NCBI RefSeq assembly: GCF_003591005.1
Contig: NZ_QYYD01000003.1
Coordinates: 62,001 to 126,000 of the forward strand
Source: Rhodopseudomonas palustris
Lineage (GTDB): Bacteria > Pseudomonadota > Alphaproteobacteria > Rhizobiales > Xanthobacteraceae
Direction: 5' to 3'
DNA: 64,000 nucleotides
Part shown: positions 1-64,000 of the stretch, piece by piece
Layout of the letters: each line of letters opens with the position of its first letter
How positions within the stretch are numbered: position 1 is the stretch's first letter
Notes under the pieces: generated by a model
What the model was told of the DNA's origin: nothing
The model's database searches: none
The model's input: the letters and a program-made list of their open reading frames with translations, nothing else
Made by a program: the position numbers and the translations under genes

Positions 1-229
1 TCGGGCTCATATCGTTGAGCCGAAACGACAGCAGTACCGCCTTCTTCAGCCACTGATTGACTTTCCAGGTGCCCGACGCATCGCGCTCGGCAACCCGCGC
101 CTCACCCTTGTCGAGCAACTCCAGCGCCTGCTCCACCGCTTCCCGCACCTCGCCCTTGGTCGCCGCGGTGACACTGTCACGCGCGTCGAAGGCGGCGTTG
201 ATGGTGGATTCGAGTTGGGAGAGCGACAT
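1..229 (-). CDS. dapD: tetrahydrodipicolinate N-succinyltransferase, N-terminal part (runs off window)
   Basis: Partial gene; only the first 76 codons are inside the window and the rest lies beyond base 1. The translation begins [18 protein letters not shown] and continues with a helical N-terminal domain ending in [15 protein letters not shown], which I recognise as the start of DapD. The family transfers succinyl from succinyl-CoA to tetrahydrodipicolinate in the lysine/meso-diaminopimelate pathway, in the cytoplasm. The ATG is preceded by a GGAGG-like sequence (AGGACCTCCCGATG). It lies downstream of a HAD phosphatase gene on the same strand, separated by a 211-base gap that carries a palindromic repeat. 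Confidence 0.88.
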
Positions 230-324
230 CGGGAGGTCCTTGGGCGATTTTCGGGGAAATTTGCCCGGTGTTGTCCGGATTCGGTGCGCGGGAGTCAAGG
301 CGCTCCCGCCGCGCCCCCGAGGTC

Positions 325-411
325 GTAGGATGGGTTAGGCGCCCTTGCGCCGTAACCCTCATGCCCCGGTTGCGGCAGATGGGTTACGCGCTTCGCGCTA
401 ACCCATCCTAC
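325..411. repeat. palindromic intergenic repeat (GTAGGATGGGTTA type)
   Basis: Outer arms GTAGGATGGGTTA (from 325) and TAACCCATCCTAC (to 411) are exact reverse complements. Between them lie two smaller GCGC-type hairpins (GGCGCCCTTGCGCC and GCGCTTCGCGC). It fills the gap between dapD and the HAD gene. The structure resembles a REP/BIME-type extragenic element and no coding potential is evident. I see one copy in the window. Confidence 0.8.
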
Positions 412-440
412 GGGCTGAGGCTTGGGGCGGACTCGCTGCC

Positions 441-1142
441 TCACTTCGCTGCGCGTAGCCCCGCCAAAAACCCCGTCAGGTCGTCCGTGACGTGATCGAC
501 ATGCGCGGCGTCGCGGCCTTCCAGCTCCCAGTCTTCGCGGACCACTTGCTGGCTGCCGTCGGGGACGACCAGCACTGTGGTCATGCCGAGCTGGTGTGGC
601 ACGGTGAGGTTGCGGGCGAGGTCTTCGAACATCGCGGCTTTCGCTGGGTCGACGCCGTGCAGTGTCAGGAAGCGCTGATAGGTCTGAGCGGCGGGCTTGG
701 GCTCGAGTTCGGCCGCGACGATGTCGAACACCGCTTCGAAGTGATGGCCGATGCCGAGCCGTTCCAGCACCTTGCCGGCATGGGCGACCGAGCCGTTGGT
801 GAGGATCAGCTTGCGGCCTGGTAGGCTTGCGATCGCTTCGCCCATCGCCGGGTTAGGCTCCAGCGGCGAGTGATCGATGGCGTGCACATAGGCCAAGTAA
901 TCGTCGGCGCTGACGCCGTGTTCGGTCATCATGCCGCGCATCGTGGTGCCGTAGCGTTTGTAGTAATCCTTCTGAATGCGGAACGCTTCCTCCGCGCTCA
1001 CCTTCAGCCAGTCGGCGACAAAATCGCGGATGCGGACGTCGACCTGCTGCCACAAATTGACGTGATGCGGATACAGCGTGTTGTCGAGGTCGAACACCCA
1101 GGTCTCGACGTGATCGAAGCCGCGCGGGCCGAGTTGCATCAT
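441..1142 (-). CDS. HAD-family hydrolase, pyrimidine 5'-nucleotidase-like
   Basis: 233 aa, cytoplasmic. It shows all four HAD motifs: I VFDLDNTLYP with Asp18 and Asp20, II LTNGS, III the Lys of EPKPAAQTY, IV MFEDLARNL. The alpha-helical cap and the LDNTLYP variant are typical of the SDT1-like pyrimidine 5'-nucleotidase branch, which dephosphorylates nucleoside monophosphates or related small phosphates; the real substrate is not readable from sequence. Its ATG overlaps the stop of the upstream DUF1036 gene by four bases (ATGA), so the two are probably translationally coupled. A second Met codon follows immediately at 1139. Confidence 0.85.
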   Translation of the reverse strand: MMQLGPRGFDHVETWVFDLDNTLYPHHVNLWQQVDVRIRDFVADWLKVSAEEAFRIQKDYYKRYGTTMRGMMTEHGVSADDYLAYVHAIDHSPLEPNPAMGEAIASLPGRKLILTNGSVAHAGKVLERLGIGHHFEAVFDIVAAELEPKPAAQTYQRFLTLHGVDPAKAAMFEDLARNLTVPHQLGMTTVLVVPDGSQQVVREDWELEGRDAAHVDHVTDDLTGFLAGLRAAK

Positions 1143-2122
1143 GGAGTGGTGAACCTGAGTGTTTGGCCGCCGCGGGAGAGGTCGACCGGTGCGAAGCCGA
1201 CGGCATTGAGGCCGCGCGCCGAGCAGTCGCCTTGCTCGCTGATTTCAAACTTGGTATCGCGGGTGCAGAGCAGCGTGGCGCCGCCCCAGTTCAGCGCCTT
1301 GCCCTTGATCAACACCGGACGGGCATTGTCGTCGACCGCTTCGGCGAAGCTGAACACGCGCTTCGGCTGCGCCGAGAGATCCGGCCGTAGGCATTTGCCG
1401 GCTTCGATCCGGTACCAGCCGCGGCTGGTGATGGTCTTGCCGTCGTCCTCGGCGACCGCCGCCATGACGCGGCTCTTGGTGTCGTTGCACCAGGTCAGCC
1501 CGGTGGCGGACGGCGACTCCACGGCCTTGACCAGCGTGTCGAAGAAGTCCGGCGCGTTGGCGGCGTCGGATTTCAGGCCGCTCTTGCGCAGGAAGGTCGC
1601 GAGCGCCGCCTGTGTCTTCGGGCCGTCGACGCCGTCGATCGGCGTGGTGTCGTAGCCGGCGATGCCGAGCAGGCGCTGAATGCCGGCGAGCCTTGCCTGC
1701 TCGTCGTCGTATTCGCTGTCCTCGGCCAGATACGCGACCAGGTCGCCGTCGCCGTTCTGGCGCGGCTTGATCTCGGTGAACGCCGCCAGCGTCTGGCCGC
1801 TGCGGCACTGCCGCGCCGCGGCGATGACGAAATTATCGGCGGCGACGCATAGCCGGTCGGTGCCGTTCTGCGGAATCGGCGAGGCGCCGTACAGCGCCAG
1901 GGCGCGGGCGTTGAGCATCACGCGGTCGGCGGTGAGCGCGCCCTGCAGCACGACGCGGCATTGCGCCGGATCGATCTTGAACCAGCCGCGCGTTGCGGTC
2001 GAGCCCTTGTCGTCGATGCCGATCGCCGCCTCGATCACGTAGCTCATGCGATTGCACAGCTTGAGATCGGCGCGGGCGGCGGTAGAGAGAGTCAGCAGCC
2101 CCACGAGAGCAACGAGCAGCAT
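1139..2122 (-). CDS. exported DUF1036 / peptidoglycan-binding-domain protein
   Basis: 327 aa from the ATG at 2122. Residues 1-18 (MLLVALVGLLTLSTAARA) form a clear Sec signal peptide, so the mature protein is periplasmic. Two DUF1036-like modules, each beginning with a Cys-Asn pair (LKLCNRMS and LTWCNDTK) and containing a RGW(F/Y)xI motif, flank a peptidoglycan-binding-1-like segment (IQRLLGIAGYDTTPIDGVDG). Role unknown; binding at the cell wall is inferred. The frame stays open upstream to 2260, but that extension is a translated palindromic repeat, so I reject the longer start. It precedes the HAD gene with a 4-base overlap. Confidence 0.78.
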   Translation of the reverse strand: MLLVALVGLLTLSTAARADLKLCNRMSYVIEAAIGIDDKGSTATRGWFKIDPAQCRVVLQGALTADRVMLNARALALYGASPIPQNGTDRLCVAADNFVIAAARQCRSGQTLAAFTEIKPRQNGDGDLVAYLAEDSEYDDEQARLAGIQRLLGIAGYDTTPIDGVDGPKTQAALATFLRKSGLKSDAANAPDFFDTLVKAVESPSATGLTWCNDTKSRVMAAVAEDDGKTITSRGWYRIEAGKCLRPDLSAQPKRVFSFAEAVDDNARPVLIKGKALNWGGATLLCTRDTKFEISEQGDCSARGLNAVGFAPVDLSRGGQTLRFTTP

Positions 2123-2130
2123 CTTCGCCG

Positions 2131-2212
2131 CGTCATTGCGAGCGAAGCGAAGCAATCCAGAGCTCAGTGCACGGCGCTGGATTGCTTCGTCGCTGCGCTC
2201 CTCGCAATGACG
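2131..2212. repeat. palindromic intergenic repeat (CGTCATTGCGAGCGAAGCG type)
   Basis: Begins CGTCATTGCGAG and ends CTCGCAATGACG, with inner arms AAGCAATCCAG / CTGGATTGCTT around a short core. A second copy with the same arms lies at 33274-33356. On the minus strand it is read through in frame upstream of the DUF1036 gene and gives a spurious CEERSDEAIQRR peptide. Confidence 0.88.
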
Positions 2213-2264
2213 GGGAAAGGCCGGCTGCATTGACCTCGTCCGCGCGATCCCGAGCGTCATCTGA

Positions 2265-3158
2265 TCACTTGTGGATCAGCGTGCCGGTGCCCTGGTTGGT
2301 GAACAGTTCGAGCAGCACGGCATGCGGGACCTTGCCGTCGAGGATGACGACGCCTTCGACGCCCTGTTCGAGCGCGTAGATGCAGGTCTCGACCTTGGGG
2401 ATCATGCCGCCCGAGATGGTGCCGTCGGCGATCAGCTTGCGGGCGTCCTTGATCGACAGTTCGGGGATCAGCTTCTTGTTCTGATCGAGCACGCCGGGCA
2501 CGTCGGTCAGCAGCAGCAGGCGCTTGGCTTTCAGCGCGCCGGCGACGGCGCCAGCGAACGTGTCGGCATTGACGTTGAAGGTCTGGCCGTCGCCGGAGCT
2601 CGCCAGCGGCGCCAGCACCGGGATCAGTTCGTGGCCGATCAGCTGGTTGAGCAGCGTGAGGTCGACCTTTTCGGGTTCGCCGACGAAGCCGAGGTCGATC
2701 ACTTCCTCGATGCGCGAATCCGGATCGACCATGGTGCGGGTTGCCTTGGTGGCGGTGACCATGTTGCCGTCCTTGCCGCACAGGCCGACCGCCTTGCCGC
2801 CGGCCTCGTTGATGTAGCCGACCAGCTGCTTGTTGATCGAACCGGCCAGCACCATCTCGACGATCTCGATGGTGGCGCCGTCGGTGATGCGCAGGCCGGC
2901 GGCGAATTCGGACTTGATGCCGAGTCGCTTCAGCATGGTGGCGATCTGCGGCCCGCCGCCATGCACCACCACCGGGTTCACCGCGGTCTGCTCCAGGAGC
3001 ACGATGTCGCGCGCGAATGCCCGCGCGGTGTCCTCGGCGCCCATGGCGTGGCCGCCGTATTTGATCACGATGGTTTCCTCGTCGTAGCGCTGCATGTGCG
3101 GCAGCGCCTCGGACAGGATGCGGGCCTGTTCGAGCGGGCTGATGACGGCGTCGGTCAT
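2265..3158 (-). CDS. argB: acetylglutamate kinase
   Basis: 297 aa, the usual ArgB length. It phosphorylates N-acetyl-L-glutamate in arginine biosynthesis, in the cytoplasm. Visible motifs are IKYGGHAMG with Lys33, the glycine loop [20 protein letters not shown], and the C-terminal [16 protein letters not shown] of the amino-acid-kinase fold. I chose ATG 3158 ([11 protein letters not shown]); the upstream open frame to 3215 has no recognisable homology. It lies downstream of the DUF423 gene, with a short gap on the same strand, in a conserved housekeeping run with engB and dapD. Confidence 0.95.
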
Positions 3159-3281
3159 TGAGCGGGACTCTCGGGAATGATTCTGGACAGGAACGGCGCG
3201 ACGCACCGCTAGCATTTCGGCGCGGCCGATCCTAGAGCGGACCGATCACCGGCCCATGCGCGGCCCGAAGGCCGTGCCGCC

Positions 3282-3653
3282 TCAGCGGCGCGGCGCCAGC
3301 GCCCCGGCGATCGCCAGCAGCAGCCAGCTGCCGATCAGCAGCATGCCGCCGGTCGGCGCTGCCATCGGGAACAGGCCGTGGCCGACAAACTGGCGCAGCG
3401 TCAGGTCGCCGGCGAACAGCGCGGTGCCGAGCACGAGGCCGAAGGTGGCGGCGAGGCCGGGGATGCGGTGCAGCAGGCCGCGCTCCGTCAGCAGGGCCGC
3501 GGCCAGCACCGCGCTGGCGTGGAACAGCAGCATCGACGATGCCGGGCCGAGCCGCCCGGCATCTGGCACATGCGCGGCGGCTGCCGCAAGCGCGACGCCG
3601 GCGGCGCCGAACAGGCCGGCGACCACGATCAACGAACGGCTCAGCACAGCCAT
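3282..3653 (-). CDS. DUF423 family inner-membrane protein
   Basis: 123 aa with four hydrophobic segments (about residues 5-25, 38-56, 65-85 and 98-118) and the pattern of the DUF423 family: an N-terminal FGAAGVALAAAAAH stretch, an LLFHASAVL segment and a final GGMLLIGSW helix. The function of the family is not established. Its ATG overlaps the engB stop by one base (TGATG), so translation is probably coupled to engB. Confidence 0.8.
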   Translation of the reverse strand: MAVLSRSLIVVAGLFGAAGVALAAAAAHVPDAGRLGPASSMLLFHASAVLAAALLTERGLLHRIPGLAATFGLVLGTALFAGDLTLRQFVGHGLFPMAAPTGGMLLIGSWLLLAIAGALAPRR

Positions 3654-4303
3654 CAGCGGCGCTCGTCGAGCAGCCGGATCATCGCGGCGCGCAGCTCCGG
3701 CATGCCGTCGCCGGTGCGCGACGAAGTCGCCAGCACCTCGGGGAACGCCGCCGGATGCTTGGCCAACGCCAGCTTGGTGGCCTCGATCCGCCCGGCGAGC
3801 TCGGCGGCTTTGACCTGATCGGCCTTGGTCAGCACGATCTGGTAACTGACGGCGGATTTATCCAGCGTCTTCAGGATGTCGAGGTCGACGTCTTTGAGGC
3901 CGTGGCGGCCGTCGATCAGCACATAGACGCGGGCCAGCGTGGCGCGGCCCTGCAGGAATTTGTGGATCAGCGTCGTCCACGACGCCACCTTGGCCTTGGA
4001 TGCTGCCGCATAGCCGTAGCCCGGCATGTCCACCAGCCGCAGCCCGGCATTGGGCGGGCCTTCGAAGAAGATCAGCTCCTGAGTGCGGCCCGGCGTATGC
4101 GAGGTGCGGGCCAGCGCGTTGCGGCCGGTCAGCGCGTTGATCAGGCTGGATTTGCCGACATTGGAGCGGCCCGCGAACGCGATCTCGACGCTGCCCATCG
4201 GCGGCAACGTCTCGATCGACGGCGACGCCCAGATGAAATGCCAGTCGCCCGCAAACATCTTGCGGCCGCGTTCGATCAGGTCGGGATCGATGGTGTCGGT
4301 CAT
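3653..4303 (-). CDS. engB: ribosome biogenesis GTP-binding protein EngB/YsxC
   Basis: 216 aa TRAFAC-class GTPase acting in large-ribosomal-subunit assembly. G1 is GRSNVGKSS (residues 45-53), the switch I Thr is in RTSHTPGRTQ, G3 is DMPGYG, G4 is LTKAD and G5 is ATSSRTG. The leading extension with a FAGDWHFIWA element is typical of alphaproteobacterial EngB. I chose ATG 4303 (MTDTIDPDLIERG); the in-frame start at 4339 adds 12 unconserved residues. Downstream of yidC on the same strand and coupled to the DUF423 gene. Confidence 0.94.
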   Translation of the reverse strand: MTDTIDPDLIERGRKMFAGDWHFIWASPSIETLPPMGSVEIAFAGRSNVGKSSLINALTGRNALARTSHTPGRTQELIFFEGPPNAGLRLVDMPGYGYAAASKAKVASWTTLIHKFLQGRATLARVYVLIDGRHGLKDVDLDILKTLDKSAVSYQIVLTKADQVKAAELAGRIEATKLALAKHPAAFPEVLATSSRTGDGMPELRAAMIRLLDERR

Positions 4304-4353
4304 CGGGCTTCCATGTCCGAGAGTGGCGCGGACGTGCACCCACAGGGGTTGGC

Positions 4354-4456
4354 CATTCCGGGGCGTGCGCCCTTAGGCGCGCGAACCCGGAATCTCAGCG
4401 CGCAATAACGTCGGGATTCCGGGTCTGCACGCCTTCGGCGCGCATCCCGGAATGAC
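4354..4456. repeat. palindromic intergenic repeat (CATTCCGGG type)
   Basis: Starts CATTCCGGGGCG and ends CATCCCGGAATGACG. An internal pair of AACCCGGAATCTC and GGGATTCCGGGT segments surrounds a short GCGCAATAACGTC core. Related copies lie at 10142-10251 and 18871-19034. It sits between engB and the yidC stop, where it could act as a transcript-end structure. Confidence 0.85.
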
Positions 4457-4471
4457 GTCGCGTGGCAAGCG

Positions 4472-6349
4472 TCACGCCGTCTTCTTCTTCTTACTGAACG
4501 ACGATTTCAGGTTGTCGAACAGCTCCACCTTCACGCCGTTGCGGCGCATGATCCAGGCCTGCTGGATCACCGAGAGGGTGTTGTTCCAGGCCCAGTAGAT
4601 CACCAGACCGGCCGGGAAGTGCGCCAGCATGAAGGTGAAGATCACCGGCATCCAGGCGAAGATCATCTGCTGGGTCGGATCCGGCGGCTGCGGATTGAGC
4701 TTCATCTGGAACCACATGGTGAAGCCCATCACCAGCGGCCAGGCGCCGAGCACCAGATAGTGGCCGAGCACCGGAATCGAGGTCGGATCGAATGGGATCA
4801 TGCCGAACAGATTGAAGATGTTGGTCGGATCCGGCGCCGACAGGTCGTGAATCCAGCCGAAGAACGGCGCGTGCCGCATTTCGATGGTGACGAACAGCAC
4901 CTTGTACAGCGAGAAGAACACCGGGATCTGCAGCAGCACGGGAAGACAGCCGGCGACCGGATTGATCTTCTCCTTGCGGTAGATCTCCATCATCTCCTGC
5001 TGTTGCTTCACCTTGTCGTCCGGATGGCGCTCCTTCAGCGCCAGCAACTGCGGCTGGATCGCCTTCATCTTGGCCATCGAGGCGTAGGACTTGTTGGCGA
5101 GCGGCAGGAAGATCAGCTTGACCAGCACCGTCACCAGAAGAATGGCGACGCCGAAATTCCCGACCAGATGGAAGAAGAAGTCGAGCGCCAGGAACATCGG
5201 CTTGGTGATGAAGTAGAACCAGCCCCAGTCGATCAGCAGGTCGAAATGGTTGAGGCCAAGCTGCTGATTGTAGCCGCCTAGCCCGGCGAACGGGAAGTTG
5301 ATGCCGACGACGCGGGCTTCCTTGGCGCCGGCGAACAGCCGCGCGTTGGCGCTAACGGTGCCGCCGATCGGCACTGTCTTGGCGTCTTCCAGATAATCCG
5401 TCTGGTAGGTGCGGGTCGCGCCGACCTGATTGGACGAGAACCGTGCCTGCAGCTGCGCCGTGGTGTCCGGCAGCAGCGCCGCCGCCCAATATTTGTCGGT
5501 GATGCCGAGCCAGGCATTGGTGACGTTCTTGAAGTCCACCACCTTGGCTTCATCGATCTTGGCGTAGGTCTTTTCCTGCAGGCCCTGGTCGCCGAGATAG
5601 CCGATCAGGCCTTCGTGCAGGATGTAGTAGCCTTCGACGTGCGGGGTGCCGTGGCGCGAGATCAGCGCGAACGGATACAGCGTCACCGCAGCGGCGCCTG
5701 AGTTAGTGACGTCGTCCTTCACGGTGAACAGGAAGCGGTCGTCGACGGCGATCTGGCGGCGGAACGTCAGGCCTTCGCCATTGTCCCACTTCAGCGTCAC
5801 CGGGCTCGACGGCGTCAGCGCGCCGGAGCCTTCCTGCTCCCACACCGTGTTCTGGTCGGGCAGCTTGACGTTCGAACCCGCGGCGCCGACCCAGCCGAAC
5901 TCGGCGTAATAGGGGTTGGCGCTGCCGGACGGCGAGAACAGATGGATCGGCGGCGACTTCGGATCGACGGTCTCGCGGAACTGGATCAGCGAAAGGTCGT
6001 CGAGCCGGGCGCCTTTGAGCGACATCGAACCGGACAGCCGCGGGGTCTCGACCTTGATGCGCGGGGCCGCTGCGATCGCAGCGTCGCGGCTCAGTGTCGG
6101 GGCATTGGCGGCGGGTGCAGTCGCGCCCGGTGCGGTGGGGGCGCCGGGTGTCGCAGGAGCCGCGGGCGCGCCCGGCGCGGTCGCCGCCGGCGGCTGCGCC
6201 TGCTGCTTGGCGGCCGCTTCCTGTTGCTGCTGCGCCTGCTGGGCGGCGCGCTGCTTTTCCATCTGCGGGATGTTGAAGAAGTACTGCCAGCCGAGCAACA
6301 CGAGGCCCGACAGAATGACGGCGAGGATGGTGTTGCGATTGTCGCTCAT
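4472..6349 (-). CDS. yidC: membrane protein insertase YidC
   Basis: 625 aa, inner membrane. It starts with one transmembrane helix ([17 protein letters not shown]), then a Gln/Ala/Pro-rich linker (about residues 30-90), the large periplasmic beta-sandwich domain of Gram-negative YidC, and the conserved C-terminal Oxa1-like core with five helices, ending in the Lys-rich tail [10 protein letters not shown]. It inserts Sec-dependent and Sec-independent membrane proteins. Start ATG 6349 ([11 protein letters not shown]) lies 17 bases after the rnpA stop. The longer open frame upstream overlaps rnpA and is not used. Confidence 0.96.
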
Positions 6350-6365
6350 CGGCTCAGGTCTCGCT

Positions 6366-6707
6366 TCAATCCGGTTTTGGCGACCGCCGCGCAATGCGGT
6401 CGAGCGCGGAGCGGAGATCGCCGAGCATGACAGCAAAGTCGCGGCTGAGCGCCGCGCGGCGGCCGACCAGTACATAATCGCTGTTCGGCAGCATGAAACC
6501 GCGGTCCGTGCGCTTCACCACTTCGCGCAATCTGCGTCGAATTCGGTTGCGCTCGGTCGCGGTGCCGATCTTCTTGGTGACGGTGAAGCCGACGCGGACC
6601 GGACCATCGTCGTCGCGGCGTCGGCTCTGCAGCACAAAGGCAGGCCCATTGATCCGTGGCCCGTTGGCAACGGCGATGAAATCCGCCCGCTGCCGTAACC
6701 GGTCCAT
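6366..6707 (-). CDS. rnpA: ribonuclease P protein component
   Basis: 113 aa basic protein, the normal RnpA size. It carries the family signature [14 protein letters not shown], preceded by [15 protein letters not shown]. It binds the RNase P RNA and assists 5' maturation of tRNA precursors. It lies between rpmH and yidC in the classical order and is presumably cotranscribed from the promoter ahead of rpmH. Confidence 0.95.
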
Positions 6708-6730
6708 GATCTGATCTCGGAAGGACCCGT

Positions 6731-6865
6731 TCAGGCGCTCAGACGCTTGCGGCCGCGAGCGCGGCGGGCGGCCAGCACCTTGCGGCCACCGGCGGTGGCG
6801 AGACGGGCGCGAAAGCCATGGCGGCGCTTGCGCACCAGTTTGCTGGGTTGATAAGTCCGCTTCAC
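6731..6865 (-). CDS. rpmH: 50S ribosomal protein L34 (GTG start)
   Basis: 44 aa, very Arg/Lys-rich, with the canonical L34 opening [17 protein letters not shown] and the ending [11 protein letters not shown]. The start codon is GTG at 6865, supported by a GGAGA Shine-Dalgarno sequence eight bases upstream. The frame remains open far upstream, but everything before the GTG is non-coding. First gene of the rpmH-rnpA-yidC run. Confidence 0.96.
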
Positions 6866-7000
6866 GGCAAGTTCTCCGCTGACCCGGTCAGTGCTTCGAT
6901 AAGGTTGAGGTAAGCCCGGCGATTGGCTCACAGATGAGCCGACAGCAGCCCAAAATGAACCGCCCCGGGCAAGCCGGGCCATCGCGGACAGTTGGCGCGG

Positions 7001-7030
7001 CTTATACGGGAGCGACCTGTTCTCGTCAAT
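7001..7030 (-). promoter_or_regulatory. predicted sigma-70 promoter for rpmH-rnpA-yidC
   Basis: On the minus strand TTGACG (7030-7025) and TATAAG (7006-7001) are separated by 18 bases. The predicted transcription start near 6994 would give a leader of about 130 nt ahead of the rpmH GTG. Sequence pattern only. The rest of the 360-base gap between rpmH and the histidine-kinase gene shows no ORF that I trust. Confidence 0.55.
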
Positions 7031-7225
7031 TGCGACAGAGGGCGCTTTCGGTGCCCAGAAGCCTACCGCTGAGCCAGCCCGGGGCGGCAGATCGTGGCAT
7101 CCCGCAAACGCTGGGACATGCTTCCCCGTATATGAGAGAACGGTAATTTGACCTTGGGTAGGCGCGGGCGCATCTTGACTTATATAATTGGGCGGAATCC
7201 GAGCGGCGGAGGCAGGGCGACGGCA

Positions 7226-8713
7226 GTGCAGGCAGCGGATCAGAAGCCGGAAACCCACGCATGGCGGCGGGGCCTGGAGCCGAAGATCGGCTTGTCGGGC
7301 AAATTGCTGCTGCTGACGATTCCGCTGATCCTGATCGCCGAAATTCTGATTTATGTGCCGTCGATCGCCAATTTCCGCCTGAACCGGCTCAACGACCGGC
7401 TGGCGGCGGCCACCACGGCCGCGCTGGTGCTGGACGCCTCGCCTTCCGGCATGGTGCCGGACACGCTGGCCCGCCAGGTGCTCGCCAGCATCGACGCCCG
7501 CGCGGTGGCCATCAAGATGGGCCAGCAGCGCCGGCTGCTGGCGAGTTCCAACCTGCCGACCGCCGTCGACCATGTCGTCGACATGCGCCACGTCACGCCG
7601 TGGGCCGCGATCATTGACGCCTTCGTGGTAATGCTGGAGAGCGGCGACCAGACCATCCGGGTGATGGGCCCGGCCGAGGGCAACGCCCAGTTCATCGAGG
7701 TGGTGATCGACGAGGCGCCGCTGCGGGTGGCGATGTACCGGTTCTCCAGCAATCTGTTGCTGGTATCGCTGACCATCACCAGCCTGACCACGGCGCTGAT
7801 CTATCTGGCGCTGCATTTCCTGTTCGTGCGGCCGATGCGGCGGCTCACCGCCAATATGATGAACTTCCGCCGCGATCCGGAAAGCCCGGCCTCGATCGTG
7901 ATCCCCGGCCCGCGCGGCGACGAGATCGGCCTCGCCGAGCGCGAATTGTCCGACATGCAGCGCGATCTGGTGTCGATGCTGCATCAGAAGAGCCGGCTCG
8001 CGGCGCTGGGCCTCGCTGTCTCCAAGATCAATCACGACCTGCGCAATCTTCTGGCCTCGTCGCAGCTGTTGTCCGACCAGCTCTCGAGCGTGCCCGATCC
8101 GCGGGTGCAGCGTTTCGCGCCCAAGCTGGTGCGCTCGCTGGAGCGGGCGATCGCGTTCTGCCAGTCGACGTTATCTTACGGCCGCGCTCAGGAGGCGGCA
8201 CCGGACCGCCGCATGATTCTGATCGAGCCGGTGGTGAGTGAGGTGCGCGAAACCGCCGGCCTCGCCGCCGACGGCGGCGTCAGCGGCATCACCTGGGTGA
8301 CGGCGATCGAGCGCGGCCTGACCATGGACGCCGATCCGGACCAGCTGTTCCGCGTGCTGCTCAACCTGGTGCGCAACGCCGCGCAGGCGCTGGAAAGCCA
8401 GCCGCGCAACGACCCGTCGCTGCAGCAGATCCGCATCATCGGCCGCCGCGAGGGCTCGGTGACCATCCTGGAAGTCTCAGACACCGGCCCCGGCGTGCCG
8501 CAGAAGGCCCGCGACCATCTGTTCGAGGCATTCCACGGCTCGGTCCGCGCCGGCGGCTCCGGCCTCGGCCTCGCCATCGCGGCCGAGCTCGTCCGCGCCC
8601 ATGGCGGCGAGATCAACCTGGTCGAAGGCACGCTCGGCGCCACCTTCCGGATCTCGATCCCCGACCGCCCGGTCGACCTGCACAGCCTGCGCCACGAACG
8701 CGCCCGGGCCTGA
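7226..8713 (+). CDS. HAMP-domain sensor histidine kinase
   Basis: 495 aa from GTG 7226, which has AGGG eight bases upstream; an upstream TTG at 7148 in the same frame has no visible ribosome site. Layout: a transmembrane helix at about residues 25-50, a periplasmic sensor region, a second helix at about 180-205, HAMP, then the kinase core. The predicted phosphoacceptor is His270 in the unusual box INHDLRNLL. The N box is [12 protein letters not shown] (about 377), G1 is DTGPGVP (about 418) and G2 is GSGLGLAIA (about 444). No response regulator is adjacent, so it is an orphan kinase here. Signal unknown. Confidence 0.86.
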
Positions 8714-8882
8714 GCGGGCTCCAAAGTCTGCGCCCTGCCGCCGTTGTCACAGGGCTGAGAAAAAGTCCCACGGCGGCGCTTGCCAAGCCGAACCGGAGCC
8801 GCTAGCTATGCGGCCTTCGCAGCGCCTCGCCGCTGCGGATCGCCAGCGGCTCCGGGTTCACCCCGGCAGACCCGCGGCAAAC

Positions 8883-8959
8883 GCGCCCGTAGCTCAGCTG
8901 GATAGAGCACCAGACTACGAATCTGGGGGTCAGAGGTTCGAATCCTTTCGGGCGCGCCA
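8883..8959 (+). tRNA. tRNA-Arg (anticodon ACG)
   Basis: 77-nt cloverleaf. The acceptor arm GCGCCCG pairs with CGGGCGC. D-arm AGCTCAGCTGGATAGAGC; anticodon arm CCAGA-CTACGAA-TCTGG with ACG at positions 34-36; T-arm AGAGG-TTCGAAT-CCTTT; discriminator G and an encoded CCA. It decodes CGN codons after A34 deamination. No nearby duplicate of its 3' end was seen, so there is no evidence that it served as an integration site. Confidence 0.97.
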
Positions 8960-9344
8960 ACAATCTCCTAAAGCCTTGAAAACGCGTTTGAGATTGCGAA
9001 CGGCCTACGGGCTGACGACGGGCATGCACGTGCGAGCGATCTGATCGGATCGTCGCTCTCCGAAACTGCGACACGTCTCGAAGATTCGGTCCCGTTCCGG
9101 AATTTGATTTGCACTTGGTGCAAGCGCTCGCTTCACGAGGTGTGTTGATCCAAGCTGAACATCCGGTGTTGCGGACACTTCGGCCAGCTCTTTCGAGATG
9201 CTTAGCTGCGCGTCGAAGAGCGCTGGATAAGATGCAGCGCCGCGTTGCCATTCGCCAAGACAAGCTCACCGCTAACTTCCGCTTCGCAGTGGCTCTCGCC
9301 GCTGCCATCGCGTTCTGGTGCTGATCACGTCTTTGGAGAGAACT
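8960..9344. other. gene-poor stretch between tRNA-Arg and the VOC gene
   Basis: About 385 bases with no ORF that has a credible start, codon bias or recognisable domain on either strand. It appears somewhat less GC-rich than the surrounding DNA. I see no inverted repeats or promoter worth calling. Confidence 0.4.
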
Positions 9345-9839
9345 GTGGTTGAGAGTTCAAATTTCGTCGTGCGGCGCGCCGACCATGTCGGCTTCTCCGT
9401 TGCCTCGCTGGATTTAGCCCTTCGTTTTTGGGTTGAAGGTTTGGGTGGGGAGTTGGTTCGGGTCGGTGATATGGGTGGGGAATTCCTTGGAGAGGTGACC
9501 GGCGCTCGCGGAGCATCCGTCCGCATGGCCATCGTGTCTCTGGCAGGGCAGATGATCGAACTACTGGAATATCGTGGTGTCGACTTACAAGATCGAGCGT
9601 CCAGGCCATTCGATCCGGGATTTGCTCATCTAGCTCTTGTCGTCGACGACATAGACAGGGTTCTAGAACGGATTGCAGTCTACGAGTGGAGACCGCAGGG
9701 AAAGCCGCAGGTCATCTCTGGCGGTACACGTGCGGGAACGAAGGTGATCTACGCCGTCGGTCCCGATGGCGCGACGATCGAGTTGATGCAACCGCCAGAG
9801 CCTAGAGAAATCATAAATCAGATTGAGTCTGGACCCTAG
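9345..9839 (+). CDS. VOC-fold (glyoxalase/bleomycin-resistance superfamily) protein
   Basis: 164 aa from GTG 9345, preceded by GGAGAG at 9335-9340. Two betaalphabetabetabeta modules are visible: RADHVGFSVASLDLALRFW and, in the second half, FAHLALVVDDIDRVLERI. The usual metal-ligand positions His (ADHVGF), Glu (MIELLEY), His (FAHLAL) and Glu (TIELMQP) are all present. This suggests a metal-dependent lyase, dioxygenase or resistance protein, but the substrate cannot be assigned. The codon use looks less GC-biased than in neighbouring genes, suggesting possible recent acquisition downstream of the tRNA. Confidence 0.75.
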   Translation: MVESSNFVVRRADHVGFSVASLDLALRFWVEGLGGELVRVGDMGGEFLGEVTGARGASVRMAIVSLAGQMIELLEYRGVDLQDRASRPFDPGFAHLALVVDDIDRVLERIAVYEWRPQGKPQVISGGTRAGTKVIYAVGPDGATIELMQPPEPREIINQIESGP

Positions 9840-10141
9840 TCAGACTTTGGCTTTCCATAAAGGATGCGGTGCTCTCTCTAGCTTCTGCGCCGCTTCAAAC
9901 TTTAACGGTTCGTACTTGAGCTACGACCGCGGGCATGTATCCGCACGACGCGGTCAACTGCGTCGTGATGTCAAAATGGATGAAGCAACGCTCCGAAGAT
10001 GAGGCGTGCGAACTCATGGCGGCGAAGTGAAGCGCACCCTTCGCGGCATCGGGCCGGCGGCGGCATGATCTCGAACGAGTAAAGTGAGGTCGGGGCATCC
10101 AGCCGCATCACGGCTGGTTGTGAGCGACCGAGTCTCCACGA

Positions 10142-10251
10142 GTCATTCCGGGGCGCTCGCGAGGCGAGCGAACCCGGAATCTCTGCGGTCCTCGGTGCGC
10201 AACAATCTCGGGATTCCGGGTTCGCGGCCTGCGGCCGCGCCCCGAATGACG
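10142..10251. repeat. palindromic intergenic repeat (CATTCCGGG type)
   Basis: Second copy of the family seen at 4354-4456. It runs from GTCATTCCGGGGCG to CCCCGAATGACG, with internal AACCCGGAATCTC and GGGATTCCGGGTT segments. The surrounding gap from 9840 to 10322 contains no other feature I can support. Confidence 0.83.
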
Positions 10252-10322
10252 TGCTTGGGCGGCCCGCGCCGTGCCGTGCATGAGGCGGGGAGCACCAGCG
10301 CGCGGCTTCTGGCAACGTTCGT

Positions 10323-10442
10323 CTAGTCCGTCTCGCCGGGCTGTTCGGGACGGGGCTCGCCGAAGCCGTAGGCTTTGACCTTGATGCTGTCGATGTCGAT
10401 GCGGATCACCCGGGTGATCCCGAGCTTCTCGTGCTGACGACG
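10323..10442 (-). pseudogene. coding-like fragment without a usable start
   Basis: An open frame ends at TAG 10325-10323 and reads back through RQHEKLGITRVIRIDIDSI and KVKAYGFGEPRPEQPGETD. Nearly every codon has G or C in the third position, as in real genes here. There is no ATG in this frame back into the end of the VWA gene; the only in-frame GTG is at 10409 and would give 28 residues. It looks like the C-terminal remnant of a lost gene, or a small gene whose start I cannot see. No family recognised. Confidence 0.35.
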
Positions 10443-10467
10443 GTGGACGCGCCCGTATAAACGACGC

Positions 10468-11853
10468 CTACTGATACGCCGCCACGATATCCGACACCGC
10501 GCGCTCCAGCTGCTTCGCCGTCGCGCATTGGCGGACGACGTTGCAGAATGGGGCGTAGCGGGGCATTTCGCTGTCGCCCCAGCCCCAGCCCATGCGGCCT
10601 TCGGGATTGAGCCAGACGACGCGCTTGGCGCGGTCGGAGATCTGGCGCAGCAAATCGGTGCGCGGGTCGAGATTGTTGGTGCGGGCGTCGCCGAGCACGA
10701 TCACGGTGGTCTTCGGCGTCACGCTGCGCAGGTAGCGCTTTTCGAAATCCGCGAAAGAGTTGCCGTAGTCGGACGAGCCGAACCCGACCTTGGACATGAT
10801 CTCGCGCATCGCCGTTTCCGGCTCCTGCTTGTCGAGGATGTCGCTGACTTCGATCAGGTGGCCGGAGAATGCGAAGGAGCGGACGTCGTCGACCACTTCG
10901 TGCAGGCTGTGGATCAGCAGCAGGAAGAAGTCGGAGACCTGCGCCACCGAGCCCGAGACGTCGCAGATCGCCACGATCTTCGGCCGGTCGCGGTGGCGGC
11001 GCTTCCAGGCGGTGAGGAACGGCACGCTGCCCCACGCCGCGTTCTTGCGGATGGTGCGGCGGACGTCGAGATGGCCGCGGCGCTGGCGCTTGCGCGGCTT
11101 GGAGTAACGCTCGCGCAGCCGCCGCGCGATGGCGCGGATCAGCGCCTTCATCTGCTCGACCTGGCGCCGCTCCAGCCGCGCCAGCGGCGCGTTGCGCAGG
11201 ATCTCGTTGCGCAGGTTCTCGGTCTCTTCGCGGCCGTAGAGGACGAGCGCCTGCGACACCATCTCGCGCACGCTGTCGCGTAGTCCGTCGAGCGCTGCGG
11301 CGAGCCGCTCGGCCTCGGCCGGGTTGGCGCCCTTCAGCGCGTCGAGGTCGTCGCGCAGCCGGCCGACGCCGAGCGCGTCCATCATCCGGGTCTGAAACAG
11401 CCCGCGCTGGGTGAAGTAACGGATGTTGGAGAGTTCGGCCGCGGCGGCAGCGCCGGACAGCGCCGCGGCGACCGCGCTGCGATCCTGCCCGAGCAGCATC
11501 TGCGCCAGTTCGCCGAGCTCCGGCTGCGCCGAGCCATCGCCGCCGCCCTGGCCGGGCGATCCCGGCGAACCGTTCTGCGGCTGCGCGCCCGAGGATTCAT
11601 CGGTCGACGACTCGTCGCTCTCCTCCGGCGGCGGCGGTTCGGGGCGGCTGAAGAACAGGTCGAAGCACTCGCCGAGCGCCTGCTTCTCCTCCTGGCTCTT
11701 GGCCAGCGTCACCAGCAGCGTGTCGCGGAGCAGGCCGCGATCGGCGACGCCGATTTGCGTCACCGCCCGGATCGCGTCGATACTTTCGGCCGGCGAGACG
11801 CGCACGCCGGCGCCGCGCGCCGCCCGGAAGAAGCGGTGCAGCTCTTCGCGCAT
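10468..11853 (-). CDS. VWA-domain protein (CoxE-like), partner of MoxR ATPase
   Basis: 461 aa. The N-terminal half is helical, with an acidic/Pro/Gly-rich low-complexity linker at about residues 72-115. The C-terminal half is a von Willebrand factor A domain with the MIDAS motif DVSGS (Asp298) and a later Thr and Asp (VLGDART). CoxE/VWA proteins act with MoxR-type AAA+ ATPases as metal-insertion or complex-remodelling chaperones; the client here is unknown. The start ATG overlaps the MoxR stop by one base (TGATG), so the pair is coupled. Confidence 0.85.
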   Translation of the reverse strand: MREELHRFFRAARGAGVRVSPAESIDAIRAVTQIGVADRGLLRDTLLVTLAKSQEEKQALGECFDLFFSRPEPPPPEESDESSTDESSGAQPQNGSPGSPGQGGGDGSAQPELGELAQMLLGQDRSAVAAALSGAAAAAELSNIRYFTQRGLFQTRMMDALGVGRLRDDLDALKGANPAEAERLAAALDGLRDSVREMVSQALVLYGREETENLRNEILRNAPLARLERRQVEQMKALIRAIARRLRERYSKPRKRQRRGHLDVRRTIRKNAAWGSVPFLTAWKRRHRDRPKIVAICDVSGSVAQVSDFFLLLIHSLHEVVDDVRSFAFSGHLIEVSDILDKQEPETAMREIMSKVGFGSSDYGNSFADFEKRYLRSVTPKTTVIVLGDARTNNLDPRTDLLRQISDRAKRVVWLNPEGRMGWGWGDSEMPRYAPFCNVVRQCATAKQLERAVSDIVAAYQ

Positions 11854-12800
11854 CAGCCGAAGGTGCCGGAGCGCCCGGCCTTGGCGACGAAGCCGGCGAC
11901 CTGCGGGGTCGCGGTCTCGATATCGGCTTCGTACTTGAGCAGCACGTTGAGCGTGTCCTTGACGGTCTGGTGGTCGAGCTCGGTCGATTGCAGCAGCACC
12001 AGCACGCGCGCCCAGTCGATCGTCTCGCTGACCGACGGCAGCTTCTTCAGATCGAGCGCGCGGACCTGGTTGATGAAGCCGACCAGTTGCTTGCGCAGCG
12101 TCTCCGAGGCGCCCGGCACGCGGCTTTCGACGATGCGCTCTTCCAGCTTCTGCTCCGGAAAGCCGATATGCAGATGCAGGCAGCGCCGCTTCAGCGCGTC
12201 CGAGAGGTCGCGTTCGCCGTTCGAGGTTAGCAGCACCAGCGGCTTGACGGTGGCGCTGATGGTGCCCAGTTCGGGGATCGAGACCTGATAGTCCGACAGG
12301 ATCTCGAGCAGCAGTGATTCGAATTCCGCGTCGGACTTGTCGATTTCGTCGACCAGCAGCACACAGCCTTTCGGCTGCTCCAGCGCCTGCAGCAGCGGCC
12401 GCGGCTCGACGAATTCCTTGGAGAAGAACACGTCGCCGAAATCATGCAGTTTGTCGAGCGCGGCCGACAGCGATTGCGCGTCGCCGAGCACTTCGCCGAG
12501 CTTGTCCTTGAGGATTTGCGTATAGAGCAGCTGCTTGGCGTATTTCCATTCGTACAGCGCCTTGGCCTCGTCGAGGCCTTCGTAGCACTGCATTCGGATC
12601 ATCTTCAGGCCGCGCCAGGCGGCGAGCGATTTGGCCAGTTCGGTCTTGCCGACGCCGGCCGGGCCTTCGACCAGGATCGGCTTCTCGATGCGCTCGGCCA
12701 GATAGATCGCGGTGGCGATCTGGCGGCTGGCGATGTAGCCGACCGATGCGAGGCCCGCGGTGACGGCGTCGATGGATTCGATCGGCGGGTCGTTACTCAT
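11853..12800 (-). CDS. MoxR-family AAA+ ATPase
   Basis: 315 aa. Walker A is GPAGVGKT (residues 46-53), Walker B is LLVDEIDKS, sensor 1 is LLTSNGERD, and the C-terminal lid domain follows. MoxR proteins work as hexameric chaperones together with a VWA protein, which is encoded immediately downstream. Its own ATG overlaps the stop of the acyl-CoA dehydrogenase gene by four bases (ATGA), making a three-gene coupled unit. The link to the dehydrogenase may be functional or merely positional. Confidence 0.88.
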   Translation of the reverse strand: MSNDPPIESIDAVTAGLASVGYIASRQIATAIYLAERIEKPILVEGPAGVGKTELAKSLAAWRGLKMIRMQCYEGLDEAKALYEWKYAKQLLYTQILKDKLGEVLGDAQSLSAALDKLHDFGDVFFSKEFVEPRPLLQALEQPKGCVLLVDEIDKSDAEFESLLLEILSDYQVSIPELGTISATVKPLVLLTSNGERDLSDALKRRCLHLHIGFPEQKLEERIVESRVPGASETLRKQLVGFINQVRALDLKKLPSVSETIDWARVLVLLQSTELDHQTVKDTLNVLLKYEADIETATPQVAGFVAKAGRSGTFG

Positions 12801-13894
12801 TCTTGGTGTTCGCTCCAGAGGGATTGGCCGAGGCTGATCTGCCGCTGCTTGCGCGGCTCGCGCGCCACATTGGCCAGCACGTCGTAAGCCGCCAGCGCGC
12901 GGCCGAGGCGTTCGTCGGCGCGCGCGACGGCGAGATGCGCGCGGATGTCGTCGACGATGCCGGCAGCCAGCGCGCGGACGCCGATCAGCCGGGCCGGGAC
13001 CGGCGGTGCGCCGTCGTCGAGTGCAGCGACCGCCGCGCGGCTGGCGTCCTCGGCAAGTGATACCAGGCCTTTGAGGCGGCCGAGCCGCAGCGCGTGGTCG
13101 TCATTGCGTTCGATATGTTCGGCGGTCGCGGGCAGCAGCCAGCGCAGGAAGCCGGCGAGGCTGGCGGTGCCGAGCGCGTCCTCGAGGTCGCGGAACGGCA
13201 GCGCCATCGCCGGATAGGCATCCGGCATGGCGCCGATCTGCGACGCGGCCGGCACCGTGCAGTTATCAAGGGTGAGTTCGCAATGCGCCGCCGGCTTCAG
13301 CACGTCGAGCGACGGCATCGGCGTCATGGTCAGCCCTGGCGTGTCGCGCGGCACGGCGAACAGGCCGTAGCGCTTGCGGCCGTCCTCGGTGCTGGTGATC
13401 GCCAGCACCAGGAAGATATCGGCGACCGGGCCGTTGGTGATCCACGCCTTGCGGCCGTTGATCACCACATCGTCGCCGCGGCGCTCGGCCGTGGTCCGCA
13501 GATGTTTCGGATGCGCGCCGGCGCCGGGCTCGGAGATCGCCACCGCCGCCCAGCAGCGGCCGGCCGCGATCCGCGGCAGCAGGTCATTGCGCTGAGCCTC
13601 GCTGGCAAAACGGCCGATGAAGAACCGCGCGATCAGTTGCCGGCCGGCGAAGGCAGTAGCGAGGCCGAGCTCGCCGGTGGCGGCGACGATCGCCTGCTCG
13701 GCGCGCGCGATCGCCGCGTAGCTGTCGAGCGCCGCATCGCCGCCGGGCAGGCCGATGTCGAACATCCCGGCCTGCGCGAACGGCGCCAACGGATCGTCGT
13801 GCCCGCGGTTCGCCATAATCTCGCGCCAGCGCGCGAGGCGCTCGCCGACGGGATCGTTGCTGCCGCCTGACGCGGGTTGCTGAACGCTTGTCAT
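12797..13894 (-). CDS. acyl-CoA dehydrogenase family protein, divergent C-terminus
   Basis: 365 aa. The N-terminal and middle acyl-CoA dehydrogenase domains are clear: ALDSYAAIARAEQAI, the flavin-contact segment AAVAISEPGAGAHP, and GRKAWITNGPVADIFLV. The C-terminal helical domain is degenerate: I do not find the usual GGxG(Y/F)xxE catalytic-base region or the closing YEGTNEI-like segment. It may be a catalytically altered or regulatory member. First gene of the unit with moxR and the VWA gene. Confident on family, not on activity. Confidence 0.75.
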   Translation of the reverse strand: MTSVQQPASGGSNDPVGERLARWREIMANRGHDDPLAPFAQAGMFDIGLPGGDAALDSYAAIARAEQAIVAATGELGLATAFAGRQLIARFFIGRFASEAQRNDLLPRIAAGRCWAAVAISEPGAGAHPKHLRTTAERRGDDVVINGRKAWITNGPVADIFLVLAITSTEDGRKRYGLFAVPRDTPGLTMTPMPSLDVLKPAAHCELTLDNCTVPAASQIGAMPDAYPAMALPFRDLEDALGTASLAGFLRWLLPATAEHIERNDDHALRLGRLKGLVSLAEDASRAAVAALDDGAPPVPARLIGVRALAAGIVDDIRAHLAVARADERLGRALAAYDVLANVAREPRKQRQISLGQSLWSEHQE

Positions 13895-13999
13895 AGCCGT
13901 GTTGTGTAGAACAAGCGCGCGCCGACGGCGAGGCGTTTGTTGTTTTCCGGGATGTGGAATGCGCGGCGGCGAGAGCGATGTCCGCCGCCGCGCGAAGAG

Positions 14000-14815
14000 T
14001 CAGCCGATGAACTGAATGAGGTCGGTGTTGAGCCGGGTCGGCGCGGTGGCGAATAGGCCGTGCGGCTCGCCGTCATATTCGATCAGTTTGGCGTTCGGGA
14101 TGCCGCGCGTGGCGGCGCGGCCGGTGGTGTCGATCGGCACGGTCTTGTCGCCGGTGCCGTGAATGATCAGCGTCGGCATGGTGAAGGACTTCAGGTCGGG
14201 GCGGAAATCGGTCTTGCCGAACGCGTCGACGCAGTCGATCGTTGCCTTGGGGCTTGCCATGATGGCCAGCATGAAGCTCCAGTCGAGAATACCCTGGCTC
14301 ACCGGGCTGGTGACGTAGCCAACGCCGTAGAACTGCTTGGCGAAGCTCTGCAGGAAGGCGAAGCGGTCGGTGCGGATCTGCGACTTCATATCCTCGAACA
14401 CGCTGGCGTCGACTCCATCCGGATTGTCGGATGTTTGCAACAGATACGGCACCACCGAACCGATCAGCGCCGCCTTGGCGATCCGCTGACTGCCGTGGCG
14501 CGACAGATAGCGCGCGATCTCGCCGCCGCCCATCGAGAAGCCCACGAGATTGACCGCCTGCAGATCTAGATGCTCGATCACGGCGGCCAAATCGTCCGCG
14601 AAGGTGTCGTAGTCATAGCCGGTGGCCGGATGGCTCGACAGGCCGAAGCCGCGGCGGTCGTAGGTGATGACACGGTAGCCGGCCTCGAGCAGCGCCAGCG
14701 TCTGATACTCGAACATGTCGCCGGTCAGCGGCCAGCCATGAATCAGCAGAACCGGGCGCCCGCTGCCGGCGGTTTTGACATGGATCCGGGCGCCATTGGT
14801 CTCGACATACGTCAT
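14000..14815 (-). CDS. alpha/beta hydrolase (non-heme haloperoxidase-like)
   Basis: 271 aa from ATG 14815, which has GAAGGA seven bases upstream; ATG 14833 upstream has no such site. Alpha/beta-hydrolase fold: oxyanion segment HGWPLTGDMFEYQ, nucleophile elbow GFSMGGGE, an acid in IIHGTGDKTVP, and the catalytic His in EPHGLFAT. Length and these motifs match the bacterial chloroperoxidase/esterase branch. No signal peptide, so cytoplasmic. Substrate unknown. Monocistronic on the minus strand. Confidence 0.85.
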   Translation of the reverse strand: MTYVETNGARIHVKTAGSGRPVLLIHGWPLTGDMFEYQTLALLEAGYRVITYDRRGFGLSSHPATGYDYDTFADDLAAVIEHLDLQAVNLVGFSMGGGEIARYLSRHGSQRIAKAALIGSVVPYLLQTSDNPDGVDASVFEDMKSQIRTDRFAFLQSFAKQFYGVGYVTSPVSQGILDWSFMLAIMASPKATIDCVDAFGKTDFRPDLKSFTMPTLIIHGTGDKTVPIDTTGRAATRGIPNAKLIEYDGEPHGLFATAPTRLNTDLIQFIG

Positions 14816-14874
14816 TCGTGTTTCCTTCTTCATTGATCGTGTCGACAACGGAAGGAACAGGAACGCGTTCCGGC

Positions 14875-15749
14875 CTAGCGAATCTCCTTCATGACCTGCG
14901 CATAAGCGAGTAGCGCGAACAGCGCCGTGCCGCCGACGATGTTGCCGAGCAGCGCCGGCAGCAGGAAGCCCGTCGTCACCTCGAGCGGACCCGCCACGCC
15001 GCTCAGCACCAGCATGAATGCTTCCATGCTGCCGGCGATGATATGAGCGAAGCCTCCGACGAGATCAGCCAGGTCATCATCACGATGACACCGAGCTGAC
15101 CGGCCTCCGCGCTCGGCAGTAGCCACACCATCGTGGCCATCAGAAAGCCGGCGACGACGCCCTTGAACACGGTGTCGATCGCGCCGTGGCTGAGGATCAC
15201 CCGGCTGATCTCGATCGCTTCGGCCTTTAGTTCCGGCGTCAGAGCCGGCGTCAGGCTGCAGAACGCCGCCGCGAACAGCGTGCCGGCCAGATTCGCCAAC
15301 AGCACAATCGCCCATAGCCGGCCGGCGCGGAAGAAATTACTTGCGCTCGGCTCGGCCATCACCGGCAAAATCACCGTGACGGTGTTCTCGGTGAACAGCT
15401 GCTGGCGCGCCAGCACCACCATGACGAAACCGAGCGAGTAGCCGAAGCTGGTGATCAGCGGACGCCACGGGGCATCGGGAATGTGATGCTGAAGGATCGC
15501 CTGGGCCAGCAGCGAAAAGCTGATCGACAGGCCGGCGGCGAGGCCCGACCACCACAGCGAGGTGAGCGGGCGCTCCATCTCCTCCTCGCCGGAGCGGCGG
15601 ACGATTTCGTAGATCACGGGGGTGCGCGGACTGGAGCGCGCCTCGACGTCCTCGACTTCCCGGTTGGAAATATTCGCCCGCGATGCAGACATTTCTGCAT
15701 CGCGGGTCTCGGCCGCCCGATCGGCGGCGGGGTCAGGAGCTTTGGTCAT
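14875..15749 (-). pseudogene. formate/nitrite transporter family (YfdC-like) gene with a frameshift
   Basis: Two frames together make one FNT-family membrane protein. The first, from ATG 15749, covers an N-terminal cytoplasmic extension and about four helices, through LGVIVMMTWLIS, then runs into unrelated residues and stops at 15003. The second frame resumes at GGFAHIIAGSMEAF and gives the last helices, ending AYAQVMKEIR at 14875. The shift lies near 15050-15070, where one extra base in CTCGTCGGAGG would restore a continuous WLISVGGFAHIIAGS. It may be a true pseudogene or a base-calling error. The FNT family carries small monovalent anions across the inner membrane. Confidence 0.8.
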
Positions 15750-15766
15750 CGGCCCGCCGAAGCGGT

Positions 15767-17869
15767 CTAGACCGCATGCACCTTCGGCTCGCGCTCCCAG
15801 AACCGCAGTTGCGTGCACAGCTCGAGGAAGCGCTCGGCATCGTTGGCGCCGCCGAGGTTCATCACGCCGCCATCGGGTTCGACACCGGCCTTCTCCAGCA
15901 GCGGCGCGGCCTCCTTGGTGGTGGCGATGAACTTGGCGTGCGCGAACGCATCGGCGACGAAATCCCGCGCGGTGGCTTCTTGCTGCAATTGCAGCGCGCC
16001 GTCGTCGGACAGCAGGATCGCCACGGCGTCGTACAGCACCGAGGGGCCGCCATTGATCTTCTGCTTGGCCGGCCGCAGCTTGCCGTCTGAGGCGGTGAAG
16101 CCGCCGACTTTCGGGGCGATCATTTCGACCAGCGCGCCGTGCCGCTTGGCGGCAGCCTCGAGCGCCGCCAGCAGCTTGGCATCAGCGCCGTCGCTGACCA
16201 GGATGCCGAGCTTGCGGCCCTTGAAGCTGCCCGGCGCATTCTTGATGATGCTGAGCGCGGGCGAGGGCGGCAGATCGGTGATCGGCTTGCGGGCCGGTTC
16301 GGCGGCCTTGGGCAACGCCATGCCGAGACCGTCGGCGACCAGCTGCGCCAGCGTCTTGTCGACGTTGACGAGGTGCGACACCACGCGGGCGCGGATCTCC
16401 GGCGTCTCGACCTTGCTGAGCTCGAATACGAACGCGTCCTTGATGTGGGTCTGCTCGGTCTCGCTCTGGCTGACGTAGAACTGCCGCGCCTGGCTGTAGT
16501 GATCGGCGAACAATTCGCCGCGGGCGCGTCGCTTCTCGCCGGATTCTTCGGTCGGGAAACTGCGGAAGCCCTTCGGCGTCTCGCGCGGTCCGCCATTCGC
16601 ACCCCACGAGTTCGGCTCGTAGTTGGCGCGGCCGCGCGGATTGTTCAGCGTCATGTGTCCGTCCTGCTGAAAGGTGTGGAACGGACATTTGGGCGCGTTG
16701 ATCGGCAAATCGTTGAAGTTCGGGCTGCCGAGCCGCTTCAGCTGAGTGTCGAGGTAGGAGAAGTTGCGGCCCTGCAGCAGCGGGTCGTTTGTGAAGTCGA
16801 TCCCTGGGACGATATTGCCGGTCTGAAACGCGACCTGCTCGGTCTCGTTGAAGAAGTTGTCGACGGTGCGGTCGAGCACCAGCCGGCCGACGCGGCGGAT
16901 CGGCACGCGCTCTTCGGGAATGATCTTGGTGGCGTCGAGGATGTCGAATTCGAACTCGTCCGCGAAGGCGTCGTCGAACAGCTGCAGGCCGAGCTCCCAC
17001 TCGGGATAGTCACCGGCCTGGATCGCATCCCACAGATCACGGCGATGGAAATCAGGATCGGCGCCGTTGAGCTTGAGCGCTTCGTTCCAGACCACCGACT
17101 GCATGCCGAGCTTCGGCTTCCAGTGAAACTTGACGTAGGTCGATTTGCCGTCGGCATTGATCAGCCGGAAGGTGTGAACGCCGAAACCTTCCATGAACCG
17201 GAACGAGCGCGGGATCGTCCGATCGGACATGATCCACAACGCCATGTTGATCGATTCCGGCATCAGCGAGATGAAGTCCCAGAAATTGTCGTGCGCCGTC
17301 TGCGCCTGCGGGAAGCCGCGGTCCGGCTCCTGCTTGGCGGCGTGGATCAGGTCGGGAAACTTGATGGCGTCCTGGATAAAGAACACCGGAATGTTGTTGC
17401 CGACGAGATCCCAATTGCCCTGCTTGGTGTAGAACTTCACCGCAAAGCCGCGGACGTCGCGGGCCAGATCGGCCGAGCCTTTGTTGCCGGCGACGGTGGA
17501 GAAGCGCACAAACACCGGCGTCTTCTCGCCCGGGCGCTGGAACAGATCGGCCGCGGTGACGTCGGCCAGCGACTCATAAGGCTCGAAGAAACCGTGGACG
17601 CCGAAGCCTCGGGCGTGGACGACGCGCTCCGGAATGCGTTCGTGGTCGAAATGGAAGATCTTTTCGCGGAAGTGAAAGTCTTCCATCAGCGTCGGGCCGC
17701 GGCTGCCGAGCTTCAGGCTGTTCTGATCGTCGCTGACCGGCACGCCCTGCCGCGTGGTCAGCACCGGCGTATCCTTGCCGGCGATCTGGTGGGTTTCGCC
17801 GCCCGGGCCGCGGTGAATCGAGGCGTCAGCCAGTTTGGCGGATGTGAGATCGGGATGCTTGTCGGCCAT
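15767..17869 (-). CDS. katE: large-subunit (HPII-type) catalase
   Basis: 700 aa, cytoplasmic heme enzyme converting hydrogen peroxide to water and oxygen. The N-terminal catalase core shows the distal His in [13 protein letters not shown], the Asn region in [19 protein letters not shown], and the proximal Tyr segment around [17 protein letters not shown]-terminal flavodoxin/DJ-1-like domain (about residues 545-700, starting [13 protein letters not shown]) marks the large-subunit clade. Start ATG 17869 has a GAGG ribosome site; an upstream start at 17935 lacks one. The stop lies 18 bases before the start of the FNT gene. Confidence 0.95.
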
Positions 17870-18244
17870 GGGAACCTCGCACGGGAGAATTGAACGAACG
17901 GCAGCGGCGACAGCCCGCGTCGCGATGATGGGCATCGCGGCGCATGCCGATACAATCGGTGCGCGAAGGCGTCCGCTGCCGTGATGACGGCGGCAGTGCG
18001 GTTTGGTTCCTAAAGTGAACCAAGATCGGAGCGAGGGCGTCGACGCTCGAGCGTCAACTTTGGGATCACCCTCTCCACGTCATGCCCGGGCTCGTCCCGA
18101 GCATCCACGCCTTGCTGACGGAGACGCAGAAAAGGCGTGGATGGCCGGGCCTTCGCCGCGCCGAAGCGGCTTCGGCCGCGCAGGCGGGACAAGCCCGGCC
18201 ATGACGGAGGTGGATGCTATCTCTCCTGGAGTATCGGCCTGCGC
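17870..18244. other. katE upstream region; mostly intergenic repeat
   Basis: 375 bases between the katE start and the cytochrome c stop. The part next to katE should hold its promoter, but I could not pick convincing -35/-10 boxes. The rest is largely the palindromic repeat at 18078-18206. No gene seen. Confidence 0.4.
18078..18206. repeat. palindromic intergenic repeat (CGTCATGCCCGGGC type)
   Basis: Runs from CGTCATGCCCGGGCTCGTCCC to GGGACAAGCCCGGCCATGACG. Contains inner GCATCCACGCCTT / AAGGCGTGGATGG arms and an extra GCCGCGCCGAAGCGGCTTCGG hairpin. Related copies are at 33416-33500, 39121-39210 and 41335-41423. Confidence 0.85.
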
Positions 18245-18829
18245 CTAATTCAAATGCGCCAGATAATGCGCCAGCGCGTAGATCTCTTCCTCGCTGAGCG
18301 GGTAGGCAACGTCGGCCATCGCGGCCATCGAGCCGCCGGAGCGCTGGCCGGATTTGAATTCGTTGAGCGCCTTGACCAGATATTCCTCGCGCTGGCCGGC
18401 GAGCCGCGCGGTGCCCTTGATGCCGGCGTAGTTGTCGGTGTGGCACGAGGCGCAGCGACGGCCGGCCGCGGCTTCGGCGCCCTTGCGTGACAGTTCGGAA
18501 TTTTCATCCGGCTTGGGGTTCTTCATCGGCGGCAGCGACGCGAAGTAAGCGCCGAGATTGCGGATGTCCTCGTTGCTGAGATCCTCGACAACCGCGGTCA
18601 TATTGGCGTTCTGCCGCGTGCCGGCGCGGAAGAACACCAGCTGCCACTGAATATAGAGATCGGGCTGGCCGGCGAGCGAGGGCGTGTACTCCATCTTCGA
18701 GATGCCGTCGGTGCCGTGGCAGAAGCCGCAGACCACAGCTTTCGCCTTGCCGGCCTCGATGTCGGCCGCGCGGAGGGGGAAGGCGCCGCACAGCAGAGTC
18801 AGTGCAACGATGGCGGCGAGGCGAGTCAT
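18245..18829 (-). CDS. diheme cytochrome c (c4-like)
   Basis: 194 aa, periplasmic, with signal peptide residues 1-21 (ending FPLRAA). Two heme-binding motifs: CGFCH (Cys34, Cys37, His38) and CASCH (Cys126, Cys129, His130), each in its own small cytochrome domain. Distal Met ligands are plausible at the NANMTAVV and SMAAMADVAY segments. Cytochromes of this layout carry electrons from dehydrogenases to oxidases. It is encoded downstream of, and on the same strand as, a sorbosone-dehydrogenase-like protein and could accept its electrons, though a repeat separates the two genes. Confidence 0.88.
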   Translation of the reverse strand: MTRLAAIVALTLLCGAFPLRAADIEAGKAKAVVCGFCHGTDGISKMEYTPSLAGQPDLYIQWQLVFFRAGTRQNANMTAVVEDLSNEDIRNLGAYFASLPPMKNPKPDENSELSRKGAEAAAGRRCASCHTDNYAGIKGTARLAGQREEYLVKALNEFKSGQRSGGSMAAMADVAYPLSEEEIYALAHYLAHLN

Positions 18830-18870
18830 GCGGGGCTCTCTCTGTTGGCTCAGAGTTATGATTGAAGTTC

Positions 18871-19034
18871 GTCATTCCGGGATTCGGTCCGGTCGGCGCA
18901 GCCGGCCGGGACGAAGGCCCGGAATCCATAACCCCTATGCTCGCGGTGGAGCACGAAGACGGTGGTCGTGCCTGATAACGGGTACGGGGAGTATGGATTC
19001 CGGGCTCGCCGCTGCGCGGCGACCCGGAATGACG
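18871..19034. repeat. palindromic intergenic repeat (CATTCCGGG type, long form)
   Basis: Begins GTCATTCCGGGATTC and ends GACCCGGAATGAC. Internal GGCCCGGAATCCATA and TATGGATTCCGGGC arms make a long hairpin. Third copy of this family in the window; it separates the cytochrome c and sorbosone-dehydrogenase genes. Confidence 0.8.
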
Positions 19035-19062
19035 AACGAGGGGTGGGTGCGTCAGCTCACGA

Positions 19063-20316
19063 TCACTTGCTATAGCTGATACGATAGATCGCGCCGGCCC
19101 AGTCGTCGGCGATCAGCATCGAGCCGTCCTTGGCCAGCACGATGTCGGCGGGACGGCCGAGATAGCCCTGATCGCCTTCGATGAAGCCGGTGGCGAAGTC
19201 TTCCTGTTTGGCGTTCTTGCCGTCGGGATCGACGATCACCCGCTTGATCAGCGCGCCCTGGTACTTGTGGCGGTTCCACGAGCCGTGCTCGGCGATGAAG
19301 ATGTTGTTCTTGTACTCGGCGGGGAATTGATCGCCGGTGTAGAATTTCATCCCGAGCGGAGCGACGTGGGCGCCGAGGTTGAGCACAGGAGGCGTGAACT
19401 CCGAGCACTTGTGACCCATGGCGAATTTCGGATCCTCCATGTCGCCCTGGTGGCAATGCGGATAGCCGAAATGCTCGCCGAGCTTGCTGATCATGTTGAG
19501 CTTGTCGCTCGGCATGTCGTCGCTGATCCAGTCGCGGGCGTTCTCGGTGAACCAGTACTTGCCGGTGCGCGGGTCGACGTCGCCACCGACCGAGTTGCGG
19601 ACCCCGAGTGCGACGATCTCGGCATTGCCGGTCTTCGGATCGACGCGGCGGATCTGCGACAGCGAAGTCGGCGGAATGCCGATGTTGAAGGGCGGGCCGA
19701 ACGGCACGTAGAACCAGCCGTCCTTGTCCGGCGCCAGATATTTCCAGCCATGCGCCACGTAGGACGGCATGTCGTCATACACGACCTTGCCGGAGCCGAG
19801 ATTGTCGAGATTGGCCTCGGCGTTGTCGTAGCGGATCAGCTTGTCGATATCGATCACGTACAGCGCGCCGTTCTGGAAGGCCAGACCGGTCGGCATCTTC
19901 AGGCCCTTGAGGATGGTCTTGACCTGCTTCTTGCCGTCCTTGTCGGTGATCGCATAGACGTTGCCGAGGCCGAACGAGCCGACAAACAACGTGCCGTTGT
20001 CGCCCCACGCCATTTGCCGCGCCGCGAGCACGCCCGACGCATAGACGTCAATCTTGAAACCGGGCGGCAGCTTGATCTTCTTGATGGTGGCGGCAAGTTC
20101 GGCGTCGCTGGCGCCGGTCGGCGGACCGGACGGCGGCGCGAGGCCCTTCTGCGCCTCAGTTTCGTCGCCGAGGAACCAGTCCGGCGGCGGGTTGGCCCAG
20201 AATTCCTTGGTGCCGGATTCATACTTCTTGAGGCCCTGCGCGCTGGCCTGATGTACCGCCCCGATCGCCAGGACGGCCGCGCACGCAACAACGGATCGTG
20301 TGAAAACCGATTTCAT
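19063..20316 (-). CDS. sorbosone dehydrogenase family beta-propeller protein
   Basis: 417 aa from ATG 20316. A GAGGGAG ribosome site lies eight bases upstream and rules out the GTG at 20325. The signal peptide ends VHQASA, so the protein is periplasmic. The body is a beta-propeller of the L-sorbosone dehydrogenase / soluble PQQ glucose dehydrogenase type, with LPPGFKIDVYASGV, a MAWGDNGTLFVGSF blade, FTENARDWI, and the C-terminal HGSWNR segment. Family members oxidise sugars or aldoses using PQQ; cofactor and substrate are inferred. A diheme cytochrome c follows downstream as a likely electron acceptor. Confidence 0.85.
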   Translation of the reverse strand: MKSVFTRSVVACAAVLAIGAVHQASAQGLKKYESGTKEFWANPPPDWFLGDETEAQKGLAPPSGPPTGASDAELAATIKKIKLPPGFKIDVYASGVLAARQMAWGDNGTLFVGSFGLGNVYAITDKDGKKQVKTILKGLKMPTGLAFQNGALYVIDIDKLIRYDNAEANLDNLGSGKVVYDDMPSYVAHGWKYLAPDKDGWFYVPFGPPFNIGIPPTSLSQIRRVDPKTGNAEIVALGVRNSVGGDVDPRTGKYWFTENARDWISDDMPSDKLNMISKLGEHFGYPHCHQGDMEDPKFAMGHKCSEFTPPVLNLGAHVAPLGMKFYTGDQFPAEYKNNIFIAEHGSWNRHKYQGALIKRVIVDPDGKNAKQEDFATGFIEGDQGYLGRPADIVLAKDGSMLIADDWAGAIYRISYSK

Positions 20317-20754
20317 CGCATTCACTCCCTCGCCACGGCCGACGCTGCGACCGCTCGTTGTTTTGCGACGTCTATGCGTCGTCAGCGGCGTTCGTGCGCC
20401 AGCGAGCGAAGGCTAACACAATGGCGGCGGGAGAGAAGATGCTTGATGATCAATCGCAACAAGCGAAGGTCGATTAGTTCGCTGCACTGCAATCGATGCG
20501 GTGCAACGTTTCGACGTTTTGCATCGAATCGTTCTTGAATCACGGAGAGGCGCGACCGTTTCCACCTGCACTGAATCGTCATCCTGAGGCGCGCGCGCAG
20601 CGCGCCTCGAAGGATGCGGCGACAGTGTGCGCGGCCGCATCCTTACGAGGCTCGCCCTCGCGGGCGAGCGGCTCAGGATGACGACCCGGTCGTGTCAAAA
20701 CGACAATGCCCGGCACGAAGCCGGGCATGACGTGAGCGCTATGCAGCGCGAAGG
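20317..20754. other. 438-base intergenic region with repeat
   Basis: Lies between the sorbosone-dehydrogenase start and the MFS stop. It holds a palindromic repeat at 20577-20683 and a short TGCCCGGCACGAAGCCGGGCA hairpin at about 20708-20728 that could end the MFS transcript. No ORF with a credible start was found. Confidence 0.5.
20577..20683. repeat. palindromic intergenic repeat (CGTCATCCTGAGG type)
   Basis: Starts CGTCATCCTGAGGCGC and ends GCTCAGGATGACG, with inner CGAAGGATGCGGC / GCCGCATCCTTACG arms. Single copy in the window; same overall design as the other repeat families but a different sequence. Confidence 0.8.
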
Positions 20755-22404
20755 TCAGAAAATCTTCGCGGCGTTCTGCAGCGTGATCCACACGCCCCAG
20801 GCGAGTGGGATGCCGACGAAGGCCCAGAAGGCGGCGGCGCGGGCATCGAGGCCGCCTTTGCCGATGCCGTAAGACCCGCCGCCGGAGGTCGCCGCGACGC
20901 CCTTGGCCTGCAGCGCGGCGACCTCTTCGGGCTTCATGAACCATTTGTCCGCGAGCGGCCGCACTAGCGCGTTGCAGATCAGGCCGAGCACCAGCATGCC
21001 GGCCAGGATGTACATGGTAAAGTCGTACACCTGCGCGCGCGGCACGCCGGCGGCGATCTGCGCCTCGCGTATGTAGTTCACCACCACCGGGCCGATGATG
21101 CCGGCGGTCGCCCAGGCGGTCAGCAGCCGGCCGTGGATGGCGCCGACGAACTGCGTGCCGAAGATGTCGGCGAGATAAGCCGGCACCGTCGCGAAGCCGC
21201 CGCCATACATCGACAGGATGATGCCGAAGGCGAGCACGAACATCACCTTGCTGCCCATCGCGGCGAGCGTCGGCGCGAGCGCGTAGAGCACGATGCCGAG
21301 CAGGAAGAACACGTAGTAGGTGTTCTTGCGCCCGATGTGGTCCGACAGCGACGCCCAGAAGAACCGGCCCGCGATGTTGAACAGCGACAGCAGGCCCGCG
21401 AAGCCGGCGGCGATGCCGGCGATCAGCGTCTTCTGTTCCGCCGAGAGCTGATTGAACGACAGATCCGGCAGGCCGATCAGCTTGCCGCCGAAAATCTCCT
21501 GCAGCATCGGCGACGCCATGCCGATGACGCCGATGCCGGCCGAGACGTTGAGGCACAGCACCGCCCAGATCAGCCAAAATTGCCTGGTCTTGTGCGCGTC
21601 CTTGAGGTGAACGTGATGTGCGGTGATCATGGTGTTGGCCTGCGCCGGCGGCGTCCAGCCGTCCGGCCGCCAGTTCGGCGGGGTGATGCGATAGGCGAAG
21701 GCGCCGATCGTCATGAACACGAAGTAAATCAGGCCCATCACCAGGAAGGTCTGCCACACGCCGACGTCGGTCGGGGTCTTGAAGTAGTTCGTCAGCATGT
21801 TGGCGAGCGGAGCGCCGATCATCGCGCCGCCGCCGAAACCCATGATGGCCATGCCGGTCGCCATGCCGCGGCGATCCGGGAACCACTTCACCAGCGTCGA
21901 CACCGGCGAGATGTAGCCGAGCCCGAGCCCGATGCCGCCGATCACGCCGGAGCCGAGCCACAGCAGCCAGAGTTGGTGCGTGTAGATGCCGATGGCGCCG
22001 AGCACCAGGCCACCCGACCAGCAGATCGCCGAGACGAAGCCGGCCTTGCGCGGTCCCACGCGCTCGAGCCAGCCGCCCCAAATCGCCGCCGAGGCGCCGA
22101 GCAGCACGAAGAACAGCGTGTACATCCACCCCATCGAGGCGACACGCCAGTCGCAGGTGGTGGTGAACAGCTCCTGCATGATCGTCATGTCGCCGCAGAC
22201 CTTCGGCGCCGACAGGCCGACGGCGCGCGAGAGCGGCAGCCAGAACACGCTGAAGCCATACGCCATGCCGATACACAGATGAATGCAGAGCGCCGCCGGC
22301 GGCACCAGCCAGCGGTTGAAGCCGGCGGTGGCGATGATGCGTTCGCGGTCGAGTAGACCCGGCCGTACGCCGGACAGCCGTCCGGCTCCTTCCAAGGTTG
22401 CCAT
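20755..22404 (-). CDS. MFS transporter, oxalate/formate antiporter (OxlT)-like
   Basis: 549 aa inner-membrane protein with about twelve hydrophobic segments. N-terminal WLVPPAALCIHLCIGMAYGFSVF, a loop WFPDRRGMATGMAIMGFG and RVGPRKAG are hallmarks of the OFA (oxalate/formate antiporter) family. It is longer than OxlT proper because of a cytoplasmic loop and a C-terminal extension. ATG 22404 has a GGAAGGAAACAGG ribosome region. It follows fdsD on the same strand, 55 bases downstream, which suggests formate or oxalate handling tied to formate dehydrogenase. Confidence 0.85.
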   Translation of the reverse strand: MATLEGAGRLSGVRPGLLDRERIIATAGFNRWLVPPAALCIHLCIGMAYGFSVFWLPLSRAVGLSAPKVCGDMTIMQELFTTTCDWRVASMGWMYTLFFVLLGASAAIWGGWLERVGPRKAGFVSAICWSGGLVLGAIGIYTHQLWLLWLGSGVIGGIGLGLGYISPVSTLVKWFPDRRGMATGMAIMGFGGGAMIGAPLANMLTNYFKTPTDVGVWQTFLVMGLIYFVFMTIGAFAYRITPPNWRPDGWTPPAQANTMITAHHVHLKDAHKTRQFWLIWAVLCLNVSAGIGVIGMASPMLQEIFGGKLIGLPDLSFNQLSAEQKTLIAGIAAGFAGLLSLFNIAGRFFWASLSDHIGRKNTYYVFFLLGIVLYALAPTLAAMGSKVMFVLAFGIILSMYGGGFATVPAYLADIFGTQFVGAIHGRLLTAWATAGIIGPVVVNYIREAQIAAGVPRAQVYDFTMYILAGMLVLGLICNALVRPLADKWFMKPEEVAALQAKGVAATSGGGSYGIGKGGLDARAAAFWAFVGIPLAWGVWITLQNAAKIF

Positions 22405-22459
22405 CCTGTTTCCTTCCCCTTTTGAGCGCCCGTTTTCGGGCTGCAAGTCGTCCGGCCGG

Positions 22460-22675
22460 TTACTTGGCCGGCCTCAGCGCCTCCACTGCAGCCCGCACCT
22501 CGGGCTCCAGACCTTCCCCTCCGGCGTCGAGATGCGCGATGATCGCGCTGCGCATCCGCGGCTCCCAGAATTTCTTGAGATGTTCGGCGATGCCGGGCAC
22601 CGCCTTGTCGGCGCCCTGGCTGCGAAAGAACGCGCCGATCTGATTGGCCATGTAGACCAGCCGGTCAGGCGACAT
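22460..22675 (-). CDS. fdsD: formate dehydrogenase delta subunit
   Basis: 71 aa. Opens MSPDRLVYMANQIGAFF and contains HLKKFWEPRMRSAI, the FdsD signature. FdsD is a small accessory/structural subunit of the soluble NAD-dependent molybdenum formate dehydrogenase. It overlaps the end of fdhD by 11 bases, so translation is coupled. Last fds gene before the MFS transporter. Confidence 0.9.
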   Translation of the reverse strand: MSPDRLVYMANQIGAFFRSQGADKAVPGIAEHLKKFWEPRMRSAIIAHLDAGGEGLEPEVRAAVEALRPAK

Positions 22676-23489
22676 CGGCGGCTCCCTTGGTGTGCGTGTC
22701 CATGCGGTGCGGATGGGTGAAGATCTCGAAGCCGTCGGCGCGCGCGATCGCCGCCAGCGTGATGCCGGCAGCCTCCGCCATCTTGACGGCGAGCGCGGTC
22801 GGCGCCGACACCGCGACCAGCACGGTCGCGCCGATCGCCGCCGTCTTCTGCACCATCTCGACGGAGACGCGGCTGGTCAGCAGCACCATGCCGGCGGTCG
22901 CAGCGATGCCCTGCCGGGCGATCGCGCCGGCCAGCTTGTCGAGCGCATTGTGGCGGCCGACGTCTTCGCGCAGTGCTACGATGCCTTGTGTGGGCGTGTA
23001 GTAAGCCGCGGCATGCACCGCGCGGGTGGCGACATTGAGTGTCTGCAGCGGCGGCATCGCCTCGATCGCGGCGATGATCTGTTGCGGCGTGAACGTCCGG
23101 CCTTCGCCGACCAGCGCGACTGGGCGCACCGCCTCGGCGATGGAGTCGACGCCGCACAGGCCGCAGCCGGTCGGGCCGGCGATGTGGCGGCGGCGTTGCT
23201 GTAGCCGATCGGCGACGTCGCCGCCGATCCACATCCGCAATTCGACGCCGTCGTCGTGCGGCACGATCTCGAAGCTCTCGATCTGTGCGGCGGTTTCGAC
23301 CACGCCCTCGCTGAGGCTGAAGCCGATCGCAAAGTCCTCGAGGTCGGCCGGCGTCGCCATCATCACGGCTTGTGTCGAGCCGTTGTAGCTGATCGCGACC
23401 GGCGTCTCCTCGGGGATGGCGCGCGCACCATCCTGCATTCGGCCATTGCGCCAGACCTTGGTGTCGGCGGTGTGGACCGTCGGCTTCAT
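22665..23489 (-). CDS. fdhD: formate dehydrogenase accessory sulfurtransferase FdhD (FdsC)
   Basis: 274 aa, cytoplasmic. FdhD delivers sulfur to the molybdenum cofactor of formate dehydrogenase. Visible are EETPVAISYNGS, the DLEDFAIGFSLSEG segment, the conserved Cys pair in TGCGLCG, and EDVGRHNALDKL, all family landmarks. Start ATG 23489 is two bases after the fdsA stop. The position between fdsA and fdsD is where fdsC sits in fdsGBACD operons. Confidence 0.93.
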   Translation of the reverse strand: MKPTVHTADTKVWRNGRMQDGARAIPEETPVAISYNGSTQAVMMATPADLEDFAIGFSLSEGVVETAAQIESFEIVPHDDGVELRMWIGGDVADRLQQRRRHIAGPTGCGLCGVDSIAEAVRPVALVGEGRTFTPQQIIAAIEAMPPLQTLNVATRAVHAAAYYTPTQGIVALREDVGRHNALDKLAGAIARQGIAATAGMVLLTSRVSVEMVQKTAAIGATVLVAVSAPTALAVKMAEAAGITLAAIARADGFEIFTHPHRMDTHTKGAADVA

Positions 23490-23491
23490 CG

Positions 23492-26338
23492 TCACTCCGC
23501 GGCTTCGGCCGGCGTCGCGATCCGGCGGGCGGCTGCGGCTTGCTGATTGTAATCGCGCTGCCATTCGGACGGACCGTTCGACGGCGCCACCTGCACGGCC
23601 GTCACCTTGTATTCGGGGCAGTTGGTGGCCCAGTCGGAATATTCAGTGGTGACGACGTTGGCCTGCGTGTTCGGGTGATGGAACGTGGTGTAGACCACGC
23701 CCGGCGCGACCCGGTCGGTGATCAGCGCGCGCAGCGTGGTCTCGCCGGCGCGGCTGGCGAGCCGGACCCAATCGCCATCGCGGACGCCGCGCTGCTCGGC
23801 GTCGTGCGGATGGATCTCGAGCCGATCCTCGTCGTGCCAGATCGAATTGGCGGTGCGCCGGGTTTGCGCGCCGACATTGTACTGCGACAGGATGCGGCCG
23901 GTGGTGAGCAGCAGCGGGAAGCGCGGCCCGGTGCGCTCGTCAGTCGCGACATATTCGGTGATGACGAACTTGCCCTTGCCGCGCACGAAAGCATCGATGT
24001 GCATCACCGGCGTGCCTTCCGGCGCGCGCTCGTTGCACGGCCACTGGATCGAGCCGAGCTCTTCCAGCCGGTCGTAGGACACGCCCGCGAAGGTCGGGGT
24101 CAGCGCGGCGATCTCGTCCATGATTTGCGACGGATGCGTGTAGTTCATTTTATAGCCGACGGCCTCGGCCAGCTTCTGCGTCACTTCCCAATCTTCCAGC
24201 CCGTTCTTCGGCGTCATCACCTTGCGGACGCGCTGGATGCGGCGCTCGGCATTGGTGAAGGTGCCGTTCTTCTCCAGGAAGGTCGAGCCGGGCAGGAACA
24301 CGTGGGCGTAGTTGGCGGTCTCGTTGAGGAACAGGTCGTGGACGATGACGCATTCCATCGCTTCGAGGCCGGCGGCGACGTGCTTGGTGTTGGGGTCGGA
24401 CTGCAGAATGTCCTCGCCCTGCACGTAGAGCGCCTTGAACGAGCCGTCGACGGCGGCATCGAGCATGTTGGGGATGCGCAGGCCCGGCTCGTTGTCGAGC
24501 TTGACGTTCCACAGCGCCTCGAAGCTCTCGCGCACCGCATCGGTCGAGATGTGCCGATAGCCCGGCAGTTCGTGCGGGAACGAGCCCATGTCGCACGAGC
24601 CCTGCACGTTGTTCTGGCCGCGTAGCGGATTCACGCCGACGCCGGGGCGGCCGAGATTGCCGGTGGCCATGGCGAGGTTGGCGATTGCCATCACGGTGGT
24701 CGAGCCCTGGCTGTGCTCGGTGACGCCGAGGCCGTAATAGATCGCGCCGTTGCCCCCGGTGGCGTAGAGCCGCGCGGCTTCACGGAGTTGCTGCGGATCG
24801 ACGCCGGTGAAGGCGGCAGTCGCTTCCGGGCTGTGCTGTTCGTCTGAGACGAACGCCGCCCAGTGCTCATATTCGCTCCAGTCGCAGCGCTCGCGCACGA
24901 AGGCCTCATTGGCGAGGCCCTCGGTGACGATGACGTGCGCCAGCGCGGTCAGCACCGCGACATTGGTGCCGGGCTTCAGCGGCAGATGTTGTGCGGCTTC
25001 AATATGTGCCGAGCGCACCAGATCGATGCGGCGCGGATCGACCACGATCAGCTTGGCACCCTGGCGCAGCCGCTTCTTCAGCCGCGAGGCGAACACCGGA
25101 TGGCCGTCGGTCGGGTTGGCACCAATGATCATCACCACGTCGGTGTGCTCGACCGAGTCGAAATCCTGGGTGCCGGCCGAAGTGCCGAAGGCGGTGGAGA
25201 GGCCGTAGCCGGTCGGTGAGTGGCAGACGCGGGCGCAGGTGTCGACATTGTTGTTGCCGAAGCCGGCGCGGATCAGCTTCTGCACCAGGAAGGTCTCTTC
25301 GTTGGTGCAGCGCGACGAGGTGATGCCGCCGATCGAGTCACGGCCATACTTGGCCTGGATCCGCTTCAGCTCGGAGGCGGCGTAGCTGAAGGCTTCGTCC
25401 CAGCTGACTTCGCGCCACGGCTCGCTGATGCTGGAGCGGATCATCGGGTTGAGGATGCGCTCCTTGTGATTGGCATAGCCCCAGGCGAAGCGGCCCTTGA
25501 CGCAGGAATGGCCGCGATTGGCCTTGCCGTCCTTGTAGGGCACCATGCGGACCAGCTCTTCGCCGCGCATCTCCGCCTTGAAGGTGCAGCCGACGCCGCA
25601 ATAGGCACAGGTCGTCACCACCGAGCGCTCGGGCGTGCCGATCTCGATCACGCTCTTCTCGTTCAGCGTCGCGGTCGGGCAGGCCTGCACGCAGGCGCCG
25701 CAGGACACGCATTCGGACCCGAGGAAGCTCTCCTGCATGCCGGGCGAGACGACCGAGTCGAAGCCGCGGCCCGCGATGGTCAGCGCGAAGGTGCCTTGTA
25801 CCTCTTCACACGCACGGACGCAGCGCGAGCAGACGATGCACTTCGACGCATCGTAGGTGAAGTAAGGGTTGGACTCATCGAGCCCGGGATTGGGGTGCTT
25901 CTCGCCGGAGTAACCATAGCGCACGTCGCGAAGGCCGACCGCGCCGGCCATGTCCTGCAGCTCGCAATCGCCGTTGGCCGAGCAGGTCAGGCAGTCGAGG
26001 GGGTGATCGGAGATGTACAACTCCATCACGCCCTTGCGGATCTGCTTCAACCGCTCGGTCTGGGTGTGAACGACGAGGCCGTCGGCGACCGGCGTGGTGC
26101 ACGACGCTGGCGTGCCGCTGCGGCCGTCGATCTCGATCAGGCACAGCCGACAGGAGCCGAACGCATCGACCATGTCGGTGGCGCAGAGTTTCGGAATGGC
26201 GGTGCCGATCTCCATCGCGGCGCGCATGATCGAAGTGCCTTCGGGCACGCTGACGCTGCGGCCGTCGATCGTCAGCGTCACCATCTTTTCGGAGAGCGAG
26301 CGCGGCGTGCCGAAATCGGTTTCGTGGACCAGAGCCAT
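23492..26338 (-). CDS. fdsA: NAD-dependent formate dehydrogenase alpha subunit (Mo-bisMGD)
   Basis: 948 aa, cytoplasmic catalytic subunit oxidising formate to CO2. Order: an N-terminal 2Fe-2S domain (FGSCRLCLIEIDG), a His-Cys cluster (HPLDCLTCSANGDC), two 4Fe-4S ferredoxin clusters (CIVCSRCVRAC, CVSCGACVQAC), the molybdopterin 4Fe-4S site (CAYCGVGC), then the Mo-bisMGD domains. The catalytic ligand is Cys372 in CARVCHSPT; it is a cysteine, not selenocysteine (codon TGC). ATG 26338 gives the family length. The frame runs open for another 590 bases upstream only as a shadow of fdsB. Confidence 0.96.
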   Translation of the reverse strand: MALVHETDFGTPRSLSEKMVTLTIDGRSVSVPEGTSIMRAAMEIGTAIPKLCATDMVDAFGSCRLCLIEIDGRSGTPASCTTPVADGLVVHTQTERLKQIRKGVMELYISDHPLDCLTCSANGDCELQDMAGAVGLRDVRYGYSGEKHPNPGLDESNPYFTYDASKCIVCSRCVRACEEVQGTFALTIAGRGFDSVVSPGMQESFLGSECVSCGACVQACPTATLNEKSVIEIGTPERSVVTTCAYCGVGCTFKAEMRGEELVRMVPYKDGKANRGHSCVKGRFAWGYANHKERILNPMIRSSISEPWREVSWDEAFSYAASELKRIQAKYGRDSIGGITSSRCTNEETFLVQKLIRAGFGNNNVDTCARVCHSPTGYGLSTAFGTSAGTQDFDSVEHTDVVMIIGANPTDGHPVFASRLKKRLRQGAKLIVVDPRRIDLVRSAHIEAAQHLPLKPGTNVAVLTALAHVIVTEGLANEAFVRERCDWSEYEHWAAFVSDEQHSPEATAAFTGVDPQQLREAARLYATGGNGAIYYGLGVTEHSQGSTTVMAIANLAMATGNLGRPGVGVNPLRGQNNVQGSCDMGSFPHELPGYRHISTDAVRESFEALWNVKLDNEPGLRIPNMLDAAVDGSFKALYVQGEDILQSDPNTKHVAAGLEAMECVIVHDLFLNETANYAHVFLPGSTFLEKNGTFTNAERRIQRVRKVMTPKNGLEDWEVTQKLAEAVGYKMNYTHPSQIMDEIAALTPTFAGVSYDRLEELGSIQWPCNERAPEGTPVMHIDAFVRGKGKFVITEYVATDERTGPRFPLLLTTGRILSQYNVGAQTRRTANSIWHDEDRLEIHPHDAEQRGVRDGDWVRLASRAGETTLRALITDRVAPGVVYTTFHHPNTQANVVTTEYSDWATNCPEYKVTAVQVAPSNGPSEWQRDYNQQAAAARRIATPAEAAE

Positions 26339-26349
26339 ATTGTCGTCCT

Positions 26350-27906
26350 TTATTCCGCGGCCTGCAGGCGGCGCGGCGCGAGGCCGAAATCCTCGGGGAA
26401 GTGCGTCAGCGCCGACAGCACCGGATAGGGCGTCAGGCCGCCGAGCGCGCACAGCGAGCCGAACTTCATGGTGTTGCAGAGGTCTTCGAGCACGGCGATG
26501 TTCGCGGCGGGCTTGTCGCCGGCGATGATCTTGTCGATCGTCTCGGCGCCGCGGGTCGAACCGATCCGGCACGGCGTGCACTTGCCGCAGGATTCGTGGG
26601 CGCAGAATTCCATCGCGAACCGCGCCTGCTTGGCCATGTCGACGGTGTCGTCGAACACGACGACGCCGCCATGCCCGACCATGCCGCTCCGCGCGGCGAA
26701 AGCTTCGTAGTCGAACGGCGTATCGAACAGCGCGCGCGGGAAGTAAGCGCCGAGCGGGCCGCCGACCTGCACGGCGCGCACCGGCCGGCCGCTCAGCGTG
26801 CCGCCGCCGATGTCGTCGATCAGTTCGCCGAGCGTGATGCCGAACGCGACCTCGAACAATCCGCCATGCTTGATATTTCCGGCAAGCTGGATCGGCTTGG
26901 TGCCGCGCGACTTGCCCATGCCGCAATCCGCATAGGCCTGCGCGCCGCCATCGAGAATGTACGGCACCGCCGAGAACGTCAGCACGTTGTTGATCACGGT
27001 CGGGCGGCCGAACAGGCCGTGATGCGCCGGCAGCGGCGGCTTGGCCCGCACCGTGCCGCGCTTGCCCTCGAGGCTCTCCAGCATCGAAGTCTCTTCGCCG
27101 CAGATGTAAGCGCCGGCACCGACCCGGACTTCGATGTCGAACGAGTCGGTCGAGTGGCAGATGTTGTCGCCGAGGAAGCCGGTCCGCCGCGCGGCCTCGA
27201 TCGCGGCGTTCATGGTGTTAATGGCGCGCGGGTATTCGGAGCGGATGTAGATGTAACCCTTGGTCGCTCCGACCGCGATACCGGCAATGGTCATGCCTTC
27301 GATGATCATGAAGGGATCGCCCTCCATCAGCATCCGGTCGGCGAAGGTCCCACTGTCGCCTTCGTCGGCGTTGCAGCAGATGTATTTCTGGCCGCGGCCG
27401 GCCTGGGCCACCGTTCGCCATTTGATGCCGGTCGGAAATCCAGCGCCGCCGCGCCCGCGCAGCCCGGACTTTGCCACATCCTCGATGATGGCGTCGGAGC
27501 TCATTTTCAGCGCGCGCTCAAGCCCGCGATAGCCGCCATGGGCACGATAGTCATCGATCGAGCGCGGATCGACGATGCCGCAGCGCGCGAAGGTCAGCCG
27601 GGTCTGCCGCTTCAGCCATGGAATCTGTTCGGTCAGCCCGTGTTTAAGCGGGTGCGAAGTGTCGTTGATGATCGCATCGAGAATGCTTGGGACATCCTCG
27701 GCCGTCACCGGGCCGTAAGCGACGCGCCCGGCCGGCGTATCGACCTCGAGCATCGGCTCCAGCCAATACAAGCCACGCGAGCCGGGCCGCACCAAGTCGA
27801 GGCCGAGCTCGCGCTCATGTGCGATGCGGGTGAGTTCGCTCGCGACCTCGTCGGCGCCAACCGCCAAAGCCCCGGAATCCCGCGGGATAAACACACGGAG
27901 CGTCAT
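26350..27906 (-). CDS. fdsB: NAD-dependent formate dehydrogenase beta subunit (FMN/NAD binding)
   Basis: 518 aa, NuoF-like. An N-terminal thioredoxin-like domain (about residues 1-100) is fused to the diaphorase part. GRGGAGFPTG binds NADH/FMN, GAGAYICGEETSML is the FMN loop, and CAHESCGKCTPCRIG holds a 4Fe-4S cluster. It passes electrons from FdsA to NAD+. Its ATG overlaps the fdsG stop by four bases. Length and fusion match FdsB of the soluble formate dehydrogenases. Confidence 0.95.
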   Translation of the reverse strand: MTLRVFIPRDSGALAVGADEVASELTRIAHERELGLDLVRPGSRGLYWLEPMLEVDTPAGRVAYGPVTAEDVPSILDAIINDTSHPLKHGLTEQIPWLKRQTRLTFARCGIVDPRSIDDYRAHGGYRGLERALKMSSDAIIEDVAKSGLRGRGGAGFPTGIKWRTVAQAGRGQKYICCNADEGDSGTFADRMLMEGDPFMIIEGMTIAGIAVGATKGYIYIRSEYPRAINTMNAAIEAARRTGFLGDNICHSTDSFDIEVRVGAGAYICGEETSMLESLEGKRGTVRAKPPLPAHHGLFGRPTVINNVLTFSAVPYILDGGAQAYADCGMGKSRGTKPIQLAGNIKHGGLFEVAFGITLGELIDDIGGGTLSGRPVRAVQVGGPLGAYFPRALFDTPFDYEAFAARSGMVGHGGVVVFDDTVDMAKQARFAMEFCAHESCGKCTPCRIGSTRGAETIDKIIAGDKPAANIAVLEDLCNTMKFGSLCALGGLTPYPVLSALTHFPEDFGLAPRRLQAAE

Positions 27907-28373
27907 TGCTGCGCCTCCGCCATCAGCCGGTCCAGCCGCTTGGTATCAAGTCGCCCGACAACACGATCGTTGAACATCGCGGCCGGCGCAGTGGCGCACA
28001 GGCCGAGGCAATATGCCGGTTCCAGCGTCACCGATCCATCCGCGCAGGTGTGACCGAACGCGACGCCGAGCCGCGTCTCCGCATGCACTGCCAGCGCATC
28101 GCCGCCCGCCGCCTGGCACGCCTCGGCGCGGCACAGCTTGAGTACATGCCGGCCCGGCGGCTCGCGGCGAAAATCCGGATAGAAGCTGACGACGCCATGC
28201 ACCTCGGCGCGCGACAGGTTCAGCGCTTCCGCCACCATCGGCACGACGGCCTCCGGCACATAGCCGAACGCCTCCTGCAAGGCATGCAGGATGACCAGCG
28301 TCGGTCCTTCCTTGTGCGTCAACCCGGCGATGATCTCGGCCGCGCGGGCCCGGTCCCATGGTTCGTTATGCAT
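27903..28373 (-). CDS. fdsG: NAD-dependent formate dehydrogenase gamma subunit (2Fe-2S)
   Basis: 156 aa, NuoE-like thioredoxin-fold protein with four cluster cysteines in LCRAEACQAAGG and AYCLGLCA. Helical N-terminus with LVILHALQEAFGYVP and VHGVVSFYPDF typical of the family. First structural gene of fdsGBACD; fdsB follows with a 4-base overlap. The 115-base gap upstream to the LysR gene is where a formate-responsive operator is most likely. Confidence 0.95.
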   Translation of the reverse strand: MHNEPWDRARAAEIIAGLTHKEGPTLVILHALQEAFGYVPEAVVPMVAEALNLSRAEVHGVVSFYPDFRREPPGRHVLKLCRAEACQAAGGDALAVHAETRLGVAFGHTCADGSVTLEPAYCLGLCATAPAAMFNDRVVGRLDTKRLDRLMAEAQQ

Positions 28374-28488
28374 CGGCGCTCTTTTCGGCGTTGGTTCGCG
28401 GCCGATGAGAATTGGAATCGTTCAAGGAATCAATAAAGCCGTCCCATGCTGCGATAAGGAAACGGTATCGAGGGGGGTGTCTGAGGCC

Positions 28489-29388
28489 TCAGGCCTCGCT
28501 CTCCAGCGACGGCGCGACCTCGCGGGCGACCTGCATCAGCGCGGCGACCAGCGGCGTATAGGGTTCGCGCGGCGGCACCACGAGGCCGATGCTGTAGGAC
28601 ACCACCGGATCGACGATCGGAATGGTGCGGACGCCGTCGCCGAGGCCGAGCGTTTCGGCGAGTTTCGCCGGCATGACGCTGGCCCAGCGTCCGGTCTTGA
28701 CGTGGGTGTACAGTACGATGATCGAGTTCGACGTCAGCGTCGGATGCGCGATGGTGCCGGCGGCGCGTAGCGCGCGGTCGATGATCCGGCGGTTCTGCAT
28801 ATTGGGCGTCAGCAGGCAGAGCGGAACCTGGCCGACCTCTTGCCAGGTCACCTGATTGCGGTCGCCGAACAGGCCGTCCTGCGAGGTAATCAGCCGATAG
28901 CTCTCCTGATACAGCGGAATGCTGCGCACTTTGCCGAGCGGCTCGTTCTCGATGTAGGTCAGACCGGCGTCGGCCTCGAGGTTTTCCAAGAGGCCGAGCA
29001 CGTCCGAGGAGGTGCAGGAGATGATGCTGAAACGGACGTTCGGATAGCGCGCCCGGAACGGCGTGGTCAGCTGCGCCACCATGCCCAGCACGGTCGGGAT
29101 CGCGGCGATCCGCAGTTCCCCGGTGAGCTCGCCCTTCATGGCGCCGATATCCTGGCGCATCGCCCGCGTGTCGCCGACGATGCGGCGCGCCCATTCCAGC
29201 GTGCGCTCGCCCTCCGGCGTGAAGCCGAGGAACCGCGAGCCGCGCTGTACCAGCATCACGCCGAGGATCTCCTCCAGCTGCTTGATGCTGGTCGACATCG
29301 TCGGCTGGGTGACGCCGCAGGCCTCGGCGGCGCGGCCGAAATGCCGTTCCTTGGCGAGCGCAAGCAGCAGCTCGAGCTTGTCGATCAC
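28489..29388 (-). CDS. LysR-family regulator of the formate dehydrogenase operon
   Basis: 299 aa from GTG 29388, which has GAGGG six bases upstream. An in-frame ATG at 29517 exists, but it lies in the loop of a predicted terminator and has no ribosome site. N-terminal winged helix: LELLLALAKERHFGRAAEACGVTQPTMS; the rest is the LysR effector-binding domain. It is the gene directly upstream of fdsG and on the same strand, so it probably controls fds, as FdsR-type regulators do elsewhere; the effector (formate?) is inferred. Confidence 0.88.
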   Translation of the reverse strand: MIDKLELLLALAKERHFGRAAEACGVTQPTMSTSIKQLEEILGVMLVQRGSRFLGFTPEGERTLEWARRIVGDTRAMRQDIGAMKGELTGELRIAAIPTVLGMVAQLTTPFRARYPNVRFSIISCTSSDVLGLLENLEADAGLTYIENEPLGKVRSIPLYQESYRLITSQDGLFGDRNQVTWQEVGQVPLCLLTPNMQNRRIIDRALRAAGTIAHPTLTSNSIIVLYTHVKTGRWASVMPAKLAETLGLGDGVRTIPIVDPVVSYSIGLVVPPREPYTPLVAALMQVAREVAPSLESEA

Positions 29389-29490
29389 ATCCGTCCCTCG
29401 GAATGTCCTGAAGAGACGGCAGTGTTGCCCGATCGCAAAGGCTTCGGCAAGGCAGCCCGCTACAGGCCCGCATGGTGGGTAGCGGCGAAT

Positions 29491-29530
29491 AAAAACCCCG
29501 CCTCCCGATTGCGGCATCGGAAGCGCGGGG
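29491..29530 (-). terminator. terminator-like hairpin in the leader of the LysR/fds genes
   Basis: On the minus strand CCCCGC plus CTTCCGAT (29530-29516) pairs with ATCGGGAG plus GCGGGG (29509-29496), a 14-bp stem with one G-U pair and one bulge around a 6-nt loop. TTTTT follows at 29495-29491. The G-U pair works only for minus-strand RNA, which supports that direction. It lies about 100 bases upstream of the LysR GTG. It may be an attenuator (see findings) or a back-up terminator for the binding-protein gene upstream. Confidence 0.65.
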
Positions 29531-29535
29531 CTCAG

Positions 29536-29574
29536 TCAGGGGAGAGACGAAACCCCGCGCGCACAAAATGGCAT
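29536..29574 (-). CDS. possible 12-residue leader peptide
   Basis: ATG 29574 to TGA 29536 reads MPFCARGVSSLP. The stop falls between the two arms of an alternative hairpin and just ahead of the terminator-like stem, the position expected for an attenuation leader peptide. The ribosome site is weak, the peptide is very short, and it could be chance. Confidence 0.25.
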   Translation of the reverse strand: MPFCARGVSSLP

Positions 29575-29624
29575 CGCGCCAAGCATCGTCAGCCAACTAA
29601 GTATCTGATCGGAACAAAGGCGTT

Positions 29625-29638
29625 TTGAGCTGAATCAA
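29625..29638. promoter_or_regulatory. FNR/FixK-type box upstream of the LysR/fds genes
   Basis: TTGATTCAGCTCAA on the minus strand matches TTGAT-N4-ATCAA at nine of ten positions. A GATACT -10-like hexamer lies about 28 bases downstream (near 29601-29606), a geometry consistent with a class II activator site near -41. This would place the LysR/fds region under low-oxygen control; inferred from pattern only. Confidence 0.5.
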
Positions 29639-29777
29639 ATCGGTTGTCGTCCATTTGATCTGCCAGCGCCGCCGATCCTCGATCGAAGAAGTCAGAATCC
29701 CAACTCTACGCGTCATGCCCGTGGCGGGTGCGGCGTGACGGAAAGGACGATGTCGTCCATCACAAAGAAAGTGGCTG

Positions 29778-29811
29778 CGAAAAGGAAGAGGCTGCGCAAT
29801 CGCGCAGCCTC
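29778..29811 (-). terminator. intrinsic terminator of the binding-protein gene
   Basis: On the minus strand a perfect 10-bp stem GAGGCTGCGC / GCGCAGCCTC (29811-29802 and 29797-29788) with a 4-nt loop is followed by TTCCTTTT. It begins 21 bases after the stop codon of the extracellular binding-protein gene at 29832. Confidence 0.8.
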
Positions 29812-29831
29812 TTTGATAGTCCGGCTGTTAC

Positions 29832-31433
29832 TTACTGCAGGCCGATCGTGGTCAGGTCCTGGAACCAGTGCTGCGCCTGCACGAAGCTTTTCACTTTCGG
29901 CGATAGCGCGTGCGGGTTGGTGTCGTGGACGACCCAGACCAGCACGGCGTCGTCGACGATCTGGGCGTGCGCCTGCGCCAGCAGTTCGTCCTGCTTGGCA
30001 GGCTCGAAGGTGGTCTTCGCCTCATCGATCAGCGCATCGACCTTCGGGTTCTTGTAGCCGCCCCAGTTGACGCCGACTGGCGCGACCTGGCCGGAGTGGA
30101 AGAACCGCACGATCGCGTAGAGCGGGTCGGAGGTGACGTAAGCGATGTTGTTGGCGGTGATGCCCGCCATGCTTTCGTCGGCCGCGCCCTTGCGCCACGC
30201 GGTGTACAGCACTTCGAGCTCGACGACCTTAAATTCGACGTCGATGCCGATTTCCTTGAAGCTCTGCTGCAGGAACTCGTTCATCGGCAGCGAAAGCATT
30301 TGGCCGGTGCCGCCGGTGGCGATGATGAAGGTGGTCTTCAGCGGCTTCTCCGGCGAGTAACCGGCTTCCTTCACCAGCCGCTTGGCTTCCGCCAGATCGT
30401 ACTTGATCTGGAAGGTCGGCTTGCCGAACCACGGGCTCGACGGGTCGACCTGGCCGATCGCCGGCTTGGCGAGGCCGTTCATCAGTCCGACCACGGCGTC
30501 CCGATCGATCGCGAGGTTGAGCGCCTTGCGCAGACGCACGTCGGTCCATGGCGAGCCGGGCAGCATGCTGAGGTGATAATTCCAGACATGCGGCGTGACG
30601 TTGTCGACGATCTTCATGCCGGCTGATTTGAGCTGCGGCACCGCGTCGGGCGCCGGAGTCTCGACCAGGTCGACCTGGCCGGCGAGCAGCGCGTTGGTGC
30701 GGGTCAGCGCCTCGGGCATCGGCACCAGGATCAGCTTGTCGGTCTTCGGCAGCCGGGACTTGTCCCAGTAGTCGTTGTTCTTGGTGAGCTCGGCGAGTTC
30801 GCGCGGCACCAGCTTGGTCAGCTGGAAGGGGCCGGTGCCGGACGGCTGCGACGCGAACTTGTCCCAGTCCTTGCCGACCTTGTCATACTGCGCCGGGCTC
30901 GACACCAGGAACCACAGCATCTGATAGGGGAAGAAGGAGTCGACCGCCTTGGTGGTGATCTCCACCGTATAATCATCAATCTTGGCGTAACTCTTTACCG
31001 AAGGCAGCCGGGTCTTGACCTGCGCGCTCTGGCGCTTGTCGAACTGCGGTGCCTTTTCGTTGAGCACCTTGTCTAGATTCCAGACCACCGCGTCGGCGTT
31101 GAAGTCGCTGCCGTCGTGAAACTTCACGCCCTTGCGGAGGGTGAAGCGCCACTTGGTCTTGTCGGAATCGTCGACCTTCCACTCGGTCGCGAGGCCCGGC
31201 ACCAGCTTGCCGGGGCGATCGGCCACGTTCATTTCCCAAGCCACGAGCGGATCGTAGATGGTGTAGCCGGTGAACTGATAACCGCCGGCGCCGCGGTCCG
31301 GCTGGCCCGTGGTCAGCGGAATATCGGCCATCGAGATGCCGTAACGCACCACGGATTCGGCCCGCGCGGGGCTGATCGCGCCCGCGGCGGCCACCATCGC
31401 GGCCAGCATCAACGCACTTCCAAGTCGCTTCAT
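29832..31433 (-). CDS. ABC transporter substrate-binding protein, peptide/opine/nickel (SBP_bac_5) family
   Basis: 533 aa from ATG 31433, chosen over upstream ATG 31451 because GAGGAG lies upstream of it. Signal peptide residues 1-25 (ending ISPARA); periplasmic. Typical DppA/OppA-family segments: LVPGLATEWKVDD, WRFTLRKGVKFHDGSDFNADAVVWN, LRKALNLAIDRDAVV. It is a clear paralogue of the divergent binding protein at 31604 (shared ADIPxTxGQPD and FTGxTxYD). No permease genes follow on its own strand, so it may serve the permeases encoded at 33564-35419. Followed by an intrinsic terminator. Confidence 0.9.
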   Translation of the reverse strand: MKRLGSALMLAAMVAAAGAISPARAESVVRYGISMADIPLTTGQPDRGAGGYQFTGYTIYDPLVAWEMNVADRPGKLVPGLATEWKVDDSDKTKWRFTLRKGVKFHDGSDFNADAVVWNLDKVLNEKAPQFDKRQSAQVKTRLPSVKSYAKIDDYTVEITTKAVDSFFPYQMLWFLVSSPAQYDKVGKDWDKFASQPSGTGPFQLTKLVPRELAELTKNNDYWDKSRLPKTDKLILVPMPEALTRTNALLAGQVDLVETPAPDAVPQLKSAGMKIVDNVTPHVWNYHLSMLPGSPWTDVRLRKALNLAIDRDAVVGLMNGLAKPAIGQVDPSSPWFGKPTFQIKYDLAEAKRLVKEAGYSPEKPLKTTFIIATGGTGQMLSLPMNEFLQQSFKEIGIDVEFKVVELEVLYTAWRKGAADESMAGITANNIAYVTSDPLYAIVRFFHSGQVAPVGVNWGGYKNPKVDALIDEAKTTFEPAKQDELLAQAHAQIVDDAVLVWVVHDTNPHALSPKVKSFVQAQHWFQDLTTIGLQ

Positions 31434-31520
31434 CGCAACTGATCTCCTCATGACGATGGCGCAAAAGCTTGCAATGCCGATGCCAGTTTCGTCGTGGGAG
31501 ACACGAGGTCGCATTTATTT

Positions 31521-31555
31521 GTGTGCCAACGATCCTGCCGCTTTGGGTGGCACAC
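31521..31555. promoter_or_regulatory. inverted repeat in the divergent promoter of the two binding-protein genes
   Basis: Arms GTGTGCCA (31521-31528) and TGGCACAC (31548-31555) are perfect reverse complements, 19 bases apart. A second small palindrome GCATT-GCAT-AATGC follows at 31556-31569. The 170-base region must hold both promoters; the repeat could be a shared operator. No adjacent regulator gene points to a family. Confidence 0.45.
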
Positions 31556-31603
31556 GCATTGCATAATGCAGCGCACAAATTAGTCACATGGGAAATTTCC
31601 AGC

Positions 31604-33262
31604 ATGCGTCATCTTCGCGTCCTTCGTCGCACCACTGCGCTGCTCGCCCTGACCGCCAGCGCCATGGTCCTGCCTCAGCTCGCCGCCGCCGAAACCGTGC
31701 TGCGGATCGGCATGACGGCCGCGGATATCCCGCGCACGCTCGGCCAGCCCGACCAGGGTTTCGAGGGCAACCGCTTCACCGGCCTGACCATGTATGACGC
31801 GCTGACGATGTGGGACCTGTCGTCGGCCACCAAGGCGAGCGTCGTGATCCCCGGGCTCGCGACCGAGTGGAAGGTCGAAGACGCCGATAAGACCAAATGG
31901 GTGTTCAAACTGCGCCCCGGGGTGGTGTTTCATGACGGCACGCCGTTCAACGCCGACGCCGTGGTGTGGAACGTCGACAAGGTGCTGAACAAGGAGGCGC
32001 CGCAGTTCGACGCCAGCCAGGTCGGCGTCACCGCCTCGCGCATGCCGACGCTGGTGTCGGCCAAGAAGATCGACGACATGACGGTCGAGCTCACCACCAA
32101 GGAGCCCGACAGCTTCCTGCCGATCAACCTCACCAATCTGTTCATGGTGAGCCCGGCAAAATGGCAGGTGCTGTACGAGCGCGCCGACGGCGCCGACGCC
32201 AAGGCCAAGTCGCAGGCCGCGTGGGCGGCGTTTGCCCGCGACGCGGCCGGCACCGGCCCGTGGAAGATGGCCAAGTTCACGCCGCGCGAGCGGCTCGAAC
32301 TGGTGAAGAACGACAACTACTGGGACAAGGCGCGGGTGCCGAAGACCGACCGCATGGTGCTGCTCCCGATGCCGGAGGCTAACGCCCGCACCGCCGCGCT
32401 GCTCGCCGGTCAGGTCGACTGGGTTGAGGCGCCGGCTCCGGATGCGGTGAAGGAAATCGAGGGCCGCGGCTTCAAGATCGAGAAGAACGAGCAGCCGCAC
32501 GTCTGGCCGTGGCAGTTCTCACGCATCGAAGGCTCGCCGTGGAACGACATCCGCGTCCGCAAGGCCGCCAACCTTTGCATCGATCGCGAAGGCCTGCGCG
32601 ACGGCCTGCTGGCCGGCCTGATGGTGCCGGCGACCGGCACGTTCGAGCCCGGCCACCCGTGGCGCGGCAATCCGTCGTTCCAGATCAAATACGATCTGCC
32701 GGCGGCGCAGAAGCTGATGCAGGAAGCCGGCTTCGGCCCGAGCAAGAAGCTCAGCGTCAAGATCCAGACCTCGGCCTCCGGCTCCGGCCAGATGTTGCCG
32801 CTGCCGATGAACGAGTATCTGCAGCAGGCGCTGGCGGAGTGTTACTTCGACGTCAAGCTCGACGTCATCGAGTGGAATACGCTGTTCACCAACTGGCGCC
32901 GCGGCGTCAAGGATCCGTCCGCCAACGGCAGCGACGCGGTGAACATCACCTATGCGGCGATGGACCCGTTCTTCGCGCTGGTGCGCTTCCTGCAGTCGTC
33001 GATGGCGCCGCCGGTGTCGAACAATTGGGGCTTCATCAACAACCCGAAGTTCGACGAGTTGGTGAAGAAGGCACGGACATCGTTCGACGAGAAGGAGCGC
33101 GACAAGGCGCTGGCGGAGCTGAACGCCGCCTCGATCGACGACGCGGCGTTCCTCTACGTCGCCCACGACGTCGGCCCGCGCGCCCTGAGCCCGAAGATCA
33201 AGGGCTTCGTCCAGCCCAAGAGCTGGTTCGTCGACTTCTCGCCGGTGTCGATCAGCCAGTGA
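31604..33262 (+). CDS. ABC transporter substrate-binding protein, peptide/opine/nickel (SBP_bac_5) family
   Basis: 552 aa from ATG 31604 (MRHLRVLRR). Signal peptide ending LAAA, so periplasmic. Family segments VIPGLATEWKVED, FKLRPGVVFHDGTPFNADAVVWN and IRVRKAANLCIDREGL. It heads the plus-strand cluster with two permeases, two ATPases and an amidase, though a 301-base gap with two palindromic repeats separates it from the first permease. Paralogous to the protein encoded divergently at 29832-31433. Confidence 0.91.
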   Translation: MRHLRVLRRTTALLALTASAMVLPQLAAAETVLRIGMTAADIPRTLGQPDQGFEGNRFTGLTMYDALTMWDLSSATKASVVIPGLATEWKVEDADKTKWVFKLRPGVVFHDGTPFNADAVVWNVDKVLNKEAPQFDASQVGVTASRMPTLVSAKKIDDMTVELTTKEPDSFLPINLTNLFMVSPAKWQVLYERADGADAKAKSQAAWAAFARDAAGTGPWKMAKFTPRERLELVKNDNYWDKARVPKTDRMVLLPMPEANARTAALLAGQVDWVEAPAPDAVKEIEGRGFKIEKNEQPHVWPWQFSRIEGSPWNDIRVRKAANLCIDREGLRDGLLAGLMVPATGTFEPGHPWRGNPSFQIKYDLPAAQKLMQEAGFGPSKKLSVKIQTSASGSGQMLPLPMNEYLQQALAECYFDVKLDVIEWNTLFTNWRRGVKDPSANGSDAVNITYAAMDPFFALVRFLQSSMAPPVSNNWGFINNPKFDELVKKARTSFDEKERDKALAELNAASIDDAAFLYVAHDVGPRALSPKIKGFVQPKSWFVDFSPVSISQ

Positions 33263-33273
33263 GCGAGGTCTCT

Positions 33274-33356
33274 CGTCATTGCGAGGAGCAACTCGACGAA
33301 GCAATCCAGCGCCGTGCACTGTGCTTCTGGATTGCTTCGCTTCGCTCGCAATGACG
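33274..33356. repeat. palindromic intergenic repeat (CGTCATTGCGAGGAGC type)
   Basis: Second copy of the family at 2131-2212: CGTCATTGCGAGGAGC at the start, GCTCGCAATGACG at the end, inner GAAGCAATCCAG / CTGGATTGCTTC arms. Confidence 0.87.
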
Positions 33357-33415
33357 GACAGGCAGTGCGTTGACACTCGACGAGTACGTCGTTGGTCCGC
33401 GCGCACTCTTTCCAG

Positions 33416-33500
33416 GTCATGGCCGGGCTTGACCCGGCCATCCACGACGACAGACACCGTGCCTGCGTCCGTGGGTGCCCGGGACAAGCCCGGGCATGAC
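33416..33500. repeat. palindromic intergenic repeat (GTCATGGCCGGGC type)
   Basis: GTCATGGCCGGGCTTGACCC at the start and GGGACAAGCCCGGGCATGAC at the end; the inner part diverges from the other copies. Same family as 18078-18206, 39121-39210 and 41335-41423. Confidence 0.83.
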
Positions 33501-33563
33501 GAAGGAGGGGTTTCCGATCAGGAGATCCCGCCGTCTTCTCAAGTCGTGCCGTAAGGGACACCA

Positions 33564-34517
33564 GTGTTCGTCTACATCGCCCGCCGACTCGTCTATGTGA
33601 TCCCGATCGTGATCAGCGTCGCGCTGGTCTGCTTCATGCTGGTGCACATCACGCCCGGCGATCCGCTGGTGGCTGTGTTGCCGGCCGACGCGTCGCAGGA
33701 GCTCGCGGCGCAGCTACGCGCCGCCTACGGCTTCGACCGGCCGCTGCCGGTGCAGTTCGGGCTGTGGCTGTGGAAGGCGCTGCACGGCGATCTCGGCAAT
33801 TCGATCGCAACCGGCCGTCCGGTGCTGGCCGAAGTGCTGCGCGCGGTGAGTAACACCGTGATGCTGGCGATCGCCGCGGCGATCATCGGGTTTTCGTTCG
33901 GGCTGCTGTTCGGCCTGCTCGCCGGTTACTTCCGCGATACCTGGATCGACAAGGTGTCGACATCGATCGCGATCGCCGGCGTCTCGGTGCCGCATTACTG
34001 GCTGGGCATGGTGCTGGTGATCATCTTCTCGGTGCAGCTCAACTGGCTGCCCGCGGTCGGCGCCGGCCCTGGCGGCTCCGGACAATGGGGCTGGGACTGG
34101 GCGCATCTGAAGTACTTGGTGCTGCCGGCGATCACCACCTCCGTCATTCCAATGGGCATCGTCACCCGCACGGTGCGGGCGCTGACCGGCGATATCCTGT
34201 CGCAGGATTTCGTCGAGGCGCTGCGCGCCAAGGGCCTGCGCGAAACCCAAGTGTTTCGTCACGTGCTGAAGAACGCCGCACCGACCGCGCTGGCGGTGAT
34301 GGGGCTGCAATTGGGCTACATGCTCGGCGGCTCGATCCTGATCGAGACGGTATTCTCCTGGCCGGGCTCCGGGCTGCTGCTCAACTCCGCGATCTTCCAG
34401 CGCGACCTGCCGCTGCTGCAGGGCACCATCCTGGTGCTGGCGCTGTTCTTCGTGTTCCTCAATCTGGTGGTGGACATCGCGCAGGCCGCGATCGACCCGC
34501 GCATCAAACGCGCCTGA
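33564..34517 (+). CDS. ABC transporter permease, DppB/OppB family
   Basis: 317 aa from GTG 33564 with AAGGGA six bases upstream. About six transmembrane helices. The first segment FVYIARRLVYVIPIVISVA and the HITPGDP motif are DppB landmarks, and the cytoplasmic EAA loop reads VEALRAKGLRETQVFRHVLKNA. It pairs with the DppC-type protein encoded 14 bases downstream to form the channel of a peptide-type importer. Confidence 0.93.
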   Translation: MFVYIARRLVYVIPIVISVALVCFMLVHITPGDPLVAVLPADASQELAAQLRAAYGFDRPLPVQFGLWLWKALHGDLGNSIATGRPVLAEVLRAVSNTVMLAIAAAIIGFSFGLLFGLLAGYFRDTWIDKVSTSIAIAGVSVPHYWLGMVLVIIFSVQLNWLPAVGAGPGGSGQWGWDWAHLKYLVLPAITTSVIPMGIVTRTVRALTGDILSQDFVEALRAKGLRETQVFRHVLKNAAPTALAVMGLQLGYMLGGSILIETVFSWPGSGLLLNSAIFQRDLPLLQGTILVLALFFVFLNLVVDIAQAAIDPRIKRA

Positions 34518-34531
34518 GCCGGGAGGATTCG

Positions 34532-35419
34532 ATGACCACACTCACCGACACCGCCGTGCAGACCGCGCCGGCCGGCCCCTCGCGCGGCTATTGGGCGACG
34601 GTCGGCCGCCGCCTGCTGCGCGACAAGGTCAGCATCGCCTGCGCGCTGATCCTGCTCTTGATCCTGCTGTCGGCGATCTTCGCGCCGTATCTGCATCTCG
34701 CCGATCCGTATCAGGGCTCGATGATCCGCCGGCTGAAGCCGATCGGCACGCCGAACTATCCGCTCGGCAGCGACGAGCTCGGCCGCGACATGCTGGCGCG
34801 GCTGATCTATGGCGGGCGGCTGTCGCTGCTGATCGGCATCCTGCCGGTGGTGCTGGCGTTCGTGCTCGGCACTTCGCTCGGCCTCGTCGCCGGCTATGTC
34901 GGCGGCAAGGTCAACACCGCGATCATGCGGACCATCGACGTGTTCTACGCGTTCCCCTCGGTGCTGCTGGCGATCGCGATCTCCGGTGCGCTCGGCGCCG
35001 GCATCACCAATTCGATCGTCTCGCTGACGGTGGTGTTCCTGCCGCAGATCACCCGCGTCGCCGAGAGCGTCACCACCGGCGTGCGCAACATGGATTTCGT
35101 CGAGGCCGCGCGCGCCTCCGGCGCCGGCCCGTTCACCATCATGCGGGTGCACATGCTCGGCAACGTGCTGGGGCCGATCTTCGTCTATGCGACGGGTCTG
35201 ATCTCGGTGTCGATGATCCTGGCGGCCGGCCTGTCGTTCCTCGGCCTCGGCACCAAGCCGCCGGAGCCCGAATGGGGCCTGATGCTGAACACGCTGCGCA
35301 CCGCGATCTACGTCAACCCGTGGGTGGCGGCGCTGCCCGGCGCGATGATCTTCGCGGTGTCGATCTGCTTCAATTTGCTGAGCGACGGGATGCGCAGCGC
35401 GATGGATATCAGGAACTGA
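34532..35419 (+). CDS. ABC transporter permease, DppC/OppC family
   Basis: 295 aa from ATG 34532, preceded by GGGAGGATTCG. N-terminal OppC-type domain with a first helix (IACALILLLILLSAIFAPYL), the DELGRDMLARLIYGGR motif, then five helices with the EAA loop VEAARASGAGPFTIMRVHML. Forms a heterodimer with the upstream permease. The frame is open earlier but overlaps the DppB-type gene; the ATG chosen restores the family N-terminus. Confidence 0.93.
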   Translation: MTTLTDTAVQTAPAGPSRGYWATVGRRLLRDKVSIACALILLLILLSAIFAPYLHLADPYQGSMIRRLKPIGTPNYPLGSDELGRDMLARLIYGGRLSLLIGILPVVLAFVLGTSLGLVAGYVGGKVNTAIMRTIDVFYAFPSVLLAIAISGALGAGITNSIVSLTVVFLPQITRVAESVTTGVRNMDFVEAARASGAGPFTIMRVHMLGNVLGPIFVYATGLISVSMILAAGLSFLGLGTKPPEPEWGLMLNTLRTAIYVNPWVAALPGAMIFAVSICFNLLSDGMRSAMDIRN

Positions 35420-35420
35420 C

Positions 35421-36485
35421 ATGACGCAGATCGCGGACATACCCGATCGGCTGGAGCCGATCGAAGATCTCGGCGGCGCGGCGCAGCCGCTGCTGCACGT
35501 CAAGGGCCTCACCAAGCACTTCCCGGTGCGCGGCGGATTGTTCGGCGCCGCCAAGACGGTCCGGGCGGTTGACGACGTCTCGTTCGCGATCGCCAAGGGC
35601 GAGACCGTCGGCATCGTCGGCGAATCCGGCTGCGGAAAGTCGACCACGGCGCGGCTATTGATGCATCTGATGCCGCGCAATGGCGGCGACATCATTTATG
35701 ACGGCCGCGCAGTCGGCCGCGAACTCAGCCTGCGCGAATTGCGCCGCGGCATGCAGATGGTGTTTCAGGACAGCTACGCCTCACTGAACCCGCGCCTCAC
35801 CATCGAAGAGTCGATCGCGTTCGGCCCCAAGGTGCACGGCATGGCGGACGCCACGGCGCGGGCGTTGGCGCGCGAACTGCTCGGCAAGGTCGGGTTGCGG
35901 CCCGAGACGTTTGCTAATCGCTATCCGCACGAAGTCTCCGGCGGCCAGCGCCAGCGCGTCAACATCGCCCGCGCGCTGGCGCTGTCGCCGCGGCTGGTGA
36001 TTTTGGACGAAGCGGTGTCGGCGCTCGACAAATCGGTCGAGGCGCAGGTGCTGAATCTGCTGGTCGATCTCAAGCGCGAATTCGGCCTGACTTATTTGTT
36101 CATCAGCCACGACCTCAATGTGGTGCGCTACATCTCCGACCGCGTGCTGGTGATGTACCTGGGCGAAGTCGTCGAACTTGGCCCGGTCGATCAGGTGTGG
36201 GATCAGCCGGCGCATCCCTATACGCGGGCGCTGCTGGCGGCGATGCCGTCGTCCGATCCAGACCGTCGCACCGAAGTGCCGCCGATCACCGGCGATCCGC
36301 CGAACCCGATCGATCCGCCGGCCGGCTGCCGGTTCCACACCCGCTGCCCGTTCGCGGAGCCGCTGTGCGGCGCGACCTCGCCGAAGCTGACCGCGCTGGA
36401 CGCGAGTGGCCATCAGGCGGCATGCTTCATGGCCATTCCGGGCTCCGGCCACAGCCGCGCCCCAAGAGGAGAAACCGCCCGATGA
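35421..36485 (+). CDS. ABC transporter ATP-binding protein, OppF/DppF type
   Basis: 354 aa. Walker A GESGCGKST, Q-loop VFQDSYASLNPR, signature SGGQRQRVNIARAL, Walker B LVILDEAVSALD, H-loop FISHDL. The C-terminal oligopeptide-transporter extension contains the 4Fe-4S-like cysteine motif CRFHTRCPFAEPLC. Starts one base after the DppC-type stop. The last four bases overlap the start of the next small gene (ATGA). Confidence 0.94.
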   Translation: MTQIADIPDRLEPIEDLGGAAQPLLHVKGLTKHFPVRGGLFGAAKTVRAVDDVSFAIAKGETVGIVGESGCGKSTTARLLMHLMPRNGGDIIYDGRAVGRELSLRELRRGMQMVFQDSYASLNPRLTIEESIAFGPKVHGMADATARALARELLGKVGLRPETFANRYPHEVSGGQRQRVNIARALALSPRLVILDEAVSALDKSVEAQVLNLLVDLKREFGLTYLFISHDLNVVRYISDRVLVMYLGEVVELGPVDQVWDQPAHPYTRALLAAMPSSDPDRRTEVPPITGDPPNPIDPPAGCRFHTRCPFAEPLCGATSPKLTALDASGHQAACFMAIPGSGHSRAPRGETAR

Positions 36486-36676
36486 TCAAACCCGCTCCCG
36501 CCGTGATCAAGCCGATGGCGGAGATCGCCGGCCTTCCGGTCGACGACGACGTCGCAGCGCGGATCGCTAATTCGATCGGCCCGGCATTCGAAGGTTTTGC
36601 ACCGATCGCCGGCACGCTGCCGTTCGATCTCGAACCGGCGAGCTACGTCGCCGTGCAGAACGAGTCCGCCCGATGA
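36482..36676 (+). CDS. small AtzG-like (DUF4089) partner of the amidase
   Basis: 64 aa. A helical protein with the pattern AGLPVDDDVAARI, a central helix, then a LPFDLEPASY tail, resembling AtzG/DUF4089 proteins. AtzG is a GatC-like small subunit that stabilises the amidase AtzE. The gene overlaps both neighbours by four bases (ATGA at each end), so it is coupled to the amidase that follows, as expected for a stoichiometric partner. Assignment rests on pattern and context. Confidence 0.68.
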   Translation: MIKPAPAVIKPMAEIAGLPVDDDVAARIANSIGPAFEGFAPIAGTLPFDLEPASYVAVQNESAR

Positions 36677-38088
36677 GTTCGTCCGATCCGGCGCTGCTGA
36701 CGCTGACCGAAGTCGCGGCTGCGCTCGCGGCAAAGAAACTGTCGTCGCGCGAAGTCACCCAGGCTTGCCTCGATCGCATCGCCGTGGCGCAGCCGAAGCT
36801 CAATGCGTTCATGTCGATCGAAGCGGAAAGCGCGCTCGCCGCTGCCGACGCGGCGGATTCGGCTCTGGCCCGTGGGGACAGCAAGGGCGTGCTACATGGC
36901 GTGCCGCTGGCCCACAAGGACATGTACTACGACAAGGGGCACGTCGTGACCTGCGGCTCGAAGATCCGCAAGGACTACGTCGCGACCACGACCTCGACGG
37001 CGCTGCAGCGGCTGAAGGATGCCGGCACGGTTCGACTCGGCTCGCTGCAGATGTCGGAATTCGCCTATGGGCCGACCGGCCACAACGCCCATTACGGCGC
37101 GGTCGGCAATCCGTGGGCGCCCGCGCATATCACCGGCGGCTCGTCGTCGGGCTCCGGCGCCGCAGTCGCCGCGCGGCTGACCTTTGCGGCGCTCGGCTCC
37201 GACACCGGCGGCTCGATCCGGATGCCGGCGCATTTCTGCGGCGTCACCGGGCTGAAGACCACGGTCGGACTGATCAGCCGCGCCGGCGCGATGCCGCTGT
37301 CGCAATCGCTCGACACCGTCGGACCGCTGGCGCAGACCGCCGAGGACTGCGCGCTGCTGACCGGCCTGATGGCCGGCGTCGATCCGGCAGATCCGACCAC
37401 CTCGACCCGCGCGGTGCCGGACTATCTGGCGGCGACGCGCGGATCGCTGCAGGGCATGACGATCGGCATTCCGAGCGCATTCTATGTCGACGATCTCGAC
37501 GCCGACGTCGCGCGCGTACTCGACGAGACCAAGGCGACGCTGGTTCGTGAGGGCGCGAAGGTCGTCGAGGTGACGCTGCCGGAGCAGCGCCAGCTCACCG
37601 CGGCGAGCCAACTGGTGCTGGCGGTCGAAGCCGCGGGCTTTCACGCGCAGTGGATGCGCGAGCGGCCGCAGGATTACGGCCCGCAGGTGCTGATGCGGCT
37701 GCAGAACGCGCTCGGCGTGCCGGCGCTGAGCTATCTCGAAGCGATGCGCTGGCGCGGCGTCGCGCTGGCCGAGTTCGTCGCGGCGATCGCCGGTGTCGAC
37801 GCTGTGCTGGCACCGGTGTCGCCGGTGCCGGCGCCGACGATTGCCGAGAGCGATGTCGGCAACAGCCTGAATGCCGAGGCGGTGATCCAGCGGCTGACGC
37901 GCTTCACCCGGCCGATCAACTATCTGGGCCTGCCGTCGCTGGCGATGCCGTGCGGCTTTGCGGCGAGCGGACTGCCGATCGGGCTGCAACTGTTCGGCCG
38001 CGCCTTCGACGAAGCGACGCTGCTGCGCATCGGCGCGGCGTGGCAGCGCGCCACCGACTTCCACACAAAAGTGCCGGAGCTGGCATGA
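36673..38088 (+). CDS. amidase (amidase-signature family, AtzE/GatA-like)
   Basis: 471 aa, cytoplasmic. The Ser-cisSer-Lys triad is visible: Lys82 in LAHKDMYY, the cis-Ser in GGSSSGSG (about residue 158) and the nucleophile Ser181 in SDTGGSIR. It hydrolyses an amide bond; the substrate is presumably whatever the surrounding ABC system imports. It sits inside the transporter operon between the two ATPase genes, coupled at both ends by 4-base overlaps. Not gatA itself: no gatB is nearby and the small partner looks like AtzG. Confidence 0.88.
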   Translation: MSSSDPALLTLTEVAAALAAKKLSSREVTQACLDRIAVAQPKLNAFMSIEAESALAAADAADSALARGDSKGVLHGVPLAHKDMYYDKGHVVTCGSKIRKDYVATTTSTALQRLKDAGTVRLGSLQMSEFAYGPTGHNAHYGAVGNPWAPAHITGGSSSGSGAAVAARLTFAALGSDTGGSIRMPAHFCGVTGLKTTVGLISRAGAMPLSQSLDTVGPLAQTAEDCALLTGLMAGVDPADPTTSTRAVPDYLAATRGSLQGMTIGIPSAFYVDDLDADVARVLDETKATLVREGAKVVEVTLPEQRQLTAASQLVLAVEAAGFHAQWMRERPQDYGPQVLMRLQNALGVPALSYLEAMRWRGVALAEFVAAIAGVDAVLAPVSPVPAPTIAESDVGNSLNAEAVIQRLTRFTRPINYLGLPSLAMPCGFAASGLPIGLQLFGRAFDEATLLRIGAAWQRATDFHTKVPELA

Positions 38089-39062
38089 GCAATCTGGTCG
38101 AGGTCCGCGATCTCAACATCCGCTTCGGCGGCGAGCGCACGGTGCACGCCGTCAACAATCTCAGCCTCACGCTCGGCGAGGGCGAAGTGCTGGGGCTGCT
38201 CGGCGAGTCCGGCTCGGGCAAGAGCGTGACGCTGCGCGCGCTGATGCGCCTGCTGCCGAAGAAGCGCACCACGATCACCGGCAAGGTCGAGGTGATGGGC
38301 CGCGACGTGGTGACGATGGACGACGACGCGCTGTCGAACTTCCGCGGCCAGGCGGTGTCGATGATCTTCCAGGAGCCGGCGCTGGCGCTCGATCCGGTCT
38401 ACACCATCGGCCAGCAGATCGCCGAGACGGTGATGCGCCACGAAGGCAAGAGCCAGAAAGACGCGATGGCGCGGGCGTTGGAGATGCTGGAGGTCGTCCG
38501 CATTCCCTCGGCGAAGCGGCGGCTCGACGCCTATCCGCACGAGATGAGCGGCGGCATGCGGCAGCGCGCGATGATCGCGCTGGCGCTCGCCTGCCGGCCG
38601 AAGATTCTGCTGGCCGACGAGCCGACCACGGCGCTCGATGCCACCGTGCAGATCCAGATCCTCCTCTTGCTACGCGAACTGCAGCGCGAGTTCGGCATGT
38701 CGGTGATCTTCGTGACGCACGATATCGGCGTGGCGATCGAGATCTGCGACCGCGTCGCCGTGATGTATGCAGGGCAGATCATCGAGCAGGGCACGCTGAG
38801 TGAGATCGTGCGGACGCCGCTGCATCCCTACGCGCAGGGCCTGCTCGCCTCCACGGTGCACGGCGCCAAGCGCGGAGCGCGGCTGGAGACAATCCCCGGC
38901 GCGCCGCCGTCGCTCGACAAAGCGCCGACCGCCTGCTCCTTCGCGCCGCGCTGCGCCCATGTCCAGCCGCGCTGTCTCGAGGGCCTGCCGCCCGACGTCC
39001 AGGTCGGCCCCGGCCGCACCGCGCGCTGCGTCCTTGTCGAGCCGGCGGCGGCGATGGCGTAG
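38085..39062 (+). CDS. ABC transporter ATP-binding protein, OppD/DppD type
   Basis: 325 aa from ATG 38085. Walker A GESGSGKSVT, Q-loop IFQEPALALDP, signature MSGGMRQRAMIALAL, Walker B ILLADEPTTALD, H-loop FVTHDIG, and the C-terminal CSFAPRCAHVQPRC cysteine motif. Second nucleotide-binding subunit of the importer, coupled to the amidase stop by a 4-base overlap. The open frame upstream lies over the amidase and is a shadow. Confidence 0.93.
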   Translation: MSNLVEVRDLNIRFGGERTVHAVNNLSLTLGEGEVLGLLGESGSGKSVTLRALMRLLPKKRTTITGKVEVMGRDVVTMDDDALSNFRGQAVSMIFQEPALALDPVYTIGQQIAETVMRHEGKSQKDAMARALEMLEVVRIPSAKRRLDAYPHEMSGGMRQRAMIALALACRPKILLADEPTTALDATVQIQILLLLRELQREFGMSVIFVTHDIGVAIEICDRVAVMYAGQIIEQGTLSEIVRTPLHPYAQGLLASTVHGAKRGARLETIPGAPPSLDKAPTACSFAPRCAHVQPRCLEGLPPDVQVGPGRTARCVLVEPAAAMA

Positions 39063-39120
39063 TATCGACGGTCTAACACGGCCGAAGTCATTCCAGATCG
39101 CCGAGCGTGCCTTTGGAATC

Positions 39121-39210
39121 CGTCATGGCCGGGCTTGTCCCGGCCATCCACGCCTTTTGTGCATTTCCGTCAGCAAGGCGTGGATGCCCGGCACAAGGCC
39201 CGGCATGACG
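39121..39210. repeat. palindromic intergenic repeat (CGTCATGGCCGGGC type)
   Basis: CGTCATGGCCGGGCTTGTCC ... GGCCCGGCATGACG, with inner CATCCACGCCTT / AAGGCGTGGATG arms. Lies between the convergent ends of the OppD-type gene and panE-like gene, where it could terminate both transcripts. Confidence 0.88.
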
Positions 39211-39232
39211 GGGTAAGGCCGTATAGGGAGCC

Positions 39233-40135
39233 TCAGCGACCGATGCCGCGGCCGGCTTCTATCAGTTTCACCGCGACCTGCAGCGCCTGGTTGGTCGGCG
39301 TCGGGATGCCGAGCTCCGCGCCGCGGCGGGCGACAAAGCCGTTGAGGAAGTCGATCTCGCCGGGCTTGCCGCGGGCGAGGTCCTGGGCGGTCGATGACTT
39401 CTGGCTCGGCATCATGCCGGGCAGCGCCAGCACCTTCTCGTGCAGATCGTCCGGAATACTAACGCCGGCGGCCCGTGCCACCGCGATGCATTCGGCCACC
39501 ACATTGGCGACGACATCGCGGGTGCCGTCGATCTGCATCAGCGGGCCGTAGGGCATGTCGGCGATCGCCGACAGCGCGTTGTAGGCGCTGTTCAGGATCA
39601 GCTTCGACCACAGCGCCTGGTCGATGTCGGGCACGACGGTCGTCGGGATGTTGGCGGCGGTGAACGCAGCGGCGATCGCGTCGCTCTGCGGCGAGGTGCC
39701 GATCAAGAGATCGCCGCGGCCGTGATGCAGCACGTGACCTGGGCCGGCCATCTCGGTGCCGACATAGACCACGGCGCCGATCGCCGGGCGACCGATCGGA
39801 CCGGACAGCCGCTGCGGATTGTCGACGCCGTTCTGCAGGCTGAGCACTGCGGTATCTGCTTTCAGCCGTGGCGCCAGCGCCGTGCCGGCACCCTCGGTGT
39901 CGGCGGATTTGACGCAAACCAGCACCAGATCCGGCGGCTCGATCGCGCCCACGTCCGTCGCCGCCTTAAGCCGAATGAAACGTTTGCCGGCCTTGGTTTC
40001 CAGCAGCAGGCCGTTGGCCTCGACGGCCGCCACATGGTTCGGTCGGCCGATCAGCGTCACGTCGTGGCCGGCTTCCGCCAGCAGCCCGCCGAAATAGCAC
40101 CCGACGGCGCCGGCACCCATCACCACGATTTTCAT
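39233..40135 (-). CDS. 2-dehydropantoate 2-reductase (ketopantoate reductase) family
   Basis: 300 aa. N-terminal Rossmann fold with GAGAVGCYFGG and the central LSLQNGVDN motif. The C-terminal helical domain has the catalytic Lys in LWSKLILNSAYNALSA and a late AQDLARGKPGEIDFLNG element. The family reduces ketopantoate with NADPH in pantothenate synthesis, but many paralogues act on other 2-oxo acids, so I leave out the symbol. Divergent from the guaC-like gene. Confidence 0.85.
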   Translation of the reverse strand: MKIVVMGAGAVGCYFGGLLAEAGHDVTLIGRPNHVAAVEANGLLLETKAGKRFIRLKAATDVGAIEPPDLVLVCVKSADTEGAGTALAPRLKADTAVLSLQNGVDNPQRLSGPIGRPAIGAVVYVGTEMAGPGHVLHHGRGDLLIGTSPQSDAIAAAFTAANIPTTVVPDIDQALWSKLILNSAYNALSAIADMPYGPLMQIDGTRDVVANVVAECIAVARAAGVSIPDDLHEKVLALPGMMPSQKSSTAQDLARGKPGEIDFLNGFVARRGAELGIPTPTNQALQVAVKLIEAGRGIGR

Positions 40136-40286
40136 ACGCTGCTCCTCTTACTTTGGCCGGACCGGTTCTGCAGCGCTTTGCGGACGCCGGCAAGGAGGCA
40201 CAGGCGACCATTTGCGCATTGCAGGGGCGAACCATTGCGCAACCAATGCTTCTTATCCTTCGGCGTCACCGACAGAGGATCACCGC

Positions 40287-41330
40287 GTGCATATCGACCT
40301 GAACCCGAAACTGGATTTTCGCGACGTTCTCATCCGACCGAAGCGTTCGGTGCTGTCGTCGCGGTTCGAGGCCAATATCAGCCGCAGCTTCGGCTTCCGC
40401 CATGCCCGCCGCGAATGGACCGGCTTCCCGTTGATCGCCTCCAACATGGATACGATCGGCACGCTCGAGATGGCCGAGGCGTTTCGGCCGTTCGGCGCGC
40501 TCGTCGCCCTGCACAAGTTCTACGATCCGGAGCGGCTGGCGGCCTATCTGGATCGGCATCCGGACCCGAATGTCTTCCTCACCGTCGGCAGCGGCGCCGC
40601 CGACTGGGAGCGGCTCGCCGCGGTGAAGCAGAAGACCAAGGTGCCGATGATCAATATCGATGTCGCCAACGGCTACACCGAGGCGTTCGTCCGCGCGGTG
40701 TCGAAGCTGCGCGACGAGAATCCCGACGCGATCATTATGGCCGGCACCGTGGTGACGGCGGAGATGACCGAGGCGTTGGTGATCGCCGGCGCCGATATCG
40801 TCCGCGTCGGCATCGGCTCCGGCTCGGTGTGTACCACGCGCGATCTCACCGGCGTCGGCTATCCGCAGCTCTCCGCGGTGATCGAATGCGCCGATGCCGC
40901 GCACGGCCTCAAGGGCCACGTCTGCTCCGACGGCGGCTGTACCGTGCCGGGCGATCTCGCCAAGGCGTTCGGCGGCGGCGCCGATTTCGTCATGCTGGGC
41001 GGCATGCTGGCCGGCCACGATGAATGCGGCGGCGAACTGAAATACGCCGAGCAGGAGGGCCTCCAGGTGCCGACCGGCATGGTGTTCTACGGCATGTCGT
41101 CGGCGACCGCGATGAACAAATATCATGGCGGCGTCGCCGATTATCGCGCGGCGGAAGGCAAGACCGTCGAGGTGCCGTATCGCGGCGAGGTGCGGGCGAC
41201 GGTGGAAACCATCGCGGGCGGCCTGCGCTCGGCGATGACCTATATTGGTGCCGAGAAGCTCAAGGAGGTGCCGAAGCGCACCAGCTTCATCCTGGTCAAC
41301 GCCCAGCGCAACACAGTGTTCGATCGGTAA
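40287..41330 (+). CDS. guaC: GMP reductase
   Basis: 347 aa from GTG 40287 (AGAGGA upstream), the same length as classical GuaC. It converts GMP to IMP with NADPH. IMPDH/GMPR barrel: LSSRFEANISRSFGFRHA, PLIASNMDTIGT, catalytic loop GIGSGSVCTTR (Cys182), GGCTVPGDLAKAFGGGADFVMLGGML, and FYGMSSATAM near the active-site flap. The absence of CBS domains and the SxCTTR loop argue for GMP reductase rather than IMP dehydrogenase. Confidence 0.93.
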   Translation: MHIDLNPKLDFRDVLIRPKRSVLSSRFEANISRSFGFRHARREWTGFPLIASNMDTIGTLEMAEAFRPFGALVALHKFYDPERLAAYLDRHPDPNVFLTVGSGAADWERLAAVKQKTKVPMINIDVANGYTEAFVRAVSKLRDENPDAIIMAGTVVTAEMTEALVIAGADIVRVGIGSGSVCTTRDLTGVGYPQLSAVIECADAAHGLKGHVCSDGGCTVPGDLAKAFGGGADFVMLGGMLAGHDECGGELKYAEQEGLQVPTGMVFYGMSSATAMNKYHGGVADYRAAEGKTVEVPYRGEVRATVETIAGGLRSAMTYIGAEKLKEVPKRTSFILVNAQRNTVFDR

Positions 41331-41334
41331 ATCC

Positions 41335-41423
41335 CGTCATGGCCGGGCTTGACCCGGCCATCCACGCCTTATCTGCATTTGCCTCAGCAAGGCCCTGGAT
41401 GCCCGGCACAAGCGGGCATGACG
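41335..41423. repeat. palindromic intergenic repeat (CGTCATGGCCGGGC type)
   Basis: CGTCATGGCCGGGCTTGACC ... GGCACAAGCGGGCATGACG with inner CATCCACGCCTT and AAGGCCCTGGATG arms. It starts five bases after the guaC stop and may serve as its terminator. Closely matches the copy at 39121-39210. Confidence 0.87.
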
Positions 41424-41489
41424 CGGGGAGAGGTTAATAGCTACACCGGAGCGTGGCGGTCCACTCGATCAGCTAACCATCCGACCTGA

Positions 41490-42221
41490 CTACTTCGCCC
41501 GAAACCGCTCCACAGCCTGCTGCAGCGTCACGGCGATAGCTGCGGTTTTGTCGCCGATGCGATACTCCGGGCCGGCGACGACGACCGATAATCTCCGCTC
41601 GCCGATCGGCAGCGGCACGGCGACGCCGGCGAGGTCGCGGCTGTAGTCGGCGAAGCTCTGACAGTAGCCGCGCTCCAGCGATTTGCGCAGTTCAGCCTCG
41701 ACCGCGTCGATGCTGATCGGGGTCGTGTGGTTGTACTGCTTGAACTCGATCTTGCGATATAGCGAGTCGCGCTCGTCCTTGGAGTATTGCAGCAGCAGCG
41801 CGCGGCCGCTCGATGTGGCGTGGATCGGCACGCGATGTCCGACCTTGGCGAAGTAACGGATTGCGGCGGCCGATTCGACGACGTCGATGAACACCGCCAT
41901 CACCCCGGACGGCGCGACGATCGCCACCGTCTCGCCGGTCTCGGCCGACAGCGCGGTGATCAGCGCGCGGGTCCAGCCGGGCAGCGGCTCGACCTCGGCG
42001 ACTTCGCGGGCCAGCACCAGCCAGCGCGGCGTCGGATAGTAGCCGGCGCGCGGGCGCGGCTCGTACAGATAGCCCTTCTCGGCCAGCGTCGTCAGCAGAT
42101 TGAAGGTCGAGGAGCGCGGCCAGCCGAAGTGATCGGCGATCTCGGCCAGCGTCGCCGGCTTCTTCACGCGCGCGAAGTATTCGAGGATCTCCAGAACGTT
42201 GACGGCCTGGCGGACGATCAT
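41490..42221 (-). CDS. IclR-family transcriptional regulator
   Basis: 243 aa. N-terminal winged helix with LAEIADHFGWPRSSTFNLL and the C-terminal IclR effector domain, including IPIHATSSGRALL and YCQSFADYSRDLAGVAVPL. Last gene of the run CaiB - MaoC - CitE - IclR, so it probably controls that operon and the divergent TRAP operon, whose shared promoter region carries a strong inverted repeat (44878-44893). Confidence 0.9.
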   Translation of the reverse strand: MIVRQAVNVLEILEYFARVKKPATLAEIADHFGWPRSSTFNLLTTLAEKGYLYEPRPRAGYYPTPRWLVLAREVAEVEPLPGWTRALITALSAETGETVAIVAPSGVMAVFIDVVESAAAIRYFAKVGHRVPIHATSSGRALLLQYSKDERDSLYRKIEFKQYNHTTPISIDAVEAELRKSLERGYCQSFADYSRDLAGVAVPLPIGERRLSVVVAGPEYRIGDKTAAIAVTLQQAVERFRAK

Positions 42222-42260
42222 GGCGAGCCCCGTTGGCGGCGGCCGGTGGCCGGCTGCATC

Positions 42261-43109
42261 CTAGTGACCAAGGATCTTTTGCGCCGCCCTGAGATGCGGC
42301 TTGTCGAGCATCCGGCCATCGAGCCGCAGCGTGCCGGCATTTGGATTGTCGGCAAACGCTGCGATCACTTTCTCGGCCCAAACGCGCTCGGCATCGGTCG
42401 GCGCGAAGGCGGAGTTGACGATGTCGACATGCTTGGGATGGATCAGCGCCTTGCAGGTGAAGCCGTCGCGCCGCGCCGCGCGGGTTTCGGCTTCGAGCCC
42501 GGCGAGGTTCTCGATGTCGGTGTAAACGGTGTCGATCGCCGTGACTTCGGCGGCCGCTGCGCCGATCAGGCACAGATCGCGTGCGAGGCGATAGGGGCTG
42601 TGGAACACGCCGCCGGAGCCGTTCTCGGTGGCGCCGAGCGAGGCGGCGAGATCTTCGGCGCCCCACATCATGCCAGCGAGCCGCGGCGAGCAATCCTTGT
42701 AGCTGCCGAGCCCGAACACCGAGCCGGCAGTCTCGGTCGCGACCACCACGATGCGGGTCGCGCCAGGCTCGGTGCCGGCCGCCGCCTCGAACGCATCGAG
42801 CCACAGCGCGACGTGGCGCACGTCATCGCCGCCGCGCGACTTCGGCAGCACGATGCCGTCCGGCCGCGCCGGCATGATGGCGGCAAGATCGCCGAGCGTG
42901 CGGCCGGTGTCGAGCGCGTTGACGCGGACATAGAGCAGCGGCTTGCCGCGCGGCGCTTCCAGCATCGTCCGAGTCAGGCCACGCGCTTCGTCCTTCTTCT
43001 CCGCCACCACGGAGTCCTCGAGGTCGATGATCAGCGCGTCGGCGTTGCCCTGCGACGCCTTCTCGAATTTGCGCGGGCTGTCGCCCGGCACGAACAGCAT
43101 CGAGCGCAT
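42261..43109 (-). CDS. HpcH/HpaI aldolase / CitE-like (citramalyl-CoA or malyl-CoA) lyase
   Basis: 282 aa. CitE-like TIM barrel: RSMLFVPGDSPRKFEKA, ADALIIDLEDSV, LYVRVNALDT, the Glu of VVATETAGSVFGL, MMWGAEDLAASLGA with the metal-binding Asp, and KALIHPKHVDIVN. Enzymes of this branch cleave citramalyl-CoA, malyl-CoA or methylmalyl-CoA. Start ATG 43109 overlaps the MaoC stop by one base (TGATG). With the MaoC hydratase and CoA-transferase genes it forms a likely C4/C5-dicarboxyl-CoA degradation set. Confidence 0.87.
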   Translation of the reverse strand: MRSMLFVPGDSPRKFEKASQGNADALIIDLEDSVVAEKKDEARGLTRTMLEAPRGKPLLYVRVNALDTGRTLGDLAAIMPARPDGIVLPKSRGGDDVRHVALWLDAFEAAAGTEPGATRIVVVATETAGSVFGLGSYKDCSPRLAGMMWGAEDLAASLGATENGSGGVFHSPYRLARDLCLIGAAAAEVTAIDTVYTDIENLAGLEAETRAARRDGFTCKALIHPKHVDIVNSAFAPTDAERVWAEKVIAAFADNPNAGTLRLDGRMLDKPHLRAAQKILGH

Positions 43110-43561
43110 CAGGCGGGCCTCTTGTGCATCAGCGCCATCCGGCGGCATTTGCCGACGATCTCGTCGTTCTGGTTAAGCGCGTGGTGCTCGAACTCGACGA
43201 TGCCGGCGTTCGGCCGCGACTTCGATTCGCGCACCGACAGCACCTTGGTGGTGGCGCGCAGCGTGTCGCCGTGAAACACTGGCTTGGGGAAGGTGACGTC
43301 GGTCATGCCGAGATTGGCCACCGTGGTGCCGAGCGTGGTGTCGTACACCGTCATGCCGATCATGATGCCGAGCGTGTACAGGCTGTTGAAGATGCGCTGG
43401 CCGAACTCGGTCTTCTCGGCGAAATGCGCGTCGATGTGCAGCGGTTGCGGGTTCAGCGTCAGCAGGCTGAACATGGTGTTGTCCATCTCGGTCACGGTGC
43501 GGGTCAGCGCGTGGCGAAACTCCTGACCGACCGAAAATTCCTCGAAATACATCCCTGCCAT
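43109..43561 (-). CDS. MaoC-family acyl-CoA hydratase
   Basis: 150 aa single hot-dog domain. The hydratase motif appears as [13 protein letters not shown], followed by the [13 protein letters not shown] helix and [14 protein letters not shown]. Family members add water to an enoyl-CoA. In context a mesaconyl-CoA or itaconyl-CoA hydratase making citramalyl-CoA is the best guess. ATG 43561 has AGGAGA seven bases upstream. Earlier open frame is a shadow of the CaiB gene. Confidence 0.86.
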
Positions 43562-43602
43562 GGTGTCGTCTCCTGGTGTTGTTGGGCTCGACTGGGCCAA
43601 TC

Positions 43603-44799
43603 TCAGTCTGGAAGCTGGACTGCTTTGCTGCGGCCCAGGCGCTCGATTTCTTCCGCCGTGAAGCCGGCCTCGCTCAGGATGTCGCGACCGTTGCCGCCGA
43701 GCGTCGGGGCAGGCCCGCCCGGCTGCGGCTGCGTCGCGCTCCAGGTCGACGGCACCTTCATCTGGCGAACGCGGCCTTCGACCGGATGCTCGATCGTCTC
43801 GAAGAAGCCGATGGCCTGCAGATGCGGATCCTCGAGGATCGACTCCATGCTGTGCATCGGCATCACCGGGATATCGGCGCGCTCGAGCAGTTCGCGCCAT
43901 TCCGCGGTGCTGCGGGTCAGGAAGATCGCGCCGATTTCCTCGTAGATCTCGTCGATATGCTTGGTGCGCGCGGCGTGGTTGGCAAAGCGCGGCTGCGCCA
44001 GAAAGTCGGTGCGGTCGATCGCTTCGAAGAAACTGCGCCATTGTTTGTCGTTGTAGATCAGCACGCAGAGGAAGCCGTCGCTGGTCTGGTACGGCTTGCG
44101 GTAGCGTGACAGCAGCCGGGCATAGCCGCCGTGGTCGAGCGGCGGGTCGTAAGTCAGGCCGCCGAGGTGATCGACCAGCACGAACGACGCCATCGATTCG
44201 AACATCGGCACGTCGATGCGCTGGCCTTCGCCGCTGCGCTGCTGATGCAGCAGCGCGCCCAGCATGGCGTTGACCGCCATCAGCCCGACGATTCGGTCGG
44301 CGATGGTGATCGGCACGTAGCGCGGCGTGCCGTCGCCGGCGGCGGCGAGCAGCGTCGGCACGCCGGCGGCGCCCTGGATCAGATCGTCATAGGCCGGCTT
44401 GGCGGCATAGGGGCCATCCTGGCCGTAGCCGAAGGCGCCGAGATAGACGATGCCGGGATTGACCGCGGCGACCTGCTCGTAGCTCAGCCCGAGCCGGGCC
44501 ATTGCCTGCGGCCGCACATTGTAGATCAGCGCATTGGCGCGCTCGGCGAGCCGCAGCAGCGCCTTGCGACCGTCGTCCTGCTTGAGATCGATGACGATGC
44601 TGCGCTTGCCGCGGTTGGTGTTGAGAAACATCCCGCCCATGCCCGGGGTCCGGCCCGGGCCGATGTGGCGGACGATGTCGCCGTCCGGACTTTCCACCTT
44701 GATGACGTCGGCGCCCATGTCGGCCAGCGTCTGGGTCGCATAGGGGCCCATCAGCACCGAGGTCAGATCGAGAATCGTGATGCCAGACAGAGGTCCCAA
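43603..44799 (-). CDS. CaiB/BaiF family (class III) CoA-transferase, TTG start
   Basis: 398 aa. Typical class III features: [62 protein letters not shown], and the predicted catalytic Asp in [12 protein letters not shown]. It transfers CoA between carboxylic acids, plausibly succinyl-CoA to a C5 diacid here. The start is TTG 44799, with GAAGGAA six bases upstream; the nearest ATG just before it runs into a stop. First gene of the CaiB - MaoC - CitE - IclR run. Confidence 0.87.
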
Positions 44800-44877
44800 C
44801 GGCCGTTCCTTCAGTTCATCGGTTTGTAGCTAGAATTCAGAAACATCGCCGGTCAATCGGTTTCGCTGCACGCTGAC

Positions 44878-44893
44878 TGCATGGCTGCATGCA
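44878..44893. promoter_or_regulatory. inverted repeat, candidate IclR operator
   Basis: TGCATG-GCTG-CATGCA, a perfect 6-bp inverted repeat with a 4-base spacer, in the divergent region between the CaiB and TRAP genes. It ends 12 bases upstream of the predicted TRAP -35 box. Position and size fit a regulator such as the IclR protein encoded at 41490-42221. Confidence 0.5.
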
Positions 44894-44905
44894 TTGTCCA
44901 TTACG

Positions 44906-44935
44906 TTGACTAATAAATTCACCTGTATGTACGAT
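44906..44935 (+). promoter_or_regulatory. predicted sigma-70 promoter for the TRAP operon
   Basis: TTGACT (44906-44911) and TACGAT (44930-44935) with an 18-base spacer, about 65 bases before the start codon of the TRAP binding protein. The local sequence is AT-rich compared with its surroundings. Pattern evidence only. Confidence 0.5.
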
Positions 44936-45006
44936 TGAAACATCAAGAAGCGGCGCCAGCCGCAACGTCGCCCGTTCGCAGGGCGACGGCTCAGGGAGGA
45001 CATCGG

Positions 45007-46023
45007 ATGCGGAAGAGCATGGCTTTGGCGGCGGCATTGGCGCTGCCGGTGACGATTGTGTCGGCCCAGGCGGTCGAGCTCAAGGTCGCCGACTCGTTTC
45101 CGGCCGGGCACTACCTTGTTCGCCTGATGCTCAAGCCGTGGATGGACGACGTCACCAAGCGCACCAACGGCGCGGTGACCTTCAGCTATTATCCCAATCA
45201 GCAGATGGGCAAGGCGACCGACCTGCTGCGGCTGACGCAGTCCGGCGTGGTCGATATCGGCTACATCGCGCCGTCTTATGCGTCCGACAAGATGCCGCTG
45301 TCGGAAGTGGCGCAGCTGCCGGAATCCTTCACCACCAGCTGCCAGGGCACGCTGGCCTATTGGAAGAGCGCGCGCGAGGGCGTGCTCGCCAAGCAGGAAT
45401 ACGCGCCCAACAAGATCAAGCTGCTGATGGCGGTGGTGTTGCCGCCCTATCAGGTCTTCACCGTCAAGCAGAAGGTCGACTCGATGGAGGCGATCCAGGG
45501 TCTCAAGCTGCGCTCGACAGGCGGCGCGCAGGACTTGACACTGCGGGCGCTGGGATCCGTGCCGGTGCGCATGGCGGCGCCGGACGCCTATGAGTCGCTG
45601 GCGCGCGGCACCATGGACGGCGTGCTGTTCCCGGCCGACAGCATCGCGTCCTACGGCCTCGACAAGCTGGTCAAGCACGCCACCGACGGTGTCAGCTTCG
45701 GCTCGTTCATCGTCGCTTATTCGATCAGCGAGCGAGCCTGGAACAAGCTGCCGGCCGACGCCAAGAAGGCGATGGAAGAAGCCTCCGAGGCGATCGAGTC
45801 CAAGGTTTGTGCCGATGTCGACAAGGAGCAGCAGCAGACCCGCAAGCAGCTCACCGACGCCGGCGTCAGCTTCGAACCGATCCCCGACGCCGCCAAGGCG
45901 CAGATGAAGGACAAGCTCATGGGCGTCGCCAAGGAATGGGCGGCCGGCATCGACTCGCGCGGCAAGCCGGGCACCGAGGCGCTCCTGGAATTCCAGAAGC
46001 TGCTCGCCGACACCGGCAAGTAA
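45007..46023 (+). CDS. TRAP transporter substrate-binding protein, DctP family
   Basis: 338 aa from ATG 45007 with AGGGAGGA upstream. Signal peptide residues 1-22 (ending SAQA); periplasmic. DctP-family features: the WMDDVTKRTNGAVTFSYYPNQQMGKATDLL opening in two parts, GLKLRSTGG with the Arg that usually binds the substrate carboxylate, and MDGVLFPADSIASY. It delivers an organic acid to the DctQM permease encoded downstream. Confidence 0.92.
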   Translation: MRKSMALAAALALPVTIVSAQAVELKVADSFPAGHYLVRLMLKPWMDDVTKRTNGAVTFSYYPNQQMGKATDLLRLTQSGVVDIGYIAPSYASDKMPLSEVAQLPESFTTSCQGTLAYWKSAREGVLAKQEYAPNKIKLLMAVVLPPYQVFTVKQKVDSMEAIQGLKLRSTGGAQDLTLRALGSVPVRMAAPDAYESLARGTMDGVLFPADSIASYGLDKLVKHATDGVSFGSFIVAYSISERAWNKLPADAKKAMEEASEAIESKVCADVDKEQQQTRKQLTDAGVSFEPIPDAAKAQMKDKLMGVAKEWAAGIDSRGKPGTEALLEFQKLLADTGK

Positions 46024-46052
46024 TCATCCGCCCTAACAGTGGAGACCGCGTG

Positions 46053-46604
46053 ATGCAGCGAGCCAGTGCCACGCTTGCAGCGCTCGAACGGGCGCTGACG
46101 CTGATCGCCGTCAGCTTCATGTTCGTAATCATGATGCTGGTGGTGGCGGATGTGTTCATGCGCTACGTGCTGAATCGCCCGTTCTCCTTCACCTACGATC
46201 TCATCGGCCTGTATTTGATGGCCGGCGTGTTCTTCCTGACGCTGTCGGACGCGCTGCGCGAGCACGTCCATGTCGGCGTCGACATCCTGGTGCCGCGGTT
46301 CTCGCCCGCGGGGCGGCGACTCGCCGAGATCGTCACCGCGCTCACCGGCCTGTTCGTGTTCGCACTGCTGTGCAAGGTCGGGTTCGACCGCGCGCTCGAT
46401 AATTTCGAGCAGAACGACGTGCTGTCCGGCGCGATCCCGTGGCCGACCTGGATCTCGGCGGCGTTGGTGCCGTTCGGCTGCGGCGTGCTGGTGCTGCGGC
46501 TGCTGCTGATGCTGGCCGGCCACGCGGCGAGCCTCGTCACCGGCCGCGATCTCTATCCGCTGCCGCCCCTGGTCGGGGTCGGCGAAGCCAAATCCTTCGA
46601 ATAG
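46053..46604 (+). CDS. TRAP transporter small permease, DctQ family
   Basis: 183 aa, four transmembrane helices, with the family motif VVADVFMRYVLNRPFSFTYDL and LREHVHVGVDIL. GGAGA lies seven bases before ATG 46053. Forms the membrane complex with DctM, encoded 11 bases downstream. Confidence 0.92.
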   Translation: MQRASATLAALERALTLIAVSFMFVIMMLVVADVFMRYVLNRPFSFTYDLIGLYLMAGVFFLTLSDALREHVHVGVDILVPRFSPAGRRLAEIVTALTGLFVFALLCKVGFDRALDNFEQNDVLSGAIPWPTWISAALVPFGCGVLVLRLLLMLAGHAASLVTGRDLYPLPPLVGVGEAKSFE

Positions 46605-46615
46605 CGGCACCTGAC

Positions 46616-47905
46616 ATGACAACCTTGATCGTTCTCGGCCTGCTGTTCGTCCTGCTCGCGATCGGCACGCCGGTCGGCTTTGCGATGGCGTTCTCCGGCT
46701 CGGTCGGCCTGCTAATGGTCGGCGGCACCGGCACGCTGTTCGGCATTCTGGAGACCGCGCCGTTGTCGACGGTGTCGTCCTACGAACTGATCACCATCCC
46801 GATGTTTCTGCTGATGGCCGAACTGGTGCTGCTGTCCGGCGTTGCCGATGCGCTGTTCAAGACCGCCTCGGCCTGGGTTGGGCGCATTCCCGGCGGCCTC
46901 GGCATGGCGACCGCGCTCGCCGGCGCCGGCTTCGGCGCGATCTGCGGCACCAGCACGGCGTCAGCCGCAACACTGTCGTCGACCAGCCTGCCGGCAATGA
47001 TCAAGCAGGGCTACGAGCCGAAGATGGCGGCCGGCGTGGTGGCAATCTCCGGCACGCTGGCGATGCTGATCCCGCCGAGCGTGGCGCTGGTGATCTTCGG
47101 CCTGCTCGCCGAAGTGAACATCGGCCAATTGCTGATCGGCGGCATCATTCCGGCTGCGCTGGTCACTGCGACCATCATGGCGACGATCTACGTGCTGGTC
47201 TGGCTCGATCCGTCGCGGGCGCCGCGCGTCGAATCGGTGCCGTGGCGCGAGCGATTTCTCCTGCTGTGGCAGATCGGGCCGATGCTGGCGCTGTTCGGGC
47301 TGGTCACCGGCACCATCTATCTCGGCGTCGCCACCCCGACCGAAGCCTCGGCGCTCGGCGCCGCCGGCGCGCTGGTGCTGGCGTTCGCCAAGCGCAAGGT
47401 AACGCCGCGGACGCTGTACAAGGCGCTGCTCAGCGCCAGCTACGGCACCTGCATGATCGTCACCATTCTGGTCGGTGCCTCGATCTTCGGATACTTCTTC
47501 ACCCTCACCCACGTCACCCAGGACCTGGTCGCCTGGGTCGGCTCGCTGGAAACGTCGCGCTGGGTGATCATCGTGCTGATCCTGTGCGGCTATATCGTGC
47601 TCGGCTCGTTCATGGACCAGATCGCCATTCTGGTGCTGACGGTGCCGATCGTGATGCCGTTGATCAAGTCGCTCGGCTTCGATCCGATCTGGTTCGGCGT
47701 GATCAAGATCGTCACCGCCGAAGTCGGCATGATCACGCCGCCGGTCGGCCTGAACTGCTTCATCGTCGCGCGCTATGCCAAGCGGCCGGTCGCCGAAGTC
47801 TTCCACGGCACCTTCCCGCACTTCATCGCGCATCTGCTCGCGATCGCCGTGATGGTGGCGTTCCCCAGCATCATCCTGTGGCTGCCGTCGCAGATGGCGC
47901 CTTAG
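46616..47905 (+). CDS. TRAP transporter large permease, DctM family
   Basis: 429 aa with about twelve hydrophobic segments. Signature stretches: LFVLLAIGTPVGFAMAFSG, GAGFGAICGTSTASAATLSS, IPPSVALVIFGLLAEVNIGQL and MITPPVGLNCFIVARYA. Ion-coupled import of the substrate bound by the DctP-type protein. Start ATG 46616; the earlier open frame lies over dctQ. Confidence 0.94.
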   Translation: MTTLIVLGLLFVLLAIGTPVGFAMAFSGSVGLLMVGGTGTLFGILETAPLSTVSSYELITIPMFLLMAELVLLSGVADALFKTASAWVGRIPGGLGMATALAGAGFGAICGTSTASAATLSSTSLPAMIKQGYEPKMAAGVVAISGTLAMLIPPSVALVIFGLLAEVNIGQLLIGGIIPAALVTATIMATIYVLVWLDPSRAPRVESVPWRERFLLLWQIGPMLALFGLVTGTIYLGVATPTEASALGAAGALVLAFAKRKVTPRTLYKALLSASYGTCMIVTILVGASIFGYFFTLTHVTQDLVAWVGSLETSRWVIIVLILCGYIVLGSFMDQIAILVLTVPIVMPLIKSLGFDPIWFGVIKIVTAEVGMITPPVGLNCFIVARYAKRPVAEVFHGTFPHFIAHLLAIAVMVAFPSIILWLPSQMAP

Positions 47906-47957
47906 CGCCGCTGCGTCGTCCGCCGATCTTTTCAGCAACAAACACAAAGAGCCAGCC

Positions 47958-49124
47958 ATGGACTTCGCCCTCACCGATCAGCAGCAAGCCATCCGCGACG
48001 CCATCGCCAAGATCTGCGAAGGATTCGACGACGCCTATTGGCTGAAGAAGGATCGCGAGGGCGGCTTCCCGCACGACTTCCACAAGGCGCTGGCCGACGC
48101 CGGCTGGCTCGGCATCTGCGTGCCGGAAGCCTATGGCGGCTCCGGCCTCGGCATCACCGAGGCGGCCATCATGATGCGCACGATCTCGGAGTCCGGCGCC
48201 GGCATGTCGGGTGCCTCGGCGGTGCATATCAACGTGTTCGGCCTCAATCCGGTGGTGGTGTTCGGCACCGAGGAGCAGCGCATGCGCATGCTGCCGCCGA
48301 TGGTCGAAGGCCGCGAAAAGGCGTGCTTCGCTGTGACCGAGCCGAACACCGGCCTCAACACCACGCAGCTCAAGACCCGCGCGGTGAAGAAAGGCGACCG
48401 CTACATCGTCAACGGCCAGAAGGTGTGGATCTCGACCGCGCAGGTCGCGCACAAGATCCTGCTGCTGGCGCGCACGACGCCGCTCGATGAGGTGAAGTCG
48501 CCGACCCACGGCCTCAGCCTGTTCTACACCGATTTCGATCGCACCAAGATCAAGGTGCACGAGATCGAGAAGATGGGCCGCAAGATCGTCGACTCCAACG
48601 AGCTGTTCTTCGAGGATTTCGAGATCCCGGAGGAAGATCGCATCGGCGAGGAAGGCAAGGGCTTTCAGTATATCCTCGAGGGCATGAACCCCGAGCGCGT
48701 GCTGATCGCCGCCGAGGCGGTCGGCCTCGGCCAATGCGCGCTGTCGCGCGCCACCGAGTATGCCAAGAGCCGGATCGTGTTCAACCGCCCGATCGGCCAG
48801 AACCAGGCGATCCAGCATCCGCTGGCGAAGAACTGGGTCGAGCTCGAAGCGGCGTGGCTGATGGTGATGTCGGCGGCGTGGCAATACGACAACGGCATGC
48901 CGTGCGGGGCCGCCGCGAACGCGGCGAAGTACCTCGCCGGCGAAGCCGGCTACCAGGCCTGCGAGCAGGCGGTGATGACCCATGGCGGCTTCGGCTACGC
49001 CAAAGAGTATCACGTCGAGCGCTACCTGCGCGAAGTGCTGATCCCGCGCATCGCGCCGGTCAGCCCGCAGCTCGCGCTCAGCTTCATCGCCGAGAAGGTG
49101 CTCGGCCTGGCGAAGTCGTACTGA
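47958..49124 (+). CDS. acyl-CoA dehydrogenase
   Basis: 388 aa, FAD enzyme. Flavin-contact segment CFAVTEPNTGLNTTQ and KVWISTAQVAHKIL, substrate segment GMNPERVLIAAEAVGLG, and the C-terminal GGFGYAKEYHVERYLRE with the Glu expected as the catalytic base. Same strand as the TRAP genes, 52 bases after dctM. In a C5-diacid pathway it could oxidise methylsuccinyl-CoA to mesaconyl-CoA, but this is inferred from context only; a branched or aryl acyl-CoA is equally possible. Confidence 0.88.
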   Translation: MDFALTDQQQAIRDAIAKICEGFDDAYWLKKDREGGFPHDFHKALADAGWLGICVPEAYGGSGLGITEAAIMMRTISESGAGMSGASAVHINVFGLNPVVVFGTEEQRMRMLPPMVEGREKACFAVTEPNTGLNTTQLKTRAVKKGDRYIVNGQKVWISTAQVAHKILLLARTTPLDEVKSPTHGLSLFYTDFDRTKIKVHEIEKMGRKIVDSNELFFEDFEIPEEDRIGEEGKGFQYILEGMNPERVLIAAEAVGLGQCALSRATEYAKSRIVFNRPIGQNQAIQHPLAKNWVELEAAWLMVMSAAWQYDNGMPCGAAANAAKYLAGEAGYQACEQAVMTHGGFGYAKEYHVERYLREVLIPRIAPVSPQLALSFIAEKVLGLAKSY

Positions 49125-49147
49125 TCGTAGGCTGCGGCGCGCCGCCG

Positions 49148-50383
49148 ATGTCCGCCACAAGCACGCTCGACTTTGACGGCCTGATCCGGGCCGGTGATCT
49201 CGTGGTTTGCGGCCAGGCCACCGCCGAGCCGCTGACGCTCACCGAAGCGCTGATGGCGCAGGCGGCAACTCTGCCGCCGTTCCGGCTGATGCTGGGGCCG
49301 GTGTTCTCGGAAACGTTCGCGCCGCCGCCGCCGAACGTCTCCTTCGTCAGTTACGGCGTGATCGGCAACGCGCGCAAGCTGGCACGTGCCGGCCGGCTCG
49401 ACGTCATCCCGAGCAACTACTCGGCGTTCTGCGCCGATTTTGCCACCGGACGCCACCGCGCAGATGTGGTGCTGGTCCAGCTCGCGGAAGCGGCTGATGG
49501 CCAACTCAGCGCCGGCCTGTCGTGCGACTATGTGATCGACGCGGCGCGCCGGGCCCGCTTGGTGATCGCCGAGATCAACCCGGACGCGCCGTTCACCTAT
49601 GGGGCCGAGTGGCCTGACGACATCGCGATCCACCACCGCGTCGCCGCGCGGCGCAAGCCGCTGGAGTTGCCGTCCGGCGCGGTCGATGACGTATCGCGCA
49701 GGATTGCCGCCCACGCGGCCGGGCTGATCGCCGACGGCGCGACGCTGCAGTTCGGCGTCGGCAAGATTCCCGATGCGATCCTGTCGTCGCTGACGCATGC
49801 CCGCGACCTCGGCATCCATTCCGGGCTGATCAACGACGCGGTGGTCGACCTGATCGAGCGCGGCGTCGTCACCAACGCCCGCAAGGGCATCGATCCCGGC
49901 ATTACGATTACCAATCAGCTGATCGGCACCCAGCGGCTGTACGGCTACGCGCATCAAAACAAAGCGGTGCTGATGCGGCCGGCCGCTTACACGCATGATC
50001 ACGGCGTGCTGCGGCGGATCAGCAAGCTCACCGCGATCAATTCGGCGCTGCAGGTCGGGCTGGACGGCAGCGTCAATGCCGAGACGCTGAACGGCGTCGC
50101 GATCGGCGCGATCGGCGGCCAGCTCGATTTCGTCCGCGGCGCCAATGCCTCGCCGGGCGGTCGCGCGATCATCGCGCTGCCGGCGTGCGGCCCGGACGGC
50201 TTCAGCCGCATCGTCGCGCAGGTCGACACGGTGACAACGCCGCGCGCCGATGTCGACGCCATCGTCACCGAATGGGGCGTCGCCGAACTGCGCGGCTGCG
50301 GCCTCGCCGAGCGCGCAAGGCGGATGATCGCGGTCGCGGCGCCGCAGCATCGCGACCGGCTGGCCGAGCAGGCCCGGATCTAA
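49148..50383 (+). CDS. acetyl-CoA hydrolase/transferase family CoA-transferase
   Basis: 411 aa. Class I CoA-transferase with two similar domains: an N-terminal MLGPVFSETF region, LVIAEINPDAPFTYG, the nucleotide-like loop LQFGVGKIPDAIL, LGIHSGLINDAVVDLIERG, and a late VRGANASPGGRAIIALPA. The group includes 4-hydroxybutyrate and itaconate CoA-transferases (RipA-like). ATG 49148 lies 23 bases after the acyl-CoA dehydrogenase stop. It is the activating step expected for the acid imported by the TRAP system. Confidence 0.85.
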   Translation: MSATSTLDFDGLIRAGDLVVCGQATAEPLTLTEALMAQAATLPPFRLMLGPVFSETFAPPPPNVSFVSYGVIGNARKLARAGRLDVIPSNYSAFCADFATGRHRADVVLVQLAEAADGQLSAGLSCDYVIDAARRARLVIAEINPDAPFTYGAEWPDDIAIHHRVAARRKPLELPSGAVDDVSRRIAAHAAGLIADGATLQFGVGKIPDAILSSLTHARDLGIHSGLINDAVVDLIERGVVTNARKGIDPGITITNQLIGTQRLYGYAHQNKAVLMRPAAYTHDHGVLRRISKLTAINSALQVGLDGSVNAETLNGVAIGAIGGQLDFVRGANASPGGRAIIALPACGPDGFSRIVAQVDTVTTPRADVDAIVTEWGVAELRGCGLAERARRMIAVAAPQHRDRLAEQARI

Positions 50384-50433
50384 ATCCAGTCTCTCCGAGT
50401 AGCAGCAGGGTCATCGAACGGCGCAGCCACCGT

Positions 50434-51156
50434 TCAGGGCCGCAGGTCCATCTCGATGCGGACGAAATCGCCGCGGTAAGTCACTTCGGCCAGATAGATC
50501 ACGGTGCCGTCGGCGCTCGTGAAAACGCGCCGCACCTCGGCGACAGGCGAATTCAGCGGCACGTGGAGCAGGCGCGCGACGTCGACGTCGGCGGTGCCGA
50601 TCGTCAGGGTCTGGCGGGCGCGCACGATCTTGGGCTGCTTCAACTCGGCGAGAATCGGGATCACGGTCTCGCTGCGAAACCGTTTGGGCGAACGGCGGAA
50701 GACCGACTCGTCGAGATAGATCGAGATCACGCAATAGGGCTGTGCGGCGCGCGAATGCACCCGCCGCATGAAAACGTACTTGGCGGCGGCCTTGCCATCT
50801 TCCGGCAACAGCGGTGCGACGCTGCGGCTCTCGGAGATGGTGATGATCTCCGGCGACGTGTCGCGATACATCTCGGCGAGGTCGGCGAACGTGGTTTCGA
50901 CCCGCAGCCAGCGGTCTTGCCTGGCGCCGCCGGTGACAAACGTGCCGCGGCCCTGCTGGGCTTCCAGCGCGCCGTCGCGCGCCAGCAACTCGACCGCCTG
51001 GCGGATTGTAACGCGCGACACGCCGAATTCGGCGGCGAGCTGTTCGTTGGCGGGCAGGCGAAATCCGGTCGGCCACTGGCCGCGCGCGATCCGGCGACGG
51101 AAGATATCGGCGATCTGCGCGTATTTCGGCACGTGGCTATCCGAATCCAGATCCAT
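50434..51156 (-). CDS. GntR-family regulator with UTRA domain (HutC type)
   Basis: 240 aa. N-terminal winged helix: YAQIADIFRRRIARGQW, LPANEQLAAEFGVSRVTIRQ, GRGTFV. The C-terminal UTRA ligand domain includes VRRVFTSADGTVIYLAEVTYRGD. Start ATG 51156 (MDLDSDSHVPKYAQ), eight bases after the GMC oxidoreductase stop; the longer open frame overlaps that gene. Last gene of the minus-strand run enolase - GMC - GntR, so it likely represses the run and the divergent transporter. Confidence 0.9.
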   Translation of the reverse strand: MDLDSDSHVPKYAQIADIFRRRIARGQWPTGFRLPANEQLAAEFGVSRVTIRQAVELLARDGALEAQQGRGTFVTGGARQDRWLRVETTFADLAEMYRDTSPEIITISESRSVAPLLPEDGKAAAKYVFMRRVHSRAAQPYCVISIYLDESVFRRSPKRFRSETVIPILAELKQPKIVRARQTLTIGTADVDVARLLHVPLNSPVAEVRRVFTSADGTVIYLAEVTYRGDFVRIEMDLRP

Positions 51157-51164
51157 CGCGCGCC

Positions 51165-52757
51165 CTATCCTGGCTTGATCAACGCCGCGCCGTGTTCTCC
51201 GATCATCAGGCTGGTCGCGTTGGTGTTGGCCGATGTGATCTGCGGCATCACCGACGCGTCGATCACGCGCAGCCGTTCGACGCCGCGCACCCGCAGCTGC
51301 GGATCGAGCACGGCTTGCGCGTCGCTGCCCATCCGGCAGGTGCCGACGCAGTGAAACACGGTGCCCCCAGTGTTGCGGGCGAACTCCCACAGCGCCGCAC
51401 GGCTATTCGCCGCTGCGCCGGGCACGACTTCGAGGTCCCAAAGGTTGCTGAACGACGGTTGGCGGAAGATGTCGCGCAGCATCTCGAGCCCCGCCACGAT
51501 GGTCTTGCGGTCGATCTCCTCGGCGAAGTAGTTCGGCACGATGCGCGGTTGCTCGAACGGATCGGTTGAGCGGATCGCCAGATGCCCGCGCGAGCGCGCG
51601 TGGGCCTGCCACACCGACGCGGTGAAGCCAGAATAGCGGTGCAGCGGCGTGCCGGGCTTGTCGACCGACAGCGGCATGACGTTGAACTGCACGTCGGGGC
51701 GGCCGTCCTGCGCGTATTCGGTACACGCGGCGCCGCCGACCTGACCGGCGCCGACGGTCAGCGGCCCACGGCCGCTGGTCAGCCACTGCCAGCCCATCCG
51801 CGTCAGTTCGACCGGATTGCGGACGTGGTCGTTCAGCGACCATTTCTGATTGAGGCGTACGATCAGCCGCGCCTGATAGTGATCCTGGAGATTGGCGCCG
51901 ACCTCCGGCGCATCGGCGATCACCGGGATGCCGAGGCTGCGAAGCAAGTCGGCCGGGCCGATGCCGGACAGTTGCAGCAATTGCGGCGATTGCAGCGCGC
52001 CGGCCGACAGCACCACTTCGCGCGCGGCACGGGCGCGATGCACCTGGCCGCCAGCGATCCATTCGACGCCGGTGGCGGTCGTGCCGTCGAACGTCACCTT
52101 GCTGGCCTGCGCACGGGTGATGACGGTGAGGTTCGGCCGGTCCATGATCGGGCGCAGGAATGCCGAGGCTGCACTGGTGCGCCAATGGCGGCCGATGCCG
52201 AGCTGATAGCTGCCGACCCCGTAGGTCGTCTCCGCATTGAAATCCGGATTGCGCGGCAGGCCGAATTCGACGGCGGCCTCGACCCAGGCGGCGGAGGCCG
52301 GATTGTCGTTGCGCAAATCCGACACTTCGAACTCGCCGAGCGCGCCGTGATACTGGCTTTCGCCGCCGCGATAGCGCTCGGTGCGGCGGAAATGCGGCAG
52401 CACGTCGCGATACGACCAGCCGGTCGCGCCGAGCCGCTCCCAGTCGTCGAAGTCCTGATGCTGGCCGCGGATGAAGATCAGCCCGTTGATCGAGGAGGAG
52501 CCGCCGAGGACGCGGCCGCGCGGCCAGACGATGGCGCGGCCGCCGGTGCCCTCGCTCGGTTCGGTGGTGAACAGCCGGGCGAAGCGCTCGTCATAAATCG
52601 CCCGATAATAGCCGACCGGAATCTTGAGCCAGAAGTTACGGTCCGGGCCCCCGGCTTCAAGCAGCAGCACGCGGCAGGCCGGATCGGCCGAGAGCCGATT
52701 GGCGACTACACAGCCGGCCGATCCGGCGCCTACGATGATGTAGTCGTAGTCCGTCAT
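51165..52757 (-). CDS. GMC-family FAD oxidoreductase (choline-dehydrogenase-like)
   Basis: 530 aa from ATG 52757; an alternative ATG at 52775 would add six residues and overlap the enolase gene. FAD fold DYIIVGAGSAGCVVANRLS, GMC signature 1 WPRGRVLGGSSSINGL, signature 2 VVLSAGALQSPQLLQLSGIG in two parts, and the active-site His region TVFHCVGTCRMG plus the C-terminal ASVMPQITSANTNATS. It oxidises an alcohol; the substrate is unknown. Two bases separate it from the enolase-superfamily gene, so the two are likely one pathway. Confidence 0.88.
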   Translation of the reverse strand: MTDYDYIIVGAGSAGCVVANRLSADPACRVLLLEAGGPDRNFWLKIPVGYYRAIYDERFARLFTTEPSEGTGGRAIVWPRGRVLGGSSSINGLIFIRGQHQDFDDWERLGATGWSYRDVLPHFRRTERYRGGESQYHGALGEFEVSDLRNDNPASAAWVEAAVEFGLPRNPDFNAETTYGVGSYQLGIGRHWRTSAASAFLRPIMDRPNLTVITRAQASKVTFDGTTATGVEWIAGGQVHRARAAREVVLSAGALQSPQLLQLSGIGPADLLRSLGIPVIADAPEVGANLQDHYQARLIVRLNQKWSLNDHVRNPVELTRMGWQWLTSGRGPLTVGAGQVGGAACTEYAQDGRPDVQFNVMPLSVDKPGTPLHRYSGFTASVWQAHARSRGHLAIRSTDPFEQPRIVPNYFAEEIDRKTIVAGLEMLRDIFRQPSFSNLWDLEVVPGAAANSRAALWEFARNTGGTVFHCVGTCRMGSDAQAVLDPQLRVRGVERLRVIDASVMPQITSANTNATSLMIGEHGAALIKPG

Positions 52758-52759
52758 GG

Positions 52760-53884
52760 TCACGCCGTCCGCCATTGCGCGATCGCCGCGACGTCGGGCT
52801 CGAACCCCAGCCCCGGCGCTTCACCGAGCTCTATCCAGCCGTCGCGCACCGCGGCGACAGGGCCACAGAACTGATCGCGTAGGGGATTGTCGTTGCAATC
52901 GACCTCAAGCAGTCCGTTGCCACCGATGCCGGCGAGGAGATGAGCGGAGGCGAGCAGGCCGATGCCGCCGCCGAGATAATGCGGGCAGAACCGCTTGCCG
53001 GCGCCGCGGATCGCGCGGGCGATGCCGGCGCACAGCGACAGGCCGCCCCATTTGGCGATGTCCGGCTGGATCAAGCGGAGCACATCGCCGCCGATTGCCG
53101 CGTCAAAGCCGTCGCGGCTGGTGATGTTCTCGCCCGCCGCCAGCGGCACAGCGATTCCGTCCCGCAGCCGCTGCCAGTCGGCAAGCGGCCGGTCGGCGCG
53201 GATCGGTTCTTCGAGCCAGGCGAGATCGAAGGCGGCAAGGCGCGGTGTCATGGCCAATGCCTGATCGACCGACCAAGCCTGGTTGGCGTCCGCAGCGAGC
53301 GAGCCGTCACCGATCAGTCCGCGCAACGCCGCAAGGTTGGCGCTATCGACGTCGGCGCCGAAGCCGACCTTGAGCTTCAACGCCCGGTAGCCGCGCTGCA
53401 ACGCGGCCTCGGCCATCGCTGCGGTGCCGGTCGGGTTGATGCCGCTGGCATATACCTGGATACGCGGCGAAGCGCCGCCCAGCAGCCGCCACAGCGGCGT
53501 GTTGCGGCGGCGCGCGAACAGATCCCATACGGCGAGGTCGATGCCCGCAATTGCTTGCGCGAACGGCCCGGCTTCGCCGGATTGCAGCGCCAGCACGGCC
53601 GTAGCATTCGTTAGTTGTTCGAACAGCTCGGCCGGCGCGGACATGCGCTGGCCGACCACCAATGGCGCCAGGGTTTCGTTGATCAGCCGCGCGCGATGCT
53701 CGGCGCCCGGCGATGGAAAGTTGCACCACGCTTCGCCCCAGCCGACCGTGCCGTCGTGGTCCTCGACGCGGACGAATACGGCCGGCCGCGACGTCATACG
53801 GCCGAACGAGGTCACCACCGGCGTCGTCAGCGGATAGCGATAGGCGAATGCCTGCAGGCTGCGGATCGTGAAGGGCGTGGTCAT
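52760..53884 (-). CDS. enolase-superfamily enzyme (mandelate racemase / muconate lactonizing type)
   Basis: 374 aa from ATG 53884, with AAGG upstream; GTG 53902 is less likely. An N-terminal capping domain and a barrel with the catalytic Lys pair K170-x-K172 (ALKLKVGFG), metal ligands Asp199 (ADANQAW), Glu225 (WLEEP) and Glu252 (AAGENI), and Lys278 in QPDIAKWGG on the opposite face. Two Lys acid/bases point to the MLE subgroup: racemase, epimerase, dehydratase or cycloisomerase. Substrate unknown; probably the acid imported by the divergent ABC system. Confidence 0.87.
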   Translation of the reverse strand: MTTPFTIRSLQAFAYRYPLTTPVVTSFGRMTSRPAVFVRVEDHDGTVGWGEAWCNFPSPGAEHRARLINETLAPLVVGQRMSAPAELFEQLTNATAVLALQSGEAGPFAQAIAGIDLAVWDLFARRRNTPLWRLLGGASPRIQVYASGINPTGTAAMAEAALQRGYRALKLKVGFGADVDSANLAALRGLIGDGSLAADANQAWSVDQALAMTPRLAAFDLAWLEEPIRADRPLADWQRLRDGIAVPLAAGENITSRDGFDAAIGGDVLRLIQPDIAKWGGLSLCAGIARAIRGAGKRFCPHYLGGGIGLLASAHLLAGIGGNGLLEVDCNDNPLRDQFCGPVAAVRDGWIELGEAPGLGFEPDVAAIAQWRTA

Positions 53885-53922
53885 CTGAACCTTGCGGCGC
53901 ACGCGCGCTGCGCTCTTGTCTG

Positions 53923-53944
53923 GTCATCCTATTTATAATATGAC
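53923..53944. promoter_or_regulatory. AT-rich inverted repeat between the divergent catabolic and transport genes
   Basis: GTCAT (53923-53927) and ATGAC (53940-53944) flank the AT-rich CCTATTTATAAT core, which itself contains TATAAT. It lies in the 98-base gap between the enolase gene and the ABC permease gene and probably combines promoter and operator, presumably for the nearby GntR/UTRA regulator. Confidence 0.45.
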
Positions 53945-53982
53945 TTGCCGCCAACACAAATGAGAAATGGGGAAGCTCCTGG

Positions 53983-54753
53983 ATGGACGGCGCCTTCGTC
54001 CGACGCTTTGCACTCGGGCTGTTGCCGTGGCTCGGCGCGATCCTGCTGTGGTACGGCGTGCGCTGGAGCGGGCTTGTCAATCCGTCGCTGATCCCGGCGC
54101 CGCATCAGGTCGCCGCCAAGTTCTTCGAGCTGCTGACGCGCGAGAACCTGCTGCTCGACATCTACACGTCGACGCGCCGGGTGTTTCTTGGTGTTCTGTT
54201 CGGCATCGCCGCGGCGGTACCGGTCGGCTTTCTGCTTGGTTGGTATCGCTCGGCGCGTACCTTTGCGGATCCGATGATCAATTTCTTCCGCGCGCTGCCG
54301 CCGATTGCGCTAATCCCGCTGGTGATCGTGTATTTCGGCGTCGATGAGCTCGCCAAGCTGGTGATCCTGTTCTACGCCTCGTTCTTCGCCGGCGTCATCG
54401 TGATGTACGAAGGCGTGTCGCAGATCGCGCCGATCTACATCCGCGTCGCACAGACGCTCGGTGCCAATCAGTTCGAGATTTTCCGCAAGGTCATCATCCC
54501 GCTCACCGTGCCGCACATCCTCACGGCGCTGCGCGTGGCGCTCGGCGTCGCGTGGGCGACCCTGGTAGCGTCCGAACTGATCGCCGCGCAGCGCGGCCTC
54601 GGCGCCATGATCCAGAACGCCTCGACCTATTTTCTGCTCGACGTCATCTATGTGGGCATCATCTGCATCGGACTGATTGCGCTGATCATGGATCTCATTC
54701 TGCGCAAGATCAGTGCGCGATTGCTGGTGTGGCAGGATCGGGCCGTCGGATGA
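53983..54753 (+). CDS. ABC transporter permease, SsuC/TauC (nitrate/sulfonate/taurine) family
   Basis: 256 aa with about six hydrophobic segments, LLPWLGAILLWYGVRWSG at the start, FFRALPPIALIPLVIVYFG in the middle, and the EAA loop RVAQTLGANQFEIFRKVIIP. It transports a small organic anion with the ATPase encoded next (4-base ATGA overlap) and the binding protein that follows. The divergent GMC/enolase genes suggest a carboxylated alcohol or sugar acid rather than a sulfonate. Confidence 0.9.
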   Translation: MDGAFVRRFALGLLPWLGAILLWYGVRWSGLVNPSLIPAPHQVAAKFFELLTRENLLLDIYTSTRRVFLGVLFGIAAAVPVGFLLGWYRSARTFADPMINFFRALPPIALIPLVIVYFGVDELAKLVILFYASFFAGVIVMYEGVSQIAPIYIRVAQTLGANQFEIFRKVIIPLTVPHILTALRVALGVAWATLVASELIAAQRGLGAMIQNASTYFLLDVIYVGIICIGLIALIMDLILRKISARLLVWQDRAVG

Positions 54754-55559
54754 TCAAGCGCGCGCAATTCGACCACGTCTCGCTGTCCTTCGCGACCGCC
54801 AAGGGACGCCTGCATGTGGTCGAGGATGTCCACTACGACATCGACGATGGCGACTTCATCGCGGTGATCGGCCCGTCCGGCTGCGGCAAGACCACCATGA
54901 TGAGCATGCTGGCCGGCTTCCAGAAGCCGACCACCGGGCGCGTGCTGTTCGACGGCAAGCCGGTTGAGAAGCCGGGCCCGGAGCGCGGCGTGATCTTCCA
55001 GGAATACGGCGTGTTCCCGTGGCTGACCGTGAAGCAGAACATCGCGTTCGGCCTGACGCTCGACGCCAATCGCGTCCCTGCGAGCGAACGCGAAGATATC
55101 TGCCGGCACTATCTCGAGCTGATGGGGCTGTCGGACTTCGCCAATTCCTATCCGAAGCATCTGTCGGGCGGCATGAAGCAGCGCCTTGCGATCGCGCGCG
55201 CCTATGCGGCGCGGCCGCAGTTCCTGCTGATGGACGAGCCGTTCGGCGCGCTCGACGCGCAGACCCGCGCCAACATGCAGAACCTGCTGCTGCAGGTGCT
55301 GGCCGCCGAGCGCAAGACGGTGATGCTGATCACCCATTCGGTGGAGGAGGCGATTTATCTGGCTTCGCGCATCGTCGTGGTGACGGCGCGGCCGGCGCGG
55401 ATCAAGCAGATCATCGACGTGCCGTTCCCATATCCCCGCGACGATTCGATCCACGAGCGTCCTGAATTCGCCGAGCTGCGCGGCCATATTCGCCAGCTGG
55501 TGATGGACGAATACCGGGCCCAGCAGGCGCAGATGCGGCCGGCCTCATTTTCGGAATAA
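54750..55559 (+). CDS. ABC transporter ATP-binding protein, SsuB/TauB family
   Basis: 269 aa. Walker A GPSGCGKTT, Q-loop VIFQEYGVFPWL, signature LSGGMKQRLAIARAY, Walker B FLLMDEPFGALD, H-loop LITHSVEEAIYLA. Start ATG 54750 overlaps the permease stop by four bases. The earlier open frame is a shadow of the permease. Confidence 0.94.
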   Translation: MIKRAQFDHVSLSFATAKGRLHVVEDVHYDIDDGDFIAVIGPSGCGKTTMMSMLAGFQKPTTGRVLFDGKPVEKPGPERGVIFQEYGVFPWLTVKQNIAFGLTLDANRVPASEREDICRHYLELMGLSDFANSYPKHLSGGMKQRLAIARAYAARPQFLLMDEPFGALDAQTRANMQNLLLQVLAAERKTVMLITHSVEEAIYLASRIVVVTARPARIKQIIDVPFPYPRDDSIHERPEFAELRGHIRQLVMDEYRAQQAQMRPASFSE

Positions 55560-55595
55560 CAAAACACAAAACAATATCATCGGAGGAGTGACGCC

Positions 55596-56591
55596 ATGGA
55601 TCGACGACAATTCCTGACCACGACCGCCGGCCTCGCCATGGCCGGCTTCGCTCCCGCGGCGCCGGCGATCGCGCAGGCCAAGACCAAGATCCGCGTCGGC
55701 TATCTTCACACCGTGGCAGTCGACGGACAGATCTGGACCGGGGTGGATCGCGGCAGCTTCGCCAAGCAGGGGCTCGAGCTCGAACTGCGCCAGTTCAATA
55801 CCGGGCTCGAGATCTTCCAGGCTTTGATCGGCGGCAGCCTCGACGTGCTGGCCACCGGCGCGGTGCTATCCAACTTCCCGGCGCGCGGCCAGGGCAAGGT
55901 GTTCCTGATCAACGACATCGAGGTCGCCACCGCGCAGCTCTGGGTGCGGCCCGACCAGGGCATTCGGTCGTTCGCCGATCTGCGCGGCAAGCGTATCGCC
56001 ACGGCGACAGGCACCACGGCGCATGTCTTCCTCGACCGCGCGCTACGCGCCAACAAGATCGACCCGAAGGAAGTGGAGCTCGTCAATCAAAGCATGCCGG
56101 CGGCGGTGACGGCGTTCGTCTCCGGCGCGGTCCCGGCGGTGGCGCTGTGGGTGCCGTTCAACGTCACGGCGCGCGACAAGGTGCCGGGGTCGATCATGCT
56201 GGCCGACGCCTCGGCGTACTACCCCCAGGCGGCGATCATCGGCGGCTGGGCGGCGGCCAACGACTACTACGAGCCCAATCAGGAGACGCTGGCCAAGCTG
56301 ATCCGCGGTTGGGGCGAGGCCAACGACTACATCATGGCCAATCCGGTCGAGGCGATGGAGAGCCTGCAGAAGAACCACTACAGCCAGACGCCGCTGGCGG
56401 ACATCAACGAATCCTTCAAGGCGCAGAAGATGTTCACCGCGCATGACTGGAAGCGGATGTATGCCGACGGCACCGTCACCAACTGGTTGCAGCAGTCGAC
56501 CGACTTCTTCATGGCCAATGCCGGCGTCAAGGAGTTCATCCCCGCATCGAAGTATTTCGATCCGAGCCTGTACCTGAAGACGATCGTCTAA
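55596..56591 (+). CDS. ABC transporter substrate-binding protein, SsuA/TauA family, Tat signal
   Basis: 331 aa with a ribosome site GGAGGAG. The N-terminus DRRQFLTTTAGLAMAGFA has a twin-arginine motif and an AIAQA cleavage site, so export by Tat is likely. The body is the NMT1/SsuA-like fold: IRVGYLHTVAVDGQIWTGVD, FQALIGGSLDVLATGAV, DLRGKRIATATGTTAH. Ligand unknown. Third gene of the transporter operon. Confidence 0.9.
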   Translation: MDRRQFLTTTAGLAMAGFAPAAPAIAQAKTKIRVGYLHTVAVDGQIWTGVDRGSFAKQGLELELRQFNTGLEIFQALIGGSLDVLATGAVLSNFPARGQGKVFLINDIEVATAQLWVRPDQGIRSFADLRGKRIATATGTTAHVFLDRALRANKIDPKEVELVNQSMPAAVTAFVSGAVPAVALWVPFNVTARDKVPGSIMLADASAYYPQAAIIGGWAAANDYYEPNQETLAKLIRGWGEANDYIMANPVEAMESLQKNHYSQTPLADINESFKAQKMFTAHDWKRMYADGTVTNWLQQSTDFFMANAGVKEFIPASKYFDPSLYLKTIV

Positions 56592-56783
56592 GGTCTGGTG
56601 GATCGCGGACTCACTGCCCGGGGCGCCCTCAACCCGGCCCTCTTCCGCAAGCGGGAGAGGGGGAACCTGGAGCCTTGTCTCTCGCTCGCCTGCTGGATTT
56701 CGATACATTCCAAGTCGCTGCAGGCTGTCAGCTGCCAATGATGTGATAAGTGGTCGCCCGCCGATCAAGACGGGGGCGAGGAT

Positions 56784-59111
56784 ATGACGGTGGTGACGAC
56801 GAGGCGCTTCGCGCGCAGCGCAATCTTCAAGGCCTTGATCTGCTCGACCGCCCTTGGAGTCAGCCTGCCCCTCGGCGAAGCGCAGGCGCAGTCCGGTCGC
56901 GATCTGCCACCCGTCACGGTCGATGCACCGAAGCCGCAGACCGCGCGGCGGGCAGCTCCGCCGCAGCGGGCAACACGCGCTCCGACAACGACGCGCCGTG
57001 CCGCGGCGCCCGCACGCCAGCCCGCGGCTCCGCCGGTCGCTGCCGCAGCCAATGCCGGTCGCGGCATCGAGCGTGCCAATGGCCCCGTGGTCGGCTATCT
57101 GGCCAATCAGAGCGCGACCGGAACCAAGACCGATACGCCTATCCTGTCGACCCCTCAGTCGATCTCTGTGGTAACGCAGGCCCAGATCCAGGCGCAGGGC
57201 GCGCAGAACGTTGTCGAGGCGTTGCGCTACACGCCGGGGGTCACGCTCGATACTTATGGGGCCACGACCTTCTTCGATTCGTTCAAGCTGCGCGGCTTCG
57301 AAGTGCCACGCTATCTCGACGGGCTGCGGCTGCCGATCGACCCGGGGACGCAGTTCGCCTATCCGCGGATCGAGACCTACGGTCTGGAGCGCCTCGAAGT
57401 GCTGCGCGGGCCGTCGTCGGGTTTGTATGGCCAGACCGATCCCGGCGGCCTGCTCAACATGGTGAGCAAACGTCCGACCCCCTACGCGCAGCACGAGGTG
57501 ATCGGCACGTTCGGATCGTTCGAGCGGTTTCAGGGCGCGTTCGACAGTTCGGGGCCGATCGACAAGAACGGCGAATTCCTCTATCGCATCGTCGGCCTCG
57601 GCCGCAGCACCGATGGCCAGCAGGACTTCGTGCACGAGAACAAGGCCTATATCGCGCCCAGCCTGACGTGGCGGCCGACCACCGACACCTCGCTCACGCT
57701 GCTCTCGCACTACTCCAACATCAAGGCCGACGGCTGGCAGCAATATGTGCCCGGCGGAGTCTCGCTGCTGCCGAACCCATACGGAAGAGTGCCCTACAGC
57801 CGCTATCTCGGCGAGCCGAACCGTGACGGCTACACGCTCGAACAGTTCTCGGTCGGCTATGCGTTCGAGCACCGCTTCGACAACAATCTCCAATTCAGGT
57901 CCAACCTGCGCTATTTCGACGTGTCGCAGGATCTCGGCGGCGTACGCTCCGAAGGCTTGCTGGCCGACAACCGCACGATGCTGCGGTCCTACAACTACGT
58001 GAATTCCAGCGCTCAGAATGTCGCGCTCGACAACCAGCTGCAGGCCGACTTCGCGACCGGGCCGCTTCTCCACAAGGTGCTGGCCGGCTTCGACTATCAG
58101 CGCCAGACCTCGAAGTCCGATTACCGCTTCACGATGATTTCGTCGATCGATGCGTTTGCGCCGGTGTATGGCGCCTTCGTGCCGTCGGCGGCGTCGCTGT
58201 CGCCGTTCATCGCCACCAATACCACGTCCAGTCAAGCCGGCCTGTATTTGCAGGACCAGGTCAAATACGACGGCTGGACCCTGACCCTGACCGGCCGTCA
58301 GGACTGGGCGCAGGCCGAAACCGTCTCGACCGGTCTGTTTCCGGCCGCCGGGACCTATCTGCAGAACGACAAGGCGACGACTGGCCGGGTCGGGCTGAAC
58401 TATCTGTTCGATTTCGGGCTGTCGCCCTACGTCAACTACTCGTCGTCGTTCGTGCCGGCCTCCGGCACCGACAGGTTCGGCGCCACGTTCAAGCCGACCA
58501 CCGGCGAAGGTGGCGAGATCGGCGTCAAGTTCAAGCCGTTCGGTTCCAATCTGATGCTGACCGCGGCGGTGTTCGACATCACCCAGAAGAACGTGCTGAC
58601 GGCGGACCCGGCCAACATCGTGTTCAGCGTTCAGACCGGCCAGGTCCGGGTGCGCGGCTTCGAGTTCGAAGCGCGCGGCAACGTCACGCGCGAACTGGAG
58701 ATCGTCGGCGGCTACAACAAATACGATCCGCGGGTCACGGCCGCAAACGACGGCACAGTCGGCAACTATCTGCTCAACACCGCGCTGGATCAGGCCTCGC
58801 TGTGGGCGAAATACACGTTCTACAGCGGGCCGGTCGCAGGTCTCGGGCTCGGCGCTGGCGTGCGCTATGTCGGAACCAGCTACGGCAATGCTGCCAACAC
58901 CATCCTGATTCCGAGCTATACGCTGTTTGACGCCGCGATCAGCTATGACTTCCAATATGTGCGGCCGGACCTGAAGGGGTGGAGCGCGCAGGTCAACGCC
59001 ACCAATCTCGGCAACCACTACTACGTGTCGTCGTGCGTGACCGGGCTGGCGTATTGCGGTCTCGGTGCGGCGCGGACGGTGCTGGGGACGCTGAAATACG
59101 CCTGGAACTGA
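56784..59111 (+). CDS. TonB-dependent siderophore receptor
   Basis: 775 aa outer-membrane protein. Signal peptide ending GEAQAQ; then a Pro/Ala/Arg-rich linker at about residues 45-90; TonB box region near DLPPVTVDAP; plug domain with PQSISVVTQAQIQAQGAQN and VEALRYTPGV, DGLRLPIDPG, LEVLRGPSSGLYGQTDPGG; and a 22-strand barrel ending in LKYAWN. Resembles FhuA/FpvA-like ferric-hydroxamate receptors without an N-terminal signalling domain. No siderophore biosynthesis genes are adjacent. Convergent with the AraC regulator gene downstream. Confidence 0.93.
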   Translation: MTVVTTRRFARSAIFKALICSTALGVSLPLGEAQAQSGRDLPPVTVDAPKPQTARRAAPPQRATRAPTTTRRAAAPARQPAAPPVAAAANAGRGIERANGPVVGYLANQSATGTKTDTPILSTPQSISVVTQAQIQAQGAQNVVEALRYTPGVTLDTYGATTFFDSFKLRGFEVPRYLDGLRLPIDPGTQFAYPRIETYGLERLEVLRGPSSGLYGQTDPGGLLNMVSKRPTPYAQHEVIGTFGSFERFQGAFDSSGPIDKNGEFLYRIVGLGRSTDGQQDFVHENKAYIAPSLTWRPTTDTSLTLLSHYSNIKADGWQQYVPGGVSLLPNPYGRVPYSRYLGEPNRDGYTLEQFSVGYAFEHRFDNNLQFRSNLRYFDVSQDLGGVRSEGLLADNRTMLRSYNYVNSSAQNVALDNQLQADFATGPLLHKVLAGFDYQRQTSKSDYRFTMISSIDAFAPVYGAFVPSAASLSPFIATNTTSSQAGLYLQDQVKYDGWTLTLTGRQDWAQAETVSTGLFPAAGTYLQNDKATTGRVGLNYLFDFGLSPYVNYSSSFVPASGTDRFGATFKPTTGEGGEIGVKFKPFGSNLMLTAAVFDITQKNVLTADPANIVFSVQTGQVRVRGFEFEARGNVTRELEIVGGYNKYDPRVTAANDGTVGNYLLNTALDQASLWAKYTFYSGPVAGLGLGAGVRYVGTSYGNAANTILIPSYTLFDAAISYDFQYVRPDLKGWSAQVNATNLGNHYYVSSCVTGLAYCGLGAARTVLGTLKYAWN

Positions 59112-59156
59112 GGCCGGGCCTGTCGCCGCACGATTGCGGCTGGCGGCGTTGTCGAC

Positions 59157-59780
59157 CTAGCCGGCGGACGCGTCCGCGCTACGCGGGCTGTCGTCGCTTG
59201 CGAGGCCAGGCGAGCGGACGAAATTGGGCGTTCGCTGCCCCGCGGCCCGCCATTCGCGGCGCCAGGCATTCGGCGTCGTGCCGGTGTGGCGGCGAAACAG
59301 CCGCGACAGGTGAGCCTGATCGCTCAAGCCGCACGCCAGGGCGATTTCGCACAACGTCAGGTCGGAGGTCTGCATCAGCGTTTTGGCGCGCTCGATGCGG
59401 CGTTCGATCAGGAAATGCCGCGGCGCGATTCCGACGCTTTGCTGGAATGCCCGCGCGAAATGACCGGGACTAAGTCCCGTCAGCCTGGCAAGGTCGCGGA
59501 CCCGCAGATTTCCATCGAGGTGCTGCTCGACATGCAATATGACGCGGTTAAGCTTCCAGCGCGCCAGGCCGGGGCCGCTGCCGCGCGTCGACGGCTCGCA
59601 TCCGGCTGGGGCGTGGCGCGCCTGCACTTCCCGCAGCAGCATCGCAGCTCGCGCGATACAGGTGCGAGCCACCATCGGGTCACCCGCGACTGCGGCCGAG
59701 GCTTCTTCGAGGAATTCTGCGATTGATGCAAAAGGGTCGGTCGTGGTTTCGCCGGTGATGTCGTCTCCTGACCTTTCCAT
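59157..59780 (-). CDS. AraC-family transcriptional regulator
   Basis: 207 aa from ATG 59780. The C-terminal AraC domain has both helix-turn-helix units: LRVRDLARLTGLSPGHFARAF and LCEIALACGLSDQAHLSRLF, followed by RHTGTTPNAWRR. The short N-terminal part shows no cupin ligand domain. Upstream TTG 59867 is an unlikely start. Its 3' end faces the TonB receptor gene, so control of the receptor is possible but not shown. Confidence 0.88.
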   Translation of the reverse strand: MERSGDDITGETTTDPFASIAEFLEEASAAVAGDPMVARTCIARAAMLLREVQARHAPAGCEPSTRGSGPGLARWKLNRVILHVEQHLDGNLRVRDLARLTGLSPGHFARAFQQSVGIAPRHFLIERRIERAKTLMQTSDLTLCEIALACGLSDQAHLSRLFRRHTGTTPNAWRREWRAAGQRTPNFVRSPGLASDDSPRSADASAG

Positions 59781-60107
59781 CGTGCTGTGGCCTTCCGTCG
59801 TCGTCACCGGATCCGCAATGGCATTGGTGCTGGATCGCAGGGAACACACAGAGACAATCAAAGCCAAGTCGCACGAACGTGGCGGGATTGGCCTGCATTG
59901 GTATACAAATCATCAAACCAAGGTTTAACGGCTGCTTGCTGCCCAAGCGGAAATGCTGTCGCGCGATGCTGCGCCCATGAGGAAACTTCGTCGCGCTCCG
60001 GGAACGAACCTCGCATAAAACCATCGTATGACTTCTGAGCCTATCTGCTCTGTCGCAAGGTTTGCGGACCTGGGATCGCACTGCATCACCCCTCGAGGAT
60101 GGCAGCA
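59781..60107. other. divergent gap between AraC and receiver genes
   Basis: 327 bases that should hold both promoters. A small inverted repeat AAACC-AA-GGTTT lies at 59915-59926 in an AT-richer patch. No ORF I would support. Confidence 0.4.
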
Positions 60108-60488
60108 ATGACCATCGGCAAGATCGTGGCGGTGATCGATGACGACGACAACGTTCGAATCGCCGTCGTTGCGCTGGTGCGATCGCTCGGCCACGAGGCC
60201 CGAGGCTTCTCCTCGGCGCATAATTATCTCGCTTCCGATCTGTGCGGCTCGGCTGCGTGTCTGATCACGGACGTGCAGATGCCGGGCCTCAGCGGCCTCG
60301 ACCTGCACGCGCAGTTGCTGACCGAGGGCCGCGCCTGCCCGGTGGTGTTCATCACGGCCTTTCCGGAAGAGCGCGCCGAGGCGCGGGCCAAGGCGTTCGG
60401 AGCGATCGCATTTCTGAGCAAGCCGTTCGACGCACAGGTGATGGTGCAGTGCATCGAAAAGGCGCTGGAGCAATCGTCCCGCGCCTGA
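60108..60488 (+). CDS. single-domain response regulator (receiver only)
   Basis: 126 aa from ATG 60108 (GAGG nine bases upstream; ATG 60099 sits directly on that site). Receiver fold with acidic pocket Asp11-Asp14 in VIDDDD, phosphoacceptor Asp55 in ITDVQMPG, Thr83 (FITAF) and Lys105 (LSKPFD). No output domain. Sequence style resembles FixJ-type receivers. No kinase is adjacent. Its TGA abuts the stop of the convergent RND gene with no spacer. Confidence 0.9.
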   Translation: MTIGKIVAVIDDDDNVRIAVVALVRSLGHEARGFSSAHNYLASDLCGSAACLITDVQMPGLSGLDLHAQLLTEGRACPVVFITAFPEERAEARAKAFGAIAFLSKPFDAQVMVQCIEKALEQSSRA

Positions 60489-63678
<3,190 letters not shown>

Positions 63679-63689
<11 letters not shown>

Positions 63690-64000
63690 GCTCGGCCTCA
63701 CCCTTGCCCATCTCGGCCTTCACCACGAAGGAGTTTTCGGCGACGTAGCGTTCGCCCGCGGCGAGCCCGGCCTTGATTTCGACGAAGCGGGCGTCCTGCT
63801 CGCCGAGCACGACCGGCCTGGCTTCGAGCGCGTCGTCGGCTTCGCGAACGAACACCACGGTCTTGTTCTCCAGCGTCTGGATCGCGTCGGCCCGCACCGC
63901 GACGGGAACGTCGCGCTTGGCGAGCACTAAGCGGGCAGTGACGAACAAGCCCGGCCGCAGCCGCCCGTCCGTATTTGGCAGTACGACGCGCGCCAGCGCA
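63679..64000 (-). CDS. RND efflux periplasmic adaptor (CzcB/HlyD type), C-terminal part (runs off window)
   Basis: Partial: about 106 C-terminal residues are visible, beginning near ALARVVLPNTDGRLRPGLFV. The segments LRPGLFVTARLVL, VPVAVRADAIQTLENKTVVFV and VEIKAGLAAGERYVAENSFVVKAEMGKG are characteristic of membrane-fusion proteins that link an RND pump to an outer-membrane channel. It ends GEAEHGH, a His-containing tail seen in metal-pump adaptors. Upstream of and overlapping the CzcA-like gene by 11 bases. Confidence 0.9.

Follow-up and report, generated by a model that had tools for sequence, protein, structure and literature searches.

A working cluster published for Pseudomonas aeruginosa (PA0878-0886) combines a CoA transferase, a hydratase, a lyase, an acyl-CoA dehydrogenase (ACDH), and a TRAP transporter (PMC9875883, PMC12290011, PMC12599236); judged from the pseudomonadal-type clusters retrieved in this study, its transferase is of the CaiB type and its hydratase MaoC-like. 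The lyase Rv2498c, whose magnesium- and substrate-binding residues have been named, cleaves both (R)-HMG-CoA and (S)-citramalyl-CoA (PMC6689899). In ThnP, a Gly occupies the position of the catalytic Glu, and the enzyme moves CoA within a dicarboxylate, a glutarate-like cyclohexane diacid; an ACDH (ThnO) then acts next to a tertiary carbon, probably followed by a hydratase and by a lyase acting on the tertiary alcohol (PMC11659651). In the accessible portions of the open-licence PMC literature, including PMC4213383 and PMC8307300, nothing specific was found on bacterial 3-methylglutarate breakdown or on the module described here, which is located in a 64,000-nucleotide stretch of a Rhodopseudomonas palustris genome (the window). 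We propose, with a probability of roughly 0.4, that the module serves the catabolism of an imported beta-branched diacid, probably one of the glutarate type (C6, e.g., 3-methylglutarate or 3-methylglutaconate), with predicted substrates and reactions.

Organization and conservation of the locus

Pfam analysis, with all matches above cut-off and the reading frames of all named genes intact, confirmed the two divergent operons described in an earlier note, essentially at the positions given there. The minus-strand operon encodes a family III CoA-transferase of the CaiB type (43603-44799, starting with TTG at 44799; PF02515 and alignment), a single-hotdog MaoC enoyl-CoA hydratase of 150 aa (43109-43561; PF01575, PF19315), which was the sole match of its kind in the genome at E ≤ 1e-20, a CitE-like CoA-ester lyase of the HpcH/HpaI fold (42261-43109; PF03328 and PF15617, active-site comparison, and tree), whose most likely start at 43109 overlaps the MaoC stop by one base, and an IclR-family regulator (PF01614/PF09339). 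This last gene is present as claimed, but at 41490-42221, outside the interval 42261-50383 to which it had been assigned. On the plus strand follow a DctP-type TRAP solute-binding protein (45007-46023; PF03480), the small permease DctQ (46053-46604; PF04290), the large permease DctM (46616-47905; PF06808, and TIGR00786 above cut-off), an ACDH (47958-49124; PF00441/02770/02771 and tree), and a Cat1-type, class I CoA-transferase-like protein with Gly replacing the catalytic Glu (49148-50383; PF13336). None of the route's enzymes reached the equivalog cut-off of an NCBIfam model.

The operons have a conserved intergenic region in common. It contains a candidate control element, TTCA-N17-TTCA, on the CaiB side (44815-44839, plus strand) and a second one with one mismatch on the DctP side (44897-44921, plus strand), both singled out by their recurrence, since at least two such elements were present in each of the 15 homologous intergenic regions, one of them that of the window. 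As the pattern itself is not uncommon across the window (allowing up to one mismatch, 20 places on the plus strand, both intergenic ones counted, and 18 on the minus strand), only its conserved position in the 15 regions counts. IclR may control both operons via this shared region.

All five enzymes were encoded within 9.5 kb of the lyase gene in 13 of the 38 named loci of the lyase clade, some of the remaining loci being cut by contig ends; the complete loci include Bradyrhizobium, Afipia, Mesorhizobium, and one betaproteobacterial MAG. Based on this recurrence, the gene grouping is more than chance. The divergent arrangement with IclR was also found in three other genomes (L033-L035) and in several named Bradyrhizobium, and an IclR relative (at least 45%) lies near the lyase in 17/38 clade loci. 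Two genomes of the same genus retain only the lyase and the ACDH, which the pathway order proposed below does not account for.

The lyase and its relatives

The lyase carries the same residues as Rv2498c at all eight magnesium and substrate positions compared (R64, E112, M133, G135, A136, E137, D138, and V181). In a tree of 79 rows, to which 113 had been thinned at 90% identity, with L061 and L064 left out, it falls in a group of MaoC-linked lyases that is split (100/98) from the pseudomonadal-type 8khl, Rv2498c, and the lyases of L060 and L062. The Paraburkholderia reference L060, with a lyase scoring 188 bits against PDB 8khl, was taken as pseudomonadal in type because its CaiB (60-67%) recurs in eight and its ACDH (75-79%) in seven of the retrieved clusters L207-L215. 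The placement of the lyase, suggested earlier as a check, thus puts it outside the P. aeruginosa-type lyases.

Within the wider MaoC-linked group, a few lyases are encoded in leucine operons, next to isovaleryl-CoA dehydrogenase and methylcrotonyl-CoA carboxylase (MCC; L054, L138), one beside an acetoacetate:CoA ligase (L057), and two beside BKACE (L058, L059), which we take to be a beta-keto acid cleavage enzyme. These gene contexts suggest beta-keto acid products for the MaoC-linked lyases. Since leucine, BKACE, or acetoacetate-ligase genes were found within 9.5 kb of none of the 38 own-clade lyases, the argument draws on neighbouring clades, in which two active-site residues of the lyase are different, with Thr for Met148 in 6/6 and Leu or Ile for Val195 in 5/6.

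The occurrence of lyase relatives in leucine operons would also fit a reading in which lyase and hydratase serve leucine breakdown via (R)-HMG-CoA, as in M. tuberculosis, but another contig of the genome (C14) carries a classical-family HMG-CoA lyase, scoring above cut-off, at a distance of about 2 kb from a carboxylase with 68% identity to Rhizobium MCC-beta, and no MCC match was found in the window. An isovaleryl-CoA dehydrogenase query matched the window ACDH at 30%, with one further partial hit elsewhere. With a classical HMG-CoA lyase near MCC on another contig, we rejected a leucine role for this genome and regard this reading as very improbable.

CoA-transferases, dehydrogenase, and binding protein

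For CaiB, the best NCBIfam model was succinate--glutarate CoA-transferase (223 of 750 bits). The Asp of its motif IADRIVG aligns with what we take to be the catalytic column of family III. An assignment of CaiB as mesaconyl-CoA isomerase (Mct) was discarded at 59 of 725 bits.

The second transferase-like protein clearly belongs to the Cat1 fold family (PF13336, E 1.1e-47; five PDB 4-hydroxybutyrate CoA-transferase sequences at E ≤ 1.1e-62). Where 3gk7 has its catalytic Glu (E238), this protein carries Gly, as do 26/26 Cat1-like relatives in the retrieved loci, while three PDB chains among the matches listed keep Glu. The exchange is shared by a broad subgroup of Cat1 proteins, being present in 18 of the 24 places of a class-wide sample, only one of these 18 having a detected CitE neighbour. 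Because the catalytic glutamate of class I is absent, the label of this "acetyl-CoA hydrolase/transferase" as a second CoA-transferase is not safe, and its interpretation as a class I enzyme like Ict/RipA is probably wrong. ThnP was the sole characterised enzyme found with the same change; the alternative Glu proposed for it has no counterpart in the window protein.

The ACDH belongs to a type, examined in 51 sequences, in which Pro stands where the usual base would be and Glu in a column that presumably corresponds to the base position of isovaleryl-CoA dehydrogenase. In the tree, this type forms the sister group of the ACDHs from pseudomonadal methylsuccinate clusters, a sister subfamily of their methylsuccinyl-C4-CoA dehydrogenase type at 44-48% identity.

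The solute-binding protein passed the broad TRAP_S1 model (101 vs. 50 bits) and failed TIGR00787 dctP (58 vs. 175 bits). Its nearest solved chains were 4p56, 7nqg, and 4n6d; the first two, we assume, bind bulkier or aromatic acids. Together with the cyclohexane diacid of ThnP and an AMP-binding ligase gene near 9/38 clade lyases, this could point to the same chemistry on a bulkier or an alicyclic or aryl-substituted diacid (cf. the lower anaerobic naphthalene route), yielding a larger beta-keto acid activated by the AMP-ligase of the relatives. We consider this improbable, as the binding protein matches PDB chains weakly (96-112 bits), a search of the window for an AMP-ligase gave no match at E ≤ 1e-10, and the lyase retains the Met/Val pocket that contacts the methyl group in Rv2498c (PMC6689899).

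Proposed pathway and comparison with described systems

The general reading of the earlier note, in which a dicarboxylate is taken up, activated with CoA, desaturated, hydrated, and cleaved by a lyase, is supported; the ACDH is sister to the methylsuccinate type, and the operons share an intergenic region. In our preferred reading with a beta-branched, glutarate-type substrate, the diacid would be imported by DctPQM and activated at one carboxyl through CoA transfer by CaiB. The Glu-less class I protein may then shift CoA intramolecularly to the other carboxyl, like ThnP, so that the correct end is thioesterified, after which the ACDH would desaturate next to the branched beta-carbon. Addition of water by MaoC would give a tertiary alcohol (3-hydroxy-3-methyl acyl-CoA), which the CitE-like lyase is predicted to cleave to acetyl-CoA and an oxo acid, namely acetoacetate if the substrate is C6.

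A C5 substrate fits too, because Rv2498c, whose active site the lyase resembles, accepts C5 and C6 alike, including (S)-citramalyl-CoA, and because the ACDH is sister to the C5 type of the P. aeruginosa cluster. In this serious rival, a third, independently assembled route would import and activate itaconate, methylsuccinate, mesaconate, or citramalate and cleave it via citramalyl-CoA to acetyl-CoA and pyruvate. With the cluster of P. aeruginosa and C. necator (ich-mcd-mmgE-ict-ccl), the locus shares the CaiB-type transferase, the MaoC-like hydratase, the CitE-like lyase, and the ACDH, and it has TRAP uptake like P. aeruginosa, where the system is IctPQM. The enzymes are not orthologous, however: compared with pseudomonadal-type clusters L207-L217, identity was 30-34% for CitE and 28-34% for CaiB, and MaoC had no match at the Ich gene. 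Seven MmgE proteins found no tblastn match in the window at E ≤ 1e-3, and among the 60 of 90 PDB matches listed for the solute-binding protein, which also lies below the dctP cut-off, the IctP entries 9HT3/9HT4 were absent. As the RipB and RipC models were also far below cut-off (133 vs. 340 and 163 vs. 375 bits for the window proteins) and the mesaconate CoA-transferase model gave 213 of the 700 bits needed, membership in either itaconate system is not borne out, and we judge the C5 route somewhat less probable than the glutarate-type reading. The gene combination, which the earlier note did not know as described, is new only in part, a similar set having been published in PA0878-0886; it differs from it in the additional Glu-less class I protein and IclR, with MmgE/PrpD occurring only in the pseudomonadal cluster.

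Should the proposed 3-methylglutarate-type pathway be true, annotation of these genes as itaconate degradation by resemblance should be avoided, and the question of where such acids come from in soil could be put to the test. The Glu-less relatives of class I CoA-transferases would also gain a function and, in this locus, a genetic system. Going further, we tentatively suggest, as possible rather than probable, that many Bradyrhizobium and relatives have a dicarboxyl-CoA pathway that is the third to have been assembled independently. In it, a branched diacid of the 3-methylglutarate type would receive CoA through CaiB, and the Glu-less class I enzyme would shift this CoA between the carboxyls before desaturation, hydration, and cleavage, an aerobic soil counterpart of ThnP-ThnO with a general role for Glu-less Cat1 proteins.

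Compared with the Yersinia-type rip operon (RipA/RipB/RipC), the locus has in common a class I CoA-transferase fold, a small MaoC hydratase, and a CitE-like lyase, but it differs in the model scores and in Gly for the catalytic Glu, and adds CaiB, the ACDH, and the TRAP transporter. Rv2498c, though identical in the eight active-site residues, sits on a different long branch in the tree and comes from another kind of bacterium. With ThnP-ThnO of anaerobic naphthalene degradation, as described in PMC11659651, the locus shares a Glu-less Cat1 protein encoded with an ACDH, while the thn system occurs in other organisms and acts on a cyclohexane diacid.

Gene organization and control region

The co-located dicarboxyl-CoA gene set described in the earlier note holds as observed, and its two divergent operons were confirmed in the window, which lies on contig C33 (draft genome of 5.62 Mb). 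The minus strand carries the genes for CaiB (43603-44799), MaoC (43109-43561), a CitE-like lyase (42261-43109), and IclR (41490-42221), while DctP (45007-46023), DctQ (46053-46604), DctM (46616-47905), an acyl-CoA dehydrogenase (ACDH, 47958-49124), and a class I CoA-transferase-like protein (49148-50383) are encoded on the plus strand. Adjacent genes on the same strand share one base or are separated by no more than 52 bases. A general mechanism of uptake, CoA activation, desaturation, hydration, and lyase cleavage is likely. Adjoining the module, a separate group (50434-55559) encodes a GntR regulator, a GMC oxidoreductase, a member of the enolase superfamily, a TauC-like ABC permease, and an ATPase.

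The DctP binding protein scored above the cut-off of the broad TRAP_S1 model and below that of the TIGR00787 dctP model (58/175 bits). Its nearest solved chains among the matches listed were 4p56, 7nqg, and 4n6d (96-112 bits), and IctP (9HT3, 9HT4) was not among the best 60 of 90 PDB sequences matched. The CaiB-DctP intergenic region contained at least two TTCA-N17-TTCA elements, with up to one mismatch allowed, in all 15 regions compared, the window's included, against a shuffled expectation of 0.06 per region; since these regions were selected for the presence of both flanking genes and the pattern was derived from the same 15 sequences, this indicates conservation, not binding.

Distribution of the module

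A lyase relative (E<=1e-40) was found in 104 of 149 genomes of the family, with a best match of at least 60% identity in only 22 of the 104. The complete module, including IclR and TRAP genes, was identified in the window and in three fetched loci (L033-L035). Within the genus, three of the seven genomes listed, own genome included, harbored the module (G000, G141, and G125), two possessed only its lyase and ACDH (G028, G108), and two lacked a lyase match. A MaoC relative (E<=1e-20) was absent from the whole genomes G028, G108, and G064, which are of the reduced-locus kind, and the G028 lyase was identical to that of locus L083 (Rhodopseudomonas pentothenatexigens JA575). Reduced loci, in which only the lyase and divergent ACDH of the module were found, were L039, L041/L083 (Rhodopseudomonas), and L075, L080, and L082 (Bradyrhizobium).

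Among at least 80 named loci kept, 38 were assigned to the window lyase clade. At distances of up to 9.5 kb from these lyases we detected MaoC at least 32 times, ACDH 25, CaiB 22, TRAP and IclR 17 each, the class I protein 13, an AMP-ligase nine, and MmgE once (L094), all being lower bounds because identity thresholds were hand-set and several loci end early. All five enzymes occurred together near at least 13 of the 38; in a betaproteobacterial MAG (L110) they are encoded by consecutive genes on a single strand. No methylcrotonyl-CoA carboxylase/isovaleryl-CoA dehydrogenase, beta-keto acid cleavage enzyme (BKACE), or acetoacetate ligase appeared within this distance among the matches listed. 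Many Alphaproteobacteria carry a MaoC-CitE pair with neither module ACDH nor CaiB detected nearby (L102, L105-L107, L115, L123, L134, and others), in L102 close to a DUF2336 gene.

Enzymes and putative substrate

All 51 window-type ACDHs examined possess Glu in the isovaleryl-CoA dehydrogenase base column and Pro where the enzyme of comparator locus L062 has Glu, columns which we take to be catalytic base positions. Long-chain ACDHs also carry Glu in the former. A quickly built tree containing few outgroups placed the 23 window-type rows as sister to 14 rows of the pseudomonadal-cluster type, with SH-aLRT values of 99 for each and for both together. Published assays concern the C. necator and P. 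aeruginosa members, to which rows were linked by gene order. This supports a beta-branched dicarboxyl-CoA as putative ACDH substrate.

Though its fold family is clear, the class I protein is probably not of the proposed Ict/RipA type: three PDB chains compared retain the catalytic Glu238 of 3gk7, which is replaced by Gly in the window protein and in 26/26 relatives in fetched loci. A class-wide Cat1 sample (L174-L197) revealed Gly at 18 and Glu at six of 24 places, and only one of the 18 Gly-type places had a detected CitE neighbor, so that the change marks a broad subgroup and not the window module. A weak paralogue in genome G082 retains Glu. In L181 and L187, a Glu-less Cat1-like protein shares the region with an L062-type CaiB/ACDH/MaoC set and MmgE relatives. 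The intramolecular CoA-transferase ThnP of anaerobic naphthalene degradation also has Gly at this position; according to PMC11659651, it is followed by an ACDH and then, probably, by a hydratase and by a lyase whose substrate is a tertiary alcohol. These four kinds of putative activity are also encoded in the window. The proposed alternative Glu of ThnP (E269) has no counterpart here, this column (AbfT numbering) being Gln in 15/27 and Glu in 0/27 rows.

The window lyase fell within a 27-row clade (99/97). MaoC-linked lyases, the window's included, were separated by a 100/98 branch from pseudomonadal-type 8khl, M. tuberculosis Rv2498c, and the lyases of L060 (Paraburkholderia) and L062, in a tree sampled lopsidedly because loci were fetched by likeness to the window type; these four sit on long branches with unsure grouping among them. 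In this tree the window lyase falls apart from the P. aeruginosa type. Members of the wider MaoC-linked group have as neighbors isovaleryl-CoA dehydrogenase and methylcrotonyl-CoA carboxylase (Rhizobium L054; L138), a biotin-dependent carboxylase (Tistrella L056), acetoacetate:CoA ligase (Azoarcus L057), or BKACE (L058, L059), contexts which point to beta-keto acid products. The six such lyases compared have Thr at the Met148 position, while Met was kept in 23/26 rows of the window clade; five of the six carry Leu or Ile at Val195. The window lyase is identical to Rv2498c at 8/8 residues named in PMC6689899, and 13 of 26 other clade rows show the same string, 13 differing at one or two positions. 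Since Rv2498c shows similar catalytic efficiency with (R)-HMG-CoA and (S)-citramalyl-CoA (kcat/Km 3.9 and 2.3 x 10^5; PMC6689899), the lyase alone cannot separate C5 from C6 substrates. We tentatively prefer, at a probability of roughly 0.4, a C6 substrate, i.e., a beta-branched glutarate-type diacid such as 3-methylglutarate that would yield acetyl-CoA and acetoacetate, over a C5 diacid of the itaconate/methylsuccinate type cleaved via citramalyl-CoA, a serious rival of only somewhat lower probability.

MaoC-CitE-ACDH sets with BKACE, often with a Cat1-like protein, were found in L055, L058, L059, L108, L114, L120, and L142, partly from sphingomonads. The Cat1-like proteins of the first five are Glu-less. 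These sets suggest a related pathway whose beta-keto acid product is larger.

Comparison with itaconate systems

According to PMC12290011, PMC9875883, and PMC12599236, two convergent forms of itaconate breakdown exist, and the P. aeruginosa cluster comprises a TRAP transporter, Ict, Ich, Ccl, an ACDH (Mcd), and an MmgE/PrpD methylsuccinate isomerase; unlike this cluster, the window revealed no MmgE match. Searching with the 8khl sequence matched 23 of 398 genomes, and 11 regions were fetched, six of which (L207, L209, L210, L211, L213, L214) contain MaoC, ACDH, MmgE, CaiB, and lyase together. Their 11 lyases are 30-34% identical to that of the window; where present, CaiB reached 28-34% and the cluster ACDH 44-48%. 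The window MaoC had no match at the Ich gene of these clusters, with one 34% match elsewhere in L215. Window proteins also scored far below the cut-offs of the curated RipC, RipB, and mesaconate CoA-transferase models. Placement of the module in either itaconate system was not supported. The window module is notable for its glutamate-less class I protein and is otherwise a variant of a known pathway type.
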